Positions 1 to 64,000 of a stretch of DNA of 64,000 nt are shown in pieces. The position numbers were made by a program, and so were the translations under genes. Each line of letters begins with the position of its first letter. Position 1 is the stretch's first letter. Source of the DNA: Pseudomonadota bacterium (GTDB taxonomy: Bacteria > Pseudomonadota > Alphaproteobacteria > Acetobacterales > Acetobacteraceae); contig JAJXXT010000138.1 in NCBI GenBank assembly GCA_021780935.1, positions 1-64,000 on the forward strand, written 5' to 3'. The notes beneath the pieces are model-generated. The model did not search any database, was not told the DNA's origin, and saw only the letters and a list, made by a program, of their open reading frames with translations.

Positions 1-21
1 CCCCAGACCAGGGGGCGCCGC

Positions 22-76
22 CGGCTGGGGAGGTGCTGGCTCTGGGCTACGCCCGAAGCCAGCACCTCCCCAGCCG
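22..76. repeat. perfect 20-bp inverted repeat (long stem-loop)
   Basis: Bases 22-41 and 57-76 are exact reverse complements. The 15-bp loop contains a further GGGC/GCCC stem at 44-47 and 51-54, so the whole element can fold into one long hairpin. It lies about 40 bp before the first codon still open for the truncated Argonaute partner. It has no T-tract, so it is not a typical intrinsic terminator. It could be a REP-like palindrome or the end of a mobile element. What lies further left is outside the window. Confidence 0.7.
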
Positions 77-113
77 CATTCTCATCCTGATTGACGCGGG
101 ATTCTCAAGTTGA

Positions 114-419
114 TTGTCGCGCTACAGGCTCCGTCGGTCATTCGCAAAGACGTGGCGCAATCCGCGATGGCGGGACATGCTGCTGGCATTCCTCTACTGG
201 ATCGCGGAGGGCCAATCAGAATTGCTTTCGGCAGTCAGCAGCGAAGAGAACATCACCTTGGCGTTACCGCCGGTGACGTGGATGGCGCCAGTGAGCGTGC
301 CGCTCGACGCCGAGTCACCGGAGATAGATGATGACGACCCGAGCGATGACGACGAAATCTACGAATACGAAGAGGACGCCGCGATCGCGCCGTCGGACGA
401 CGGTGCCTATGAGCCGTAG
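114..419 (+). pseudogene. remnant of the Argonaute partner gene (probable APAZ-protein C-terminus)
   Basis: A 101-aa reading frame opens with TTG at 114 and ends at 417-419, overlapping the Argonaute start by 11 bases, which implies translational coupling. All three frames are closed just upstream (stops at 88-90, 92-94 and 111-113), so no longer protein can run into it. The first 65 residues (basic start, a WRNPRWRDMLLAFLYW-type stretch, then LPPVTWMAPVSV) resemble the end of an APAZ domain. The last 35 residues are very acidic. In short-Argonaute systems the gene at this place encodes a SIR2-, TIR- or nuclease-APAZ effector of several hundred residues. I infer that this is its 3' remnant, but a free-standing small protein is possible. 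Confidence 0.5.
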
Positions 420-1965
420 GGTTTTCGAGCCGTATGTCAGCTACATTCCAGAGCCGGAACTGGAGTTTCGCTATGGTCAGCGGCTCGCTTATCCGCGGGA
501 TGGGCTGTTCCTCTACGGCCCCGTCGGCGACGTCAATCAACTTCGATCGATTCGATACGGCGTCATTGGCACGCCGGAAGGCGTGCGGCGCTTTCGAGCT
601 TGGTCGAGCAAGCTGCGAGGCTTCATCGATGTTCCATCGCCGGGGTTGCGCTCCCGAGCCGTGGAGCCGCAGCATGTCCCATTTCCTGGGTTTGCCGAAG
701 CGTTCCACGCCGAATGGCCCGTAGAGCCGACGGCGCTTGTGGCAGACCTCGATCCGGATCTGATCCATCGATCGTTGCACGTCGCCAACCGCCATGAGGC
801 GGTCCGCGCGACCGTGGATTTGTTCGTGAGCCGTCTGGTCATCGAGAATAACCGGCTCGAGAACCCGCCTGCTCTCTGGTTCGTCATTATCCCCGAAGCC
901 ATTTATGAGCTCGGGCGGCCCCGGTCCTCGGTTCGCAAGGCCGAGCGGATCGAAGGAGTGGTTTCGATCAGTCAGCGTCGTGCGCGACAGTTACAAGTGC
1001 AACCAACCTTGTTTGGCGACGACGAGCGTGAGGCGGAGGTCTACCAATATGCCACCCATTTTCGGCGTCAGCTGAAGGCGCGCCTCCTAAAAGAGCGGAT
1101 CGTCACCCAGATCGTGCGCGAGACTACACTGACGCCGGAGGAGTTCCGGCGAGACAACGGAATGCCTATGCGGCGTGTTGAGGATGCCGCCACGATCGCT
1201 TGGAAGCTCGGGACTGGCGCTTACTACAAGGCCGGCGGCAAACCATGGCAGTTAGCCGACGTGAGGCCGGGCGTCTGTTATGTCGGTCTTGTCTACAAGC
1301 GCAGCGAACTGACCAGCGATAAGCGGCACGCCTGCTGCGCCGCTCAGATGTTTCTATCCGATGGGGAAGGCGTCGTCTTTCGCGGTGCGCTTGGGCCTTG
1401 GTTCCAAACAGACACCAAGCAATTCCACCTAGATAAAGTTGCTGCGAAGTCGCTGATCGAGATGGTGGTCGGCGAATACTCAAGGCTCCACGGCACCCCT
1501 CCTCGTGAGTTATTTATTCATGCCAAGTCAGCGTTCACCGATATCGAGTGGGAGGGATTCAGCGCAGCGTGTTGTGAGGAAACCAATCTCGTCGGCGTCC
1601 AGATTGCCGAGGCCAGGGATGATCTCAAGCTGTTCCGTCCAGGAAATTACCCTGTGATTAGAGGAACTGCGCTGCATGTTGGCGATCGACACGCATATTT
1701 GTGGACGTCCGGCTACGCGCCAAGGCTGGATACCTACATGGGACCGGAGACGCCGAATCCGATCTCAGTTAAGGTGCTGCGGGGTGACTGCCCGATTGGA
1801 ACGGTGCTCGGCGATGTGCTTGGCCTGACAAAGATCAACTTCAACTCGTGCCTGCACAATGATCGATTGCCAGTGACTATCAGATTTGCCAACGCTGTGG
1901 GCGATGTTCTCATTTCGGCACCGATGGACGGGGAGCCCAAGTTGCCGTTCAAGTTCTACATTTGA
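409..1965 (+). CDS. short prokaryotic Argonaute (MID-PIWI protein)
   Basis: A 518-aa protein with the length and layout of short pAgos: no PAZ or N domain, a MID domain (roughly residues 40-260) and a PIWI domain (roughly 265-518). Recognisable family blocks are YGVIGTPEGVRRFRAW (50-65), AYYKAGGKPW (271-280), YVGLVYK (291-297), CCAAQMFL with GEGVVFRGALGPW (309-331) and the terminal LPFKFYI. The first PIWI catalytic Asp position falls in YVGLVYK and has no Asp, so the domain should bind but not cut, as in all short pAgos. Family members bind a guide RNA and target DNA and trigger an attached effector (NADase or nuclease) that kills or stalls the infected cell. I chose ATG 409 because it overlaps the upstream stop; an in-frame ATG at 328 would give an odd Thr/Arg-rich extension. 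Base composition is clearly less GC-rich than the chromosome to the right. Confidence 0.9.
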   Translation: MSRRVFEPYVSYIPEPELEFRYGQRLAYPRDGLFLYGPVGDVNQLRSIRYGVIGTPEGVRRFRAWSSKLRGFIDVPSPGLRSRAVEPQHVPFPGFAEAFHAEWPVEPTALVADLDPDLIHRSLHVANRHEAVRATVDLFVSRLVIENNRLENPPALWFVIIPEAIYELGRPRSSVRKAERIEGVVSISQRRARQLQVQPTLFGDDEREAEVYQYATHFRRQLKARLLKERIVTQIVRETTLTPEEFRRDNGMPMRRVEDAATIAWKLGTGAYYKAGGKPWQLADVRPGVCYVGLVYKRSELTSDKRHACCAAQMFLSDGEGVVFRGALGPWFQTDTKQFHLDKVAAKSLIEMVVGEYSRLHGTPPRELFIHAKSAFTDIEWEGFSAACCEETNLVGVQIAEARDDLKLFRPGNYPVIRGTALHVGDRHAYLWTSGYAPRLDTYMGPETPNPISVKVLRGDCPIGTVLGDVLGLTKINFNSCLHNDRLPVTIRFANAVGDVLISAPMDGEPKLPFKFYI

Positions 1966-2027
1966 GACCTTCGCAGCGAGATCTTGGCGTTAAGCCGCTC
2001 GGTGAAAAGTCTTCTGCTTCTCGGGGT

Positions 2028-2354
<327 letters not shown>

Positions 2355-2396
2355 GCCTTCGGAGGGCAACGCTCTATCCAGCTGAGCTACGGGTCC
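2355..2396 (-). repeat. 5' half of a tRNA-Arg(CCG) gene (att-like remnant)
   Basis: Read on the minus strand this is GGACCCGTAGCTCAG and onward through the D arm and anticodon loop CTCCGAA to GGC, where similarity to a tRNA stops abruptly. It matches the intact tRNA-Arg 5' half at 38 of 41 positions (2356-2396 against 2064-2104). The acceptor strand GGACCCG differs from that of the intact tRNA, so this is a different allele and not a fresh tandem copy. The break falls in the anticodon arm, a known crossover place of tRNA-targeting integrases. I infer that the original host tRNA was split here and replaced in function by the element-borne copy. Confidence 0.7.
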
Positions 2397-2449
2397 AGAA
2401 CGCCTGCGTAGCGGAAAACGCTGCAAACCGGAAGCCCATCGGCCGATGT

Positions 2450-3439
2450 TCAGTCGAGGGCCGGATAGCGCGCCGCGAGCAGCTCGGCCGCGGCGGCCTC
2501 GCCCACCAGCTTCGCGCCAGGGTCATCCAGCCATGCGATGATGTCGCCGATCACCAGCGCGCGGTCGTGGTCGCGCAGCAAAAGGTGCCAGCCGCGGCGG
2601 AAATAGCAGAAGCGCGCCACGCCCGGCGGCACCGCGCGCCAGGCCGTCAGCATCGCCTGCTTCGGCACCAGCTCGTCATGCGCGCCATAGAGAAACAGCG
2701 CCGGCGGCGGCAGGAAGGCGGCTGCCCGCAGGGCCGCGCCCATCAGGTTCACCAGGCCGGTCACGGTGCCGAAGCGGCTGTTATGGATGGTCAGCTTGTC
2801 CTTGTAGAGCGCCTCCAGTGCCGCGCGATTGTCGCTGGCGCGGATCGGCACCGGCGGGCGGCTGGCCGAGGCCCAGGGCAGCAGATGGCTCATCACCCAC
2901 AGCCCCGCGCGCATGACCAGATTCATGTGCTGTGCGCCCCAGACGGCCGGCGCCGAGAGCACCAGCGGCGTGCCGGGCGCGAACAGGCCCCGCGCCGCGG
3001 CCACCATTGCCACCGCCCCGCCCATGCTCTCGCCCATGACCGCGAACCGGGCCGTGGGATAGCGGGCGGCAACCAGGCGGGCCATCGCCGCGGCGTCGGA
3101 GACCATGGTGTCCGTACCCGCCCACAGCCCGCGCCCGGGGGCCCCGCCAAAGCCGCGCTGGTCCGGCGCCACGATGCCGATATCCGCAGCGACGAAGCTA
3201 GGAGCGGGGATTTCCCACGCGTCCCGGCTGTCGTTGTAGCCGTGCAGTGCTAGGATCACCACGCGGGGTTGCGGCGGCATCCAGGTGCGAAAGGGCAGGG
3301 CGGCGCCGTCCGCCATGATGAAATGCCCGTCTTCGCCGGCTGGCCCGACCATCGCCGGCTCGCGGATCGGCGGGCCCATTTTCACCCGCTGCACGGCGCA
3401 GCCCGCCAGCGCGCCGGCCAGCAGCACCCGCCTCGACAT
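2450..3439 (-). CDS. alpha/beta hydrolase lipoprotein (monoacylglycerol lipase-like)
   Basis: A 329-aa serine hydrolase of the S33/lysophospholipase type. The nucleophile elbow is GESMGG with Ser138; an oxyanion motif LALHGYND (63-70), the acid in LYGAHDELVP and the His in RRGWHLLL complete the usual triad. The chosen start ATG gives a short signal with lipobox LAGC (Cys14), so the enzyme is probably membrane-anchored and faces the periplasm. A longer frame from 3502 is open but would bury the signal. It likely cleaves acyl esters of glycerides or lysophospholipids; the substrate cannot be read from sequence. It is divergent from the zinc-finger/polA pair. Confidence 0.8.
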   Translation of the reverse strand: MSRRVLLAGALAGCAVQRVKMGPPIREPAMVGPAGEDGHFIMADGAALPFRTWMPPQPRVVILALHGYNDSRDAWEIPAPSFVAADIGIVAPDQRGFGGAPGRGLWAGTDTMVSDAAAMARLVAARYPTARFAVMGESMGGAVAMVAAARGLFAPGTPLVLSAPAVWGAQHMNLVMRAGLWVMSHLLPWASASRPPVPIRASDNRAALEALYKDKLTIHNSRFGTVTGLVNLMGAALRAAAFLPPPALFLYGAHDELVPKQAMLTAWRAVPPGVARFCYFRRGWHLLLRDHDRALVIGDIIAWLDDPGAKLVGEAAAAELLAARYPALD

Positions 3440-3525
3440 GCAACCCATCCGCCCCGCTTTGGAAACCACGATACCCCGGGCTAACATGGACTCCGGTTCC
3501 ATCCCAAGAGCAGGTAGTCACCCCG

Positions 3526-3714
3526 ATGTCCGCTGCCAACGATCTCGACGAGACTGCACCGATCATCGTGCACAACCGTAGCGTGGCGTGCGACGGTGGC
3601 GACGGGCCACTCGGCCACCCCCGCGTCTGGCTGCGCATTGCCGCGCGCGAGGTGGTCTGCCCCTATTGCTCGCGCCGCTACGTGCTCGAAGGCGAGGGGG
3701 ACGACGGGCATTGA
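3526..3714 (+). CDS. zinc-finger (CHCC) domain protein
   Basis: A 62-aa protein with the CHCC zinc-finger pattern: CDGG (22-25), GHPRVWL with the His (30-36), and VCPYCSRRYVL near the end providing two Cys. It resembles the zinc-binding part of the mitochondrial complex I subunit NDUFS6. Small stand-alone forms like this are common in alphaproteobacteria; a link to complex I is inference. It ends about 10 bases before the polA start, so the two are probably co-transcribed. Confidence 0.85.
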   Translation: MSAANDLDETAPIIVHNRSVACDGGDGPLGHPRVWLRIAAREVVCPYCSRRYVLEGEGDDGH

Positions 3715-3724
3715 GGCCACGGCC

Positions 3725-6490
3725 TTGAGCGTGGGGCCGAAGCTCGTCCTGGTTGACGGCTCGGGGTTCATCTTCCGCGCCTTCCACGCCCTGCCGCCGA
3801 TGACGCGGCCGGACGGAACGCCGGTCAACGCCGTGTTCGGCTTCACCAACATGCTCACCCGCCTGGTGCGCGAGCACGCCGGCACGCATTTGGCCGTGAT
3901 CTTCGACGCCGGGCGGTATACGTTCCGTAACCGGCTCTATCCCGCCTACAAGGCGCAGCGGCCGGAGCCGCCGGAGGAGCTGCGCCCGCAATTCGCCCTG
4001 GTGCGCGAGGCGACACGCGCCTTCGGCCTGCCGGCGATTGAGGTGGCGGACTGGGAGGCGGACGATCTCATCGCGGCCTATGCCAGAGCGGCGGTGGAGG
4101 CGGGGGGCGAGGCGCTGATCGTGTCCTCCGACAAGGACCTGATGCAGCTCATCCGCCCCGGTGTGGCGATGCAGGACCCGCTGAAGCAGAAGCCGATCGG
4201 GCCCGCCGAGGTGATGGAGAAATTCGGCGTGCCGCCCGAAAAGCTGGTCGAGGCGCAGGCGCTGATGGGCGACGCGGTGGACAACGTGCCCGGCGTGAAG
4301 GGCATCGGCCCCAAGGGGGCGGCCAAGCTGATCGCGGAGTTCGGCGATCTCGAAGCCATTCTCGCCGCCGCGCCCACGATGAAACCCTCGAAGCAGCGCG
4401 ACGCCCTGATCGAGCATGCCGAGGATGCGCGCATCTCCCGCGAACTGGTCACGCTGCGCGCCGACGCGCCGCTGCCGATGCCGATCGAGGCGCTTGCGGC
4501 GCGCGAGCCGGATGGTGCCGCGCTCGCGGCCTTCCTCACGGCCCAGGGGTTCCGCAGCACGCTGGCCCGGCTTGGCCTCGAGGCCCCGGACGCGGCCAGC
4601 CCCGTCAGCACCCCATCGGGCGCAGCACCCAGCGGACGCCAGCCGAGCCTCGATCTTGCGCCTTCGGTGCCGCCGGCTGCCGCGGACGGTTTTGGTCCTT
4701 ACGAAACCGTCACGACCGAGGCGGGGCTTGCGGCGTGGGTCGCCGAGGCACGGGCCGCCGGCGTGGTGGCGCTCGATACCGAAACGGACGGGCTCGATGC
4801 GCTGCAGGCGAGCCTCACCGGCTTCTCGCTCGGCGTGGCGCCGGGGCGGGCGTGCTATGTGCCGCTGCGCCACGCGGCGGGTGGGCAATTGGCGCCGGAG
4901 ACGGCACTGGCGCTGCTGGCCCCCCTGCTCGCGGATGTCTCGGTGCTGAAGGTGCTGCAGAACGCCAAGTTCGACATGGCCGTCTTCGCACGTGCCGATA
5001 TCGAAACGATCGCGCCGATCGACGACACGATGCTGATCTCCTTCGTGATGGAGGCCGGCGCGCACGGGCATGGCATGGACGAGCTTTCCTCGCTGCATCT
5101 CGGCCACGCGCCCATCGCCTATGACAGCGTGACCGGCACCGGGCGCAACCGGATTGCGTTCGCCGAGGTGCCGCTCGACCGCGCCACCGCCTATGCCGCG
5201 GAGGATGCGGATGTCACGCTGCGGCTGTGGCAGGTGCTGCGCCCGCGCCTGCGCGAGGCCCGCGCGCTCGACCTCTATGAGAGTGTGGAGCGCCGCCTGA
5301 TCCCGGTGCTGCTCGCCATGGAGCGTGCCGGCATCACGGTGGACGCCGACGATCTGCGCGCCATGAGCAAGGATTTCGCCGCGCGCATGGCGGTGATGGA
5401 GCAGGACATTCACCGTCTCGCCGGCGAGGCCTTCAACGTCGCCAGCGCCAAGCAGCTCGGCGAAATCCTGTTCGACCGCATGGGCCTGCCTGGCGGCAAG
5501 CGGATGAAGACCGGCGCCTGGGGCACCGATGCCTCGGTGCTGCAGGGGCTCGCCGAGCAGGGTCACGACCTGCCGGCGCGTGTCCTTGAATGGCGGCAGC
5601 TCGCCAAGCTGAAATCGACCTATGCCGACGCGCTGGTCGACCAGATCAACCCCGAGACCGGGCGTGTGCACACCAGCTACGCCATGGCGATCGCGAGCAC
5701 CGGGCGGCTGTCCTCGACCGATCCCAACCTGCAGAACATCCCCGTCCGGACCGAGGAGGGCACGCGCATCCGCCGCGCCTTCATCGCGCCACCGGGTTCG
5801 GTGCTGGTCAGCGCCGATTATTCGCAGATCGAGCTGCGGCTGCTCGCGCACGTGGCGGAGATCTCGGCACTCAAGGAAAGCTTCGCCAACGGCGAGGACA
5901 TTCACGCCCGCACCGCGAGCGAGGTGTTCGGCGTGCCGATGGCGGGCATGGACGCCATGACGCGGCGGCGCGCAAAGGCGATCAATTTCGGCATCATCTA
6001 CGGCATCAGCGCCTTCGGCCTCGGCCGCCAGCTCGGCATCGAGCCCGGCGAGGCGCGCGCCTATATCGAGGCGTATTTCAAGCGCTATCCCGGTATCCGC
6101 ACCTACATGGACAGGGCCCGCCGGGAAGCGCGAGAGCTTGGTTACGTGCTCACCCCGTTCGGGCGGCGCTGCTGGATCCCTGGCATCGCCGACAAGAACC
6201 CAGCACGCCGCGCCTATGCCGAGCGCCAGGCGATCAACGCGCCGCTGCAGGGCGGGGCTGCCGACATCATCAAGCGCGCCATGGTGAAACTCCCGCGTGC
6301 GCTGCGTGAGGCGGGGCTGCAATCGCGCATGTTGTTACAGGTGCATGACGAATTGCTGTTCGAGGCACCGGAGCGCGAGGCCGGCACGCTCGCTTCCCTG
6401 GCGCGCGAGGTGATGGAGCAGGCAGCGACACTGTCGGTGCCCCTCGTCGTCGAGACCGGCCAAGGCCGCAACTGGGCCGAGGCGCATTGA
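3725..6490 (+). CDS. polA: DNA polymerase I
   Basis: A 921-aa enzyme with all three classical parts. The 5'-3' exonuclease (1 to about 290) starts KLVLVDGSGFIFRAFHAL and has the helix-hairpin-helix GVKGIGPKGAAKL. The 3'-5' exonuclease (about 330-530) retains DTETDGL near residue 350, so proofreading should be active. The polymerase domain has motif A SADYSQIELR (about 696) and motif C QVHDE (about 872). It fills gaps in repair and replaces RNA primers. The start is TTG 3725 with GAGG 9 bases upstream; GTG 3731 is the alternative. Earlier in-frame ATGs overlap the zinc-finger gene and give a low-complexity leader. Confidence 0.95.
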   Translation: MSVGPKLVLVDGSGFIFRAFHALPPMTRPDGTPVNAVFGFTNMLTRLVREHAGTHLAVIFDAGRYTFRNRLYPAYKAQRPEPPEELRPQFALVREATRAFGLPAIEVADWEADDLIAAYARAAVEAGGEALIVSSDKDLMQLIRPGVAMQDPLKQKPIGPAEVMEKFGVPPEKLVEAQALMGDAVDNVPGVKGIGPKGAAKLIAEFGDLEAILAAAPTMKPSKQRDALIEHAEDARISRELVTLRADAPLPMPIEALAAREPDGAALAAFLTAQGFRSTLARLGLEAPDAASPVSTPSGAAPSGRQPSLDLAPSVPPAAADGFGPYETVTTEAGLAAWVAEARAAGVVALDTETDGLDALQASLTGFSLGVAPGRACYVPLRHAAGGQLAPETALALLAPLLADVSVLKVLQNAKFDMAVFARADIETIAPIDDTMLISFVMEAGAHGHGMDELSSLHLGHAPIAYDSVTGTGRNRIAFAEVPLDRATAYAAEDADVTLRLWQVLRPRLREARALDLYESVERRLIPVLLAMERAGITVDADDLRAMSKDFAARMAVMEQDIHRLAGEAFNVASAKQLGEILFDRMGLPGGKRMKTGAWGTDASVLQGLAEQGHDLPARVLEWRQLAKLKSTYADALVDQINPETGRVHTSYAMAIASTGRLSSTDPNLQNIPVRTEEGTRIRRAFIAPPGSVLVSADYSQIELRLLAHVAEISALKESFANGEDIHARTASEVFGVPMAGMDAMTRRRAKAINFGIIYGISAFGLGRQLGIEPGEARAYIEAYFKRYPGIRTYMDRARREARELGYVLTPFGRRCWIPGIADKNPARRAYAERQAINAPLQGGAADIIKRAMVKLPRALREAGLQSRMLLQVHDELLFEAPEREAGTLASLAREVMEQAATLSVPLVVETGQGRNWAEAH

Positions 6491-6523
6491 CGCCGCGGGC
6501 GTGCAGCCCACCGGACGAAGAAA

Positions 6524-7369
6524 CTACCAGGTGAAGCTCGGCACCGTCGCGACCGGCGACAGGCCTGCCTCGCGCGCCGCGGCCTCGAGCTTCGCGGGGT
6601 CGGTCCCAAGTTCCTCGAAATGGATGCCGCCGAGCACCCAGCATGCGTCGAGCCCGGCGGCCGCGGCGCCGGCGACGTCGGTGCGCAGTGCATCGCCCAC
6701 CGCCAGCACGCGCGGCACGCCGAGCGCCGCCAGCACCAGGGGATAGACCGCGGGGTCGGGCTTGCCGATGTAGCGCACTGCCCCGCCCAGCGCCTCGTAG
6801 CGCCGGCCGAGGGCACCCGCGCAGAGCACGCGCTTGCCGTCGCGGATCACCTCGAGGTCGGGGTTGGCGCAGATCATTGGCAGATGGCGCGCCGCACAGG
6901 CGGCAAGCGTGGCCTCGTAGGGCCCAAGCTCCGTCACGCCGAGCGCGTCGTCGGGGCCGGTGTTGACGACGAAGCTGGCCGCCGCCGGATCGCTCACCCG
7001 CGTGAGCGGCAGGTCCTCGATCACCGAGAGGTCGCGCGGCGGGCCGAGATGGAACACGCGCTCGCCGAGCGAGCGCAGCCAGGCATCCGGCCGGTCGCGC
7101 AGCGCCTGCCAGGTGGCCTCGCCGCTGGTCAGGATTGCGTCGTAGAGGTCATCGGCGATGCCCATCGCGCGCATCGCCGCCTGGATCACGTGGTTGCGCC
7201 GCGGCCCGTTGGAGAGCAGTGCGCGGCGCTTGCCCGCCTTTCCCATCCGCGCCAGACAGTCCACCGCGCCGGGATAGGGCCGCACGCCGTCATGGATCAC
7301 GCCCCAGAGGTCGAGGATGAAGCCGTCATAGCGCGCGGCGAGCGGCGCCATGCTGTCGAGATGTTCCAT
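6524..7369 (-). CDS. HAD-family phosphatase, TIGR01459 type
   Basis: A 281-aa class IIA HAD hydrolase. Motif I is varied: FILDLWGVIHDG (18-29), with the nucleophile Asp20 and the paired position replaced by Trp-Gly as is typical of this subgroup. LLSNGPRR carries the motif II Ser/Asn, and the C-terminal motif GKPDPAVYPL to AVGDALRTDVAGAAAAG supplies Lys and acidic Mg ligands. Members are probably sugar-phosphate or nucleotide phosphatases; the true substrate is not known. It starts 2 bases after pyrD ends and is presumably co-transcribed with it. Confidence 0.85.
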   Translation of the reverse strand: MEHLDSMAPLAARYDGFILDLWGVIHDGVRPYPGAVDCLARMGKAGKRRALLSNGPRRNHVIQAAMRAMGIADDLYDAILTSGEATWQALRDRPDAWLRSLGERVFHLGPPRDLSVIEDLPLTRVSDPAAASFVVNTGPDDALGVTELGPYEATLAACAARHLPMICANPDLEVIRDGKRVLCAGALGRRYEALGGAVRYIGKPDPAVYPLVLAALGVPRVLAVGDALRTDVAGAAAAGLDACWVLGGIHFEELGTDPAKLEAAAREAGLSPVATVPSFTW

Positions 7370-7371
7370 GG

Positions 7372-8397
7372 TTACAATTCCGTTCCGATTGCCGAGGCCG
7401 CGTCGGGCAGCCTCGCCTGGTCCAGTGCCACGAGCAATTCCCGTTTGAGGCGCGGGATCAGCGCCGGCCCCGCATAGGCGAAGGCGCTATAGACCTGCAC
7501 CGCCGAGGCGCCGAGCCGCAGCCGGTCCAGCACATCCGCCCCCGTCGCGATGCCGCCGGCCGCGATCAGGGCGAGCCTTCCCGCCGCCCGCCGCGCCACC
7601 ACGCCCAGCGCCGCGCGCGCGAGCGGGGCCAGCGGCGCGCCCGACAATCCTCCCGCCTCTGCCGCGTGCGGCGAGCGCAGACCGGGCGGGCGGGCGAGGG
7701 TCGTGTTGGTGACGATGATCCCCGCCGCGCCGGCCGCGATCGCGACCTCGGTTGCCGCCTCCAGCCCCGCCGGTGCCAGGTCCGGTGCCAGCTTGACGAA
7801 AAGCGGTGGCCGCACCGGGGGAATCGCCGCGAGGATGGCGGCCAACCGCGCCTCGCCCTGCAGGTCGCGCAGCCCCGGCGTGTTCGGCGAGGACACGTTG
7901 ATCACCACATAATCCGCGTGCGGCGAAACCGCGGCGAGCATCGCGGGGTAGTCACGCTCCGGGTCCGCATCCTGCTTGTTGATGCCGAGATTGGCGCCGA
8001 CCGGCACGTCGCGCGGGCGGAACGCGGCGAGGCGCTGGGTGAAGGCGGCGATGCCCGCGTTGTTGAAGCCCATGCGGTTGATCACCGCCTCGTCCTCGGC
8101 GAGGCGAAACAGGCGCGGGCGCGGGTTGCCCGGCTGTGGCCGCGGCGTGACCGTCCCCGCCTCCAGAAATCCGAAACCCAGCGCCGCGAGGCCGCGCAGG
8201 GCCGCCGCGTTCTTGTCGAAGCCGGCGGCGATGCCGATCGGGTTTTTGACCATGCGCCCGAACAGCGGCACAGCGAGGCGCTTGTCGTCCGGCGTGCGGT
8301 CGTGGCCCGCGAAGCCCGCGCGCAGGGCCAGCAACGCGTAGTGGTGGGCGCGTTCCGGCTCCATCCCGCGAAGTATGGTCATCACGAAATCGCGCAT
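7372..8397 (-). CDS. pyrD: dihydroorotate dehydrogenase (quinone), class 2
   Basis: A 341-aa enzyme, the normal size for class 2. It oxidises dihydroorotate to orotate with FMN and passes electrons to quinone at the inner membrane, the fourth step of pyrimidine synthesis. Visible blocks are NPIGIAAGFDKNA, GFLEAGTVTPRPQPGNPRPR, VGANLGINK, the active region YVVINVSSPNTPGLR (with Ser), KLAPDL and IIVTNTT, then GGIATGADVLDRL near the C-terminus. ATG 8397 begins MRDFVMTILRGM, the expected amphipathic membrane helix; the long upstream extension of the open frame is low-complexity and discarded. Confidence 0.95.
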   Translation of the reverse strand: MRDFVMTILRGMEPERAHHYALLALRAGFAGHDRTPDDKRLAVPLFGRMVKNPIGIAAGFDKNAAALRGLAALGFGFLEAGTVTPRPQPGNPRPRLFRLAEDEAVINRMGFNNAGIAAFTQRLAAFRPRDVPVGANLGINKQDADPERDYPAMLAAVSPHADYVVINVSSPNTPGLRDLQGEARLAAILAAIPPVRPPLFVKLAPDLAPAGLEAATEVAIAAGAAGIIVTNTTLARPPGLRSPHAAEAGGLSGAPLAPLARAALGVVARRAAGRLALIAAGGIATGADVLDRLRLGASAVQVYSAFAYAGPALIPRLKRELLVALDQARLPDAASAIGTEL

Positions 8398-8486
8398 GCG
8401 CAGCCTCCTGCCCGACGCGGCGGCGTTTGGGAAGCCGCCCGGGGCGCATGTCGGCGCGCCATGTGGGCGTGTGCTATGCGGTATGC

Positions 8487-8720
8487 GTGTATGACGAACC
8501 TTATCTGGAGACCTGCTGCCGTGCCGCGCTGCACCGGGTGATGCTGGCGGGGGCGGCGGGGCGGCCGGGCACGGAGAAGGACGCGCCCTGCCTGCGTCGG
8601 CTGGCGGCCATGGGCCTGGTGGCGGTGGCGGACGGGCGCTGGCACGCGACCGCGCGCGGTCGGTCCCGGCACGCACGCGAGGTGCTCAGGAATCCGGGTT
8701 TGCCGCAGCCTCTTGGGTAA
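8487..8720 (+). CDS. small conserved hypothetical protein
   Basis: A 77-aa protein from GTG 8487 (the frame is open from ATG 8427). It has a block ETCCRAALHRVMLAGAAG followed by GTEKDAPCLRRLAAMGL and ends with a basic winged-helix-like stretch. The pattern suggests a small DNA-binding-like fold (a MarR/winged-helix half), but I cannot name it. It runs convergently into the Hint-domain gene and their ends overlap by 35 bases. It is divergent from pyrD with under 100 bases between starts. Confidence 0.5.
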   Translation: MYDEPYLETCCRAALHRVMLAGAAGRPGTEKDAPCLRRLAAMGLVAVADGRWHATARGRSRHAREVLRNPGLPQPLG

Positions 8721-9666
8721 CGGCGCCGGCCTGTTGGGGCGGCGGCGCGCGGTAGCTGCGCCAGGCCCAGTGGATACGCAGGTCGAGCCGCCTCGTCTGG
8801 CTGGCCGGTGCCAGCTTGAGCACGGCGGCGCCATCCGTCCAGCGCCAGGCGCCCCTGCCGTCATGCTCCGGCGCGAAACTGCCGGGGCCGAACGCATCGG
8901 CGTCGAGCGGGATCAGCCTTCCATCCAGCCGGATTTCCGCCAGGGCGACGCCGAGCCGGCGGGTGTCACCGCAGCCGGGCTCGAACTCGTCCGGCACGGA
9001 GACGCGCGAGGCGATGACGATCTCGCCGGTGCCGGCTGGCAGTTCCACCGCGAGTTCCGGTCCCGCGCGGCGCAGCGGCTTCAGGCGGATGCCGTCGATC
9101 TCCACCCCGAGGTCCGGGTCCTCGGTATCGGTCCAGCCGGCGGCGCGGGCGCGGGCGAGCAGCCGCTCGCGATAGGGTTGTGCGGCGCCCCATTCCAGCA
9201 GCGGCAGCGCCGGTTCCGCCCCGGGCGCGGTGGCCCCCACGCAGATTCCGTCCGCCATCAGCAGGTCGGGTGCGGCCACGGTAGGGCGCCAGTAGCGTGC
9301 GCCGCGCGGCGGGCGCAGCCGCGTGACGGTGGCCCCGTTGGCGAGGTCGCGCACCGGGATCAGGCGGCGCTTCGAGAAATCGAGCTTGATCGCGTCGTCC
9401 GCGTCCTCGCGCAGCACCAGCGCCTGGTCGGGGGCGACGATGAGGTCGCGGATCGGCATGCCCTCCGCCACCGCCCCCGCGCGCACGACAATGGGCCAGG
9501 CCGCGGCCGGCACCGGGCCGACGGCGATGGCGGCGAGCGGCTGGATGGGCCGCTCCGTCGAGGCCAGGGTCAGCGCGCTGGCGCCGGCGCGCAGCGCCTC
9601 GACGGCAACCTCGCCCTGCATCGTCATCACCATGGTGCCGGTGATCAGCCCCACATGCTGTGCCAT
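8686..9666 (-). CDS. Hint (hedgehog/intein) domain protein
   Basis: A 326-aa protein with an N-terminal Hint-type domain: GLITGTMVMTMQGEVAVEALRAGA (5-28), then RDLIVAPDQALVL, the usual 'homes with His' stretch in altered form, and RLIPVRDLANGATV. The usual Cys/Ser1 splice residue is not evident, since the domain starts inside the chain at Gly-Thr. The C-terminal half (about 200-326) is a beta-rich domain of unknown role. Such single Hint proteins are common in Acetobacteraceae and Rhodobacteraceae; their function is unknown. ATG 9666 is chosen because the conserved block begins a few residues later. Confidence 0.7.
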   Translation of the reverse strand: MAQHVGLITGTMVMTMQGEVAVEALRAGASALTLASTERPIQPLAAIAVGPVPAAAWPIVVRAGAVAEGMPIRDLIVAPDQALVLREDADDAIKLDFSKRRLIPVRDLANGATVTRLRPPRGARYWRPTVAAPDLLMADGICVGATAPGAEPALPLLEWGAAQPYRERLLARARAAGWTDTEDPDLGVEIDGIRLKPLRRAGPELAVELPAGTGEIVIASRVSVPDEFEPGCGDTRRLGVALAEIRLDGRLIPLDADAFGPGSFAPEHDGRGAWRWTDGAAVLKLAPASQTRRLDLRIHWAWRSYRAPPPQQAGAVTQEAAANPDS

Positions 9667-9712
9667 GGTGGCAACGATAGCTTGGTGGGCGCGCAGGAAA
9701 AGGGGGAATGCC

Positions 9713-9964
9713 TCAGCTGAGCGGGGAGGCGCCCAGCTTTTGCCCGCGCTTGGTGACGTAGAGAACGCGCCCGCCATCACCGGCGGAGACCAGCACCATG
9801 TCGCCGGGCGCCATCATGTCCTCGGCCGACTCCAGGAAGCCATCGGCGGCGATGGTCCCGAGCCGGATGTCCGGCGCGCGGTAGTGCCAGAGGGTAAAGC
9901 CCTGGGCATAGGCGAGAACGGACAGGTTGTGGGCTTCGAAGCTGGTGGTGTCAGCGAGGGGCAT
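9713..9964 (-). CDS. small conserved hypothetical protein (83 aa)
   Basis: An 83-aa soluble protein with a conserved core HNLSVLAYAQGFTLWHY (11-27) and a C-terminal half DMMAPGDMVLVSAGDGGRVLYVT that looks like a small beta-barrel. I recall similar short proteins in acetic acid bacteria and near phage tail genes, but the function is unknown. ATG 9964 has AAGGAAA about 8 bases upstream. A longer frame from 10126 is open but has no such site. It is followed by the Hint-domain gene 46 bases downstream, possibly as one transcript. Confidence 0.65.
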   Translation of the reverse strand: MPLADTTSFEAHNLSVLAYAQGFTLWHYRAPDIRLGTIAADGFLESAEDMMAPGDMVLVSAGDGGRVLYVTKRGQKLGASPLS

Positions 9965-10003
9965 CGGCTGGTTTCCTTCATCGGCGGTGTCGCGAGCGGA
10001 GCT

Positions 10004-10039
10004 TGCCGTTGGCGAGCGTGACCTGTCAAGGAATATAAT
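10004..10039 (+). promoter_or_regulatory. possible sigma70-type promoter
   Basis: A perfect TATAAT lies at 10034-10039 in an AT-rich pocket between two divergent genes, with TTGGCG at 10009-10014 (19-bp spacer) as the nearest -35-like hexamer. It would transcribe the small membrane protein at 10189 from about 10046. The long leader and poor -35 keep this tentative. Confidence 0.35.
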
Positions 10040-10188
10040 CCGTAAAAATGTCGTATAACGGACCAGTATCCTATAAGAGAGAAATCGCCGGCTCGCTACC
10101 AGCGCACCGGCTAGGCGGAGTAACATGCAAGCCGTATGGCCGGTCGAAGGGGCCAGACGGTTACGTCCAGGTGGTTGCGGGGGTGCCG

Positions 10189-10575
10189 ATGCTCGATCTC
10201 GCTTTCGTCGTTTTGCTCGCGGCCGGCATGCTCGGCAGCTTTCTGGCCCTCGGGTTTCTGCGCGGGGGCGATACGGTGCCGGCGATGATCCGCGCCATGC
10301 GCCCCTATGCCGGCCAGCTTGCGCTGCTCCACGGTTCGCTGGGGGCCGCCGGGCTGCTGGTCCTGCTCCTGGCGCTGCGGGGCGCGAGCCATCCTGTCGT
10401 CGGCGCCGCCGGATTCGGGCGGATTGCCGCCTGGCTGTTCATGATCGCGCTGCTGGTGGGGCTGCTGATCCTGGCCACCGCGCGTCGCGGCCGGATCTCC
10501 ATCCTGGTCGCCGTGCACGCGACGCTGGCGATCTCCGGCATCGTGGTGCTGATGGCGTTCGTCGCGTTGAGCTGA
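10189..10575 (+). CDS. small four-helix integral membrane protein
   Basis: 128 aa made almost wholly of four hydrophobic segments: about residues 3-22, 41-62, 73-94 and 103-126, joined by short basic loops. No catalytic motif is visible and I do not recognise a family. ATG 10189 is chosen because it opens the first membrane helix; the frame is open back to 10048 but the extra 47 residues are hydrophilic and unlike a signal. Function unknown. Confidence 0.6.
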   Translation: MLDLAFVVLLAAGMLGSFLALGFLRGGDTVPAMIRAMRPYAGQLALLHGSLGAAGLLVLLLALRGASHPVVGAAGFGRIAAWLFMIALLVGLLILATARRGRISILVAVHATLAISGIVVLMAFVALS

Positions 10576-10580
10576 TGCGA

Positions 10581-10700
10581 GAAAATTCCTGAGAGGCGGA
10601 TTTTTTAGCCTGAAACCTCAACATATGGGGGTTTCAACGGCGTAACGGATGATTTTCATATTTGATCCGCATTTTGTGGTTCCAATTGGTGAAAATTCCT
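10581..10700. promoter_or_regulatory. AT-rich control region with repeated GAAAATTCCT and an inverted repeat
   Basis: Ahead of the S24 regulator the 10-mer GAAAATTCCT occurs twice, at 10581-10590 and 10691-10700. Between them TGAAACC (10611-10617) and GGTTTCA (10630-10636) form an inverted repeat. Such paired elements suit a dimeric repressor acting on its own promoter. No convincing -35/-10 pair could be assigned. Confidence 0.4.
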
Positions 10701-10743
10701 AGGATACTACCCTTCGGCTGAACCCGGGGGTACAGGGCACGTC

Positions 10744-11385
10744 ATGAAACACGCCGATCTCTGGCGGGCGATCGATACGCTCGCGGCCGAAAACGGGCTG
10801 TCGCCCTCCGGCCTCGCCAGGCGCGCGGGGCTGGACGCCACGACGTTCAATGTCTCCAAGCGCGTCATGCCGGACGGGCGGCCGCGCTGGCCGTCCTCCG
10901 AGAGCCTGGCCAAGGCGCTGGAGGCGGTGGGCGCCAGCCTCGATGCGTTCGCCGCCCTGGTATCCGGCGCCCGCGCGCTGCCCGCCGCGCGCGGCGGCCC
11001 GCGGCGCATCCCGCTCATCGGCTTCGCCCAGGCCGGCGGCGAGGGGTATTTCGATGACGGCGGCTACCCCGTCGGGGGCGCCTGGGACGAGGTCGAGACG
11101 CCCGAGATCCTTGATCCGCACGCCTACGCGCTGGAGATCGCGGGCGAGAGCATGGAGCCGGTGTTCCGTGATGGCGACCGGGTGATCGTCTCACCCGCCG
11201 CCCCGGTGCGCCGCGGCGACCGCGTGGTGGTGCGTACGCGCGAGGGTGAGGTGATGGCCAAGCAGCTTGCCCGCCAGTCGGCGCGGCGGCTCGAGCTGAA
11301 AAGCCTCAACCCGGATTTTCCAGACTACGTCTTCGACCTTGAACAGGTTGCCTGGATGCATCGCGTCGTGTGGGCGAGCCAGTAG
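10744..11385 (+). CDS. HTH regulator with S24 (LexA/CI-type) self-cleaving domain
   Basis: A 213-aa protein: an N-terminal helix-turn-helix (about 5-68, with LSPSGLARRAGLDATTF) and a C-terminal S24 peptidase fold. The catalytic Ser136 lies in GESMEPVF and Lys173 in VMAKQL. A possible Ala-Gly cleavage bond is in FAQAGGEGYF (Ala97-Gly98). So it has what CI/LexA-like repressors need for RecA-stimulated self-cleavage. It is not LexA itself, since the HTH is of the CI/Xre kind. The target genes are unknown; the repeats upstream of the gene suggest autoregulation. ATG 10744 is the first in frame. Confidence 0.85.
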   Translation: MKHADLWRAIDTLAAENGLSPSGLARRAGLDATTFNVSKRVMPDGRPRWPSSESLAKALEAVGASLDAFAALVSGARALPAARGGPRRIPLIGFAQAGGEGYFDDGGYPVGGAWDEVETPEILDPHAYALEIAGESMEPVFRDGDRVIVSPAAPVRRGDRVVVRTREGEVMAKQLARQSARRLELKSLNPDFPDYVFDLEQVAWMHRVVWASQ

Positions 11386-11506
11386 CGAGCGGGCCTGCGG
11401 CGCGCCTTCGGGGCATGGCCCGGAGTTTGACAGCGAGCGGGCGCGCGGACACTCTCGCGACGCTAGAGCGTGCCGGTCACGAGCACGGGTCCAGGGAGGA
11501 AAAATC

Positions 11507-12766
11507 ATGCGCCGACGTTCCCTCATCGCCATGGCAGGCGCGGCATTGCCGGCAGCGCTGCTGTCCGAAATCGCCGAGGCCGCGACCACCGAGCTCAAGG
11601 TGTTCATTTCGACTCAGGAACGACCTTCGGTGATGCGCCTTGCCTTCGACGAATACTCCGCCAGCCACCAGGGCGTGGACGTCAAATTGCAGCCGGGGCC
11701 GACGACGTCGGACGCGCAGGCGCAGTATCTCAACACCGTGCTCTCGGCGCGTGACGCCTCGCTCGACTTCTTCCTGCTCGACGTCATCCGCCCTGCGCAA
11801 TTCGCCGCCGCCAAATGGGCGGTGCCGCTGAACGCCGCGGTGGGTGATGTCGGCAAGCTGATGGCGACCTACCTGCCGGCCTATGCCGCGGCGGACCAGG
11901 TCGGCTCCGAGCTGGTGGCGCTGCCCGGCTTTGCCGATGCGATGTTCCTCTATTACCGGAAGGATCTGCTCGACAAATACGGCCTCAAGCCGCCGACCAC
12001 CTGGCCCGAGCTGGTGGCCCAGGCGCGCAAGGTGATGGCGGGCGAGAAGAACCCGCAGCTCCAGGGGCTGAGCTTCCAGGGTGCGCCGATCGAGGGCGCG
12101 GTGAGCACCTTCCTGCTGCCGTATTGGAGCGCCGGGCACGACGTCATCACCGGCGGCAAGTTCAGCTTCGACGTCGCGGCCGCCACCAAGGCGCTCGATC
12201 TGTGGCGCGGCTTCATCACCGCGGGCGTCTCGCCGCGCACCATCGCGCAGACGACGACGGAGGACACGCGCCAGGAGTTCCAGGCCGGCAAGGTGCTGTT
12301 CTGCGTCTGCTGGTCCTATGCGTGGGCACTGTTCCAGGGCAAGAACTCGGCGGTCGCCGGCAAGGTGGGGGTGGCCAAGCTGCCAGCGGTGCCGGGCGGC
12401 ACCTCGGTGAGCTGCATCGGCGGCTGGCAATGGGGCGTCTCCGCCTTCTCGCACCACAAGCCGGAGGCGATCGGGCTGGTGCGGTTCCTGTCCTCGCCCG
12501 CGGTCTCGAAGCTGCTGGCGGTGAAGGCCTCGCTGCTGCCGGTGTTCGCCGATCTCTATCAGGACCCCGAGGTGCTGAAAGTGAACCCATGGTTCGCCGA
12601 GGCCGGCCCGGTGGTCGCCACCGCCCGCTCGCGCCCCACGACGCCACGCTACAACGCGGTGAGCGAGATCATCCGCACCAACTTCAACGCGGTGATGGCG
12701 GGCACCACCAGCCCCGCAGCGGCGGCGAAGAACATGGACGTGCGGCTCCGCCGCGTGCTCGCGTGA
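11507..12766 (+). CDS. sugar ABC transporter substrate-binding protein
   Basis: 419 aa, family 1 extracellular solute-binding protein. A signal peptide [19 protein letters not shown]... ends near AEA (about 25) and has paired Arg before the hydrophobic core, so Tat export is possible. Conserved blocks are [37 protein letters not shown] (with the YYRKDLL signature) and [14 protein letters not shown]. It binds a sugar, perhaps an alpha-disaccharide or polyol, in the periplasm. ATG 11507 has a strong GGGAGGA site. It leads an operon with two permeases that begin 1 base after it and overlap each other; no ATPase gene is present. Confidence 0.9.
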
Positions 12767-12767
12767 G

Positions 12768-13640
12768 GTGAGGCGGGACCGCGCCGAGCGCCTTCTCGGC
12801 ATCGTCCTGCTGTTGCCGACGCTGCTGCTGCTGGGCGGCATCGTCGTCTATCCGATCATCAGGCTGATCGGGCTCAGCCTCACCGATCTCGACCTGTCGA
12901 GCGGCCTGCCGGCGCGCTTCGTGGGCCTGCGCAACTATGCCGATCTCTGGGGCGACCCGAGCTTCGTGCAATCGCTGACGACGACCGTGATCCTGACCGT
13001 GGTGACGGTGCCGGGCGGCATGCTGGCTGGGCTCGGGCTGGCGCTGCTGGCCAATCTCGGGTTTCGGCGCAAATGGCCGGTGCGGCTGGCGCTGCTGATG
13101 CCGTGGGCGATGCCGCTCGCCTTCACCGGCCTGATCTTCGCCTGGTTCTTCGACGGCGAATACGGCCTCGTCAACGGCGTGCTGCGGCTGTTCGGCATTG
13201 CCGGGCCGATCTGGTTCAACTCCATCTTCTGGTCGTTCTTCGCGATCTCGCTGACGATCATCTGGAAAAGCTCGTCCTTCGTGGCGCTGGTGCTGCTCGC
13301 CGGGCTCCAGGCGATTCCGCGCGAGCTCTACGAGGCGGCGTCGATCGACGGGGCGAGCCGCTGGCGGCAGTTCCGCGCCGTCACGCTGCCGCTGTTGCGC
13401 CCGGCGATCGCGGTGGCGCTCATCTTCCGTACCATCACCGCGTTGCAGACCTTCGACATTCCCTACACGATGACCAAGGGCGGCCCCGGCAGCGCCACCC
13501 AGACGCTGGCGATGTATATCTACCAGAGCACGGTCGATGACCTGGCACTCGGGCGCGGGGCGGCGATTGCCATCGTGCTGGCGCTGATCAGCCTTGTCGT
13601 CAGCGTGTTCTACATGCGCCAGATTCGCGCCGCCACGTGA
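12768..13640 (+). CDS. sugar ABC transporter permease (MalF type)
   Basis: 290 aa with six membrane spans (first about 10-32, last about 265-285). The binding-protein-dependent permease loop is [27 protein letters not shown], the EAA motif that docks the ATPase. It pairs with the next gene to form the membrane channel. GTG start 12768 lies 1 base after the binding-protein stop, and its end overlaps the next start by 4 bases, so the three are translated together. Confidence 0.9.
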
Positions 13641-14473
13641 ACGCGCGTCGCATCCTGCCGCCGGCGCTGCTGCGGGGCGTCGCCGCGCTGTTTCTGCTGG
13701 TCAACGGGCTGCTGCCGGCGCTGTGGATTCTCTCGACCTCGTTCAAGACCACGATCGAGCTGCGCCAGGTGCCGATGACCTTTCTGCCGGCGCATCTGTC
13801 GTTGCATAACTATGTCGATGCCTTCACCCAGCAGCCGCTGCTGCGATTCCTGTTCAACAGCTTCGTCGTTGCCTGCGCATCGAGCGGATTGACGCTGGTT
13901 GTCGCGGCCCTCGCCGCCTATGCGCTGGTGCGTCTGCCGGTGCCGGGGCGCGGGCTGATCCTCGGCGCTATCATCGCCGTCTCCACCTTTCCGCTGGTGA
14001 CGCTGCTGGTGCCGCTGTTCGAGATCCTGCGCGGCCTCGACCTGCTCAACTCCTATCCCGCGCTGATCTTCCCTTACGCGGTGCTCAGCCTGCCGGTCTG
14101 CATCCTGGTGTTGATGACCTTCTTCGACACCATCCCCGCGGAGCTGGAACAGGCGGCGATGGTCGATGGCTGCACGCGGCTGCGGGCGATGCGCCGCATC
14201 GTGCTGCCGCTCGCGGCGCCCGGCGTGTTCACGGCGGGGATCCTCACCTTCGTCAACTCTTGGGACGAGTTCCTGCTCGCACTCTCGTTCAACGCGTCTC
14301 CGGCACTGCGCACGCTGCCGGTCGGCATCACGCTCTACCAGGGCCAGTTCACATTTCCCTGGCCGGAGATTTCGGCGGCGCTGGTGGTGGGCATCGTGCC
14401 GGTCGCGGTACTGATCGTGCTGTTTCAGGAGCGTGTCGTCTCCGGCCTCGCGGCGGGCGGCCTCAAGGGTTAG
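13637..14473 (+). CDS. sugar ABC transporter permease (MalG type)
   Basis: 278 aa, six membrane spans, with the EAA loop [29 protein letters not shown] and the C-terminal [10 protein letters not shown] typical of MalG-type subunits. GTG start in a GTGA overlap with the preceding permease. The operon stops here without an ATPase, so the transporter must borrow an MsmX/UgpC-like ATPase coded elsewhere. The glycine riboswitch begins about 55 bases downstream. Confidence 0.9.
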
Positions 14474-14529
14474 GCGCCACGCCCATTGAACCCGGCCGCC
14501 GCTTCCGTCATACATGTGGGGTTCGGATC

Positions 14530-14732
14530 ATCCCTCGCGGGAGAGAGCGGCCTCGCCGCCGCCGAAGGCGCAACCGGCCCCCGGAAACGCTCAGGCAAAA
14601 GGACCGCGGCAGGGACGCGAATCTCTGGAAAGCCGCCGCGGCATGCGCGCCGCGTCGCACCGACGGAGTAAGGGCGCCGCCTATCGATCGGCACCTGAAT
14701 CTCTCAGGTCCTCGGACAGAGGGGGGTCGTTT
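14530..14732 (+). promoter_or_regulatory. tandem glycine riboswitch (gcvT element)
   Basis: Two glycine aptamers in series. The first spans about 14535-14631, with CGGGAGAG opening, GCCGAAGGCGCAA, the conserved AAACGCTCAGGCAAAAGGACCG and closing CTCTGGA. The second spans about 14650-14726, with CACCGACGGAGTAAG, AATCTCTCAGGTCC and GGACAGAGGGG. It lies 45 bases before gcvT, where glycine binding turns on the cleavage operon. The switch may act on translation because the gcvT ribosome site follows closely and no terminator with a T-tract is visible. Confidence 0.92.
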
Positions 14733-14774
14733 CCGCCGGAATTCCCTGGCGGGCGGCCGATGTCCGGAGGTCCC

Positions 14775-15872
14775 GTGTCCGAAGCCCTTCTCACCACCCC
14801 GCTCGACGCGCTGCATCGCAGCCTGGGCGCGCGCATGGTGCCGTTCGCCGGTTATGCGATGCCGGTGCAGTACCCGGCGGGCATCATGGCCGAGCACAAC
14901 CAGACCCGCGCCAGCGCCGCCCTGTTCGATGTCTCGCACATGGGCCAGGCGAAGCTGCTGGGTGACGGCGCGGCGGCGGCGCTGGAGCGGTTGGTGCCGG
15001 GCGACATCGCGGGGCTGAAGCCGTTCCGCCAGCGCTACACGCTGCTCACGACCGAGGCCGGCACGATCATCGACGATCTCATGGTCTCGGTGCTGCCGGG
15101 CGCGCTGTTTCTCGTCCTCAACGCGAGCCGCAAGGCGGTCGATCTCGCGCATATCGCGGCAGCGCTGCCCGCCGGCGTCACGCTGGCGCCGATGCCGGAC
15201 CGCGCGCTGCTGGCGCTGCAGGGGCCGAAGGCCGTCGACGTGATGGCACGTCTGGCACCGACGGTGGCGGCGCTGCCGTTCATGGGCGTGGGCGAGGCGC
15301 GCATCGCGGGCCAGGCCTGCCTGGTCAGCCGCAGCGGCTACACCGGCGAGGACGGGTTCGAGATCTCCGTCGCCGCGGCGGAGGCGGAGGTGCTCGCCCG
15401 GGCGCTGCTCGCCGAACCGGAGGTCGCACCCGCGGGGCTCGGCGCGCGCGACTCGCTGCGGCTGGAGGCGGGGCTGTGCCTCTGGGGCAATGACATCGAC
15501 GAGACCACCAACGCGATCGAGGCCGGGCTCGCCTGGACCATCGGCAAGCGCCGTCGCGCCGACTGGGATTTTGCCGGCGGCCCGGCCCTGCGTGATGTGC
15601 TGGCCCGCGGTGCCGCGCGGCGGCGTGTCGGCATCCTGCCGGAAGGGCGTGCGCCGGCCCGCGCGGGCACCGAGATCCTGGCCGACGGCAGGAGGGTCGG
15701 GGCCGTGACCTCCGGCGGGTTCGGCCCGACGCTCGGCGCGCCGCTGGCCATGGGCTATGTCGATGCGGCTCATACCGAAATCGGAACGAATCTCACCCTC
15801 TCCGTGCGCGGCCAGGCACTGCCCGCGCGCGTCGCCGCCATGCCGTTTGTTCCCCACCGCTATATTCGTTGA
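14775..15872 (+). CDS. gcvT: glycine cleavage system T protein (aminomethyltransferase)
   Basis: 365 aa, full length. GcvT moves the methylene group from the aminomethyl-lipoyl H protein to tetrahydrofolate, releasing ammonia. Signature blocks are GARMVPFAGYAMPVQY, ALFDVSHMGQ (with the Asp), RYTLLTTEAGTIIDDL, SRSGYTGEDGFEI and RDSLRLEAGLCLWGND. GTG 14775 is preferred because GGAGG sits 4 bases upstream; ATG 14760 would precede that site. First gene of gcvT-gcvH-gcvP under the glycine riboswitch. Confidence 0.95.
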   Translation: MSEALLTTPLDALHRSLGARMVPFAGYAMPVQYPAGIMAEHNQTRASAALFDVSHMGQAKLLGDGAAAALERLVPGDIAGLKPFRQRYTLLTTEAGTIIDDLMVSVLPGALFLVLNASRKAVDLAHIAAALPAGVTLAPMPDRALLALQGPKAVDVMARLAPTVAALPFMGVGEARIAGQACLVSRSGYTGEDGFEISVAAAEAEVLARALLAEPEVAPAGLGARDSLRLEAGLCLWGNDIDETTNAIEAGLAWTIGKRRRADWDFAGGPALRDVLARGAARRRVGILPEGRAPARAGTEILADGRRVGAVTSGGFGPTLGAPLAMGYVDAAHTEIGTNLTLSVRGQALPARVAAMPFVPHRYIR

Positions 15873-15884
15873 AGGATCGCAATC

Positions 15885-16262
15885 ATGTCCGAGACCCGCT
15901 ATACCCAGGATCACGAATGGGTCCGCCTCGAGGACGGCATCGCGACGGTGGGGATCACCGTGCATGCCCAGGAATCGCTGGGCGATCTGGTGTTCGTCGA
16001 GCTGCCGGCGCCGGGGCGCGAGGTCACGGCGGCGGAGGCCTGCGCGGTGGTCGAGAGCGTGAAGGCTGCCTCCGACGTCTATGCGCCGCTCACCGGCAAG
16101 GTCGTCGAGCACAACGCGGCGCTGGCCGAGGACCCGGCGCTGGCCAACCGCGATGCGGAAGGCGAGGGCTGGTTCTTCCGCCTCGTGCCCGCCGACGCCG
16201 CGGCCTTCGCCGGCCTGATGGACCGTGCCGCCTATGATGCTTTCGTCGCGGAGCACAGCTGA
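15885..16262 (+). CDS. gcvH: glycine cleavage system H protein
   Basis: 125 aa, the lipoyl carrier that shuttles the aminomethyl group between P, T and L proteins. The lipoylation motif is [14 protein letters not shown] with Lys60. The start [13 protein letters not shown] is typical. It sits 12 bases after gcvT and its stop shares a base with the gcvP start. Confidence 0.96.
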
Positions 16263-19132
16263 TGGACGCCGCATCGCACGGCGGTCGCGCCGAGTTTGCA
16301 GCGCTCGGTGACGACGGGCACTTCGTGGCGCGCCATATCGGCCCCTCTGAAGGCGAGGTTGCGACGATGCTCCAGGGCCTCGGCCTCGCGAGCCTCGATG
16401 AACTGGTCGCGCGCACCGTGCCCGCTGGCATTCGCAGCCAGGCACCGATGGCGATCCCGCCGGCGATCGGCGAGGCCGCGGTGCTGGCCGAACTTGGCGA
16501 ACTCGCGGCGGAAAACCGGCGTGTGAAGTCGCTCATCGGCCAGGGCTATCACGGCACGGTGACGCCGCCGGTGATCCTGCGCAACGTGCTGGAGAACCCA
16601 GCCTGGTACACGGCCTATACGCCGTATCAGGCGGAGATCGCGCAGGGACGACTGGAGGCGCTGCTGAACTTCCAGACCCTGATCTGCGAGCTGACGGGCA
16701 TGGAGATCGCCAACGCCTCGCTGCTTGACGAGGCGACGGCGGCGGCCGAGGCGATGCACATGGCGCATGGCGTCGCGCGCGCCAAGGGCGACGTGCTGGC
16801 GGTCGGCACCGATATGCATCCGCAGACTTCCGCCGTACTGGCGACGCGGGCGGCGCCGCTGGGCATAAGGCTGGCCGAAGTCGCGCCGGGCGGCAAGCTG
16901 CCCGAGGGTTGTTTCGCCATCGTTCTGTCCTATCCCGCGAGCGACGGCGCGGTGCGTGACCTCACGGCCGAGATCGAGGCGGCGCACGCGGCGGGCGCGC
17001 TCGCCATCGTCTGCGCTGACCCGCTGGCGCTGGTCGCCCTGCGCTCGCCGGGCGCGATGGGGGCCGATGTCGTCGTCGGTTCGTCGCAGCGGTTCGGTGT
17101 GCCGATGGGGTTCGGCGGGCCGCACGCGGCGTTTTTCGCGACGCGCGACGCTTATAAGCGGACCATGCCCGGCCGGCTCGTGGGCGTGAGCCAGGACGCG
17201 CAAGGACGACCCGCGATGCGCCTCGCGCTGCAGACGCGCGAGCAGCATATCCGCCGCGAGAAGGCGACCTCCAACATCTGCACGGCGCAGGTTCTGCTCG
17301 CCAATATCGCCGGGTTCTATGCGGTCTGGCACGGGCCGGAGGGGCTGGCGCGCATCGCGCGGCGGGTGCATCTCGCGGCAAGGCTGCTCGCCGGCGCGGC
17401 GCGGCGGGCGGGGCTCTCGCTGCGCCATGAGCATTTCTTCGACACCATTGCGATCGAAGCCGGCGGCCGGGCCGTCGCGATCATGCAGGCGGCCCTCGAC
17501 GCCGGGTTCAACCTGCGGCGGCTCGATGCGACGGGCATCGCCATCGCGCTCGACGAGACGGTGACGCCGGCGGAGCTTGACCGGCTGGCGGACGTGCTCG
17601 GCGGCGACGCCGGCGACGCGGTCGGCGCCATCCCCGCGGCACTGGTGCGCACCGATACGATTCTGCAACAGAGTGTGTTTCATTCCCACCGCTCGGAAAC
17701 CGCGATGCTGCGCTATCTGCGCCATCTCGCGGACCGCGATATCGCGCTCGACCGGTCGATGATCCCGCTCGGCTCGTGCACGATGAAGCTGAACGCGACG
17801 GCGGAGATGATCCCCATCACCTGGCCCGGCTTCGCCGATATCCACCCGTTCGCGCCGGCGGATCAGACGCGCGGCTACGCGCTTCTGGTCGAGCGGCTTT
17901 CGGCCTGGCTCGCGGCCGCGACCGGACTCGCGGCGGTCTCGCTGCAACCCAATGCCGGCAGCCAGGGCGAATATGCGGGGCTGCTCGCCATCCGAGCCTG
18001 GCAGCAGGCGCGCGGCGAGGGGGCGCGCGACGTCTGCCTCATTCCCGCGAGTGCGCATGGCACCAACCCTGCGAGTGCGGCGATGGCCGGGCTCAGGGTC
18101 GTCGTCGTCGCCTGCGACCGCAACGGCAATGTCGATCTCGCGGATCTCATGGCGAAGGCGGATCAGCACCGCGACCGGCTGGCCGCCCTGATGCTCACCT
18201 ACCCGAGCACGCATGGCGTGTTCGAGGAAGAGGTGATGGCGATCTGTCATGCGGTGCACGAGCGCGGCGGCCAGGTCTACATGGACGGCGCCAACCTCAA
18301 CGCGCAGCTCGGGCTGACCAGCCCCGGCCGCATCGGCGCGGATGTCTGCCACCTCAACCTGCACAAGACGTTCTGCATTCCGCATGGCGGCGGCGGGCCG
18401 GGCATCGGGCCGATCGCGGTCGCGGAGCATCTGGTGCCGCACCTGCCCAACCATCCGGCGCGCGCCGATGCGGGCCCAGCCGGCGGCTACGGGCCGGTGG
18501 CCGCGGCACCGTTCGGCAGCGCGATGATCCTGCCGATCTCCTACGCCTATATCCGCATGATGGGGCCGGACGGGCTCACCCGGGCGAGCCAGGTCGCGAT
18601 CCTGAACGCCAACCACATCGCCCGCCGGCTCGCGCCGCATTTCCCCATCCTCTACACCGGCGGCGCGGGGATGGTGGCGCATGAATGCATCATCGATTGC
18701 CGAGGCTTCGGCGAGGCGGGCATCCAGGTCGAGGATATCGCCAAGCGCCTCCAGGATTTCGGCTTCCACGCGCCAACCATGTCCTGGCCGGTTCCCGGCA
18801 CGCTGATGATCGAGCCGACCGAGAGCGAGAACCTCGCGGAGCTGGAACGGTTCTGCGACGCCATGGTGGCGATCCGCGGCGAGATCGAGGCGGTTGCCGC
18901 CGGGCGGATGGACAAGGCCGATAATCCGCTCAAGCACGCGCCGCACACCGCCGAGGCGATCGCCGGGGAATGGACGCACGCCTATTCGCGCGAGCAGGCG
19001 GCGTTTCCGTTGCCCTTCGTGGCTGCGGCCAAATACTGGCCGCCGGTGGCGCGGGTGGACAACGTCTATGGCGATCGCAACCTCGTGTGCACCTGCGCGC
19101 CGCTGGAGGCCTATGCCGAGGCCGCGGATTAG
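16262..19132 (+). CDS. gcvP: glycine dehydrogenase (decarboxylating), P protein
   Basis: 956 aa, the single-chain form that joins the halves split as GcvPA/GcvPB in other bacteria. It decarboxylates glycine with PLP and loads the aminomethyl group on GcvH. The N-terminal block [17 protein letters not shown] and the PLP site [15 protein letters not shown] (Lys about 702) are intact, with [14 protein letters not shown] nearby. ATG 16262 overlaps the gcvH stop. Ends the riboswitch-controlled operon; the shared L protein is elsewhere. Confidence 0.96.
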
Positions 19133-19228
19133 CCGCCCCGAGGCCGCGGCGCCCGGCCGTCCGGCATGACAGCGACGTAATTCCTCCGCCGATGACGCGG
19201 CGCGGCGCGGGATGGTAGAGGGCAGAGT

Positions 19229-20926
19229 ATGATCCGTTGGTTCTCGCCGCGCCGCTCGGCACTTCTCGTGGTTTCGCTGCTCTCCGCCTGCGCCGCCTCC
19301 CCGGTGAGCCCGGGGCCGCAGGGCAATCCCCGCATCGCCGCCGCGGCCTTCCTGGAGGCTCGGTTCGCCGCGAGCCAGGGCGCGCTGGCACTCTCGGCGG
19401 CCGATTTCCTGCGCGCGCAGCAGGCTGATCCGTCCAGCCTCGCCCTGCATCAGCAGGCTTTCCTCGCCGCCCTGCTGGCGGGCCGGCGGGATGTGTCGAC
19501 CCTGGCGCATGGCCTGCCCAAGAATCAGGTGGCGCAACTGGTCCTGGTCAACGACGCGGCCCGGCAGGGCAAGTGGGACGCCGCAATCCAGCGCCTGAAG
19601 GCGATTCCGCAGCTTGGGGTCGCGCGGATTCTGTCGCCGCTGCTGCTGGCCTGGGTGCAGCAGGGGGCGGGCCAGACTGATGCCGCGCTGGCCACGCTGC
19701 ATCCGCTGATGTCGCAGCAGGGCACCCAGGGGCTGGCCACACTGAACGCGGCGATGATCGAAGACCTGGCCGGCCGGACCAACGCGGCCGACCGCAGCTA
19801 TGCCACGGCCGCTGCGGCGTTCGGCCCCGGCAGTCTCGACCTCGCGCGTCTGTTCGCAAGCTGGGATGCGCGAAACGGCCGCCGGCAGGAGGCGCTGGGT
19901 GTGCTCGCCGGTCTCGGCACGAGTGGCGAGTTGGGGCTGGCGCAGCCGGGGTTGATCCGCGATGTCGCCAAAAAGGTGATCCGCAATCCGCTGGATGGGA
20001 TGGCCGCGGCGTACCGGTTCACGGCGCTCGCGGTCCGCCAGCAGAACAACGGCAGCCTCTCGATCGTGTTGTTGCGGCTCGCGCTGGATGCACGGCGGAA
20101 TGACACGATGTCGCGGCTGGCGCTGGCCGGAGTCTATGAGGCCAACGGACAGCCGTCGCTGGCGCTCGGGGTGCTGGACGCCGTGGGCAAGGCCGATCCG
20201 CTCTACCAGGCGGTGCAGCTTCGCCGGGCGCTGATCATGACGGCGCTCGACAACAATCAGGGCGCGCTCGATATCATCCGTGGGCTTGTTGCCGCCTATC
20301 CCACGCTGCCGGGACCGGCGTTGATCGAGGGCGATATCCTGCGCTCGGAGAAGCGCTTCGCGGAGGCGGTGAAGGCCTATCACGTCGCCATCGCGCGCAC
20401 CGTCGCCGTCGGGCCGCAGGACTGGATCCTGTATTTCGATCGCGGTATCGCCTATGACCGGTCCGGCAAATGGCCGCTGGCTGAGGCGGATTTCCGCCAC
20501 GCGCTGCAGCTCTCTCCGAACCAACCCGATGTGCTGAACTATCTTGGCTATTCCCTCGCCGACAAGGGTCGCGACCTGCCGCAGGCCCGCAGCATGATCG
20601 AGCGGGCGCTCGCCGCGATGCCGAACAACGGCGCGATCGTTGACAGTCTCGGCTGGGTGACGCTGAAACAGGGCGATGTCGTGGGCGCCGTCCGCTATCT
20701 GGAGCGCGCGGTGGAGTTGATGCCGTCGGACCCGACGGTCAACGGCCATCTCGGTGACGCCTATCTCGCCGCCGGACGCCGGCTGGAGGCGGCGTTCCAG
20801 TGGCAGCGGGCGCTGACCCTGAACCCCTCGCCGAAGCAGGCCGCGGCCCTGCGCGCGAAGCTGGCGCGCGACGAGCACGCGCTGGGCGCCGGCGCCTCGC
20901 CGGCACCGAAAAAGCCGGTTCCCTGA
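19229..20926 (+). CDS. TPR-repeat lipoprotein
   Basis: 565 aa with signal and lipobox LLSAC (Cys about 21), then a largely helical chain with tetratricopeptide repeats. The clearest repeats are in the C-terminal third, for example [34 protein letters not shown] and the following two units. Probably an outer- or inner-membrane-anchored scaffold in the periplasm. I recall this TPR gene next to ispE in other Rhodospirillales, but its role is unknown. ispE begins about 25 bases after it. Confidence 0.85.
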
Positions 20927-20951
20927 GCTGCGGCCGCGTCCGCCCGCGGGC

Positions 20952-21779
20952 CTGAGCGAGTCCGCGCTCGCCAAGGTCAATCTCTACCTGCACGTCACCG
21001 GGCGGCGTGCGGACGGCTATCATCGGCTCGACAGCCTTGCGGTGTTTCCGGCAGTGGGCGATCGGCTGGCGGCGGAACAGGCGGACGAGCTGTCCCTGGC
21101 CGTCGAGGGGCCTTTTGCCGAGGCGCTGGAGGAGGGCGACAACCTGGTATTGCGCGCGGCGCGCCGGCTGGACCCGTTGCGGGGTGCCGCGTTGCGGCTG
21201 ACCAAGAATCTGCCGGTAGCCTCGGGGATCGGCGGCGGTTCGGCGGACGCGGCGGCGGCGCTGCGGCTGCTGTCGCGGCTGTGGAACTGCCCGGTGCCGG
21301 CGGATGCCGCGCTCTCGCTCGGTGCCGATGTCGCCGTATGCCTCGCATCGCGGCCGGCGCGGATGCAGGGGGTGGGCGAGGTGCTGCTGCCGGCGCCGCG
21401 CCTGCCGGCGTTCGGCATGATGCTGGTCAATCCCGGCGTGCCGGTTGCGACCCCTTCTGTGTTCGCGGCGCGGGAGGGTGGGTTTTCACCGCCGGCAGCG
21501 CTGCCCGCTGGCTGGGCGGACGCGGCGGGCATGGCCCGTGACCTGGCCGCGCTGCGCAACGACCTGGAACCGCCGGCCCTGCGCGTTTGTCCGCCGATCG
21601 CCGAGGTTCTGGCGGCGATCAGGACCATGCCCGGCTGCCTGCTGGCGCGCATGAGCGGCTCCGGTGCCACGTGTTTCGGCCTCTTCGCGAGCGCGGCGTC
21701 GGCCGAGGCAGGAGCCGCGTTGCTCGCCCATCCGCGCTGGTGGGTATGGGGCGGCCCTTGCGGGCCCATGCAAACCTGA
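20952..21779 (+). CDS. ispE: 4-diphosphocytidyl-2-C-methyl-D-erythritol kinase
   Basis: About 275 aa. GHMP kinase of the non-mevalonate isoprenoid pathway; phosphorylates CDP-methylerythritol. The N-terminal substrate block [18 protein letters not shown] and the ATP loop [19 protein letters not shown] are clear, as is the C-terminal [15 protein letters not shown]. The conserved block needs translation from before 20970, but the frame holds no ATG, GTG or TTG between the stop at 20820-20822 and that block. The only near-cognate codons are CTG 20928 and CTG 20952. CTG 20952 gives (M)SESALAK, which matches usual IspE starts, so I place the start there. Confidence 0.88.
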
Positions 21780-21811
21780 CCTAATCCCGCATCGGCCGAT
21801 CAGGTCGGCGT

Positions 21812-21886
21812 TGGGGCGTCGCCAAGTGGTAAGGCAGCGGATTTTGATTCCGCCATGCGGAGGTTCGAATCCTCCCGCCCCAGCCA
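21812..21886 (+). tRNA. tRNA-Gln (anticodon TTG)
   Basis: A 75-nt cloverleaf with acceptor TGGGGCG/CGCCCCA, an anticodon stem GCGGA/TCCGC around the loop TTTTGAT (anticodon TTG), T arm GGAGG-TTCGAAT-CCTCC and encoded CCA. It lies 32 bases after ispE and ends just before the convergent peptidase gene. Confidence 0.95.
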
Positions 21887-21890
21887 ACGC

Positions 21891-24142
<2,252 letters not shown>

Positions 24143-24187
24143 TCAGGCTTCGCGCGGCCATTCGGTTTCGCTAAATGTCACTCGGTG

Positions 24188-25333
24188 ATGATCTCGGATC
24201 TCAACCTGCGTCATCTCGCGGCGATCGTGTATATCGCCGATCTCGGCACGATGAGTGCCGCGGTGGCGGCGGTGAACCTCACCCAGCCGGCGATAACCCA
24301 GGGTATAGCGCGCGTTGAATTGATGCTCGCGACCAGGTTGTTCGAGCGGCGCCATGACGGGATGGTGCCGACGCCGGCGGCGCTGCTGCTGGTGCCGCGG
24401 CTGCGCGCCGCACTCGGCCATATCGCGAGCCCGCATGTGACCAGTGCGCGCATGCGCGCGCTGCTGGCGCTGGCCGATGGCGGCGGCTACGACGGCGCGC
24501 GGCGGGCGACCGGGCTGTCGCTGCCCTCGCTGCACCGGGCGGTGAGCGATCTCTCGCTGGCGCTGCGCCGCAGGCTGGTCGAGCGGCGCGGCAAGGCGGT
24601 GGTGCTGACCGAGGCCGGGCAGGCGATGGCGCGCGGCTTTCGCCTCGCCCGCGTGGAGCTGGAGGCGGGGCTGGCGGAGCTGGCCGCGCTGCGCGGGTAC
24701 GAGACGCGCAGCATCGCCGTGGGAGCGATGCCGCTGTCGCGCGCCCATGTGCTGCCGGAGGCGATCGCGCGGTTCCTCCAGCGTCATCCGCGGGTGCGGC
24801 TATCGATCGTGGAGGGTTCGCGGGCGGAGCTGGTCGAGCCGCTGCGCAACGGGGTGATCGACCTCATGCTCGGTGCGCTGCGCACGCCGCTGGCCGAGCC
24901 GGACCTGGTGCAGCTGCCGCTGTTCCGTTCCGTGCCGGCGGTCGTGGCGCGCCGCTCGCACCCGCTGCAGGGCACGCATCCGACCCTGGCCCAGCTTGCC
25001 GCCTATCCGTGGATCGTCGGGGCCCCTGGCGCGCCGCTGCGTGACCGGTGGGAGCAGCTCTTCGCCGACGCGGGCCTGGCGCGGCCCGACGTGCCGGTGG
25101 AGTCCGGCTCCGTGATGACGATCCGGCAATTGCTGATGCGCGGGGACTTCCTCACCATTCTCGCACCGGACCAGGTGGCGGTGGAGCTGGAGGCCGGGTG
25201 GCTCGCGACGATCGGCGCGCCACCGCCGGGGCTGGAGCGGATGATCGGCATGACCACCCGCATCTCCTGGCACCCCACCTCGGTCCAGGCGGAGTTCGTG
25301 GCCGACCTCGAACGGGTAGCCGGCGCCGGGTGA
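24188..25333 (+). CDS. LysR-type regulator with two N-terminal HTH domains
   Basis: 381 aa, about 80 longer than a normal LysR protein. Residues 6-65 are a standard LysR HTH (LTQPAITQGIARVELMLATRLFERR). Residues about 88-147 form a second HTH of the same type (LSLPSLHRAVSDLSLALRRRLVERR then LTEAG). The substrate-binding domain follows from about 165, starting IAVGAMPLSRAHVLP. It probably senses an aromatic intermediate and controls the neighbouring ligI and lig operons, as GbpR/LigR-like regulators do; this is inference. ATG 24188, or GTG one codon earlier. Confidence 0.85.
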   Translation: MISDLNLRHLAAIVYIADLGTMSAAVAAVNLTQPAITQGIARVELMLATRLFERRHDGMVPTPAALLLVPRLRAALGHIASPHVTSARMRALLALADGGGYDGARRATGLSLPSLHRAVSDLSLALRRRLVERRGKAVVLTEAGQAMARGFRLARVELEAGLAELAALRGYETRSIAVGAMPLSRAHVLPEAIARFLQRHPRVRLSIVEGSRAELVEPLRNGVIDLMLGALRTPLAEPDLVQLPLFRSVPAVVARRSHPLQGTHPTLAQLAAYPWIVGAPGAPLRDRWEQLFADAGLARPDVPVESGSVMTIRQLLMRGDFLTILAPDQVAVELEAGWLATIGAPPPGLERMIGMTTRISWHPTSVQAEFVADLERVAGAG

Positions 25334-25349
25334 GCGGTCCCGCCCGCGC

Positions 25350-26189
25350 TCAGGCGGGTTCAAGCAGCATTGTCGCCGCCGCGGTGTTGGAGATCGGCAG
25401 GTGGTAGTTTCGGAACACTTCCTGCGCGCCGGGGCCGAGCGCGCCGCGCGCCGCGATCCAGTTCAGCACCTCGACACCCTGCGTGCCGGCGAGGCGCACC
25501 ATCTCGTGGATGGAGTGCCGCGTCAGCGCATCGGGGTCGGCGGCGAGATGGTCGAGACAGAACCGGTCGTAGTCGGGGTTCATGAAGCCGGCACGCTCGC
25601 CGTCGAGCTGGTGGGAAAGCCCGCCGGTGCCGATGACCACGATGCGTTCCCTGCCGGGCCAGCTCGCCAGCGCCCGGTGCACCGAGCGCCCGAGGGCGAG
25701 GCAGCGGCGGGCCGAGGGCAGCGGGTGCTGCACGGTGTTGATGCCGATGGGCACCAGCCGGACCGGCCATTCCCCGGTGTCGGGCCAGGCGAGCTCGAAG
25801 GGGATCGAAATGGCGTGATCGACGAGCATCTCCTGGCAGGTCACCGGATCGAACTCGTCGGCCACGAGCTGTTCGATCACGTGCCAGCTCAGCTCCGGAT
25901 AGCCGCGGAAGGGCTTGTAGAGCGGCAGGCCCCAGCCCTCGTCCTCGTTGCGGTATTCCGCCGCCGCGCCGACCGCGAAGGTCGGCATCTTGTCGAGGAA
26001 GAAGTTGAGGCCATGGTCGTTGGAGAACACCACGGCGATGTCCGGCCGCATCCGTGTCAGCCATTCATGCACCCTCGGGAAACCGTCGAAGAACGGCTTC
26101 CAGTACGGTGTCTCCTGCTCGCCGCGGTGGATGGCGCCACCGATGGCGGGAACATGGCTGGTGAAATAGCCACCGACGATTGCGGACAT
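25350..26189 (-). CDS. protocatechuate 4,5-dioxygenase beta-subunit paralogue (LigB family)
   Basis: 279 aa, class III extradiol dioxygenase catalytic subunit. Iron ligands are His12 in FTSHVPA, His59 in SNDHGL and the Glu in GVEVLNW; the catalytic His is in GTGGLSHQL. It differs considerably from the second LigB at 28366 and may favour a related substrate such as gallate or 3-O-methylgallate. The start is 1 base after the ligA1 stop. Ends 16 bases from the convergent LysR gene. Confidence 0.85.
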   Translation of the reverse strand: MSAIVGGYFTSHVPAIGGAIHRGEQETPYWKPFFDGFPRVHEWLTRMRPDIAVVFSNDHGLNFFLDKMPTFAVGAAAEYRNEDEGWGLPLYKPFRGYPELSWHVIEQLVADEFDPVTCQEMLVDHAISIPFELAWPDTGEWPVRLVPIGINTVQHPLPSARRCLALGRSVHRALASWPGRERIVVIGTGGLSHQLDGERAGFMNPDYDRFCLDHLAADPDALTRHSIHEMVRLAGTQGVEVLNWIAARGALGPGAQEVFRNYHLPISNTAAATMLLEPA

Positions 26190-26190
26190 C

Positions 26191-26592
26191 TTATGCCTCC
26201 TTCGCCGGCGCCTGGCGGGCCCGATCCTGCTCCGCCTGCTGCTGCAGGTATTGCTTGAACCCGGCGACGCTGCGGCCGGTCTGCTGGGCGCCGACATCCT
26301 GGACGTTGAGGCCGAAAATGCCGGCGAGCTTGGCGAGGTAGTAGATGTTGCCGCCGGCCGCGATCATGCCGAGCACATCGCGCTTCGCCACCGCCGTGCG
26401 CTGCGCCGGGGTGAGGTGAAAGCGGCGGCAATAGGCGTCCTCGTCGGCGAGGAAGGCATCGCGGTTCTCCCTGCGGTTGAAGGAGAAGCACATGGCGTTG
26501 AGCCGATAGCCCCTGGACGCGGCCGCGCCGTCGAACGGCGTGGTGCCGGGGATCGGGGCGGGCCGCGCCCCGGGGCTTGCCTTCGTTGGCAT
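26191..26592 (-). CDS. protocatechuate 4,5-dioxygenase alpha-subunit paralogue (LigA family)
   Basis: 133 aa small subunit that caps the active site of its LigB partner. Conserved stretch: RGYRLNAMCFSFNRRENRDAF (27-47) and VLGMIAAGGNIYYLAKLAGIFG. The last 25 residues are Gln/Arg/Ala-rich. ATG 26592 has an AAGGGAGAG site. First gene of the minus-strand dioxygenase operon, divergent from ligJ. Confidence 0.85.
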   Translation of the reverse strand: MPTKASPGARPAPIPGTTPFDGAAASRGYRLNAMCFSFNRRENRDAFLADEDAYCRRFHLTPAQRTAVAKRDVLGMIAAGGNIYYLAKLAGIFGLNVQDVGAQQTGRSVAGFKQYLQQQAEQDRARQAPAKEA

Positions 26593-26915
26593 GGATCGCT
26601 CTCCCTTGCTGCAGCCTGCACAAGACGAACGCGCCTGCCGGGTCGCCTTGATATGGATCAAGCAACGGTGGAGAGATCTCGCGATTAGAAGTACAATTAG
26701 CAAAAGCTTATGGCGCGCGACCGGTTCCGATTGGCCCGGGTCGCGGGAAGCGGGCAGAGCGTGTGGCGCAAGACGGCGTCTTGCCGGAAGCGCGCGGCGG
26801 AGGCAGGCTCGCCGAAATTCCGCCGGGGTTTGCCGCTGGGGTGTTCGCCCGGTGGGTCTGCCCATGGGGGCGGCCCCCCGCTCGGCGCCGTTGAAGGAGG
26901 GGAGGAGAGTTCATC
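26593..26915. promoter_or_regulatory. divergent promoter region of the two lig operons
   Basis: A 323-base gap without a gene. It contains the FNR/FixK-type box at 26648-26661, a TACAAT hexamer at 26692-26697 (possible -10 towards ligJ, with a weak TGGAGA -35 at 26669-26674), and an inverted repeat GCAAGAC-GGC-GTCTTGC at 26768-26784. The repeat would lie in the ligJ leader or serve as an operator. A GGAGGGGAGGAGAG ribosome site precedes ligJ. Confidence 0.55.
26648..26661. promoter_or_regulatory. FNR/FixK-type binding site
   Basis: TTGATATGGATCAA is an exact match to TTGAT-N4-ATCAA, the site bound by FNR, Anr and FixK proteins, and the central TGG is usual in alphaproteobacteria. It lies 56 bases before ligA1 and 254 bases before ligJ. 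If used, it ties ring cleavage, which consumes O2, to an oxygen-responsive regulator. No CRP/FNR gene lies in the window. Confidence 0.6.
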
Positions 26916-27937
26916 GTGACGCTCGTCATCGATTGCCATGGCCATTACACAACCGTGCCGGAGGCGCATAACAAATGGCGCGAGGCGCAGAAATCCGCGT
27001 TCAAGGCAGGCCAGGCCGCGCCCGCCTATCCCGCGATTTCGGACGACGAGATCCGTGAGAGCATCGAGAAGAATCAGCTGCGGCTGATCCGCGAGCGCGG
27101 GGCGGACATGACCATCTTCTCGCCGCGTGCCAGCACCATGGAACACCATGTCGGCGACCAGGCGATGAGCGAGGCGTGGTCGGTTGCGTGCAACGACCTC
27201 ATCGCCCGCGTCGTCCGACTGTTCCCGGAGACGTTCGTCGGCGTCTGCCAGTTGCCGCAAAACCCCAACAGCGACCTCACGGCGACCGTGAAGGAACTGC
27301 GCCGCTGCGTGGAGCAGCTCGGGTTCATCGGCTGCAACCTCAACCCCGATCCGGGCGGCGGACACTTCACCCATCCGCCGCTGACCGACCCCTACTGGTT
27401 CCCGATCTACGAGGCGATGGTCGAGCTCGACGTGCCGGCGATGATCCATGTCTCGGGTTCCTGCAACCCGGGGCTGCACGCGACCGGCGCCTTCTATATC
27501 GCGGCCGACACCGTGGCCTTCATGCAGCTGATCGAGGGCGATCTGTTCGCCCGCTTCCCGAAGCTGCGCTTCATCATCCCGCATGGCGGCGGCGCGGTGC
27601 CGTATCACTGGGGCCGCTACCGGGGCTTGGCCGACATGCTCAAGAAGCCGGAACTCGCCTCGCACCTCATGCACAACGTGTTCTTCGATACCTGTGTCTA
27701 TCACCAGCCGGGTGTGGACCTGCTGGCGCGGGTGATCGAGACCAAGAACATTCTGTTCGGGTCCGAAATGGTTGGCGCGGTGCGCGGCATCGATCCGACC
27801 ACCGGGCACTATTTCGACGATACCAAACGCTATATCGACGCGCTGCCGATCACGCCCGAGCAGCGCCACGCGATCTTCGAGGGCAATGCGCGCCGCGTGT
27901 TTCCGCGCCTCGATGCGAAGTTGAAGGCACGCGGGCA

Positions 27938-27941
<4 letters not shown>
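26916..27941 (+). CDS. ligJ: 4-oxalomesaconate hydratase (LigJ-type amidohydrolase-fold)
   Basis: 341 aa of the amidohydrolase_2 family. N-terminal VIDCHGHYTTVP carries the HxH metal motif (about 8-10). FIIPHGGGAVPYHWGRY has the conserved His, and FGSEMVGAVRGIDP replaces the usual Asp motif, all features of LigJ. LigJ hydrates 4-oxalomesaconate to 4-carboxy-4-hydroxy-2-oxoadipate. GTG 26916 has a strong GGAGGGGAGGAG site; the stop overlaps the ligA2 start. Confidence 0.88.
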
Positions 27942-29208
<1,267 letters not shown>

Positions 29209-29252
29209 CGCTCTCCGCCGGCCGTGGCTGATTTCGTTCTGGAAGGATATCG

Positions 29253-30212
29253 ATGATGCGTATCGCTCTCGCCGGCGCCGGCGCCTTCGGGGAAAAGCAC
29301 CTCGACGGGCTGAGAAATATCGACGGTGTCGAGATCGTCTCGGTGATCAGCCGCACCGCGGAGCAGGCGAGTGCGGTCGCCGCCAAATATGGCGCGCGGC
29401 ACAGTGGCACCAAGCTGGAGGAGGCACTGGCGCGCAGCGATGTCGATGCGGTGATCCTGTGCACACCCACGCAGATGCATGCCGCACAGGCCATTGCCTG
29501 CATGCGGGCGGGCAAGCACGTGCAGGTGGAAATCCCGCTCGCCGATTCCTGGGCGGATGCGCAGACGGTGTTGAGCACGAGCCGCCAGACCGGCCTCGTC
29601 TGCATGGTCGGCCACACACGCCGCTTCAACCCGAGCCATCAATGGGTGCACAAGCGCATCGCCGCCGGCGCGTTTGCCGTGCAGCAGATGGACGTGCAGA
29701 CCTATTTCTTCCGCCGGAAGAACATGAACGCCAAGGGCGAGCCACGAAGCTGGACCGACCATCTGCTCTGGCACCATGCGGCCCACACGATCGACCTCTT
29801 CGCCTATCAGACCGGGCGTATCGTCCGAGCGAGCGCGGTGCAGGGGCCGCGGCATCCGACGCTTGGCATCGCGATGGACATGTCGATCCAGTTGAAGAGC
29901 GAGACGGGGGCGATCGGCACGCTGTCGCTCTCGTTCAACAATGACGGGCCGCTGGGCACGTTCTTTCGCTATATCGGCGACACCGGCACCTACATCGCAC
30001 GCTACGACGATTTGGTGGATGGCAAGGAGGAGGCAATCGACGTCTCCAAGGTCGATGTCAGCATGAACGGCATCGAGTTGCAGGACCGCGAGTTCGTCGC
30101 CGCCATCCGCGAGAAGCGCGAGCCGAACTCGTCGGTCGCACAGGTGCTGGACTGCTACCGCGTGATCGGCGACCTGGCCGCGAGCCTGACCGCACAGGAC
30201 GGCTGGTCCTGA
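29253..30212 (+). CDS. ligC: 4-carboxy-2-hydroxymuconate-6-semialdehyde dehydrogenase
   Basis: 319 aa Gfo/Idh/MocA-fold enzyme. The NAD(P) site is ALAGAGAFGEKHLDGL (5-20), and HVQVEIPLADSW replaces the usual EKP motif as in LigC. HHAAHTIDLFAY is the conserved C-terminal-domain stretch. It oxidises the ring-cleavage product to 2-pyrone-4,6-dicarboxylate, the substrate of LigI. AAGGA lies upstream of ATG 29253. It ends 4 bases from the convergent livM end. Confidence 0.9.
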   Translation: MMRIALAGAGAFGEKHLDGLRNIDGVEIVSVISRTAEQASAVAAKYGARHSGTKLEEALARSDVDAVILCTPTQMHAAQAIACMRAGKHVQVEIPLADSWADAQTVLSTSRQTGLVCMVGHTRRFNPSHQWVHKRIAAGAFAVQQMDVQTYFFRRKNMNAKGEPRSWTDHLLWHHAAHTIDLFAYQTGRIVRASAVQGPRHPTLGIAMDMSIQLKSETGAIGTLSLSFNNDGPLGTFFRYIGDTGTYIARYDDLVDGKEEAIDVSKVDVSMNGIELQDREFVAAIREKREPNSSVAQVLDCYRVIGDLAASLTAQDGWS

Positions 30213-30216
30213 TGCG

Positions 30217-31176
30217 CTAACGCAGAAAGCGCGAGACGATGCGGCCGGGCGGCGAGAAGCCGCGCGGCCGCCACAGCAGCGAGACCGCGATCGCAACCCC
30301 GATCGCGACGATGCGCAGCGAGGCGCCACCGGTGGCCATGGATTGCGGCAGAATCGTCGCAAACAGCCAGCCCGCGCCGCTCCACAACCCCCAGATCGCG
30401 AGCGTGCCGACGAACGCGCCGCGATGGCTGCCGACGCCGCCGACCACCAGCATCGCCCAGAGCTGGAAGGTCAAAACGGGAACGAAATTATCGGGTGCGA
30501 TGTAGCCAATGAGGCTGCCCTGCACGGCGCCCGCCAGCCCCATGGCCGCCGCACCCAGCGCCATCGCCTGGATGCGCAGCTGCCGTGGGTCGCAGCCGAG
30601 TGAGGCGGCCGCTGCCTCGTCCTGCGCCAGTGCTCGCAGGGCCCGTCCGAAGGGACCCGCGGTGATGCGGTCGATCGCGAGCCAGGCGGCGCCGGCGACG
30701 GCCGCCGTGATCGCGAGATCAAGCAGGCCGCGCCCGAGGCCGCCGGGCGGTACGGTGGCGAGCAGATGCGGGATGAAGGCGATGCCGAAGGGCCCGCCGG
30801 TGAGCCCCTGGGCGTTGGCCGCCAGCTCCTGCAAGGCGACCGCGATGCCGAATGTTCCGATGGCAAGATAATCGGCGCGCAGCCGCAGCGTCGCGAGGCC
30901 GACCACGGCGGCGGCGGCGGCCGAGGCAAGGGCCGCACCCGCCCAGCCCACCAGCACCGGCAGGCCAAGCCCGCTGACATGGCCCGGCCCCGCCACTCCG
31001 TGCCAGGCCGGCACGGTGAGCAGGGCCGAGACATAGGCGCCGATGCCGATGAAGCCGGCGACGCCGACATTGAACAGCCCCGCGAAGCCCCATTGCACGT
31101 TGAGCCCAAGCACCGCGATGAAGTTCACCAGAACCTCGGTGACAAAAAACGCGATGTAGGAGAGTGTGCCGATCAT
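30217..31176 (-). CDS. livM: branched-chain amino acid-type ABC permease (LivM)
   Basis: 319 aa with about nine membrane segments and the LivM patterns GLNVQWGFAGLFNVGVAGFIGIGAY (26-50) and GGVGSHRGAFVGT near the C-terminus. It pairs with LivH. ATG 31176 is 4 bases after livH; the frame extends upstream only into livH. In alphaproteobacteria, Liv-type transporters next to ring-cleavage genes often carry aromatic acids, and the substrate here is open. Confidence 0.88.
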   Translation of the reverse strand: MIGTLSYIAFFVTEVLVNFIAVLGLNVQWGFAGLFNVGVAGFIGIGAYVSALLTVPAWHGVAGPGHVSGLGLPVLVGWAGAALASAAAAAVVGLATLRLRADYLAIGTFGIAVALQELAANAQGLTGGPFGIAFIPHLLATVPPGGLGRGLLDLAITAAVAGAAWLAIDRITAGPFGRALRALAQDEAAAASLGCDPRQLRIQAMALGAAAMGLAGAVQGSLIGYIAPDNFVPVLTFQLWAMLVVGGVGSHRGAFVGTLAIWGLWSGAGWLFATILPQSMATGGASLRIVAIGVAIAVSLLWRPRGFSPPGRIVSRFLR

Positions 31177-31180
31177 TGCC

Positions 31181-32083
31181 TCAACGTTCCATGCCGAACA
31201 GGCCCTGCGGGCGCACCAGCAGCACCGCCAGCAGCAGGAGGAACGCGACGCCGCCCCGCCAGGCGGCACCGATGAAGGGCACCGCCAGCGCCTCCGCAAC
31301 CCCCACGATCATGCCGCCGGCGAGCGCGCCCGGCACGCTGCCCACACCGCCGAGGATGACACCGGCAAACAGCGGCAGCAGCAGGTTGAAGCCCATATAG
31401 GGGTTGATCTGCACCGTCAGGCCGAGGAACACGCCAGCCAGGCAAGCGAGGCCGCCGCCGAGCCACCACGTGGCGCGCACCACTCGCGCGGGGTCGATCC
31501 CCGCGACGCGGGCGAGATCCGGGTTTTCCGCAACGGCCCGCATCGCCCGGCCCATCGCGGTCCGGGTGAGCAGCACGTGCAGGGCCACCCCCGCGATGGC
31601 GGCGAGTGCGACGACCGCAAGCTGGTCGGGTGTCGCCCGCACGCCGAAGCCCAGCGGCATGGCGATTTGCAGGTCGTGGCTGAAATATTTCGGCTCGGGC
31701 GTGAAGGCGAATTCGATCAGGCTGCGCACGGCGAGTGAGGCGCCAAAACTCGCCATCACCAGCACAATCTCCTCGCCGCGTCGGCGCAACCGAGCGAACA
31801 GCAGCCAGTCCAGCAGCAGCGCCAGACCGCCTGTCGCCGCCATCGCCACTGGCAGAGCGACGATCAACGGCCAGCCGAAGGAGAACGGGCCGATGCCGCT
31901 GCCACCGAGAAATTGCGATATGGCGCCCGCCACCAGCAGCGCCGCGTAGGCACCCACGGTGAGGAAGTCACCGTGGACGAAATTAGCAAAGCGCAGGATG
32001 GAATAGGCGAGCGTGAGGCCCACGCCGCCGAGGCCCAGCAGCGCGCCGGTCAGGATGCCGTCGGCAAGGAACTGCGGGTTCAT
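31181..32083 (-). CDS. livH: branched-chain amino acid-type ABC permease (LivH)
   Basis: 300 aa, about eight membrane segments. Blocks LGLGGVGLTLAYSILRFANFVHGDFLTVGAY (16-46) and GRAMRAVAENPDLARVAGID with LFAGVILGGVGSVPGALAGG define LivH. Its ATG overlaps the livF stop by 4 bases. Confidence 0.9.
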   Translation of the reverse strand: MNPQFLADGILTGALLGLGGVGLTLAYSILRFANFVHGDFLTVGAYAALLVAGAISQFLGGSGIGPFSFGWPLIVALPVAMAATGGLALLLDWLLFARLRRRGEEIVLVMASFGASLAVRSLIEFAFTPEPKYFSHDLQIAMPLGFGVRATPDQLAVVALAAIAGVALHVLLTRTAMGRAMRAVAENPDLARVAGIDPARVVRATWWLGGGLACLAGVFLGLTVQINPYMGFNLLLPLFAGVILGGVGSVPGALAGGMIVGVAEALAVPFIGAAWRGGVAFLLLLAVLLVRPQGLFGMER

Positions 32084-32808
32084 GCGGCGTGCGCGCCTTC
32101 CAACTGGCCAAGAAACAATCGCCCCAGCAGCTTGCCGTCGCGCAGGGGCGCCGCCGGGCCTTCATGCGCGACGCGCCCCTCCACCAGCACCAGCGCGCGA
32201 TGCGCGATACCCAGCGCCGCGGCGACATTCTGTTCCACCAGGATCATGGCCACACCCCGGGTCGCGATCCGGGCAATACCGGTGAACACGCCAGCGACCA
32301 GCGCCGGCGACAGCCCGGCCGAGGGCTCGTCGAGCAGCAGCACGCGCGGCTCGGGGATCAGCGCGCGGGCGATGGCCAGCATCTGCCGCTGCCCGCCGGA
32401 GAGACGGCCGGCGGCGAGCCCGGGGCGGGCGGCCAGATCGGGGAAGGTGGTCAGCATCGCCTCGATGCGCGCGGCGCGGCGGGCGCGCGGCAGGATCGCG
32501 GCGCCGATCTCGAGATTTTCGCGGATGCTCATGCGCGCAAAGACATTCTCCGTCTGCGGCACGAAGGCGATGCCCTCGCGCACCAGCGCATGGGCCGGCG
32601 CGGTCACGCGCTGCCCGTCGAGCGCGATGCTGCCCTCGCGTTGTGCGGTGAGACCCGCGATGGCCTTGGCGAGCGTCGATTTCCCGGCGCCGTTGGGGCC
32701 GAGCAGGGTCACGATCTCGCCGGCCGCGACGCTGAAGGAAACGCCGCGCACGATCGGCAGCCCCTTCTCGTAGCCGGCAACAATGTTCTCGACCGCTAGC
32801 GTCGTCAC
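32080..32808 (-). CDS. livF: branched-chain amino acid-type ABC ATPase (LivF)
   Basis: 242 aa. Walker A GPNGAGKSTL (about 37-46), signature LSGGQRQMLAIARAL, Walker B VLLLDEPSAGL and the H-loop region VEQN. GTG start in a GTGA overlap with livG. Energises the LivHM channel together with LivG. Confidence 0.92.
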   Translation of the reverse strand: MTTLAVENIVAGYEKGLPIVRGVSFSVAAGEIVTLLGPNGAGKSTLAKAIAGLTAQREGSIALDGQRVTAPAHALVREGIAFVPQTENVFARMSIRENLEIGAAILPRARRAARIEAMLTTFPDLAARPGLAAGRLSGGQRQMLAIARALIPEPRVLLLDEPSAGLSPALVAGVFTGIARIATRGVAMILVEQNVAAALGIAHRALVLVEGRVAHEGPAAPLRDGKLLGRLFLGQLEGAHAA

Positions 32809-33551
32809 GCGGCGGCACCGAGATAGCTCGCGGCGACGCGCGGGTTGGCCAGCACCTCGGCGGCGCTGCCGGAGGCGATGATGCGCCCGGACTCCATTGC
32901 ATGAACGCGGTCGCAGAGGAAGCTGATGAAACCCATGTTGTGCTCGACCATCAGCAGGCCGATGCCCTCGTCGCGCAGGCTGGCGAGGTGCTCGCCGATC
33001 GTCGCGAGCAGGGAGGGATTCACGCCCGCCGCCGGCTCGTCGAGCAGGATCATGCGCGGGCGGGCCATCAGCACGCGGCCGAGCTCCAGCAGCTTGTGCT
33101 GCCCGCCGGAAAGCACGCGTGCGGGTTCGCCGGCGAGGCGGGAGAGCGCCAGGCGATCCAGGATCTCCCGCGCCTGGTCGCGCGCCGCGAGTTCGCGGGC
33201 GCGGGTGCGGCCGGGGGCCAGAGCTGCTTCCAGCATCGCGCCTCGCGGCGCGCTCACCATCAGGTTTTCGAGCACCGTCAGTGCGGGGAAGGGGCGTGGG
33301 ATCTGGAACGTGCGGCCGAGCCCGGCGGCGAGGCGCGCCTGGGCGGGCAGGTGGGTGAGTGAACGCCCCTCGAAACGAATTTCGCCGGCGGTCGAGCGGA
33401 TGGCGCCGGCGATGAGGTTGAACAGCGTCGTCTTGCCGGCACCATTAGGCCCGATCAGGCCGGTGATGCCGCCCGGGGGCGCGCTGATGCTGACGCCGTC
33501 CACCGCCGCGACACCGCCGAACCGCACCACCGCGTCGCGGATCTCCAGCAC
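32805..33551 (-). CDS. livG: branched-chain amino acid-type ABC ATPase (LivG)
   Basis: 248 aa. Walker A GPNGAGKTTLFNLI, the LivG-typical insert, signature LSGGQHKLLELGRVL, Walker B ILLDEPAAGVNP and VEHNMGFI. GTG 33551 is preferred because GGGAGAG lies 5 bases upstream; the frame extends to 33809 without support. First gene of livG-F-H-M; the binding protein is probably the LivK-type gene at 35646. Confidence 0.9.
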   Translation of the reverse strand: MLEIRDAVVRFGGVAAVDGVSISAPPGGITGLIGPNGAGKTTLFNLIAGAIRSTAGEIRFEGRSLTHLPAQARLAAGLGRTFQIPRPFPALTVLENLMVSAPRGAMLEAALAPGRTRARELAARDQAREILDRLALSRLAGEPARVLSGGQHKLLELGRVLMARPRMILLDEPAAGVNPSLLATIGEHLASLRDEGIGLLMVEHNMGFISFLCDRVHAMESGRIIASGSAAEVLANPRVAASYLGAAA

Positions 33552-33638
33552 AGAAACTCTCCCATCGATAGAGCCGGCGCGGCTTCCCTTGACCCGGCGC
33601 GACATCAAGGCATGCTTGCCGTGCCGCGGGCAAGCCGC

Positions 33639-34145
33639 ATGGCGAGCCCAGGCAAGAGGCAGGAGGCAACCCTGAGCCAGACGATCCGCGTCAGTGAAGC
33701 CCGCTCGGGGCTCGACGTCACCGCCGAGCTCGACACGGCGCGGGCGCCGGCCAACGCCGCGTTCCTGTGGAACCTGCTGGCGCAGCCGCGCGAGATCGAG
33801 GGCATCCACGCGATGTGGACCGGCCCCGAGATATCCTGCCCGGTGCCGGACGCGATGCTGGCGCCGGAACAGCGCCGTCCCTTGCCGGTCGAATGCGGAA
33901 CGATCATGCCGCAGCCTGGCGAGATCGTGCTCGCCTATCTGCCGGCGCGATTCTGGGGCGGGGGCGAGGCGCCGGTGTTCGATATCGGGCTGTTCTACGG
34001 CCGCCAGGCGCGCCTGTTTTTTCCGGTGGGCTGGATCACCGGCAGTGTTGTGGGCCGGGTCGCGGACGGGGCGGCGCTGGCGGCGGGGTGCGAGGCGATC
34101 CGCCGCAGCGGGCAGGCGACGCTGCGGTTTTCCCGCCAGCCATGA
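33639..34145 (+). CDS. DUF3830 family protein (cyclophilin-like fold)
   Basis: About 157-168 aa, depending on start. Family blocks are ARSGLDVTAELDTARAP, EGIHAMWTGPEISCPVP and GGEAPVFDIGLFYGRQARLFFPVGW. The fold is cyclophilin-like and the function unknown; I recall members beside ABC transporters and amidohydrolases for small-molecule catabolism. ATG 33639 is listed, but the best ribosome site (GGCAGGAGG, 33656-33666) leads to CTG 33672, giving (M)SQTIRVSEARSG, which fits the family N-terminus better. Divergent from livG, and overlaps the next gene by 4 bases. Confidence 0.75.
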   Translation: MASPGKRQEATLSQTIRVSEARSGLDVTAELDTARAPANAAFLWNLLAQPREIEGIHAMWTGPEISCPVPDAMLAPEQRRPLPVECGTIMPQPGEIVLAYLPARFWGGGEAPVFDIGLFYGRQARLFFPVGWITGSVVGRVADGAALAAGCEAIRRSGQATLRFSRQP

Positions 34146-34501
34146 GCCCAGGCATGAACCCAGCCCAAAACCCAGCGATCAATGGGGAGTTCACGCTCTG
34201 GGATTTGCGGGTGACCGTGGAGGCGCCGGCGGGTGCCACGCTCTATTGCGGTGCCCGGCCCGGCGACTGGTTCGAGCTGCGCGGCGAGATGCTGCACCTG
34301 CCGCCGGGGCAGAGCTTCTCGATCTATTCGCTCGCCGCGCTGCTGCCGCTGCTGCCGGCCAAGCAGCGCGTCTGCGACCCCGCGGACTGGATGGCGACCG
34401 ACGATCTCGTAGCCTGCCCCGACCCGAACTGCCCGAGCCGCTTTCGCATCACGCGCGTGGGCGAACGCCGATTCCACCGCGCGGAGGTGACCGCAACATG
34501 A
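34142..34501 (+). CDS. TIGR04076 family protein
   Basis: 119 aa. Core: VTVEAPAGATLYCGARPGDWFELRGEMLHLPPGQSFSIYSLAALLPLLPAKQR, then DWMATDDLVACPDPNCPSRFRI. It has the Cys, CPDPNC and PLLPAKQR features of this uncharacterised family, which often stands next to aldo/keto reductases. The CxxxxC pair near the end could bind metal. It overlaps both neighbours by 4 bases, so DUF3830, TIGR04076 and the reductase form one operon. Confidence 0.75.
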   Translation: MSPGMNPAQNPAINGEFTLWDLRVTVEAPAGATLYCGARPGDWFELRGEMLHLPPGQSFSIYSLAALLPLLPAKQRVCDPADWMATDDLVACPDPNCPSRFRITRVGERRFHRAEVTAT

Positions 34502-35538
34502 GCCTGGAACGGGTGGAGCTGGCGGCCGGCTATACTGTTCCACGGCTGATCAAGGGTGGCTGGCAGCTTGCCGGCGGCCATGGCGCGATCGACCACGCGG
34601 CGGCGCTGGCGGACATGGACGCCTATGTCGCCGCCGGCGTCACCGCGTTCGACTGTGCCGATATCTATACCGGCGTCGAGCAGCTCATCGGCGACTGGCG
34701 GCGCGCGCATCCCGATGCTGCCCGGCCGGTGCGGGTGCATACCAAATTCGTGCCCGACCTCGCGGCCCTGGCGACGCTGCGGGCGGCGGACATCGAAACG
34801 CTGATCGACCGCTCGCGCGCCAGGCTTGGCATGGAGACGCTCGACCTCGTGCAATTCCACTGGTGGGACCTCACGATTCCAGGCTGGGTGGAGACGGCGC
34901 GGACGCTGGCGTCCCTGCGCGAGCGCGGCTGGATCCGCCTGCTGGGCGGTACGAATTTCGATACGACATCGCTGCAAACCATGGCCGAGGCCGGCGTGTC
35001 CATGGCCACGATGCAGGTGCAGTACTCGGTGCTGGACGACCGTCCGGCGAAGCGGATGGTGCCCTGGGCGCGCACCTGCGGTCTGCGGCTGCTCTGCTAC
35101 GGCACGGTTGCCGGCGGGTTTCTCTCCGAGCGCTGGCGCGGGCAGCCGGACCCCGGCATGGCGCTCGAAAACCGCAGCCTGGTGAAATACAAGCTCGTCA
35201 TCGACGATGCCGGCGGCTGGGATTTCTTCCAGGCGTTGCTCGATGCCCTGGCCGGGGTCGCGGCGCGGCACGGGGTGGACATTGCCGCGGTCGCCATCCG
35301 CCACGTGCTGGAGCAGGAGGGCGTGGCCGCGGCGATCGTCGGCGTGCGCCATGGCGGGCACCTCGCCGCCCATCTGCGCGCCGCCAGCCTCGCGCTCGAT
35401 GCCGCGGACCGCGCGGCGCTCGGTGCGGTGCTGGCGCAGCGCCGGCCACTCGACGGCGATGTGTACGAGCTGGAACGTGACCGCGAGGGACCGCACGGCC
35501 GGATCATGAAATACGACCTGAGCCGCGCCCCGCACTGA
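34498..35538 (+). CDS. aldo/keto reductase
   Basis: 346 aa TIM-barrel oxidoreductase. The catalytic Asp52 and Tyr57 are in FDCADIYTGVE, the Lys in VHTKFVP, and the His in LVQFHWWD. NADPH-binding residues lie near the C-terminus (AIVGVRHGGHLAAHL). It reduces an aldehyde or ketone; the natural substrate is unknown. Third gene of a 4-base-overlap operon. A stem-loop at 35550-35580 follows. Confidence 0.88.
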   Translation: MSLERVELAAGYTVPRLIKGGWQLAGGHGAIDHAAALADMDAYVAAGVTAFDCADIYTGVEQLIGDWRRAHPDAARPVRVHTKFVPDLAALATLRAADIETLIDRSRARLGMETLDLVQFHWWDLTIPGWVETARTLASLRERGWIRLLGGTNFDTTSLQTMAEAGVSMATMQVQYSVLDDRPAKRMVPWARTCGLRLLCYGTVAGGFLSERWRGQPDPGMALENRSLVKYKLVIDDAGGWDFFQALLDALAGVAARHGVDIAAVAIRHVLEQEGVAAAIVGVRHGGHLAAHLRAASLALDAADRAALGAVLAQRRPLDGDVYELERDREGPHGRIMKYDLSRAPH

Positions 35539-35549
35539 GCGCGTCATGT

Positions 35550-35580
35550 CGGAAGCCATCTTGTCATAACCGGGCTTCCG
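35550..35580. terminator. stem-loop after the aldo/keto reductase gene
   Basis: CGGAAGCC (35550-35557) and GGCTTCCG (35573-35580) are perfect 8-bp arms around a 15-base loop, placed 12 bases after the reductase stop. There is no T-tract, so termination strength is uncertain. Confidence 0.45.
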
Positions 35581-35645
35581 CCGCACCCTTGTCTCCGCGC
35601 GGCGCCGGTCTCGCGACGCTGACACCACCGAGAGGAATCCTCCGC

Positions 35646-36902
35646 ATGATACGGTTCAAGCTTCCGCTCCTCGCCGCCCTGGTCGTGGGTCTCGCGGCGG
35701 CGCCCGCGCTGGCGTGCACCACCACCATCGGCGTCGTGATGTCGCTCACCGGCCCCGCCGGCGCCTATGGCCAGGCGGGGGCCAAGGCGGTGCAGATGGC
35801 CTTCCGCGACATCAACAAAGCGGGTGGCGCCGCCGGCTGCCAGCTCGCCGCCGATATCCGCGATGCCCAGACCAGCGGCTCGGTCGCGGTGGACCAGGCG
35901 AAGCAGCTGGTGGATGTCGAGCACGTGCCGGGCATCATCGGCGGCATCATTTCCTCGGTCACCCTGCCGATCCTCACCGCGGTGACGGCGCCGGCGAGGG
36001 TGCCGCAGATCTCGCCGGCATCCTCCTCGCCGACGCTGACCACGCTGGGCGAGGAGGGCAAGACCAACGGCATCTTCTTCCGCACCATCACCTCGGACGC
36101 GCTGCAGGGCGTGGTGGCGGCGCAATACGCCATGTCACTGGGCTTCAAGAAGCTTGCGATCATCCACGTCAACAATGATTTCGGCGCCAACATGGTCCGC
36201 GAATTCTCCGCCGCCTACAAGAAACTCGGCGGCACCATCACCTCCGACACGCCATACAACGAGAAGCAATCCTCCTATTCGGCGGAGGTGACGGCCGCGA
36301 TGGCCGGCAAGCCGGACGCCCTCTACCTCGTCAGCTATCCCGTCGATGGCGCGACCATCGCGCGCGCGTGGATCAGCCAGGGCGGGCCGCAGAAATTCCT
36401 GCTCAATGACGGCATGAACAGCGCCACCTTCATCAAGGCGGTCGGCGCCAAGTATCTCAACCACGCCTATGGCACGTCCTCGGGCACCGAACCCACCGCC
36501 TCGACCACCTACTTCAAAAAGAACTTCAAGGCGTTCTCGAAGCTGGACCCGGGCTCGCCGGGGGCCGTGCAATCCTATGACGCGGCGGCGATCATGGGCC
36601 TTGCGGTGGCGATCGCGGGCAAGCCGGACCCGGCTGCCATCACCGCCGGCATCCGTGCCGCGGTGGACCCGAAGGGCACGCCCATCACCGCCGGTCCCGC
36701 GGGGTTCCGCAAGGCGCTGGCGCTGATCAAGGCGCATAAGCCGATCCGCTATGTGGGCGTGATCGGGCCGATCTCGTTCGACAAGGTCGGCGACATCACC
36801 GGCCCGTTCGACAAATGGAAAATCGCCGGCGGCACGATCGTCTCGACGGGCCAGGTCTCGACGGCGGCGGTGACGAAGCTGGTCCAGCGCCTCGGCAACT
36901 GA
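35646..36902 (+). CDS. Liv-type ABC transporter substrate-binding protein
   Basis: 418 aa with a signal peptide (MIRFKLPLLAALVVGLAAAPALA, cut near residue 23). The type 1 periplasmic binding fold starts TTIGVVMSLTGPAGAYGQAGAKAVQMAF. PQISPASSSPTLTTLG is the ligand-site loop of LivK-like proteins. It is probably the binding partner of livGFHM; the ligand is unknown (amino acid or aromatic acid). An FAD oxidase gene follows 35 bases later, which could point to an amino acid ligand. Confidence 0.87.
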   Translation: MIRFKLPLLAALVVGLAAAPALACTTTIGVVMSLTGPAGAYGQAGAKAVQMAFRDINKAGGAAGCQLAADIRDAQTSGSVAVDQAKQLVDVEHVPGIIGGIISSVTLPILTAVTAPARVPQISPASSSPTLTTLGEEGKTNGIFFRTITSDALQGVVAAQYAMSLGFKKLAIIHVNNDFGANMVREFSAAYKKLGGTITSDTPYNEKQSSYSAEVTAAMAGKPDALYLVSYPVDGATIARAWISQGGPQKFLLNDGMNSATFIKAVGAKYLNHAYGTSSGTEPTASTTYFKKNFKAFSKLDPGSPGAVQSYDAAAIMGLAVAIAGKPDPAAITAGIRAAVDPKGTPITAGPAGFRKALALIKAHKPIRYVGVIGPISFDKVGDITGPFDKWKIAGGTIVSTGQVSTAAVTKLVQRLGN

Positions 36903-36937
36903 CCGGCCGGCGGCAGGCGGCTCTTTCCCGGCGCGTC

Positions 36938-38257
36938 ATGGCGCAGGCGCCGAGCCCATCGGGTGCGTCTCTCTGGGCGGAGGTAGCGCGGGAGGCGGCG
37001 AGCTATCCCGCCCTGGCGCGGGATCTCGACGTCGATATCGCGGTCATCGGCGGCGGCATCCACGGTCTCGCCGCGGCCCTGGCGGCAGCACAGCGCGGGG
37101 CTCGCGTGGCGGTGCTGGAGGCGGTGGCGATCGGCCACGGCGCCTCGGGGCGCAACGGCGGCCTGGTGGTGCCGAGCCTGCCGCGCGTCGGCCCCGAAGC
37201 CGTGGTCCGGGCCTATGGGCAGGAACGTGGCGCGGCATTCATCCGCCTTGTGCTCGGCGCGCCGGGTGAGGTGTTCGGGCTGATCCGCCGCTACGGCATC
37301 GATTGCGGGGCGCTTCAGTCCGGCTGGCTGAACCCCGCGCATGCGCCGGCCCTTGTCGCCGGCCTGGAACGTCGCCTTGCCGCCTGGCAGCGCTTTGGCA
37401 GCCAGGCACGGCTGCTCTCGGCGGCGGAGACGCGCCGGCGCATCGGCTCCGCTCGGTTCCACGCGGCCATCGCGGATCCGACGGGCGGGCATCTCAACCC
37501 GCTGGCCTATACGCGCGGCCTGGCGCGGGTCGCGGCGGCGGCGGGTGCGCGCGTTCACGAGGCGACCCAAGTGCGCGGCGTCACGCGCGTGGGCGAGCGC
37601 TGGCGGCTGCAAACCGATATCGGCTGCGTCACCGCCGTGCGCGTGCTGCAGGCGACCAACGCGCAGCCGCCGGGCATATCGGGTGATGCGGGTGCCGCCG
37701 GCACGGTGCCGCTCGTCGTCTATGAACTCGCAACCCCGGTGCTCACGGCCGTCCAGCGCGCCGCCATCCTGCCGGGCGGCGAGGCGATGTCGGACACGCG
37801 CAACAACCTGTTTGCCTGCTGCATCGAGGAGACCGGCCGCATCGTCACCGGCGGCATGGCGCCGCTGACGCAGATCGGCGCGCGGGGCTGGCTGCCGCCG
37901 ATGCTGGCGCGCCGGCTCGGCCGCATCTTTCCCGAGCTGGCGCCGGTGCGGTTCGACCATGTGTGGTCAGGGCGCGCGTCGCTGACGCCGGATTTCCTGC
38001 CGCGCCTGTTCGAGCCGGCGACGGGATGGGTCGTGCCGATTACCTGCAACGGTCGCGGTGTGGCGCTCTCGACCGCGCTTGGCGCCCGGGTCGGGGCGTG
38101 GCTCGCCACCGGCGACGATGCCGACCTGCCGCTGCCGCGCAGCGCGCCGCGGGGCATCAGGCTGCACCCGCTCGCGGCACGCCTGCCGCAATGGCTGCTG
38201 CCGCTCGGCATGCTCGCCGATGCGCGGGCGGAGCGACGTCGGGCGAGCGTGTCGTGA
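36938..38257 (+). CDS. FAD-dependent oxidoreductase (DAO family)
   Basis: 439 aa. FAD-binding start DIAVIGGGIHGLAAALAAAQRGARVAVLE (33-61, with GxGxxG), then GHGASGRNGGLVVPS, the usual DAO substrate-loop motif. The C-terminal RFDHVWSGRASLTPDFLPR to GRGVALSTALG is the second FAD contact. It oxidises a C-N bond of an amine or amino acid, as do glycine/sarcosine-type oxidases and gamma-glutamylputrescine oxidase. ATG 36938; earlier codons lie inside the binding-protein gene region. Confidence 0.85.
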   Translation: MAQAPSPSGASLWAEVAREAASYPALARDLDVDIAVIGGGIHGLAAALAAAQRGARVAVLEAVAIGHGASGRNGGLVVPSLPRVGPEAVVRAYGQERGAAFIRLVLGAPGEVFGLIRRYGIDCGALQSGWLNPAHAPALVAGLERRLAAWQRFGSQARLLSAAETRRRIGSARFHAAIADPTGGHLNPLAYTRGLARVAAAAGARVHEATQVRGVTRVGERWRLQTDIGCVTAVRVLQATNAQPPGISGDAGAAGTVPLVVYELATPVLTAVQRAAILPGGEAMSDTRNNLFACCIEETGRIVTGGMAPLTQIGARGWLPPMLARRLGRIFPELAPVRFDHVWSGRASLTPDFLPRLFEPATGWVVPITCNGRGVALSTALGARVGAWLATGDDADLPLPRSAPRGIRLHPLAARLPQWLLPLGMLADARAERRRASVS

Positions 38258-38363
38258 CGCGGCGGACGGTGGGAAGACAATTGCGGCGGCTGTGCCGGCA
38301 CCGATATGCGGATAGGGTGCATCGACCGCCTCTATCGACGATTTCCTCAGCCATGGACACGCC

Positions 38364-39143
38364 ATGAAATTTCCCTTCCGCCGCGCCCGCATCCCTGTTC
38401 TGGCCCTGCATGGGGTGATCGGCCGGCGCGGCACGATTCATATCGGCGCCTACGAGAAGCCGATCGCGCGCGCGGCGGCGCTGGCCAAGCGGTGCGGCCA
38501 TCTCGTGCTGGATATCGACAGCCCCGGCGGCTCGCCGGTGCAGTCCGACCTCGTCGCCTCGGCGCTGCGCCGGGCGGCAGAAAAGGAAGGGTTCCGCATC
38601 CATGCCGCGATCGCCGATCTCGGTGCCTCGGGCGGGTACTGGATCGCCTGCGCCGCGGATCGCATCCTCGCCAACCCCATGAGCATCGTGGGTTCCATCG
38701 GGGTCATCGGCGGCGGCTTCGGGTTTCCGGAGGCGATCGCCAGGCTCGGCATCGAGCGGCGAGTCTACAAGGCCGGCGCCAACAAGCTGCGGCTCGACCC
38801 GTTCCTGCCGGAACGGGCGGAGGATGTCGCCTTCACGGAGGCGCTGATGAACGACATCCACCACGGCTTCGTCGCCTGGGTGAAGCGGCGGCGCGGCTCT
38901 GCCCTGAAACCCGGCGAGGAGCTGTTCGACGGCGGCTACATGCTCGGTTCGCGCGCGGTCGAGGTCGGGCTCGCGGACGGTCTCGGCGATGTCGCCTCCC
39001 TGGTGCGGGAACTCGCGGGCGAGAAGGGGCGGGCGGTGCGGATCGGGCCCAGGCGGCGCGGGCTGCTCGGTCGCATCCCGGGACTCGCGCTCGAGGCGTT
39101 GGCCGATCGCGCGGCCGAATCCCGCTTCCCCACACTCGGGTGA
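38364..39143 (+). CDS. S49 family peptidase (SppA/SohB-like)
   Basis: 259 aa, short single-domain form. Conserved LVLDIDSPGGSPVQSDLV, catalytic Ser in ADLGASGGYWIACAAD, and the general-base Lys probably in RVYKAGANK. No signal or membrane helix is evident, so it may act in the cytoplasm or at the membrane face on signal-peptide fragments or misfolded proteins. Shares one base with the next start. Confidence 0.88.
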   Translation: MKFPFRRARIPVLALHGVIGRRGTIHIGAYEKPIARAAALAKRCGHLVLDIDSPGGSPVQSDLVASALRRAAEKEGFRIHAAIADLGASGGYWIACAADRILANPMSIVGSIGVIGGGFGFPEAIARLGIERRVYKAGANKLRLDPFLPERAEDVAFTEALMNDIHHGFVAWVKRRRGSALKPGEELFDGGYMLGSRAVEVGLADGLGDVASLVRELAGEKGRAVRIGPRRRGLLGRIPGLALEALADRAAESRFPTLG

Positions 39144-40498
39144 TGCGCGCCGAGGCGGCGGTTGCCGGGCTCTGGGCGCTCGTCGGCGGCGATGCCGCGG
39201 CGCTGGGCTGGCTGACATTTTCCGGGGCGGAGCCGGCGCTGGCGTCATCGTTCCGGCTGGGCACGGTTGCCCAGGCTGCGGTGGCGGCCAGCGGGCTCGC
39301 GGCCGCGGAGTTGCGGCATGCGGCCGGCTTGCCGCGCCAGCGCGTGACGGTTGCGATGCGCCACGCGGCGATCGAGTTTCAGAGCGAGCGGCATCTGCTT
39401 GTCGAGGGCGCGGCACCGCCGCCCGTCGATGCGCTGATGGGGCTCTACGCCACGCGCGACTCCCATGTCCGCATCCACACCAATTTCGCGCATCACCGCG
39501 AGCGGGTGCTGACGCTGCTCGGCTGTGCGCCGACGCGCGCGGCGGTGGCGGCGGCGCTGGCGGAGCGGGACGCCGTCGCCTTCGAAACCGAGGCGCATGC
39601 GGCGGGCGCGGTGGTGGCGGCACTGCGCGAGGCGACGGCCTGGGTAGCACACCCCCAGGCGCAGGCCCTGGAGGCGCTGCCGGTGCTGACGATCGAGCGC
39701 ATCGGCGACGCGCCGCCGCGCCCGTTGCCGCGCTCATCGCCACAGGGTGGCCGGCCGCTCGCCGGCATGACGGTCCTGGACCTCACGCGCATCATCGCGG
39801 GGCCGGTGGCCGGGCGGACGCTGGCCGCCCATGGTGCGGATGTGCGGCTCATCACGGCGCCCGCCCTGCCGCAGGTCGACTCGCTGCTGGCGGACACCGC
39901 GCGGGGAAAACACCGGGTGAATGCCGATCTCGCGACGCCCTCCGGGTGCCAGCTTCTGGCCGAGCTGATCCGTGGCGCCGATATCGTGATCCAGGGCTTC
40001 CGTGCCGGCGCCCTCGACCGGCGCGGCTTTTCGCCCGGGGAGATCGCGCGGCTTCGCCCCGGCATTGTCTGCGTCTGGCTCTCCGCGTTCGGCCATGTCG
40101 GGCCCTGGGCCGGGCGGCGCGGGTTTGACTCGCTCGTGCAGACCGCGACCGGGTTCAACGCCGAGGAGGGCCGCGCCGCCGGCGCCGGCGCCAGGGAACT
40201 GCCGTGCCAGGCGCTCGACCACGCCACCGGCTATCTCCTGGCGTTCGCCGCGATGATGGCGCGTCTGCGCCAGGCGCGCGAGGGCGGGTCATGGCTGGTC
40301 CGCGCGTCACTGGCGCAGACCGGGCGCTGGATTGCGGGGTTCGGCCGGCAGGACGGTTTCGCGGCCGCGGCGTTCAGCCCCGCGGAGATCGATGCGGTTT
40401 GCGAAACCCGAGCCACGCCGCGCGGCGCGGTGCGGGCCGTGCGCCACGCGGCCCAGCTTGCTGACACGCCGGCCGCCTGGGTGCCGGCGGACTACTGA
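39143..40498 (+). CDS. CaiB/BaiF-family CoA transferase
   Basis: 451 aa. It has an N-terminal half-domain (1 to about 200) and the class III CoA-transferase core: LAGMTVLDLTRIIAGPVAGRTLAAHGADV, then RGFDSLVQTATGF with the catalytic Asp, and QALDHATGYLLA. It moves CoA between carboxylic acids; the acid is unknown. Its ATG shares its A with the S49 peptidase stop. It ends 7 bases into the convergent GNAT gene. Confidence 0.85.
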   Translation: MRAEAAVAGLWALVGGDAAALGWLTFSGAEPALASSFRLGTVAQAAVAASGLAAAELRHAAGLPRQRVTVAMRHAAIEFQSERHLLVEGAAPPPVDALMGLYATRDSHVRIHTNFAHHRERVLTLLGCAPTRAAVAAALAERDAVAFETEAHAAGAVVAALREATAWVAHPQAQALEALPVLTIERIGDAPPRPLPRSSPQGGRPLAGMTVLDLTRIIAGPVAGRTLAAHGADVRLITAPALPQVDSLLADTARGKHRVNADLATPSGCQLLAELIRGADIVIQGFRAGALDRRGFSPGEIARLRPGIVCVWLSAFGHVGPWAGRRGFDSLVQTATGFNAEEGRAAGAGARELPCQALDHATGYLLAFAAMMARLRQAREGGSWLVRASLAQTGRWIAGFGRQDGFAAAAFSPAEIDAVCETRATPRGAVRAVRHAAQLADTPAAWVPADY

Positions 40499-41253
40499 AG
40501 CGCGGCACGCATCGTTGCGAGGCCCTCGCGTGCCGTGCCGTCCGGTGCGGCGTTGCCCGGTGCCAGCCAGGCCAGGATGGCGTCGCGGCGGCGCGGCCAC
40601 TCATCCTCGAGGATCGAGTACCAGTCGGTATCGCGCCGCCTTCCCTTCACCACCATGTGGGCGCGATGGCGGCCCTCATACGTGAAGCCGAGCCGTGCCG
40701 CGGCGCGACGGCTCGCTTCGTTGCGGGAGTCGCATTTCCACACCAGGCGCCGGTATCCGAGATCGTCGGCGGCCAGGCGCAGCAGCAGGAACATCGCCTC
40801 CGTCGAGGCGCGGGTGCGCTGCATGCGCGGCGAGAACCAGATGCCGCCAAGCTCGATGGCGGCGTTGCGCGGCTCGATGTTCATCAGGGCCAGCCAGCCG
40901 GAGACGACGCCCGTCACCACCGGCCGCACCGCCCAGAACATCGGGTCGTGGGTCGAGGCCAGGGTCGCCACCTGGGCGCGCATCGCCGCCTCGGTCGCGA
41001 ACGGGCCGTAGCTCATGTGGGTCCAGCTCGCCTCCGCACCCTGCGCCGCGTGCCAGAGTTCGGTAGCGTGGCGCGGGTGCAGCGGTTCCAGCACCGCGTG
41101 CGTGCCGCGGATCGGCACGCGAGCGGGCAGCGGCCGGGGCGTGGCATCCACTTCCGGGCCCCGCCTGTCCGAGCTCAGGGTGTCCGAGCCAGGGACGTTC
41201 CCGTTCAGGATGTTCCCACTCAGGGTGTCGGGGGCCGATTGCTTTTCTTCCAT
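40492..41253 (-). CDS. GNAT-family N-acetyltransferase
   Basis: 253 aa with the RimJ/RimL-like GNAT fold: HAVLEPLHPRHATELWHAA, WLALMNIEPRNAAIELGGIWFSPRMQRTRASTEAM (acetyl-CoA loop region), WKCDSRNEASRRAAARLGFTYEGRHRAHM and DTDWYSILEDEWP. It acetylates an amine or a protein N-terminus. The first 45 residues are an unusual extension built from a degenerate 15-bp repeat (41176-41235). ATG 41253 is listed; a start after the repeat would give the usual length of about 200. Confidence 0.85.
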   Translation of the reverse strand: MEEKQSAPDTLSGNILNGNVPGSDTLSSDRRGPEVDATPRPLPARVPIRGTHAVLEPLHPRHATELWHAAQGAEASWTHMSYGPFATEAAMRAQVATLASTHDPMFWAVRPVVTGVVSGWLALMNIEPRNAAIELGGIWFSPRMQRTRASTEAMFLLLRLAADDLGYRRLVWKCDSRNEASRRAAARLGFTYEGRHRAHMVVKGRRRDTDWYSILEDEWPRRRDAILAWLAPGNAAPDGTAREGLATMRAALQ

Positions 41254-41339
41254 GTGGCGACGTTCCGGGTCATGGTGTTCTTGCGCAAGGACCGGTGAGG
41301 CCCACATGCGCCATGCCACTGAACCAGGGAGGCTACCGG

Positions 41340-41750
41340 ATGACCCGTCTTGCTCTTACCGCCCTTGCCGCCGGCCTGCTCTTCTCGAGCGGTGCCATGG
41401 CCGCGACAGAGACTTTTCATGCGACACTGTCCGGCGCCCAGCAGGTGCCGCCGGTGAAAACGTCGGCCACGGGGACCGCGACGGTGACGATCGATACCGC
41501 GACCGGGAAGGCCACCTGGAGCGTGACATATACCGGCCCGAAGCCGTTTGCCGCGCATATCCATGGTCCTGCCCCGGCCGGCAAAAACGCCGGAGTGCTG
41601 GTGCCGATGAAGGTCGGGCCGAGCCCGATAACGGGCTCGGCGACGCTGAGCCCCAAGGTGATCAAGATCATCGAGTCGGGTGATGCCTACGTCAACCTGC
41701 ACACCGCCGCGCACAAGGCTGGCGAGATTCGCGGGCAGTTGACGAAGTAG
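41340..41750 (+). CDS. exported CHRD-domain protein
   Basis: 136 aa with signal peptide (about 1-21, cut after AMA). The CHRD domain fills the rest: ETFHATLSGAQQVPPVKTSATGTATVTID, HIHGPAPAGKNAGVLVP, then GDAYVNLHTAAHKAGEIRGQL. Bacterial CHRD proteins are periplasmic or outer-surface beta proteins of unknown role, some possibly metal-binding. GGAGG lies about 7 bases before ATG 41340. Confidence 0.88.
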   Translation: MTRLALTALAAGLLFSSGAMAATETFHATLSGAQQVPPVKTSATGTATVTIDTATGKATWSVTYTGPKPFAAHIHGPAPAGKNAGVLVPMKVGPSPITGSATLSPKVIKIIESGDAYVNLHTAAHKAGEIRGQLTK

Positions 41751-41758
41751 CCTCCGCC

Positions 41759-41792
41759 ATGCCCCCTCGGGCCGAACATTCCGAGGGGGCAT
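41759..41792. terminator. 12-bp perfect inverted repeat overlapping the next start codon
   Basis: ATGCCCCCTCGG (41759-41770) pairs exactly with CCGAGGGGGCAT (41781-41792) across a 10-base loop. It begins 9 bases after the CHRD stop, so it may act as terminator. The right arm holds both the GAGGGGG ribosome site and the first ATG of the next gene, so the folded RNA would hide that start. Confidence 0.5.
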
Positions 41793-41793
41793 G

Positions 41794-42768
41794 ATGCGAA
41801 TCGCGATCACCGGCGGCGGCGGGTTTCTTGGTCAGCGCGTCGCACGGCGGCTGGCGGCCGAGGGGCATCTCGGCGGCCGGCCGGTTGCCGGCCTCTCGCT
41901 GTTTGATATCGCGGCGCCGCCGGCGCCGAAGGCGTCGTTCCCGGTGTCGTGCGTTGCCGGCGACGTCGCGCACCTGCCGGAGGGCGCGATTCCGCCCGAT
42001 ACCGATGTGGTTTTTCACCTCGCGGCCGTCGTGTCCGCCGCCGCCGAAGCCGATTACGAGCTTGGCCGGCGCGTCAACCTGCGCGGCACGGATTCCGTGG
42101 TCGATGCCTGCCGCCGTCTCGCCAGACCGCCGCGCGTGGTCTTCACCAGCTCCGTCGCCAGTTTCTCCGCCTCGCCGGGCGAGGTGATCGGCCCGGTGAC
42201 GCGTCAGGTGCCGGCCAACTCCTATGGCGCGCAGAAGGCCGCGGCGGAGTTGATCCTGGCCGATGCCACGCGGCGCGGCTTTCTCGACGCGGTAACACTG
42301 CGCCTGCCGACGGTCTGCATCCGGCCCGGCCGCCCGAACCAGGCGGCCAGCAGCTTCGTTTCCTCCATCCTGCGCGAACCGCTGAACAACGAGCCGGCGG
42401 AGCTGCCGGTGGCGGAGGATTTTGTGCTGTGGATTGCGAGCCCGGCGCAGGCGACGGACTGGCTGCTGCACGCGGCGGTGATGGACACGGCTTCCATGGG
42501 GCTCGACCGCAGCGTCAACCCGCCGGGCCTGACCGTGACGGTGGGGGACATGCTGGCGGCGCTGGAGGCGGCGAGGCAGGGCGCCGGTGCCCTTGTCCGT
42601 CGCGTCCAGGCGCCGCAGATCGAGGCGATCGTCGCCACCTGGCCCGCGCGCTTCGACGCCGCCCGGGCGCTGGCGCTGGGTTTTGCGCCGCACGCCACGC
42701 TCGATGCGCTGGTTGGCGAATATCTGGCCGAGGGGCTCGCCGCAGAGCCACCCGCCGGGCGGCCATAG
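41794..42768 (+). CDS. NAD-dependent epimerase/dehydratase-fold dehydrogenase, D-erythronate dehydrogenase-like
   Basis: 324 aa SDR of the extended type. NAD site ITGGGGFLGQRVARRLA, VFHLAAVVSAAAEADYELGRRVN, the catalytic Ser in FTSSVASF and the Tyr/Lys in SYGAQKAAAEL. TLRLPTVCIRPGRPNQAASSFVSSI is characteristic of the DenD group, which oxidises D-erythronate. The product is probably an oxo-acid sugar. Start ATG 41794 or the adjoining ATG 41791; the ribosome site is inside the hairpin just upstream. Confidence 0.8.
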   Translation: MRIAITGGGGFLGQRVARRLAAEGHLGGRPVAGLSLFDIAAPPAPKASFPVSCVAGDVAHLPEGAIPPDTDVVFHLAAVVSAAAEADYELGRRVNLRGTDSVVDACRRLARPPRVVFTSSVASFSASPGEVIGPVTRQVPANSYGAQKAAAELILADATRRGFLDAVTLRLPTVCIRPGRPNQAASSFVSSILREPLNNEPAELPVAEDFVLWIASPAQATDWLLHAAVMDTASMGLDRSVNPPGLTVTVGDMLAALEAARQGAGALVRRVQAPQIEAIVATWPARFDAARALALGFAPHATLDALVGEYLAEGLAAEPPAGRP

Positions 42769-43070
42769 CGCGGCCCCAGCGCGGGCCGCATCGTCCGGCA
42801 GACCATCGGATAACGCCGGCCGCACCATCGCCCCCGGATCGAGCGGCGCAGGCGGGATGCACTGACCGCACATTGACATGTCAGTGTGCGGCGATAGGGT
42901 GTCGCCCGGCTTGGCGATAATGATCCGGGGGAAGCGTGATGGCTTCGGCCAATGGCGTTTGGGCCATCGGGGGTTTAGTCATCGGCGGTCGGCCGGGGCG
43001 GGTCGCGCCGCGGGCGAGGGTGCACGGCCCGAGCCAAGCCGCGTGTCCGCCAGCGACGGGTCCATGAGCG
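42769..43070. promoter_or_regulatory. 302-base intergenic region upstream of the GntR operon
   Basis: No gene is supported here. Its main feature is the near-perfect 24-bp palindrome at 42867-42890, described separately. Further right the sequence is GC-rich and shows no clear -35/-10 pair or terminator. Confidence 0.4.
42867..42890. promoter_or_regulatory. 24-bp palindrome, probable GntR-family operator
   Basis: CGCACATTGACA is followed directly by TGTCAGTGTGCG, one mismatch from a perfect palindrome, with a central TGACATGTCA core. It lies 180 bases upstream of the GntR gene and is the size of a dimeric FadR/GntR site. Autoregulation of the sugar cluster is inferred from position only. Confidence 0.5.
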
Positions 43071-43799
43071 GTGAGTGACACCACCCGCTCCCCGCGCGGC
43101 CCGAGCGAAGGCATCCAGCGTCACCTCGCCTATGAGGCGTTCACGCGCCGGCTGATCGAGCGCGAGCTCGCGCCCGGGCAGTTCGTTACCCAGAAAGAGC
43201 TGGCGACCATCACCGGGTTCGGGCTGAACGCCATCCGCGAGATGATTCCGCGCCTGGAAGCCGAGGGCCTGCTGCATGCCATTCCCCAGCGCGGCCTGCA
43301 GGTGGCGCGGCTCGATGCGGCGCTCGTGCGCGATGCGTTCGGGCTGCGCGAGCTGATCGAGCAGGCGGCACTCCGGCACTTCGTCGTCGCCGCGCCGAGC
43401 TCCCTGATCGAGGAGCAGGCGGCGGCACTCGACGCGGTGCGCCAGGCGGCCGAGCGGCGGATCGATGCCGCGCTGCTCGCGCACGCGCAGCGCGTGGACT
43501 GGGGATTTCACGATGTCGTCGTGGATTTTCTCGACAACAGCCTGATCAGCGAGATCCACCGCGTCAACGCGATCCGCATGCGCATGATGATGCCGGAGCG
43601 TGTCACCCTGTCCGAGGCGACGCTGCCGCCGGCCATCGCCGAGCATGTCGTCATCGTATCGGCATTGCAACGACGCGATGCCGCCGCCGCCGCCGCCGGT
43701 CTTGCCGCCCATCTGGCAAGCGCCCGCCGACGGGCACTCGGGATCGAGCCCGAGCCGCCCACTGCCGTCGCCGCAACACTCCAAGGGAGGAAATCATGA
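43071..43799 (+). CDS. GntR-family (FCD) transcriptional regulator
   Basis: 242 aa. N-terminal winged helix (about 12-78: FVTQKELATITGFGLNAIREMIPRLEAEGLL) and a helical FCD ligand domain (about 90-225) with the metal/ligand His residues in HAQRVDWGFHDVVVDF and at EHVVIVSAL. Proteins of this type sense sugar acids or organic acids and release DNA on binding. It heads the binding-protein/permease/aldolase cluster; its stop overlaps the next ATG. Confidence 0.88.
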   Translation: MSDTTRSPRGPSEGIQRHLAYEAFTRRLIERELAPGQFVTQKELATITGFGLNAIREMIPRLEAEGLLHAIPQRGLQVARLDAALVRDAFGLRELIEQAALRHFVVAAPSSLIEEQAAALDAVRQAAERRIDAALLAHAQRVDWGFHDVVVDFLDNSLISEIHRVNAIRMRMMMPERVTLSEATLPPAIAEHVVIVSALQRRDAAAAAAGLAAHLASARRRALGIEPEPPTAVAATLQGRKS

Positions 43800-45103
43800 G
43801 AAAAATGAAACAACGTGCCACGCGGGCGCTGCTCGCCGCCACCACCGCACTTGGCCTCTGCCTGCCGGCCGCCCTGGCCCAGGCCAAGACCGTGGTGACG
43901 CTGTGGTCCTGGAGCCCGGTGCAGACCACCACCGCGGCGATGGTCAAGGCGATCGAGAAGGCGCACCCGGATATCGTGGTGCGCGCGACCATCCAGCCGC
44001 ACACCGCCTATTTCACCGCGCTGAAGGCGGCGGCGGCATCGGGCACGCTGCCCGACATCATCGGCCTGCCGCCGGGCGCCTACACCCAGGAATACCGCCC
44101 CCATCTGATGAACCTGGCCGGCGCGGCGCCGGCGCTGTGGGGCAAGGACTGGCAGAAGAACTTCGCCCCCGCCCTGCTCACCCAGGCCCGCCTCGGCAAC
44201 CCCAAGGGCGATGCCGGCTTCTATATGCTGCCGCAGGAAGCCGAGGTGCTGAACATCTGGTACAACCGGACGGCCTTCGCCAAGGCGAAGATCGCCACGC
44301 CTCCAAAGACGATGGACGAACTGATCGCGGACACCAAGAAGCTGCGGGCCGCCGGCTTCATCCCGTTCTACCAGGGCGGTGGCACCGGCCTGTTTGACGC
44401 CTGGGTGTTCTCGCAGATCGCAGCCCAGACCGACCTCAAGGGTCTCGGCGAGGCGCAGCAGGGGCAGCCGGTGTGGACGCAGCCCGGCATGGTTGCCGCC
44501 GCCGCTGCCTGGCAGCGGCTGTTCACGGACAAGGTGGTGCAGCAGGGCGCGCTCTCCGCGCTGCAATACCCGACCGGGGCCAATCTGTTCGCGGCGGGGC
44601 GCGTCGGCATGATCTCGCTCGGCTCCTGGTGGCTGCAGGAGACGGCACTTTCCTCCAACCCCGCGCTGAAGACGATGTCGGGCTATGGCAAGTTCTTCTT
44701 CCCCGCGGTGGCCGCCACGGGCGCGGTGAGCCCGCCGCTCGGTGGCATCGATATCGGCTGGGGCATCACCAAATCCGCCGCCGCCTCGCCGGCGGAGACC
44801 AAGGCCGCCCAGATCGTGCTGAAGGAGCTGATCAGCGGCGTGGGTGAGCAGGTGGCGCTCAACCAGTTGAACGATCTTCCGGCCTTCGCCGGCATGCACC
44901 CGGCCCAGAAGCTCAATCCGCATCTGCAACATCTCTACGCCACCTACATCCAGGAGCTGCAGGCAGCACACCCGCATGCGATCGGCAACCCGGTGATCTT
45001 CCAGGCACTGGTCGCCAACCTCCAGGCGATTGCCGCAGGGCAGAAGACGCCGTTGGCGGCGATGGCGGCGGTGCAGGCGGTCGCGGAAAAGCAGCCGCAC
45101 TGA
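43796..45103 (+). CDS. sugar ABC transporter substrate-binding protein
   Basis: 435 aa, family 1 binding protein. Signal peptide about 1-29 (cut near ALAQA), then VVTLWSWSPVQTTTAAMVKAIEKAHPDI. The central block NIWYNRTAFAKAKIATPPKTMDEL is the hinge region typical of oligosaccharide-binding proteins. ATG 43796 has AAGGGAGG upstream and lies in an ATGA overlap with the GntR gene. Partner permeases follow; no ATPase. Confidence 0.9.
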   Translation: MRKMKQRATRALLAATTALGLCLPAALAQAKTVVTLWSWSPVQTTTAAMVKAIEKAHPDIVVRATIQPHTAYFTALKAAAASGTLPDIIGLPPGAYTQEYRPHLMNLAGAAPALWGKDWQKNFAPALLTQARLGNPKGDAGFYMLPQEAEVLNIWYNRTAFAKAKIATPPKTMDELIADTKKLRAAGFIPFYQGGGTGLFDAWVFSQIAAQTDLKGLGEAQQGQPVWTQPGMVAAAAAWQRLFTDKVVQQGALSALQYPTGANLFAAGRVGMISLGSWWLQETALSSNPALKTMSGYGKFFFPAVAATGAVSPPLGGIDIGWGITKSAAASPAETKAAQIVLKELISGVGEQVALNQLNDLPAFAGMHPAQKLNPHLQHLYATYIQELQAAHPHAIGNPVIFQALVANLQAIAAGQKTPLAAMAAVQAVAEKQPH

Positions 45104-45150
45104 ATGTCGCGCGACGACTGGGCGCGCGAAGAGGGGCACCGAACAGCGCG

Positions 45151-46092
45151 ATGAGCCTTGCCGCCGACAGCACGATGAGCCGAACGGCCCGGCGCCGCCG
45201 CCCCCAGCGGCTGCGCATCGGGGCCGGCCAGCTCGAAGCCTGGGCCTATGTGCTGCCGGCGCTTGGCTTGTTCCTGTTGTTCGAGCTTTACCCGATCCTC
45301 GCCAATCTCTGGGCGAGCGTGAGCCATCCGCATGGTGGCGTCTCGCTCGCCCGGTACGCGGAGGCGGCGGGCGACCCGGTGTTCTGGGTCGCGGTCCGCA
45401 ACTCCGTGATCTGGGTGCTGGCGAGTGTCGCACTTGAGATCGCGATCGGCTTTCCGCTCGCGGTCCTGATCGAGCTCGCGGTTCCGCGCGGGCGTGCCTG
45501 GTTTCGCACCCTGCTGTTCCTGCCGATGGTGGTCACGCCCTCGGTGATCGCGCTGGTGTTCACCACCATTTATGCGCCGGATTACGGGCTGCTGTACGGG
45601 TTGTTTCGCAGTCTCGGAATCGCCGGCAGCTTCCCCGCCGTGCTCGGCGAGCCGGCCGTCGCGACCTATGCGATCATCGCCGTCAATGTCTGGCAGTGGT
45701 GTGGGTTTTTTGTGCTGATGTACTGCGTCGGCATCGCCCAGCTCGACGCGCAGATTCTCGACGCGGCGGCGATCGACGGCGCGGTCGGCCTGGCGCGCGT
45801 GCGCTACGTGCTGTGGCCGATGCTGCGATCGACACATGTCTCGCTGATCGTTCTGGGGACGGTCCAGGCGCTGCAGCAATTCCCGCTGATCTACCTGATG
45901 ACGCAGGGTGGGCCAGCGAACGCCTCGCAGACACTCGCGACCTATATCTTCCAGACCGGGTTCGACGAAAACCGCATGGGCTTCGCCTCCACCATCGCCG
46001 TGGTGCTGTTCGTGCTGGCGCTGGTGCTCGTTGCCATCGAATACGCGCTGGCCGATGACTGGCTTGGCCGCTTGCGGGCGCCGGTGCGATGA
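45151..46092 (+). CDS. sugar ABC transporter permease (MalF type)
   Basis: 313 aa, six membrane spans after a basic N-terminus. EAA-type docking loop QILDAAAIDGAVGLARVRYVLWPMLRS. ATG 45151 or 45175 could start it; the first membrane span begins about residue 35 in either case. Overlaps the next permease by 4 bases. Confidence 0.88.
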   Translation: MSLAADSTMSRTARRRRPQRLRIGAGQLEAWAYVLPALGLFLLFELYPILANLWASVSHPHGGVSLARYAEAAGDPVFWVAVRNSVIWVLASVALEIAIGFPLAVLIELAVPRGRAWFRTLLFLPMVVTPSVIALVFTTIYAPDYGLLYGLFRSLGIAGSFPAVLGEPAVATYAIIAVNVWQWCGFFVLMYCVGIAQLDAQILDAAAIDGAVGLARVRYVLWPMLRSTHVSLIVLGTVQALQQFPLIYLMTQGGPANASQTLATYIFQTGFDENRMGFASTIAVVLFVLALVLVAIEYALADDWLGRLRAPVR

Positions 46093-46925
46093 ATCACGCC
46101 GGTGCCCGCGCACCCTCGCGCATGCTGATCGCCTACGCGGTGCTGGCCGGCGCCTGTGCGCTCAGCCTGCTGCCGACGGTCTACATGATCGACATCTCGC
46201 TGAGGAATGCGCAGGACAGTTTCGCACCCGTGCTGATCTCGGCGCATCCGACGCTCGCGAACTACACGGCGGTGCTGTCGCATACGCAATTTCTGAGGTT
46301 TTTCTTCAACAGTGCGCTGGTGGCGGGACTGACGGTGCTCGCCACGCTCGTGTGCGTCACCTGCCTCGCCTATGCGCTCTCGCGGCTCAAGGTCCGCGGT
46401 GGCGGGATCGTGCTGCTGGTGATCATGAGCGCGCTGCTGCTGCCGTTGGCCTCGCTGCTGATCCCCATCACCGTGCTGCTGCGCACGATCCACCTCACCA
46501 ACGCCTATCTCGGCCTGGTGGGCCCGGAGACGTCGCTCGGCATCGCCTTCGGCACGGTGATCGTGAAGGGTGCGATGGACGGCGTGCCGATGGAGCTGGA
46601 GGAGGCCGCGCGGCTCGACGGCGCGGGTTCGCTCGGCGTGCTGCTGCGGATCATGACGCCGCTCTGCCGCCCGGCCCTGCTGGTGGTGGCGGTGTGGCAG
46701 TTTCTGTTCTCGTGGAACGAGTTTTTCCTGGCACTCGTGATCATGTCGCGCAACGCCATGAAGACGCTGCCGCTGGCACCGCTGTTCTTCGAGGGCCCGT
46801 TCATGTCCAACCCCGGCAAGCTGTTTGCCATCCTGACGCTGATCGGGGTGGTGCCGATGCTGTTCTACGCCGTGCTGCAGCGCTGGTTCGTCTCCGGGTT
46901 GATGGAGGGCGGTGTCAAGGGATGA
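46089..46925 (+). CDS. sugar ABC transporter permease (MalG type)
   Basis: 278 aa, six membrane spans. EAA loop PMELEEAARLDGAGSLGVLLRIMTPLCRPALL and the C-terminal SGLMEGGVKG are characteristic. ATG in an ATGA overlap with the preceding permease. Forms the channel with the 45151 product. Confidence 0.9.
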   Translation: MNHAGARAPSRMLIAYAVLAGACALSLLPTVYMIDISLRNAQDSFAPVLISAHPTLANYTAVLSHTQFLRFFFNSALVAGLTVLATLVCVTCLAYALSRLKVRGGGIVLLVIMSALLLPLASLLIPITVLLRTIHLTNAYLGLVGPETSLGIAFGTVIVKGAMDGVPMELEEAARLDGAGSLGVLLRIMTPLCRPALLVVAVWQFLFSWNEFFLALVIMSRNAMKTLPLAPLFFEGPFMSNPGKLFAILTLIGVVPMLFYAVLQRWFVSGLMEGGVKG

Positions 46926-46947
46926 GGTCATTGTGAAGGATCAGGCC

Positions 46948-47832
46948 ATGAACGAGACGATCAGCGGCTTATGGGTGGCGCTGGCCACGCCGCTCGGCGC
47001 CGACGGCGCGATCGATGCCGTGGAGATGGCCCGCCACGCCCGCTCCCTGCTTGCCGAGGGTTGCGATGGCGTCGTGCTGTTCGGCACGACGGGCGAGGGC
47101 ACGTCCTTCGCGGCATGGGAACGCCTCGCGGCGGTGGAGGCGTTGTTGCGATCAGGCATCGAGCCGGAGCGGCTGGCACTGGGTACCGGTTGTCCGGCGA
47201 TCACCGACACGATCGCGCTGACCCGTGCGGCGCGCGCCCTCGGGCTGCGCCATGCGCTGATCCTGCCGCCCTATTTCTATCGCGACGCGAGCGAGGAGGG
47301 CGTCGGCGACGCGTTCAGCGCGGTGATCGAGAAGCTGGCGGACCCCGATCTGCGAGTGACGCTGTACCATATTCCGCAGACCTCCGGTGTTGCGGTCGCG
47401 CCCGGGGTCGCGGCGCGGCTGCGCCGGCGGTTCGGGCCGGTGATCGCCGGGCTGAAGGACAGCACGGGGGATTTCGCGCAGTTCCGCGCCTTCCGCGCCG
47501 CCGTGCCGGAGCTGCCGATTCTGGTCGGCAACGAGGCGGATATCGGCCGCGCGTTGGCGGAGGGTGGCGCGGGGACGATCTGCGGCATGGCGAACCTGGT
47601 GCCGGCGCTGGTGCGCGCGATGTTCGTCACCCAGGGTGCGGAGGCCGCGATGACGGCGGCGGTGGCCCAGGTGAAGGCACCGTTCCTGCCCTCGATGAAG
47701 GCCGCACTCGCGGTCCGGACCGGCAACGAGGGCTGGCGTCGTGTGCGCCCGCCGCTCACGGTGGCGAGCGAGGCGGTGGGACAGGAGGTCGCGCGCGGCC
47801 TCGCGGCGCTGGTCGCCGGCCGCGCGGCCTGA
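46948..47832 (+). CDS. DapA/NanA-family aldolase or synthase
   Basis: 294 aa TIM-barrel class I aldolase. Schiff-base Lys170 in GLKDSTGDF, Tyr140 in LYHIPQ, and the carboxylate-binding GTTGEGTS (46-53). The family includes dihydrodipicolinate synthase, sialic acid lyase and 2-keto-3-deoxy sugar-acid aldolases. Lying in a GntR/sugar-transporter operon, it is more likely a catabolic keto-acid aldolase or dehydratase than DapA. ATG 46948 has AAGGA upstream. Confidence 0.85.
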   Translation: MNETISGLWVALATPLGADGAIDAVEMARHARSLLAEGCDGVVLFGTTGEGTSFAAWERLAAVEALLRSGIEPERLALGTGCPAITDTIALTRAARALGLRHALILPPYFYRDASEEGVGDAFSAVIEKLADPDLRVTLYHIPQTSGVAVAPGVAARLRRRFGPVIAGLKDSTGDFAQFRAFRAAVPELPILVGNEADIGRALAEGGAGTICGMANLVPALVRAMFVTQGAEAAMTAAVAQVKAPFLPSMKAALAVRTGNEGWRRVRPPLTVASEAVGQEVARGLAALVAGRAA

Positions 47833-47848
47833 GGCGGCCGGCCTCGTC

Positions 47849-48922
47849 ATGCGTTCGGGGCTCTCGGTCGGGCCGCGAGTGTTTCTCTCCGCACCCTCGG
47901 GCGGCGCGGGGTTTCGCCAGTGTCACGCGGCAAGCCTGGTGCTGCTCGCCGACGCATCGCTGCTGGTGGCCTTCTTCGCCGGCAGCGGGGAGGGTGCGGG
48001 CGACACCGCCATCTGGACCGCGCGCGGCGGGGGCGCCGGCGCGGATGCGGGCTGGCAGGCGCCGCGCCGTGTGCTCGCCGAGGCCGGGCTTGCGCATTGG
48101 AACCCAGTGCTGCACGCGGACGGCAAGCGGCTGCTGTTGTTCCACAAGGTCGGTGCCACGGTGCATAGCTGGCGGACGCGGCTTGCCGTTTCTACCGATG
48201 GCGGCAGCCGTTGGGGCGTGCCGCAGGCCCTGGTGGCGGACGATGCGGGGGCGCGCGGACCGGCCAAGAACAAATTGCTGGTCACGGGCGACGGTACCTG
48301 GCTGGCGCCCGGCTCGACCGAGGATGCGCGGCACTGGGATGCCTTCGTCGATCGCTCCACCGACCGCGGCGGCGCCTGGACGCTGGCGCCGATCCCGCTT
48401 GTCCATCGCGACCCGCCGGCGCCCGGCGGGGCGCTATGGCGCGGCCTCGCGGCGGGTGCGTTGTGGGAGAGCGATCCGGCACGGGCCTTTGCCTGGGACG
48501 GGGTGATCCAGCCGACGCTGTGGGAGAGTGCGCCGGGCATGGTTCATGCGCTGATGCGCAGCACGCGGGGCGTGGCCTATCGCAGCGACTCGCATGACGC
48601 CGGGCGGAGCTGGTGCGCCGCCTACCCGACCCCGCTTGCCAACAACAACAGCGGGCTGGATCTCGTGCGCCTGGGGGATGGGCGGCTGGTGCTCGCCTGC
48701 AACCCGGTTGGCGGAAACTGGCGGGCGCGCACGCCACTGGTGCTGCTGGTCTCGGCCGATAACGGCCAGACTTGGCGGCAGGAGGCGGTATTGGAGGATG
48801 AAGACGGCGAGTTTTCCTATCCGGCGATCATCGCCGATCCCCGGCAGGGCGGGCTGCATCTCGCCTATACCTGGAACCGCCGGGCGATCGTCTATCGCGG
48901 GGTCGGGGTCACCGCAGGCTGA
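47849..48922 (+). CDS. sialidase-like Asp-box (BNR) beta-propeller protein
   Basis: 357 aa. Four Asp-box-like turns are visible: VSTDGGSRW, RSTDRGGAW, DSHDAGRSW and VSADNGQTW, as in the six-bladed sialidase fold. Catalytic Arg and Tyr residues of true sialidases cannot be confirmed by eye. There is no signal peptide, so it is probably cytoplasmic and may act on a sugar acid delivered by the neighbouring transporter. It follows the aldolase by 16 bases and ends the cluster. Confidence 0.8.
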   Translation: MRSGLSVGPRVFLSAPSGGAGFRQCHAASLVLLADASLLVAFFAGSGEGAGDTAIWTARGGGAGADAGWQAPRRVLAEAGLAHWNPVLHADGKRLLLFHKVGATVHSWRTRLAVSTDGGSRWGVPQALVADDAGARGPAKNKLLVTGDGTWLAPGSTEDARHWDAFVDRSTDRGGAWTLAPIPLVHRDPPAPGGALWRGLAAGALWESDPARAFAWDGVIQPTLWESAPGMVHALMRSTRGVAYRSDSHDAGRSWCAAYPTPLANNNSGLDLVRLGDGRLVLACNPVGGNWRARTPLVLLVSADNGQTWRQEAVLEDEDGEFSYPAIIADPRQGGLHLAYTWNRRAIVYRGVGVTAG

Positions 48923-49080
48923 CGCCGCTGTGCGCTGTCCACGCCCAAGCCCGGCGGCGGCCCGCTGCCGCGGTCATGAATGGCTTGTCATCTGCCTGAT
49001 CTGAAATAATTTTGCCTGGAAATGGCCACGATTCCTCGCCTATATCCCGGTTTAGCATTGACATCGGAAGGATCTCCGAC

Positions 49081-49299
49081 ATGACGAATCTCAAGCGTGG
49101 TCTTCTCGTTATTCTCGCCGCGGGCTCGCTCGCGGCCTGCTCGGGTCTGACGAACACCCAGCAGCGCGTTCTCTCGGGTGGCGCCATCGGCGCCGCGGGT
49201 GGCGCTGCCATCACCGCCATCGCCGGCGGCCCGATTCTGCTCGGCACCGCGATTGGTGCCGGCGCCGGTGCCGTTGCCGGGGCCGTCACCTCGCACTGA
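49081..49299 (+). CDS. small glycine-zipper lipoprotein
   Basis: 72 aa. Signal with lipobox SLAAC (Cys about 20), then a Gly/Ala-rich zipper GGAIGAAGGAAITAIAGGPILLGTAIGAGAGAVAGAV of the 2TM glycine-zipper/OsmB type, which inserts in or lies on a membrane. Likely an outer-membrane stress lipoprotein. ATG 49081 has AAGGA about 11 bases upstream. Convergent with clpB across a stem-loop. Confidence 0.85.
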   Translation: MTNLKRGLLVILAAGSLAACSGLTNTQQRVLSGGAIGAAGGAAITAIAGGPILLGTAIGAGAGAVAGAVTSH

Positions 49300-49308
49300 C
49301 GCGCGTGA

Positions 49309-49342
49309 CGCGGCGGACGGCGCTGACCGCCCGTCCGCCGCG
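49309..49342. terminator. stem-loop between convergent genes (possible two-way terminator)
   Basis: CGCGGCGGACG (49309-49319) pairs exactly with CGTCCGCCGCG (49332-49342). It begins 10 bases after the lipoprotein stop and ends 20 bases from the clpB stop, well placed to end both transcripts. No T-tract is seen. Confidence 0.55.
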
Positions 49343-49362
49343 ACAATAAACGCCAGCCGGCC

Positions 49363-51945
<2,583 letters not shown>

Positions 51946-52048
51946 GTCCTGTCCCTTCTCGTAGGCGACTGGTGGGCCACTGGCCTTACCCCGCCCCTCA
52001 ACGAGGCGACAGGGCGGCTATCCCCATTCCGGCTATCCCGTGCCCAGG

Positions 52049-52077
52049 AAATGGGCAATGAATCCCCCCTACTCAAG
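52049..52077 (-). promoter_or_regulatory. RpoH (sigma32)-type promoter of clpB
   Basis: On the minus strand CTTGAG (52077-52072) and CCCATTT (52055-52049) stand 16 bases apart, close to the heat-shock sigma factor pattern CTTGAA...CCCATNT. The transcript would start near 52042, about 95 bases before clpB. It is consistent with heat control of clpB in alphaproteobacteria. Confidence 0.5.
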
Positions 52078-52106
52078 AGGGAGTCCCGGTGAAATGAGGT
52101 GGCGCC

Positions 52107-52862
52107 GTGCGAATTGAACGTCTCTACCGCTACCCCGTGAAGGGTCTTACCGCCGAGGCGCTGGAGGAGGCGCAGCTTGAGCCTGGACGGTCCATTCCCT
52201 GGGATCGCGCCTTCGCGCTCGCCCAGGGCGACTCCCTGTTCGACCCCGGGAATCCGGCGTGGCGGCCGAAGACGGAGTTCATGTGCCTGCGCGCCAATGC
52301 CACGATCGCGGCTCTGCGCTCCAGCTTCGACCCCATGACCGGCATGCTCCTGGTCATCGCGCCGGATGGCGGGCGGCTGCTGGAAAACGCCCTCACGCCG
52401 GAGGGGCGGGCGCGCATCGGCGACTGGCTCACCGCCTATCTCGGGCCCGAGGCGCGGGGCACGCCCGCGTTCCACTATGTCGGCGGGCATAGTTTTGGCG
52501 ATCAGAGGCAGCAAGTGATTTCGCTGATCAACCTCGCGAGCCTGGCCGATTATGAGGCGAAGCTCGGCGCGCGTCGGCACAAGCGCCGCTTCCGCGCCAA
52601 TATCTGGTTCGACGGCGCAGCCCCGATGAGCGAGCGCGGCTGGGTCGGACGCGAGCTGCTGGTGGGTGCTGCGCGCCTGCGCGTCACCCGCACCACCACG
52701 CGCTGCCCGGCGACGGAGGTGAACCCGCTGACCGCCCGGCGCGATGCCGACCCCGTTGCGGAGCTGAAACATCTCTACGGCCATGCCGATCTCGGCATCC
52801 ATGCCGAGGTGGTGGAGGCCGGCCGCATCGCGCCGGGCGACGCCATCGAGCTGCTGTCCTGA
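52107..52862 (+). CDS. MOSC domain protein
   Basis: 251 aa. N-terminal beta-barrel MRIERLYRYPVKGLTAEAL, C-terminal MOSC core FRANIWFDG, GREL and RTTTRCPATEVNPLTARRD, holding the conserved Cys that binds sulfur carried by molybdenum-cofactor-type enzymes. Could take part in sulfur transfer or N-hydroxylated base reduction (like YcbX/YiiM). GTG 52107. Divergent from clpB; an esterase gene follows 32 bases later. Confidence 0.88.
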   Translation: MRIERLYRYPVKGLTAEALEEAQLEPGRSIPWDRAFALAQGDSLFDPGNPAWRPKTEFMCLRANATIAALRSSFDPMTGMLLVIAPDGGRLLENALTPEGRARIGDWLTAYLGPEARGTPAFHYVGGHSFGDQRQQVISLINLASLADYEAKLGARRHKRRFRANIWFDGAAPMSERGWVGRELLVGAARLRVTRTTTRCPATEVNPLTARRDADPVAELKHLYGHADLGIHAEVVEAGRIAPGDAIELLS

Positions 52863-52894
52863 AACGCGTATCCTGAGGCAACGCCGGAGCGACC

Positions 52895-53839
52895 ATGAGC
52901 ACCTACCCGAACCTCGACCCCGACGCCCAGCGCGTGCTGGACATGATCCGCATGGCCGACCGCCCGCCCTATGAGACGCTGACGCCGGAGGAGGCACGGG
53001 CACTGCAGGTCGCCTCCATGCCGATCCTGCAGCCCGACAAGGTGGGGGTGGCGCAGACGCGCGACCTGGTGGCCGACGGCGTGGCCTGCCGGCTCTATCG
53101 CCCGCTCGGTTCGTCCGCCGCCGAGATCCTGCCCGGGCTCGTCTTCCTGCATGGCGGCGGCTGGATGATCGGCTCGATCGAGACCTATGACGCGGTGTGC
53201 CGCAGGCTCGCCAACGACTCAGGCGCGGCAGTCGTTTCGATAGAGTATCGTCTTGCGCCCGAGCATCGCTATCCCGCCGCGGTCGAGGATGCCGCCATCG
53301 CCATGCGCTGGATCGCGCGGGAGGCGGGCTCGCTGGGCATCGACCCGGCGCGGCTGGCGGTGGGTGGCGACAGCGCCGGCGGCAATCTCTCGGCGGTGCT
53401 GGCATTGATGGCGCGTGACGGCACCGTGCCGCCGATCGCCTTCCAGCTTCTGATCTATCCCGCGACGGACATGACGATGCGCCACCCATCCTATGCGCGC
53501 ATCACCGCGGACTTCCCGCTGACCGCGACGACGGCGCGCTGGTTCCGCGACATCTACATGCCGGACCCGGCACGCTGGACGGAGTGGCACGCCTCGCCGC
53601 TGCGCGCCGCGAGCCTGGCCGGGGTCGCGCCCGCCTTCGTGCTCACCGCCGGCCACGACCCGCTGGTGGACGAGGGTATCGCCTATGCACAGCGCCTGGA
53701 GCACGAGGGCGTGCGCACGGCGCTGCTGCACATGGCGGACCAGATGCACGGCTTCATCACCATGGGCCGCATCATCCGTGCCGCCGACGCCGCGCTGCTG
53801 CATTGCGCCACGGCGCTCCGGGCGGGACTGCGCGGATAG
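52895..53839 (+). CDS. alpha/beta hydrolase, hormone-sensitive lipase family
   Basis: 314 aa. Oxyanion motif HGGGW (86-90), nucleophile Ser160 in GGDSAGG, the acid in GHDPLVDEG and the His in MHGFI. These mark family IV esterases, which prefer short-chain acyl esters. No signal peptide. ATG 52895. Confidence 0.9.
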   Translation: MSTYPNLDPDAQRVLDMIRMADRPPYETLTPEEARALQVASMPILQPDKVGVAQTRDLVADGVACRLYRPLGSSAAEILPGLVFLHGGGWMIGSIETYDAVCRRLANDSGAAVVSIEYRLAPEHRYPAAVEDAAIAMRWIAREAGSLGIDPARLAVGGDSAGGNLSAVLALMARDGTVPPIAFQLLIYPATDMTMRHPSYARITADFPLTATTARWFRDIYMPDPARWTEWHASPLRAASLAGVAPAFVLTAGHDPLVDEGIAYAQRLEHEGVRTALLHMADQMHGFITMGRIIRAADAALLHCATALRAGLRG

Positions 53840-53869
53840 CGCCGCCGCGGGCTCGGACGGCGACCCGCC

Positions 53870-53911
53870 CGAAACCCCGACGCCGAAACCCCGGCGCCGA
53901 AACCCCGGCAC
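53870..53911. repeat. 14-bp tandem repeat, three copies
   Basis: CGAAACCCCGACGC, CGAAACCCCGGCGC and CGAAACCCCGGCAC follow directly at 53870, 53884 and 53898. They fill the space between two convergent genes. Probably slippage-derived; no function evident. Confidence 0.85.
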
Positions 53912-53915
53912 CGGT

Positions 53916-54899
53916 TCAGCCATTGCCGCCGCGTGGCGGGGCGAGCAGGCCCAGATGGTCGAACAGGTCCGCGAGCTTGGCGAAGGTCTGTCGGCGATAC
54001 GCGTCCATGTCACGGCCGCGCCAGTCGTAGAACCCCTCGCCGGTGCGCGGGCCGATGCGGCCCTCGTGCATGTTGTCCACGATCACCGGCGGCGGCTCGA
54101 AACGGGGTGCCGCCAGCGCCTCCCTGAGGTAGTTGGCGGCATAGTAAAGAATGTCGCCGCCACCATAATCGACGAACTCCAGCAGTCCCAGCACGGCGAG
54201 GCGCGGGCCGAAACCGGAACGGATGGCGGTGTCCACGGCGTCGGGCGTGGCGACCCCTTCGGTGACGATGCGCGCCGCCTCGTTCATCGCCAGCGCCTGG
54301 ATGCGCGGCACGATGAAGCCGGGGGCTGCCTTGCAGCGCACCGCGACCTTGCCTGCCTCGCGCAGCAGCGCCTCCATCCGCGTCAGCACCGCCTCGTCGG
54401 TGCCCGCACCCGGACTCACCTCGACCAGCGGGATGAGGAAGGCGGGGTTGAGCCAGTGCGTGTTGAGGAATCGTGCCGGAAACGTCACGAATTGGGCGAG
54501 TGCCTCGATGTCGAAGGTCGAGGTGGTGGAGGCGATCGGCACGCTGGCGCCGGCATGCGCCGAAATGCGGGCAAAGGCCGCCTGCTTCTGCTCCATCACC
54601 TCCGGCACGGCCTCGAACACCACGTCGGCGCGGGCGAGTGCTGTGTCGGCTGCCGCGCCGGCGGCGAGCGAGAGGCGCGCGAGCATCGCCGCCGCCTGTG
54701 CCGCATCGAGCCGGCCGATGCCGCGCATCACCTCGATGCCGTGCGCGACCTCATCGCGCGCCGCGGCGAGGGCTGTCGCGGCCTCGGAAGCTTCGCGCGG
54801 CTTCACGTCCAGCAACGCGACCTCGAACCCGGCGTGCAGAAACGCATGCGCCATGCCGCGGCCCATGCGGCCGGGGCCGACGATGGCGATGCGGGTCAT
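53916..54899 (-). CDS. 3-hydroxyacyl-CoA dehydrogenase-family protein
   Basis: 327 aa. NAD site IAIVGPGRMGRGMAHAFL (4-21); substrate half has FLNTHWLNPAFLIPLVEVSPG with the catalytic His, then PGFIVPRIQALAMNEAARIV and the C-terminal helix domain GPRLAVLGLLEFVDYGG. It oxidises a 3-hydroxy acid or its CoA ester; carnitine dehydrogenase and lambda-crystallin are close types. Last gene of a five-gene operon; ATG overlaps the preceding stop by 4 bases. Confidence 0.85.
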   Translation of the reverse strand: MTRIAIVGPGRMGRGMAHAFLHAGFEVALLDVKPREASEAATALAAARDEVAHGIEVMRGIGRLDAAQAAAMLARLSLAAGAAADTALARADVVFEAVPEVMEQKQAAFARISAHAGASVPIASTTSTFDIEALAQFVTFPARFLNTHWLNPAFLIPLVEVSPGAGTDEAVLTRMEALLREAGKVAVRCKAAPGFIVPRIQALAMNEAARIVTEGVATPDAVDTAIRSGFGPRLAVLGLLEFVDYGGGDILYYAANYLREALAAPRFEPPPVIVDNMHEGRIGPRTGEGFYDWRGRDMDAYRRQTFAKLADLFDHLGLLAPPRGGNG

Positions 54900-55987
54900 G
54901 GCGCGCCCTCCGTGAGCAGCCGGCGCAGGGTCGCGCGGTCCATGCCGGCGAGGCCCATGGCGGCGGCGGTACGGCCGGTGCGCAGGAAATCCTCGCCGAT
55001 CGCAGCACCGGCGACGGCGAGCAGGCCGCTGGCGACCGGCATCGCCACACCGGCCCAGGCACCGAGCGAGGCCAGGAGCGCCAAGCCGCACGCGACATCC
55101 TCGCGCATGTAGCGATGCGTTGCGAGGTCGATATGTTCGCGCCAGTCCGCACTGTCCACAAGCTGCGCGTGGCCGCGCCTGCCGTACATCCATTCGTCGC
55201 CATCGGCCGCGTAATGATCGGCGAGCGGGAAATGCGGCGCCCCGTAGCCCAGCGCCTCGCGCAGGCGGATGCGCTCGGCATCCAGCGCGTCGGTCACCCG
55301 GCGGATCGCCGGTTGCGTGCCCTCGTTATGGATGTCCCAGCGCTCGAAATGCTGCAACGGGCCGGCATTCATGGTGATCAGCGGCGGGTGGATGATCGGG
55401 CCCGCGTTCATCAGCGCGCCGTCGAGCCCGTCGGCCAGGCGCTCGATGGCGGGGAAGGCCGCCTCCAGAACCGGGAATGCGCTCGGCGCCAGGCGGGCCG
55501 GGTGCACGCCGGTGGGAAGCCTGGTGGCGCGCGCGCGGATGGCGATGCGCATGCCGGCAGGCGTCGGGTGCAGGCGGCACAGCCAGGGCAGGGTGCCGGC
55601 CTCGGCATAGGCGATATCCGCCTTGTTGCCGGCGGCGCGCGTCGCCTGGTCCAACAGCAGCGTGCCCCAGGTGCCGGGCGGCAGGAACACCACCTGGCCA
55701 TCGCGCAGCAGCGGCGCCAGGTGGCGCGCGAGATCGGGCTGCGCGAAGGCGGGAAGCGGCGCCACGATCAGCGCCGCGCCGCGCACGGCCTCGGCGAGGT
55801 CATCGGTGGCGGCGAAGGCCGCGTGGCGCGTGCCCTCGGCATCCAGCCGCTCGATGCCGCCGGCGGCGAGGGCGTGGGCCAGCGCAGCGCGCTCGCGCCG
55901 CCACAGCACCACCTCGTGTCCCGCCAGGGCAAGGTCCGCCGCAGCGGCGTGGCTTCCGTTGCCGCCGCCCAGAACCGCGATGCGCAT
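54896..55987 (-). CDS. opine/octopine dehydrogenase-family protein
   Basis: 363 aa. Rossmann start MRIAVLGGGNGSHAAAADLALAGHEVVLWRR, then the C-terminal helical domain with INAG-type motif MNAGPIIHPPLITMNAG, the substrate-binding region of octopine/nopaline dehydrogenases. These couple an amino acid and a 2-oxo acid or act in reverse to degrade opines. Fourth gene of the operon; 3 bases after the MetE-like gene. Confidence 0.82.
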   Translation of the reverse strand: MRIAVLGGGNGSHAAAADLALAGHEVVLWRRERAALAHALAAGGIERLDAEGTRHAAFAATDDLAEAVRGAALIVAPLPAFAQPDLARHLAPLLRDGQVVFLPPGTWGTLLLDQATRAAGNKADIAYAEAGTLPWLCRLHPTPAGMRIAIRARATRLPTGVHPARLAPSAFPVLEAAFPAIERLADGLDGALMNAGPIIHPPLITMNAGPLQHFERWDIHNEGTQPAIRRVTDALDAERIRLREALGYGAPHFPLADHYAADGDEWMYGRRGHAQLVDSADWREHIDLATHRYMREDVACGLALLASLGAWAGVAMPVASGLLAVAGAAIGEDFLRTGRTAAAMGLAGMDRATLRRLLTEGAP

Positions 55988-55990
55988 CCT

Positions 55991-57013
55991 CTAGCCTCCG
56001 TGTCGTGTGCGTGCCAGCGCGGCACCCGCCGCGAGCGCCTGCAATTTTGCCCGCGCCACGCCGCGCGCCATCGGAGCCATGCCGCAATTGGTGCAGGCGA
56101 AAATCCGGTGCGGGGCGACGTGGCGGGCGGCGAGTTCAAGCGTCGCCGCCACCTGCTCCGGTGTTTCGATCACGTCGCTCGCGACGTCGATCGCGCCTAC
56201 CAGAACGTCCTTGCCTGCAAGCAGCGCCATCAGTTCCGGCGGTACTCGTGAGTTGATGCATTCGAGCGAGACCTGGCCGATGGTGCTTTGCGCGAGTGCG
56301 GGAAACACCGCCTCGTATTGCCGCCAGGACTCGCCGAGCGTGCCCTTCCAGGCACGGTTGGCATCGATGCCGTAGCCGTAACAGATATGCACCGCGGTCG
56401 CGGCGTTGACGCCGGCGGCGGCACGCTCCAGCGCCGCCACACCCCATTCCGCCGCCTCCGCGAGGTAGACGTTGAAGGCGGGCTCATCGAACTGGATGAC
56501 ATCGATGCCATCGGCGGCGAGCGCGCGCGCCTCCTGGTTCAGCAGGTCGGCGAAGGCGTAGGCCATGCGGACACGATCGCCGTAATAGGCATCCGCCAGC
56601 GTGTCGACCAGCGTCATCGGGCCCGGCAGTGTGAACTTGATCCGCCGCTCCGTCGCGGCCCGCATGATGCGCGCCTCGGTCGCGTGCACACGCCCGCGCA
56701 GCGCGAGCGGTCCCACGACCGTCGGGCACAGCGCCTCGTAGCGGTTGTTTCGGATGCCGATTTTCTGCTTGCGCTCGAAGTCGATCCCGTCCACCTGGGC
56801 CAGGAAGCCGTGCACGAAATGCTGGCGGGATTGTTCCCCATCCGTCACGATATCGAGCCCCGCCGATTCCTGCTCCTTGAGCCAGAGCAGTGTTGCGTCG
56901 CGCTTGGCATCGGCCAGCGCATCGCCGGTGGCTCGCCATTCCGGCCATAACTTTCCGGTCTCGGCGAGCCAGGCCGGCTTGGGCAGCGAGCCCGCGATCG
57001 TCGTGGGAAACAT
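55991..57013 (-). CDS. MetE C-terminal-domain-like methyltransferase
   Basis: 340 aa, corresponding to only the C-terminal barrel of cobalamin-independent methionine synthase. Start TTIAGSLPKPAWL; zinc ligands His/Cys in VHICYGYG and Cys in FACTNCGM; QFDEPAFNVYL supports substrate binding. The lack of the N-terminal barrel means it is not classical MetE; it may be a core-MetE or transfer a methyl group from another donor. Its place in a catabolic operon with a transaminase and crotonase suggests a specialised demethylation step. ATG 57013 with a GGAGG site. Confidence 0.8.
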   Translation of the reverse strand: MFPTTIAGSLPKPAWLAETGKLWPEWRATGDALADAKRDATLLWLKEQESAGLDIVTDGEQSRQHFVHGFLAQVDGIDFERKQKIGIRNNRYEALCPTVVGPLALRGRVHATEARIMRAATERRIKFTLPGPMTLVDTLADAYYGDRVRMAYAFADLLNQEARALAADGIDVIQFDEPAFNVYLAEAAEWGVAALERAAAGVNAATAVHICYGYGIDANRAWKGTLGESWRQYEAVFPALAQSTIGQVSLECINSRVPPELMALLAGKDVLVGAIDVASDVIETPEQVAATLELAARHVAPHRIFACTNCGMAPMARGVARAKLQALAAGAALARTRHGG

Positions 57014-57025
57014 GGGAAACCTCCG

Positions 57026-57841
57026 TCAGCGGCCGCGAAACGCCGGCGCGCGCTTTTCCAGGAAGGCGGCGACCGCCTCCTCGTGATCCTCGGTGTTGTG
57101 CGCCATCCCCTGCATCAGCGCGCAGAGGTCGAGGTAGTCGGGCAGGTCCATCCGCCTAGCATAGCTCAGCAGGCGCTTGGTCATGCGCACCGTGCGCGGC
57201 GGCTTGGCGGCGAACCCCGCCGCCATTTCCCGGGCCCGGGCCAGCAGCTCGCCGGCGGGCAGCACTTCCAGCACCAGCCCGATCGCCAGCGCCTCGGCGG
57301 CGTCGATCATGCGGCCGGAGAAGGTCAGTTCCGCCGCGCGCTGATAGGGGATGCGCCGCTGCAGGAACCAGGCGCCGCCATCGCCCGGGATGATGCCGAG
57401 ATTGATGAAGCTCTCGGCGAAGGTCGCATTCGTGGCGGCGAGCCGCACGTCGCACATCGTGGCCAGGTCGCACCCGGCGCCGATCGCGGGCCCGTTCACC
57501 GCGGCGATCGAGGGAATTTCCAGCCCTGCCAGCGCCAGTGCCATGCGCTGGATGCCGGCACGGTATTTGTTCTGCACGGTATAGACATCGCCGGCGAAGG
57601 ACCCCGCCGCGCGGTCGCGCATATGCTTCACATTGCCGCCGGCCGAGAAGGCGGAGCCGGCGCCGGTCACGATCAGCACGCTGGCATTCTCGTGCGCGTT
57701 GAGCCAGGCGCAGACAGTGGCGATCTCCTCGGCGAGATGCGTGCCGGTGAGTTCGTTGCGCACGTCATGGCGATCGAGCGTGAGGGTGGCGATGCGCCCG
57801 TCGAGCTCAAGCCTGGAATCGCGAAGCTCGGGCAGGGTCAT
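57026..57841 (-). CDS. enoyl-CoA hydratase/isomerase family protein
   Basis: 271 aa crotonase-fold enzyme. Oxyanion hole residues lie in FSAGGNVKHM and NGPAIGAGCDLATMCDVRLAA; the catalytic-Glu position is around FINLGIIPGDGGAWFL (in place of the usual E-x-x-LG-x-x-P). Hydrates or isomerises an unsaturated acyl-CoA. Second gene of the operon, overlapping the aminotransferase stop by 4 bases. Confidence 0.87.
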   Translation of the reverse strand: MTLPELRDSRLELDGRIATLTLDRHDVRNELTGTHLAEEIATVCAWLNAHENASVLIVTGAGSAFSAGGNVKHMRDRAAGSFAGDVYTVQNKYRAGIQRMALALAGLEIPSIAAVNGPAIGAGCDLATMCDVRLAATNATFAESFINLGIIPGDGGAWFLQRRIPYQRAAELTFSGRMIDAAEALAIGLVLEVLPAGELLARAREMAAGFAAKPPRTVRMTKRLLSYARRMDLPDYLDLCALMQGMAHNTEDHEEAVAAFLEKRAPAFRGR

Positions 57842-59184
57842 GCCGCCCCTCGCGGCAGCGAGGCCAGCGCGTTATCGACGGCGGCGCCGAGCCGTTCGAC
57901 GATCGCGGTGATGTGCCCGGCCTGCGCGATATAAGGCGGCGCGATCACGACGTGGTCGCCGCGCTTGCCGTCGATGGTGCCGCCCATCGGATAGACCGAA
58001 AGCCCGACGTCCAGGGCGGCCTCCCGCACCCGGTCGTAGAGGCGGAATTGCGGGTCGAACGGCGCCTTCGTGCCGCGGTCGGCCACCAGTTCGATCGCCT
58101 GGAACAGGCCGCGCCCACGGATGTCGCCGACATGGGCGTGGTTGCCGAAGCGCTCCTGCAGTCCAGTCGCCAGAAGCATCCCCATGGCACGAACGTTGCC
58201 CAGCAGGTCGTCCTGCGCAATCACCTTCTGCACGGCGAGCGCCGCGGCGCAGGCCACCGGGTGCGCCTGATAGGTGTGGCCGTGCATGAAGGCGCCGGTG
58301 CCCGCCTGCAGCGCCGCGATGACGCGCCGGTGGATCAGGATGCCGCCGATCGGCTGATAGCCGCCGCCGAGGCCCTTGGCGATGACCTGGATATCGGGGT
58401 GGACGCCCTCCTGCTCCCAGGCATGCGTGGTGCCGGTGCGGCCCATGCCGCACATCACCTCATCGAGGATCAGCAGCGCGCCATGCCGGTCACAAACCGC
58501 GCGCATGGCCGGGAAATAGCCGGGCAGCGCGGTGACGCAGCCGGTGGTCGCGCCGACCACGGGCTCCGCGATGAAGGCGATCACATTCCCGGGGCCGAGG
58601 CGCTGGAACTCCGCGTCCAGCTCCGCCGCGAGCCGGCCGACATAGGCGTCGTCGGTCTCGTCCGTCTGCTGGTGGCGATAGGCGAAGCATGGCGAGACGT
58701 GGCTAAAGGCCTCGGCGAGGATCGGACCATAGGGCGCGCGGCGCATGGCGTTGCCGCCGGCCGCCAGGGCGCCGAGCGTGTTGCCGTGATAGCTGGCGCG
58801 GCGGGCGATGAAACGGGTGCGCTGCGGCTGGCCGATTTCCAGGAAATATTGCCGCGCCAGCTTCAGCGCCGCCTCCGTCCCCTCGGAGCCGGAGGAGATG
58901 AAATAGGCGTGCGACAGGCCACCCGGCTCGTGGCCGACCAGTGTCTCGGCCAGTTCCTCGGCGGCATCGTTGGTGAAGCTCGTGGTGTGCGCATAGGCGA
59001 TGGCGCGCAGTTGCGCCTCGATCGCGGCGTTGACCCTGGCGTTGTTGTGCCCGAGGCAGGAGACGGCGGCACCGCCGGAGCCATCCAGGATTCGCGCGCC
59101 GGCGGAGGTGGTCATGTACATGCCGTCGCCGCTCGCGACGCGCACCGGTTCGGCGTGGAGAGAGCGGTGCAGCAGACGGCTCAT
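57838..59184 (-). CDS. class III aminotransferase
   Basis: 448 aa PLP enzyme of the omega-transaminase family. PLP Lys270 in VIAKGLGGGYQP, Asp241 in LILDEVMCGMGRTG, the phosphate cup SSGSEGTEAAL (97-107) and SYHGNTLGAL. It transfers an amino group from a beta- or omega-amine. First gene of the five-gene minus-strand operon. ATG 59184; longer starts lie in a non-conserved extension. Confidence 0.88.
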   Translation of the reverse strand: MSRLLHRSLHAEPVRVASGDGMYMTTSAGARILDGSGGAAVSCLGHNNARVNAAIEAQLRAIAYAHTTSFTNDAAEELAETLVGHEPGGLSHAYFISSGSEGTEAALKLARQYFLEIGQPQRTRFIARRASYHGNTLGALAAGGNAMRRAPYGPILAEAFSHVSPCFAYRHQQTDETDDAYVGRLAAELDAEFQRLGPGNVIAFIAEPVVGATTGCVTALPGYFPAMRAVCDRHGALLILDEVMCGMGRTGTTHAWEQEGVHPDIQVIAKGLGGGYQPIGGILIHRRVIAALQAGTGAFMHGHTYQAHPVACAAALAVQKVIAQDDLLGNVRAMGMLLATGLQERFGNHAHVGDIRGRGLFQAIELVADRGTKAPFDPQFRLYDRVREAALDVGLSVYPMGGTIDGKRGDHVVIAPPYIAQAGHITAIVERLGAAVDNALASLPRGAA

Positions 59185-59304
59185 GGCACGGGATTCCTCC
59201 TGGCGGTAGCGGACGAGCGGCGGCCGGTCTGGCCGCCGGCCGATGACCCCGGCGATTTCTCGTCCAGGTGGCGGGCCCGGCCAGGTTTCCGGTTCGTGTC
59301 GTTC

Positions 59305-59333
59305 TTGACACCCTTGGGGGCCAAGGGTAGCAA
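59305..59333 (+). promoter_or_regulatory. possible promoter of the F0 ATP synthase operon, with palindrome
   Basis: TTGACA at 59305-59310 and TAGCAA at 59328-59333 are 17 bases apart, 57 bases before atpI. The spacer is filled by an inverted repeat ACCCTTGG-GGG-CCAAGGGT (59310-59328), which could be a binding site. The -10 matches poorly. Confidence 0.4.
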
Positions 59334-59390
59334 CCCGCCCGTTTCCGGCAAGGGGGCCTGGCCCAGGGACCCACGCCGGGGAGATGGCCC

Positions 59391-59699
59391 ATGACGGATG
59401 CACCCGACGAAGGCGCCGAGTTCGACCGGCGGCTGGCAGAGGCACGGCAACGGCAGGGGTTGGAGAAGCCCGCGACGCCGGGCCCGAAGGCGAATCCATC
59501 GCTGCTCGGGATCGGTTTGCGGGTCGGCGTCGAGATGGCGGCAGCCTTGGTCGTGGGGGCGTTCCTCGGCTACTGGCTGGACCGGGTGCTGCACACGAAG
59601 CCGTTTCTGATGATCGTGTTCATGCTCCTGGGTGGTGCCGCCGGCGTGCGCAATGTGTGGCGCGTGGTCGGACCGAAGCGGCCGGGCGCCGCGGACTGA
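59391..59699 (+). CDS. atpI: ATP synthase accessory protein AtpI
   Basis: 102 aa with two membrane segments (about 41-61 and 69-90) and a soluble charged N-terminus EFDRRLAEARQRQG, as in alphaproteobacterial AtpI. It helps assemble the c-ring or supplies Mg. First gene of atpI-B-E-b'-b. Confidence 0.9.
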   Translation: MTDAPDEGAEFDRRLAEARQRQGLEKPATPGPKANPSLLGIGLRVGVEMAAALVVGAFLGYWLDRVLHTKPFLMIVFMLLGGAAGVRNVWRVVGPKRPGAAD

Positions 59700-59757
59700 G
59701 GGCGCGCAGCCGCGCGTCTGGTATTTGGCGCGCATTCGCGTGACGGTGAGGTAGGAC

Positions 59758-60507
59758 GTGGCGACGACGATCGACGTGATGGGTCAGTTCAAGCTCGCAA
59801 CGGCCCTCGGGCCGTTGGGGGCGTCGGTGCGCTTCACCAACTCGAACCTCACGATGGTTGTGGTTTGCGCGCTTATTCTCGCGTTGCTGCATCTCGGCAT
59901 GGCGCCGCGCGCCGTGGTGCCGGGGCGGCTGCAATCGGCCGCGGAAATGCTCTACGGCTTCGTGCACCGAATGTGCATCGACCAGATCGGCGAGGAGGGG
60001 AAGGTTTTCTTCCCGTTCATCTTCACGCTGTTTGCCTTCATTCTGTTCAGCAACCTGTTCGGCCTGATCCCCTATCAGTTCACCGTCACCAGCCATCTCG
60101 CCATCACCGGCGCACTCGCCCTGTTCTCGGTCGGGCTTGCGACCGTCGTCGGCCTGCGTATCCATGGGCTGCATTTCTTTTCCTACTTCCTGCCCAAGGG
60201 GCTGCCGATCATTCTGGCACCGCTGATCGTCGTGGTTGAGGTGATCTCCTACCTGTCGCGGCCGATCTCGCTGTCGTTTCGTCTTTTCGCCAACATGATG
60301 GCCGGCCACGTCGTCTTCGAGGTGTTCGCCAGCTTCATGGTGGTGATGGCCGCCTCCCTCGGCATCATCGGCTACGTTCTCGCCGTCGCCCCGTTCGCGC
60401 TCGACGTGGTGCTGACCGGCTTCGAGCTGCTCGTGGCCTCGCTGCAGGCCTATGTCTTTGCCGTGCTCACCTGCATGTATCTGCACGACGCCGTGCACCT
60501 GCACTGA
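59758..60507 (+). CDS. atpB: F0F1 ATP synthase subunit a
   Basis: 249 aa, five to six membrane helices. The key Arg of the proton path is in SLSFRLFANMMAGH (Arg about 180), with the downstream FELLVASLQAYVFAVLTCMYL block. GTG 59758 with GAGG about 7 bases upstream. It couples proton flow to c-ring turning. Confidence 0.95.
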   Translation: MATTIDVMGQFKLATALGPLGASVRFTNSNLTMVVVCALILALLHLGMAPRAVVPGRLQSAAEMLYGFVHRMCIDQIGEEGKVFFPFIFTLFAFILFSNLFGLIPYQFTVTSHLAITGALALFSVGLATVVGLRIHGLHFFSYFLPKGLPIILAPLIVVVEVISYLSRPISLSFRLFANMMAGHVVFEVFASFMVVMAASLGIIGYVLAVAPFALDVVLTGFELLVASLQAYVFAVLTCMYLHDAVHLH

Positions 60508-60560
60508 CGCACGGTCCGTCGCCGCTTACCTCGAACCCGCAATAGGAAGGACTGACTCAC

Positions 60561-60788
60561 ATGGATCTTGCTGCCGCGAAGGCTATTGGTGCCGGGCTTG
60601 CCGTTATCGGCGTCGCGGGTGCCGGCGTGGGCATCGGCAACATCTTTGCCGCCCTGGTGAACTCCATCGCCCGCAACCCCTCCGCCCGCGATAACGTGTT
60701 CGGCATCGGCATTCTGGGCTTTGCGCTGACCGAGGCGATCGCGATCTACGCGCTCGTCATCGCGTTCATCATCCTCTACGCGATCTGA
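60561..60788 (+). CDS. atpE: F0F1 ATP synthase subunit c
   Basis: 75 aa hairpin of two membrane helices: [20 protein letters not shown] (Gly-rich helix) and [17 protein letters not shown] with the proton-carrying Glu (about 59). The polar loop is RNPSARD. GGAAGGA lies upstream of ATG. Confidence 0.97.
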
Positions 60789-60793
60789 CGCCG

Positions 60794-61375
60794 ATGCGGC
60801 GGCTGCTTCCTGCCGCGGCGCTGCTGCTGGTGCTCTCGGTGCTGGGCGCGATCCCTGCCCAGGCCGCGGTGGGCCTGCCGCAGATCGACTTCGCCAACCC
60901 GCTGACCACCAGCCAGATGGTCTGGGGCGCGGTGATCTTCGCGCTGCTTTATGTGCTGCTCTCGCGCGGCGCGCTGCCCAAGGTGGCGCGCGTGCTGGAG
61001 GAGCGGGGGCGCACGATCGGCGCCGATCTTGATGCGGCGAAGGCGGCCAAGCAGCAGGCGGATATCGCCGCCGCGGAGGTGACCCGCGCGACGCGTGAGG
61101 CGCAGGCTTCCGCCGCCGCCGAGGTCGCGCAGGCCACCGCCGCGGCGAAGGTTGCCGCCGAAGCCGAGGCCGCACGCGCCACCGCGGCCCTGGATGCCCA
61201 GCTTGCCGCCGCGGAGGCGCGTATCCACGCGGCGCGCACCGCCGCCATGGGCGCGCTGCGGGAGGTCGCGACGGAGGCTACCACGGCGTTGACCGCCCGG
61301 CTGATCGGCCACCTGCCGGATGCGGCCGCGGTGGATGGTGCGGTTGGTGCGGCGATGGCCGCGCGGAAAGCCTGA
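60794..61375 (+). CDS. atpG: F0F1 ATP synthase subunit b'
   Basis: 193 aa. N-terminal signal-like segment (1-24), membrane helix about 39-58, then a long Ala-rich coiled coil. Alphaproteobacteria have two unlike b subunits, b' first and b second, as here. Forms the peripheral stalk. Confidence 0.88.
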   Translation: MRRLLPAAALLLVLSVLGAIPAQAAVGLPQIDFANPLTTSQMVWGAVIFALLYVLLSRGALPKVARVLEERGRTIGADLDAAKAAKQQADIAAAEVTRATREAQASAAAEVAQATAAAKVAAEAEAARATAALDAQLAAAEARIHAARTAAMGALREVATEATTALTARLIGHLPDAAAVDGAVGAAMAARKA

Positions 61376-61385
61376 GGAGCCGGTG

Positions 61386-61880
61386 ATGGCGTTCTTCTCC
61401 GAGGCCCGCAGCTGGGTCAGCATCGCAATCGTCCTGTTCTTCGTGCTGTTCGGCCGCAAGCTCTGGGCCGCGATCGCCGGGATGCTCGACGGTCACGCCG
61501 CGGCAATCCGCGCCGAACTGGCGGAGGCGCAGCGCCTGCGCCGCGAGGCCGAGACGATGCTGGCCGACGCCACGCAGCGCCGCGAGAAGGCGATCGCCGA
61601 GGCCAAACGCATGCTGGAGGGCGCCAGGGACGAGGCCGCGCGCGTCACGTCCGAGGCAGCGGCCGAGGCCACCCGTGTCGCCGAACGTCGTGAGCGGATG
61701 GCGCATGACCGTATCGCCGCGGCCGAGAAGGCCGCGATCGCCGAAGTTCGCCTCGCCGCCGCGGAAGTGGCGGCGGTGGCGTCCGAGCAGGTGATACGCT
61801 CCACGCTGTCCGGCGCGGAGTCCGATGCGCTGGTGGATCGGGCGATCGCGCAGCTGCCGGCGGCCCTGCGGGCGGCTTAA
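61386..61880 (+). CDS. atpF: F0F1 ATP synthase subunit b
   Basis: 164 aa. One N-terminal membrane helix (about 10-28) and a long charged coiled coil AELAEAQRLRREAETMLADA... It is the second peripheral-stalk chain and contacts the delta subunit. ATG 61386 lies 10 bases after the b' stop. The F1 genes are not in the window, as usual in this group. Confidence 0.92.
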   Translation: MAFFSEARSWVSIAIVLFFVLFGRKLWAAIAGMLDGHAAAIRAELAEAQRLRREAETMLADATQRREKAIAEAKRMLEGARDEAARVTSEAAAEATRVAERRERMAHDRIAAAEKAAIAEVRLAAAEVAAVASEQVIRSTLSGAESDALVDRAIAQLPAALRAA

Positions 61881-62030
61881 ACTAAGGTAAGGCTGGGCCG
61901 CGGCCGGTCACGAACCGCCCAATTAATCGTTCTATTCCAGATAGTTGCGGCGCACGGGGCGAGCCGGACCCGAGGTTCGGCGCACCCCCGCCGCCCTTCA
62001 CGACGGGACGTATCGGGCGCAGAATAAATC

Positions 62031-63368
62031 ATGGCTGATTCCAGGATTGCACGCCGTAGCGCCATCGTCGGCGCGGCTTCCGTCGCAAGCATTCCGCGTG
62101 CGCGCGCCGCGACCAGGCCGCCCATCCTGTTCCTGCACGGCAACGGCGACACCGCCGGCCTGTGGATCACCACGATGTGGCGGTTCGAGACCAATGGCTG
62201 GCCGCGCGACCTGCTGCACGCGGTGGATTTCCGCTACCCCACCGCACGGCGCGTGGAGGATGTGCCGCAGCCCGGCACCACCTCGGTCGCCGAGGAGGAA
62301 GCGCAGCTCGCCGAGGAGATCGCCGCGGTCCGCCGTCGCACGGGGGCCGCAAAAGTGGTGCTGATCGCGCAGTCGCGCGGCGCCCTGGTTGCACGCCTCT
62401 TCGTCAGGAATGGCGGCGCCGACCAGGTGGAGGCGATGATCCTATGCGGCGGCGTCAATCACGGCGTGCTCGACTCGAACACCATCCTCGTCGGCAGCGA
62501 GTTCAACGCAACCTCCGCCTTCCTGCGTCGGCTCAATGCCGGGTCGCTGGAGGTCGTGGCCGGCGTTCGGACCATGACCATCCGCAGCACGGACCTCGAC
62601 AAATTCGCGCAGCCGGACGGGCGCGCCATCGGCCTGCCGCAGGTCCGCGGCACCGGCTATGACGCGCCGGCGCTGCGCGGCGCGGTCAATGTCGCCATTC
62701 CCGGGCTCGATCATCGCGAGACCGGCTACGCACCGCCGGCCTTTGCCGCGATGTGGCGGTTTCTGACCGGCAAGGCGCCGCGCACGCTCGACGTGGTCGC
62801 CGAACGCCGGGTGACGCTCTCCGGCAAGATCTCCGGCTGGCTTGGGGATCTGCCGACGAATATCGGCCTGCCGGGCGTGCGGCTCGAGGTCTTCGCGGTG
62901 GACGGCATGACGGGCCTGCGGCGTGGCGGCCCGCTGCTGAAGCAGGTTACGGGTGACGCCGGCGCCTGGGGGCCGCTGCACGCAGCGCCCGACGAGTATC
63001 TAGAGTTCGCGTTTGCCGTCCCCGGACTTTCAGCGACGCATATCTACCGCTCGCCCTTCCCGCGTTCGTCGAGCATCGTGACCATGCGGCCGCAACGCCT
63101 GGCGGCCGGCGATGCGGGCAAGGGGGCGATCGTGCATCTCACCCGCCCGCGCGGGTATTTCGGTGCCGGGCGCGACCATGTGCTGCTGGGCGGGCGCATC
63201 CCGCCGGCGATCCCGCGCGGCGTGCCCGCTGTTTCCGACGTCGTACTTGTCTGTCCGTCGCCGCCACCGTCGCAAGCCGTGACAGGCCAGTGCAATGGCG
63301 AAACAATCGCCGCCCGCACATGGCCCGCTTCCGACGGGCATGTCAGCGTGATCGAGCTGACGGAGTAG
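62031..63368 (+). CDS. exported alpha/beta hydrolase (lipase/esterase-like)
   Basis: 445 aa. A Tat-like signal RIARRSAIVGAASVASIPRARA (5-26) precedes ILFLHGNGDTAGLW (32-45). The nucleophile Ser115 lies in AQSRGA, a variant of GxSxG with Ala for the first Gly, followed by GGVNHGV as in lipases acting on long esters. Residues about 255-440 form a beta-sandwich-like C-terminal domain. It is probably secreted to the periplasm or outside. ATG 62031; an AT-rich gap of 150 bases precedes it. Confidence 0.82.
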   Translation: MADSRIARRSAIVGAASVASIPRARAATRPPILFLHGNGDTAGLWITTMWRFETNGWPRDLLHAVDFRYPTARRVEDVPQPGTTSVAEEEAQLAEEIAAVRRRTGAAKVVLIAQSRGALVARLFVRNGGADQVEAMILCGGVNHGVLDSNTILVGSEFNATSAFLRRLNAGSLEVVAGVRTMTIRSTDLDKFAQPDGRAIGLPQVRGTGYDAPALRGAVNVAIPGLDHRETGYAPPAFAAMWRFLTGKAPRTLDVVAERRVTLSGKISGWLGDLPTNIGLPGVRLEVFAVDGMTGLRRGGPLLKQVTGDAGAWGPLHAAPDEYLEFAFAVPGLSATHIYRSPFPRSSSIVTMRPQRLAAGDAGKGAIVHLTRPRGYFGAGRDHVLLGGRIPPAIPRGVPAVSDVVLVCPSPPPSQAVTGQCNGETIAARTWPASDGHVSVIELTE

Positions 63369-63424
63369 GTTGCTCGCGCTGACAAGGCCATCGAAAGGAA
63401 GATCCGGCTGGGCGGGATCCGGTT

Positions 63425-64000
63425 CTAAAATAAGCCCTCGATATTCCCGCCCGTGTCGAGATGAATCGACGCCGCCGCCGGCACCTTTGGGAGGCCGGGC
63501 ATCGTCATGATTTCGCCAGCGATAGCAACGACGAAGCCGGCGCCGGCGGAGAGCCGCACGTCGCGCACCGGCAGCGTATGGCCCTCCGGCGCGCCAAGCT
63601 TCGTGGGGTCGGCGCTGAAGCTGTACTGGGTCTTGGCGATACAGACCGGCATGTTGCCGAACCCCGCTTTTTCCCATGCTGCAAGCTTACGTGCCGCGCC
63701 ATCGGCGATGGCAACGCCGCCGGCGCGATAGATACGTTTTGCAATCGTCTCGATCTTTTCGGCAAGCCCCATCGCGTCGGGGTAGAGCGTATGGAACGCG
63801 GCCTTGCCCTCGGCGATGCGCGTCTGCACCGCGCGCGCGAGGTCGGCAGCCCCCGCGGCACCGTCCGCCCAATGGCTGCACGCCACCACCTCCACCGTAA
63901 CGCCGGCGCGCACCGCCGCAAGCTCCGCCTCCGTGTCGCCGGTGAAACGGTTCAGCGCCACTACCACCGGCAGCCCATAGGCGGCCATGTTCTCGACATG
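63425..64000 (-). CDS. fhs: formate-tetrahydrofolate ligase, C-terminal part (cut by window end)
   Basis: The last 191 residues of the enzyme are present and the reading frame runs off the right edge. Blocks MAAYGLPVVVALNRFTGDTEAEL, IYRAGGVAI, GFGNMPVCIAKTQYSFSADPTKLGAP and GAGFVVAIAGEIMTMPGLPKVPAA are typical of Fhs. It makes 10-formyl-THF from formate, THF and ATP. The upstream part and start are outside the window. Confidence 0.95.
   Translation of the reverse strand, partial: HVENMAAYGLPVVVALNRFTGDTEAELAAVRAGVTVEVVACSHWADGAAGAADLARAVQTRIAEGKAAFHTLYPDAMGLAEKIETIAKRIYRAGGVAIADGAARKLAAWEKAGFGNMPVCIAKTQYSFSADPTKLGAPEGHTLPVRDVRLSAGAGFVVAIAGEIMTMPGLPKVPAAASIHLDTGGNIEGLF

Follow-up and report, generated by a model that had tools for sequence, protein, structure and literature searches.

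The window (the whole 64,000-nucleotide stretch of DNA analysed) encodes, near its left edge and on the plus strand, an intact 518-aa short pAgo of the MID-PIWI, SPARTA type (409-1965), whose gene overlaps by 11 bases the remnant of a TIR-APAZ gene. The remnant in turn abuts what appears to be one end of an IS21-family element. The conserved pAgo start is ATG 409, and the frame ends at 1965. In profile searches, PADLOC pAgo_I matched residues 10-518 (3e-205), and five SPARTA-type Argonautes of known structure matched residues 11-518 at 1e-122 to 5e-121. A total of 4207 proteins reached E ≤ 0.001 among the 7997 candidates scored with the pAgo, and the nearest of those scored is P0001, with 7 differences in 518 residues. 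The available excerpt of PMC11156904 gives V284, Y328, R362, and N484 as the residues at the catalytic positions of its solved pAgo. Here these four positions are occupied by V295, F339, K373, and N495, as counted by hand in an alignment with u145838, which is probably the protein of that paper given the fit of the four residues. The protein is thus of the short MID-PIWI type, with a PIWI domain lacking the catalytic acidic residues. The initial annotation, which had described a 518-aa short pAgo without the catalytic Asp at this position, was borne out by the ORF, by the pAgo_I and SPARTA Argonaute matches, and by the four substituted residues. A viral origin of the pAgo was considered and rejected, as 23 viral_contigs stretches fit a pattern in one scan and none was confirmed as a relative.

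The TIR-APAZ remnant (127-419, plus strand), recognized by profile, PDB, and blastn matches, comprises the APAZ-L2 region and an acidic C-terminal tail. It corresponds to positions 360-437 of the 443-position PADLOC TIR-APAZ profile (1.5e-20), and to residues 361-439 of the PDB TIR-APAZ chain 8ifk_A (1.7e-7), so the window does not contain the co-encoded full-length TIR-APAZ of a SPARTA system. APAZ-L2 is placed at residues 353-450 of the solved TIR-APAZ protein in the excerpt of PMC11156904, from which the missing parts would be the TIR, the connector, APAZ-N, and APAZ-L1; none of these four was found in the window. Compared with the solved SPARTA complexes (8ifk, 8fex, and 8qlo), the pAgo is clearly alike (matches at ~1e-122) and the remnant matches the TIR-APAZ C-terminus, whereas the four upstream parts are lacking and the frame opens in the IS end. 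A 495-aa TIR-APAZ protein (P0170) is 92% identical to the remnant over 64 residues. TIR_2 and TIR-APAZ profiles match both this protein and the partner encoded at the related locus L001 (described below), the TIR-APAZ profiles over nearly their full length.

The first 126 bases of the window match the istA-side ends of plasmid IS21 elements, and their terminal sequences are of the IS21 kind. Positions 13-122 are 84-88% identical to four annotated IS21 ends adjoining istA, three from the Acidiphilium cryptum JF-5 plasmids pACRY01-03 (L086-L088) and one from an Acidithiobacillus plasmid (L089), and positions 79-126 are 83% identical to the opposite, inverted ends of the same elements. The terminal repeat (112-126) agrees at 15 of 15 bases with the reverse complement of the L086 istB-side terminus, TGTAGCGCGACAATC. 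The last few bases of the istA-side ends of L086-L088 read GCGCGATA or GCGCGACA and differ from those of the window, GCGCTACA, which leaves an uncertainty of about 2 bases in the outer IS boundary at 126. The A. cryptum elements thus share with the window the istA-side end, the terminal repeat, and a stem-loop (see below), and differ from it in these last bases and in that the window holds only 126 bases of the element. The element appears to be of the IS21 family, an assignment made from this one 126-base end, and its istA and istB would be expected to the left of base 1 on the minus strand. The left junction, with the second IS end and any target-site duplication, would likewise fall outside the window. 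No second copy of its istA or istB was detected in the window, where the only matches were at E 0.36 or worse.

When positions 1-135 were used as the query, 180 plasmid records matched at E up to 1, and four of them covered at least 80% of the query. We examined eight matches, the four strong ones (L086-L089) and four weaker ones (L090-L093), and six of them (L086-L090 and L092) adjoin istA, on its outer side, in an annotated IS21 element. The match in L091 lies in a stretch without annotated istA, and in L093 some 720 bases separate the match from istA, which is on the opposite side. The L086 IstB matches Pfam IstB_IS21 at 8.5e-61; the L086 IstA is named by its record annotation, because its 25.4 bits fall under the Pfam cut-off of 27. 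An IS200/IS605 element with TnpB had been a candidate, a TnpB gene being annotated under the best plasmid match. It was dropped after the record annotation was examined, as the record has istA and istB, the match is the IS21 end, and the TnpB gene flanks the IS externally, with its annotated start overlapping the IS end.

A stem-loop is located within the IS end, upstream of istA (22-76; 26-nt arms, 92% complementary, DNA fold z = -5.51), and is also present in L086-L089. By eye, its 20-bp stem carries three paired changes, in both arms, in L086, and one G-T pair in L088 and L089. A possible role is to protect the transposase gene against transcription entering from outside. Three viral stretches have the exact 18-nt stem sequence, and in one of them (L085) the match is confined to 19-20 bases.

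The homology to the IS (up to 126) and that to APAZ (from 124-129) meet with no gap between them. In blastn comparisons, homology starts at base 124 in the best three TIR-APAZ loci (L001, L004, and L081); for the ten ranked after them, it starts at 124-132. The first ATG of the remnant opens an 80-aa ORF (177-419, plus strand), which is the listed protein P0121, and a 101-codon plus-strand ORF (114-419) has a TTG start inside the IS end. All three plus-strand frames are closed within the IS end, by stops at 88-90, 92-94, and 111-113. The initial annotation had correctly noted stops in all frames before the partner gene, and the 101-aa upstream gene that it described does exist as an ORF, although its start is foreign, its APAZ part is limited to 127-419, and the listed protein has 80 aa. 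The cause of the break differs from what it had supposed. The stop at 111-113, whose removal by resequencing it had named as a refutation, sits in the IS21 end and is no lesion within the APAZ gene; therefore, losing this stop would not give a full-length TIR-APAZ frame. Of the two options it had offered, decay is the one that agrees with the APAZ profile check it proposed, as the match is truncated at its N-terminus (360-437 of 443).

On the other side, the pAgo gene adjoins a tRNA-Arg(CCG) (2028-2104, minus strand). A 39-nt half copy of this tRNA (2356-2394, minus strand, 95%) lies near a change in GC content, which is 55-63% up to 2400 and 66-74% from 2401 to 8000 (400-base steps). Given this step, the Argonaute operon looks like island DNA that ends near the half copy, which is likely an integration scar, or the edge of the SPARTA-bearing island. 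Chromosomal genes follow beyond the half copy, including polA (within 3596-6490). A promoter scan of 1-2500 found none, with 0.7 expected in shuffled sequences, so it carries little information. Farther along, an ordinary glycine riboswitch aptamer (14528-14616) lies upstream of gcvP (at 16262).

A full-length counterpart is found at the same chromosomal site in the MAG SJ623 (JADZAI010000095.1; L001), where the SPARTA locus has the same order as the window, i.e., TIR-APAZ (479 aa), pAgo, tRNA-Arg(CCG), tRNA half copy, and polA. Window positions 124-2104 align with L001 at 74% identity, and the pAgo proteins are 86% identical. The two differ in that the L001 TIR-APAZ is full length and follows the terminal part of a gene for an HmaC-like ATPase (L001:1-900; PADLOC 9e-65), and other defence genes may be nearby. 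In both the window and L001 (L001:4311-4348), some 250 bases separate the half copy from the full tRNA. The PolA proteins are only 58% identical, so the L001 host is not a close relative of that of the window. The window's host is probably an alphaproteobacterium, given the synteny with L001 and the PolA matches, which came from alphaproteobacteria in all nine genomes compared.

To profile related loci, we surveyed 82 of them, i.e., 80 kept of 357 confirmed loci and 2 of 103 plasmid records, judged by ORF length alone (partner ≥ 420 aa) for any partner type, with near-duplicates included. By this measure, both partner and pAgo are full length in 69 loci. A short partner accompanies a full-length pAgo in four (L012, L035, L063, and L081), one of which (L063) may have an intact partner, its length being 410 aa against the 420-aa threshold. 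Both genes are broken in one locus (L022) and the pAgo alone in another (L032), and seven were not judged for a nearby contig edge. We claim no trend of partner loss among related loci from these counts. In L081, the Aminobacter aminovorans plasmid pAA04, the TIR-APAZ is split by frame changes (L081:3563-4960), and its neighbours are an intact pAgo and a HamA gene of Hachiman; the breaks could be sequencing errors or mark a second broken SPARTA. By eye, a contig of an 'Acidimicrobiaceae' MAG (L005) and a plasmid of Indioceanicola profundi (L082) apparently carry the same TIR-APAZ, which raises the possibility that the MAG contig is a plasmid binned in error.

A search with the remnant ORF returned 23 short proteins among 27 candidates, the window's own included, all of them short by design because candidates were restricted to 0.55-1.75 times the query length. 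The 14 that were inspected, among them the Aminobacter piece (P0143), look like pieces of TIR-APAZ, and five of these start at one internal Met (MHRLRR) of the full-length protein, as a gene caller would start on a cut gene. The idea of a stand-alone 100-aa family was therefore dropped. This is also the outcome of the check for such a family that had been suggested with the initial annotation, and its alternative, a small acidic partner working with the pAgo in a so far undescribed way, finds no support among related loci, given the number that keep a full-length partner and pAgo.

Taken together, the IS21 end (1-126), the adjoining APAZ-L2 remnant (127-419), the intact pAgo, and the full-length locus in L001 indicate that a SPARTA operon beside tRNA-Arg(CCG) was very probably broken by an IS21-family insertion in the last quarter of its TIR-APAZ gene. 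Judged from the sequence, the cause of the break is a mobile element, neither a point mutation nor a new partner, and a deletion next to the IS, or an assembly join within the IS repeat, would look identical from this side. The locus appears to be a known system of which this copy is simply broken, with the small partner being a leftover gene tail.

A two-protein system of the pAgo and a small acidic partner, i.e., the APAZ-L2 fragment, perhaps acting as an effectorless guide-directed DNA binder, is highly improbable. In its favour, the remnant frame runs uninterrupted to its stop codon and still overlaps the pAgo by 11 bases, as in L001, and one of the short proteins (P0130, 99 aa) comes from a contig of 240,929 bases. 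APAZ-L2 also bears helix alphaN, by which, according to the excerpt of PMC11156904, apo SPARTA is kept from binding its target, so the loose remnant tail could still touch the pAgo. However, the frame begins in the IS end, with a start that is either IS-derived (TTG 114) or internal (ATG 177), partner and pAgo are both full length in 69 of the 82 surveyed loci, and four of the five backbone-contacting APAZ residues named in that excerpt lie in APAZ-N/L1 and only one in L2. Also highly improbable is that the pAgo is still made and acts together with the 80-aa remnant, whether to bind DNA under guide direction without an effector or to decoy intact SPARTA complexes.

The break could also have arisen in assembly, if the contig was joined through an IS21 repeat and the strain has a full-length TIR-APAZ here. 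Repeats are common assembly break points, the window starts inside one, and close full-length alleles exist (P0170). The junction nevertheless falls at the IS terminus, where a true insertion would place it, rather than somewhere arbitrary within the repeat, and the 80-aa ORF occurs in two contigs, which are perhaps not independent. From the listing of this ORF on contigs of up to 117,932 bases, the window probably starts at or near a contig end. We consider such an artefact very unlikely.

Under the insertion scenario, an island of apparent alphaproteobacterial type beside tRNA-Arg(CCG) would have carried the SPARTA operon until an IS21-family element split the TIR-APAZ gene in its final quarter. 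The remaining part of TIR-APAZ would then be on the far side of the IS, unless it was lost together with the IS insertion, and the operon promoter would no longer reach the pAgo directly. As described in the excerpt of PMC11156904, the pAgo and APAZ of SPARTA bind guide RNA and target DNA, and four complexes unite their TIRs for NAD(P) degradation. A pAgo without TIR, APAZ-N, and APAZ-L1 should be unable to assemble this NAD(P)-degrading tetramer, and abortive immunity would thereby be lost. That the pAgo frame is intact may reflect a recent insertion, or the absence of any cost in keeping it.

Among the literature matches listed, as judged from titles and abstract openings, we found no published case of a short pAgo/APAZ locus cut by an IS. 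L001, whose orthologous locus is full length and occupies the same chromosomal site, provides a comparison for the IS-broken operon, and what could have become a claim of a new small partner is settled as transposon damage. In the organism, the pAgo is probably left without an effector and confers no NAD-depleting immunity, and the locus is most likely a dead system with an orphan pAgo that would be transcribed weakly, if at all. It would be one example of a defence operon deprived by an IS of its toxic subunit, with the gene of the sensor still open.
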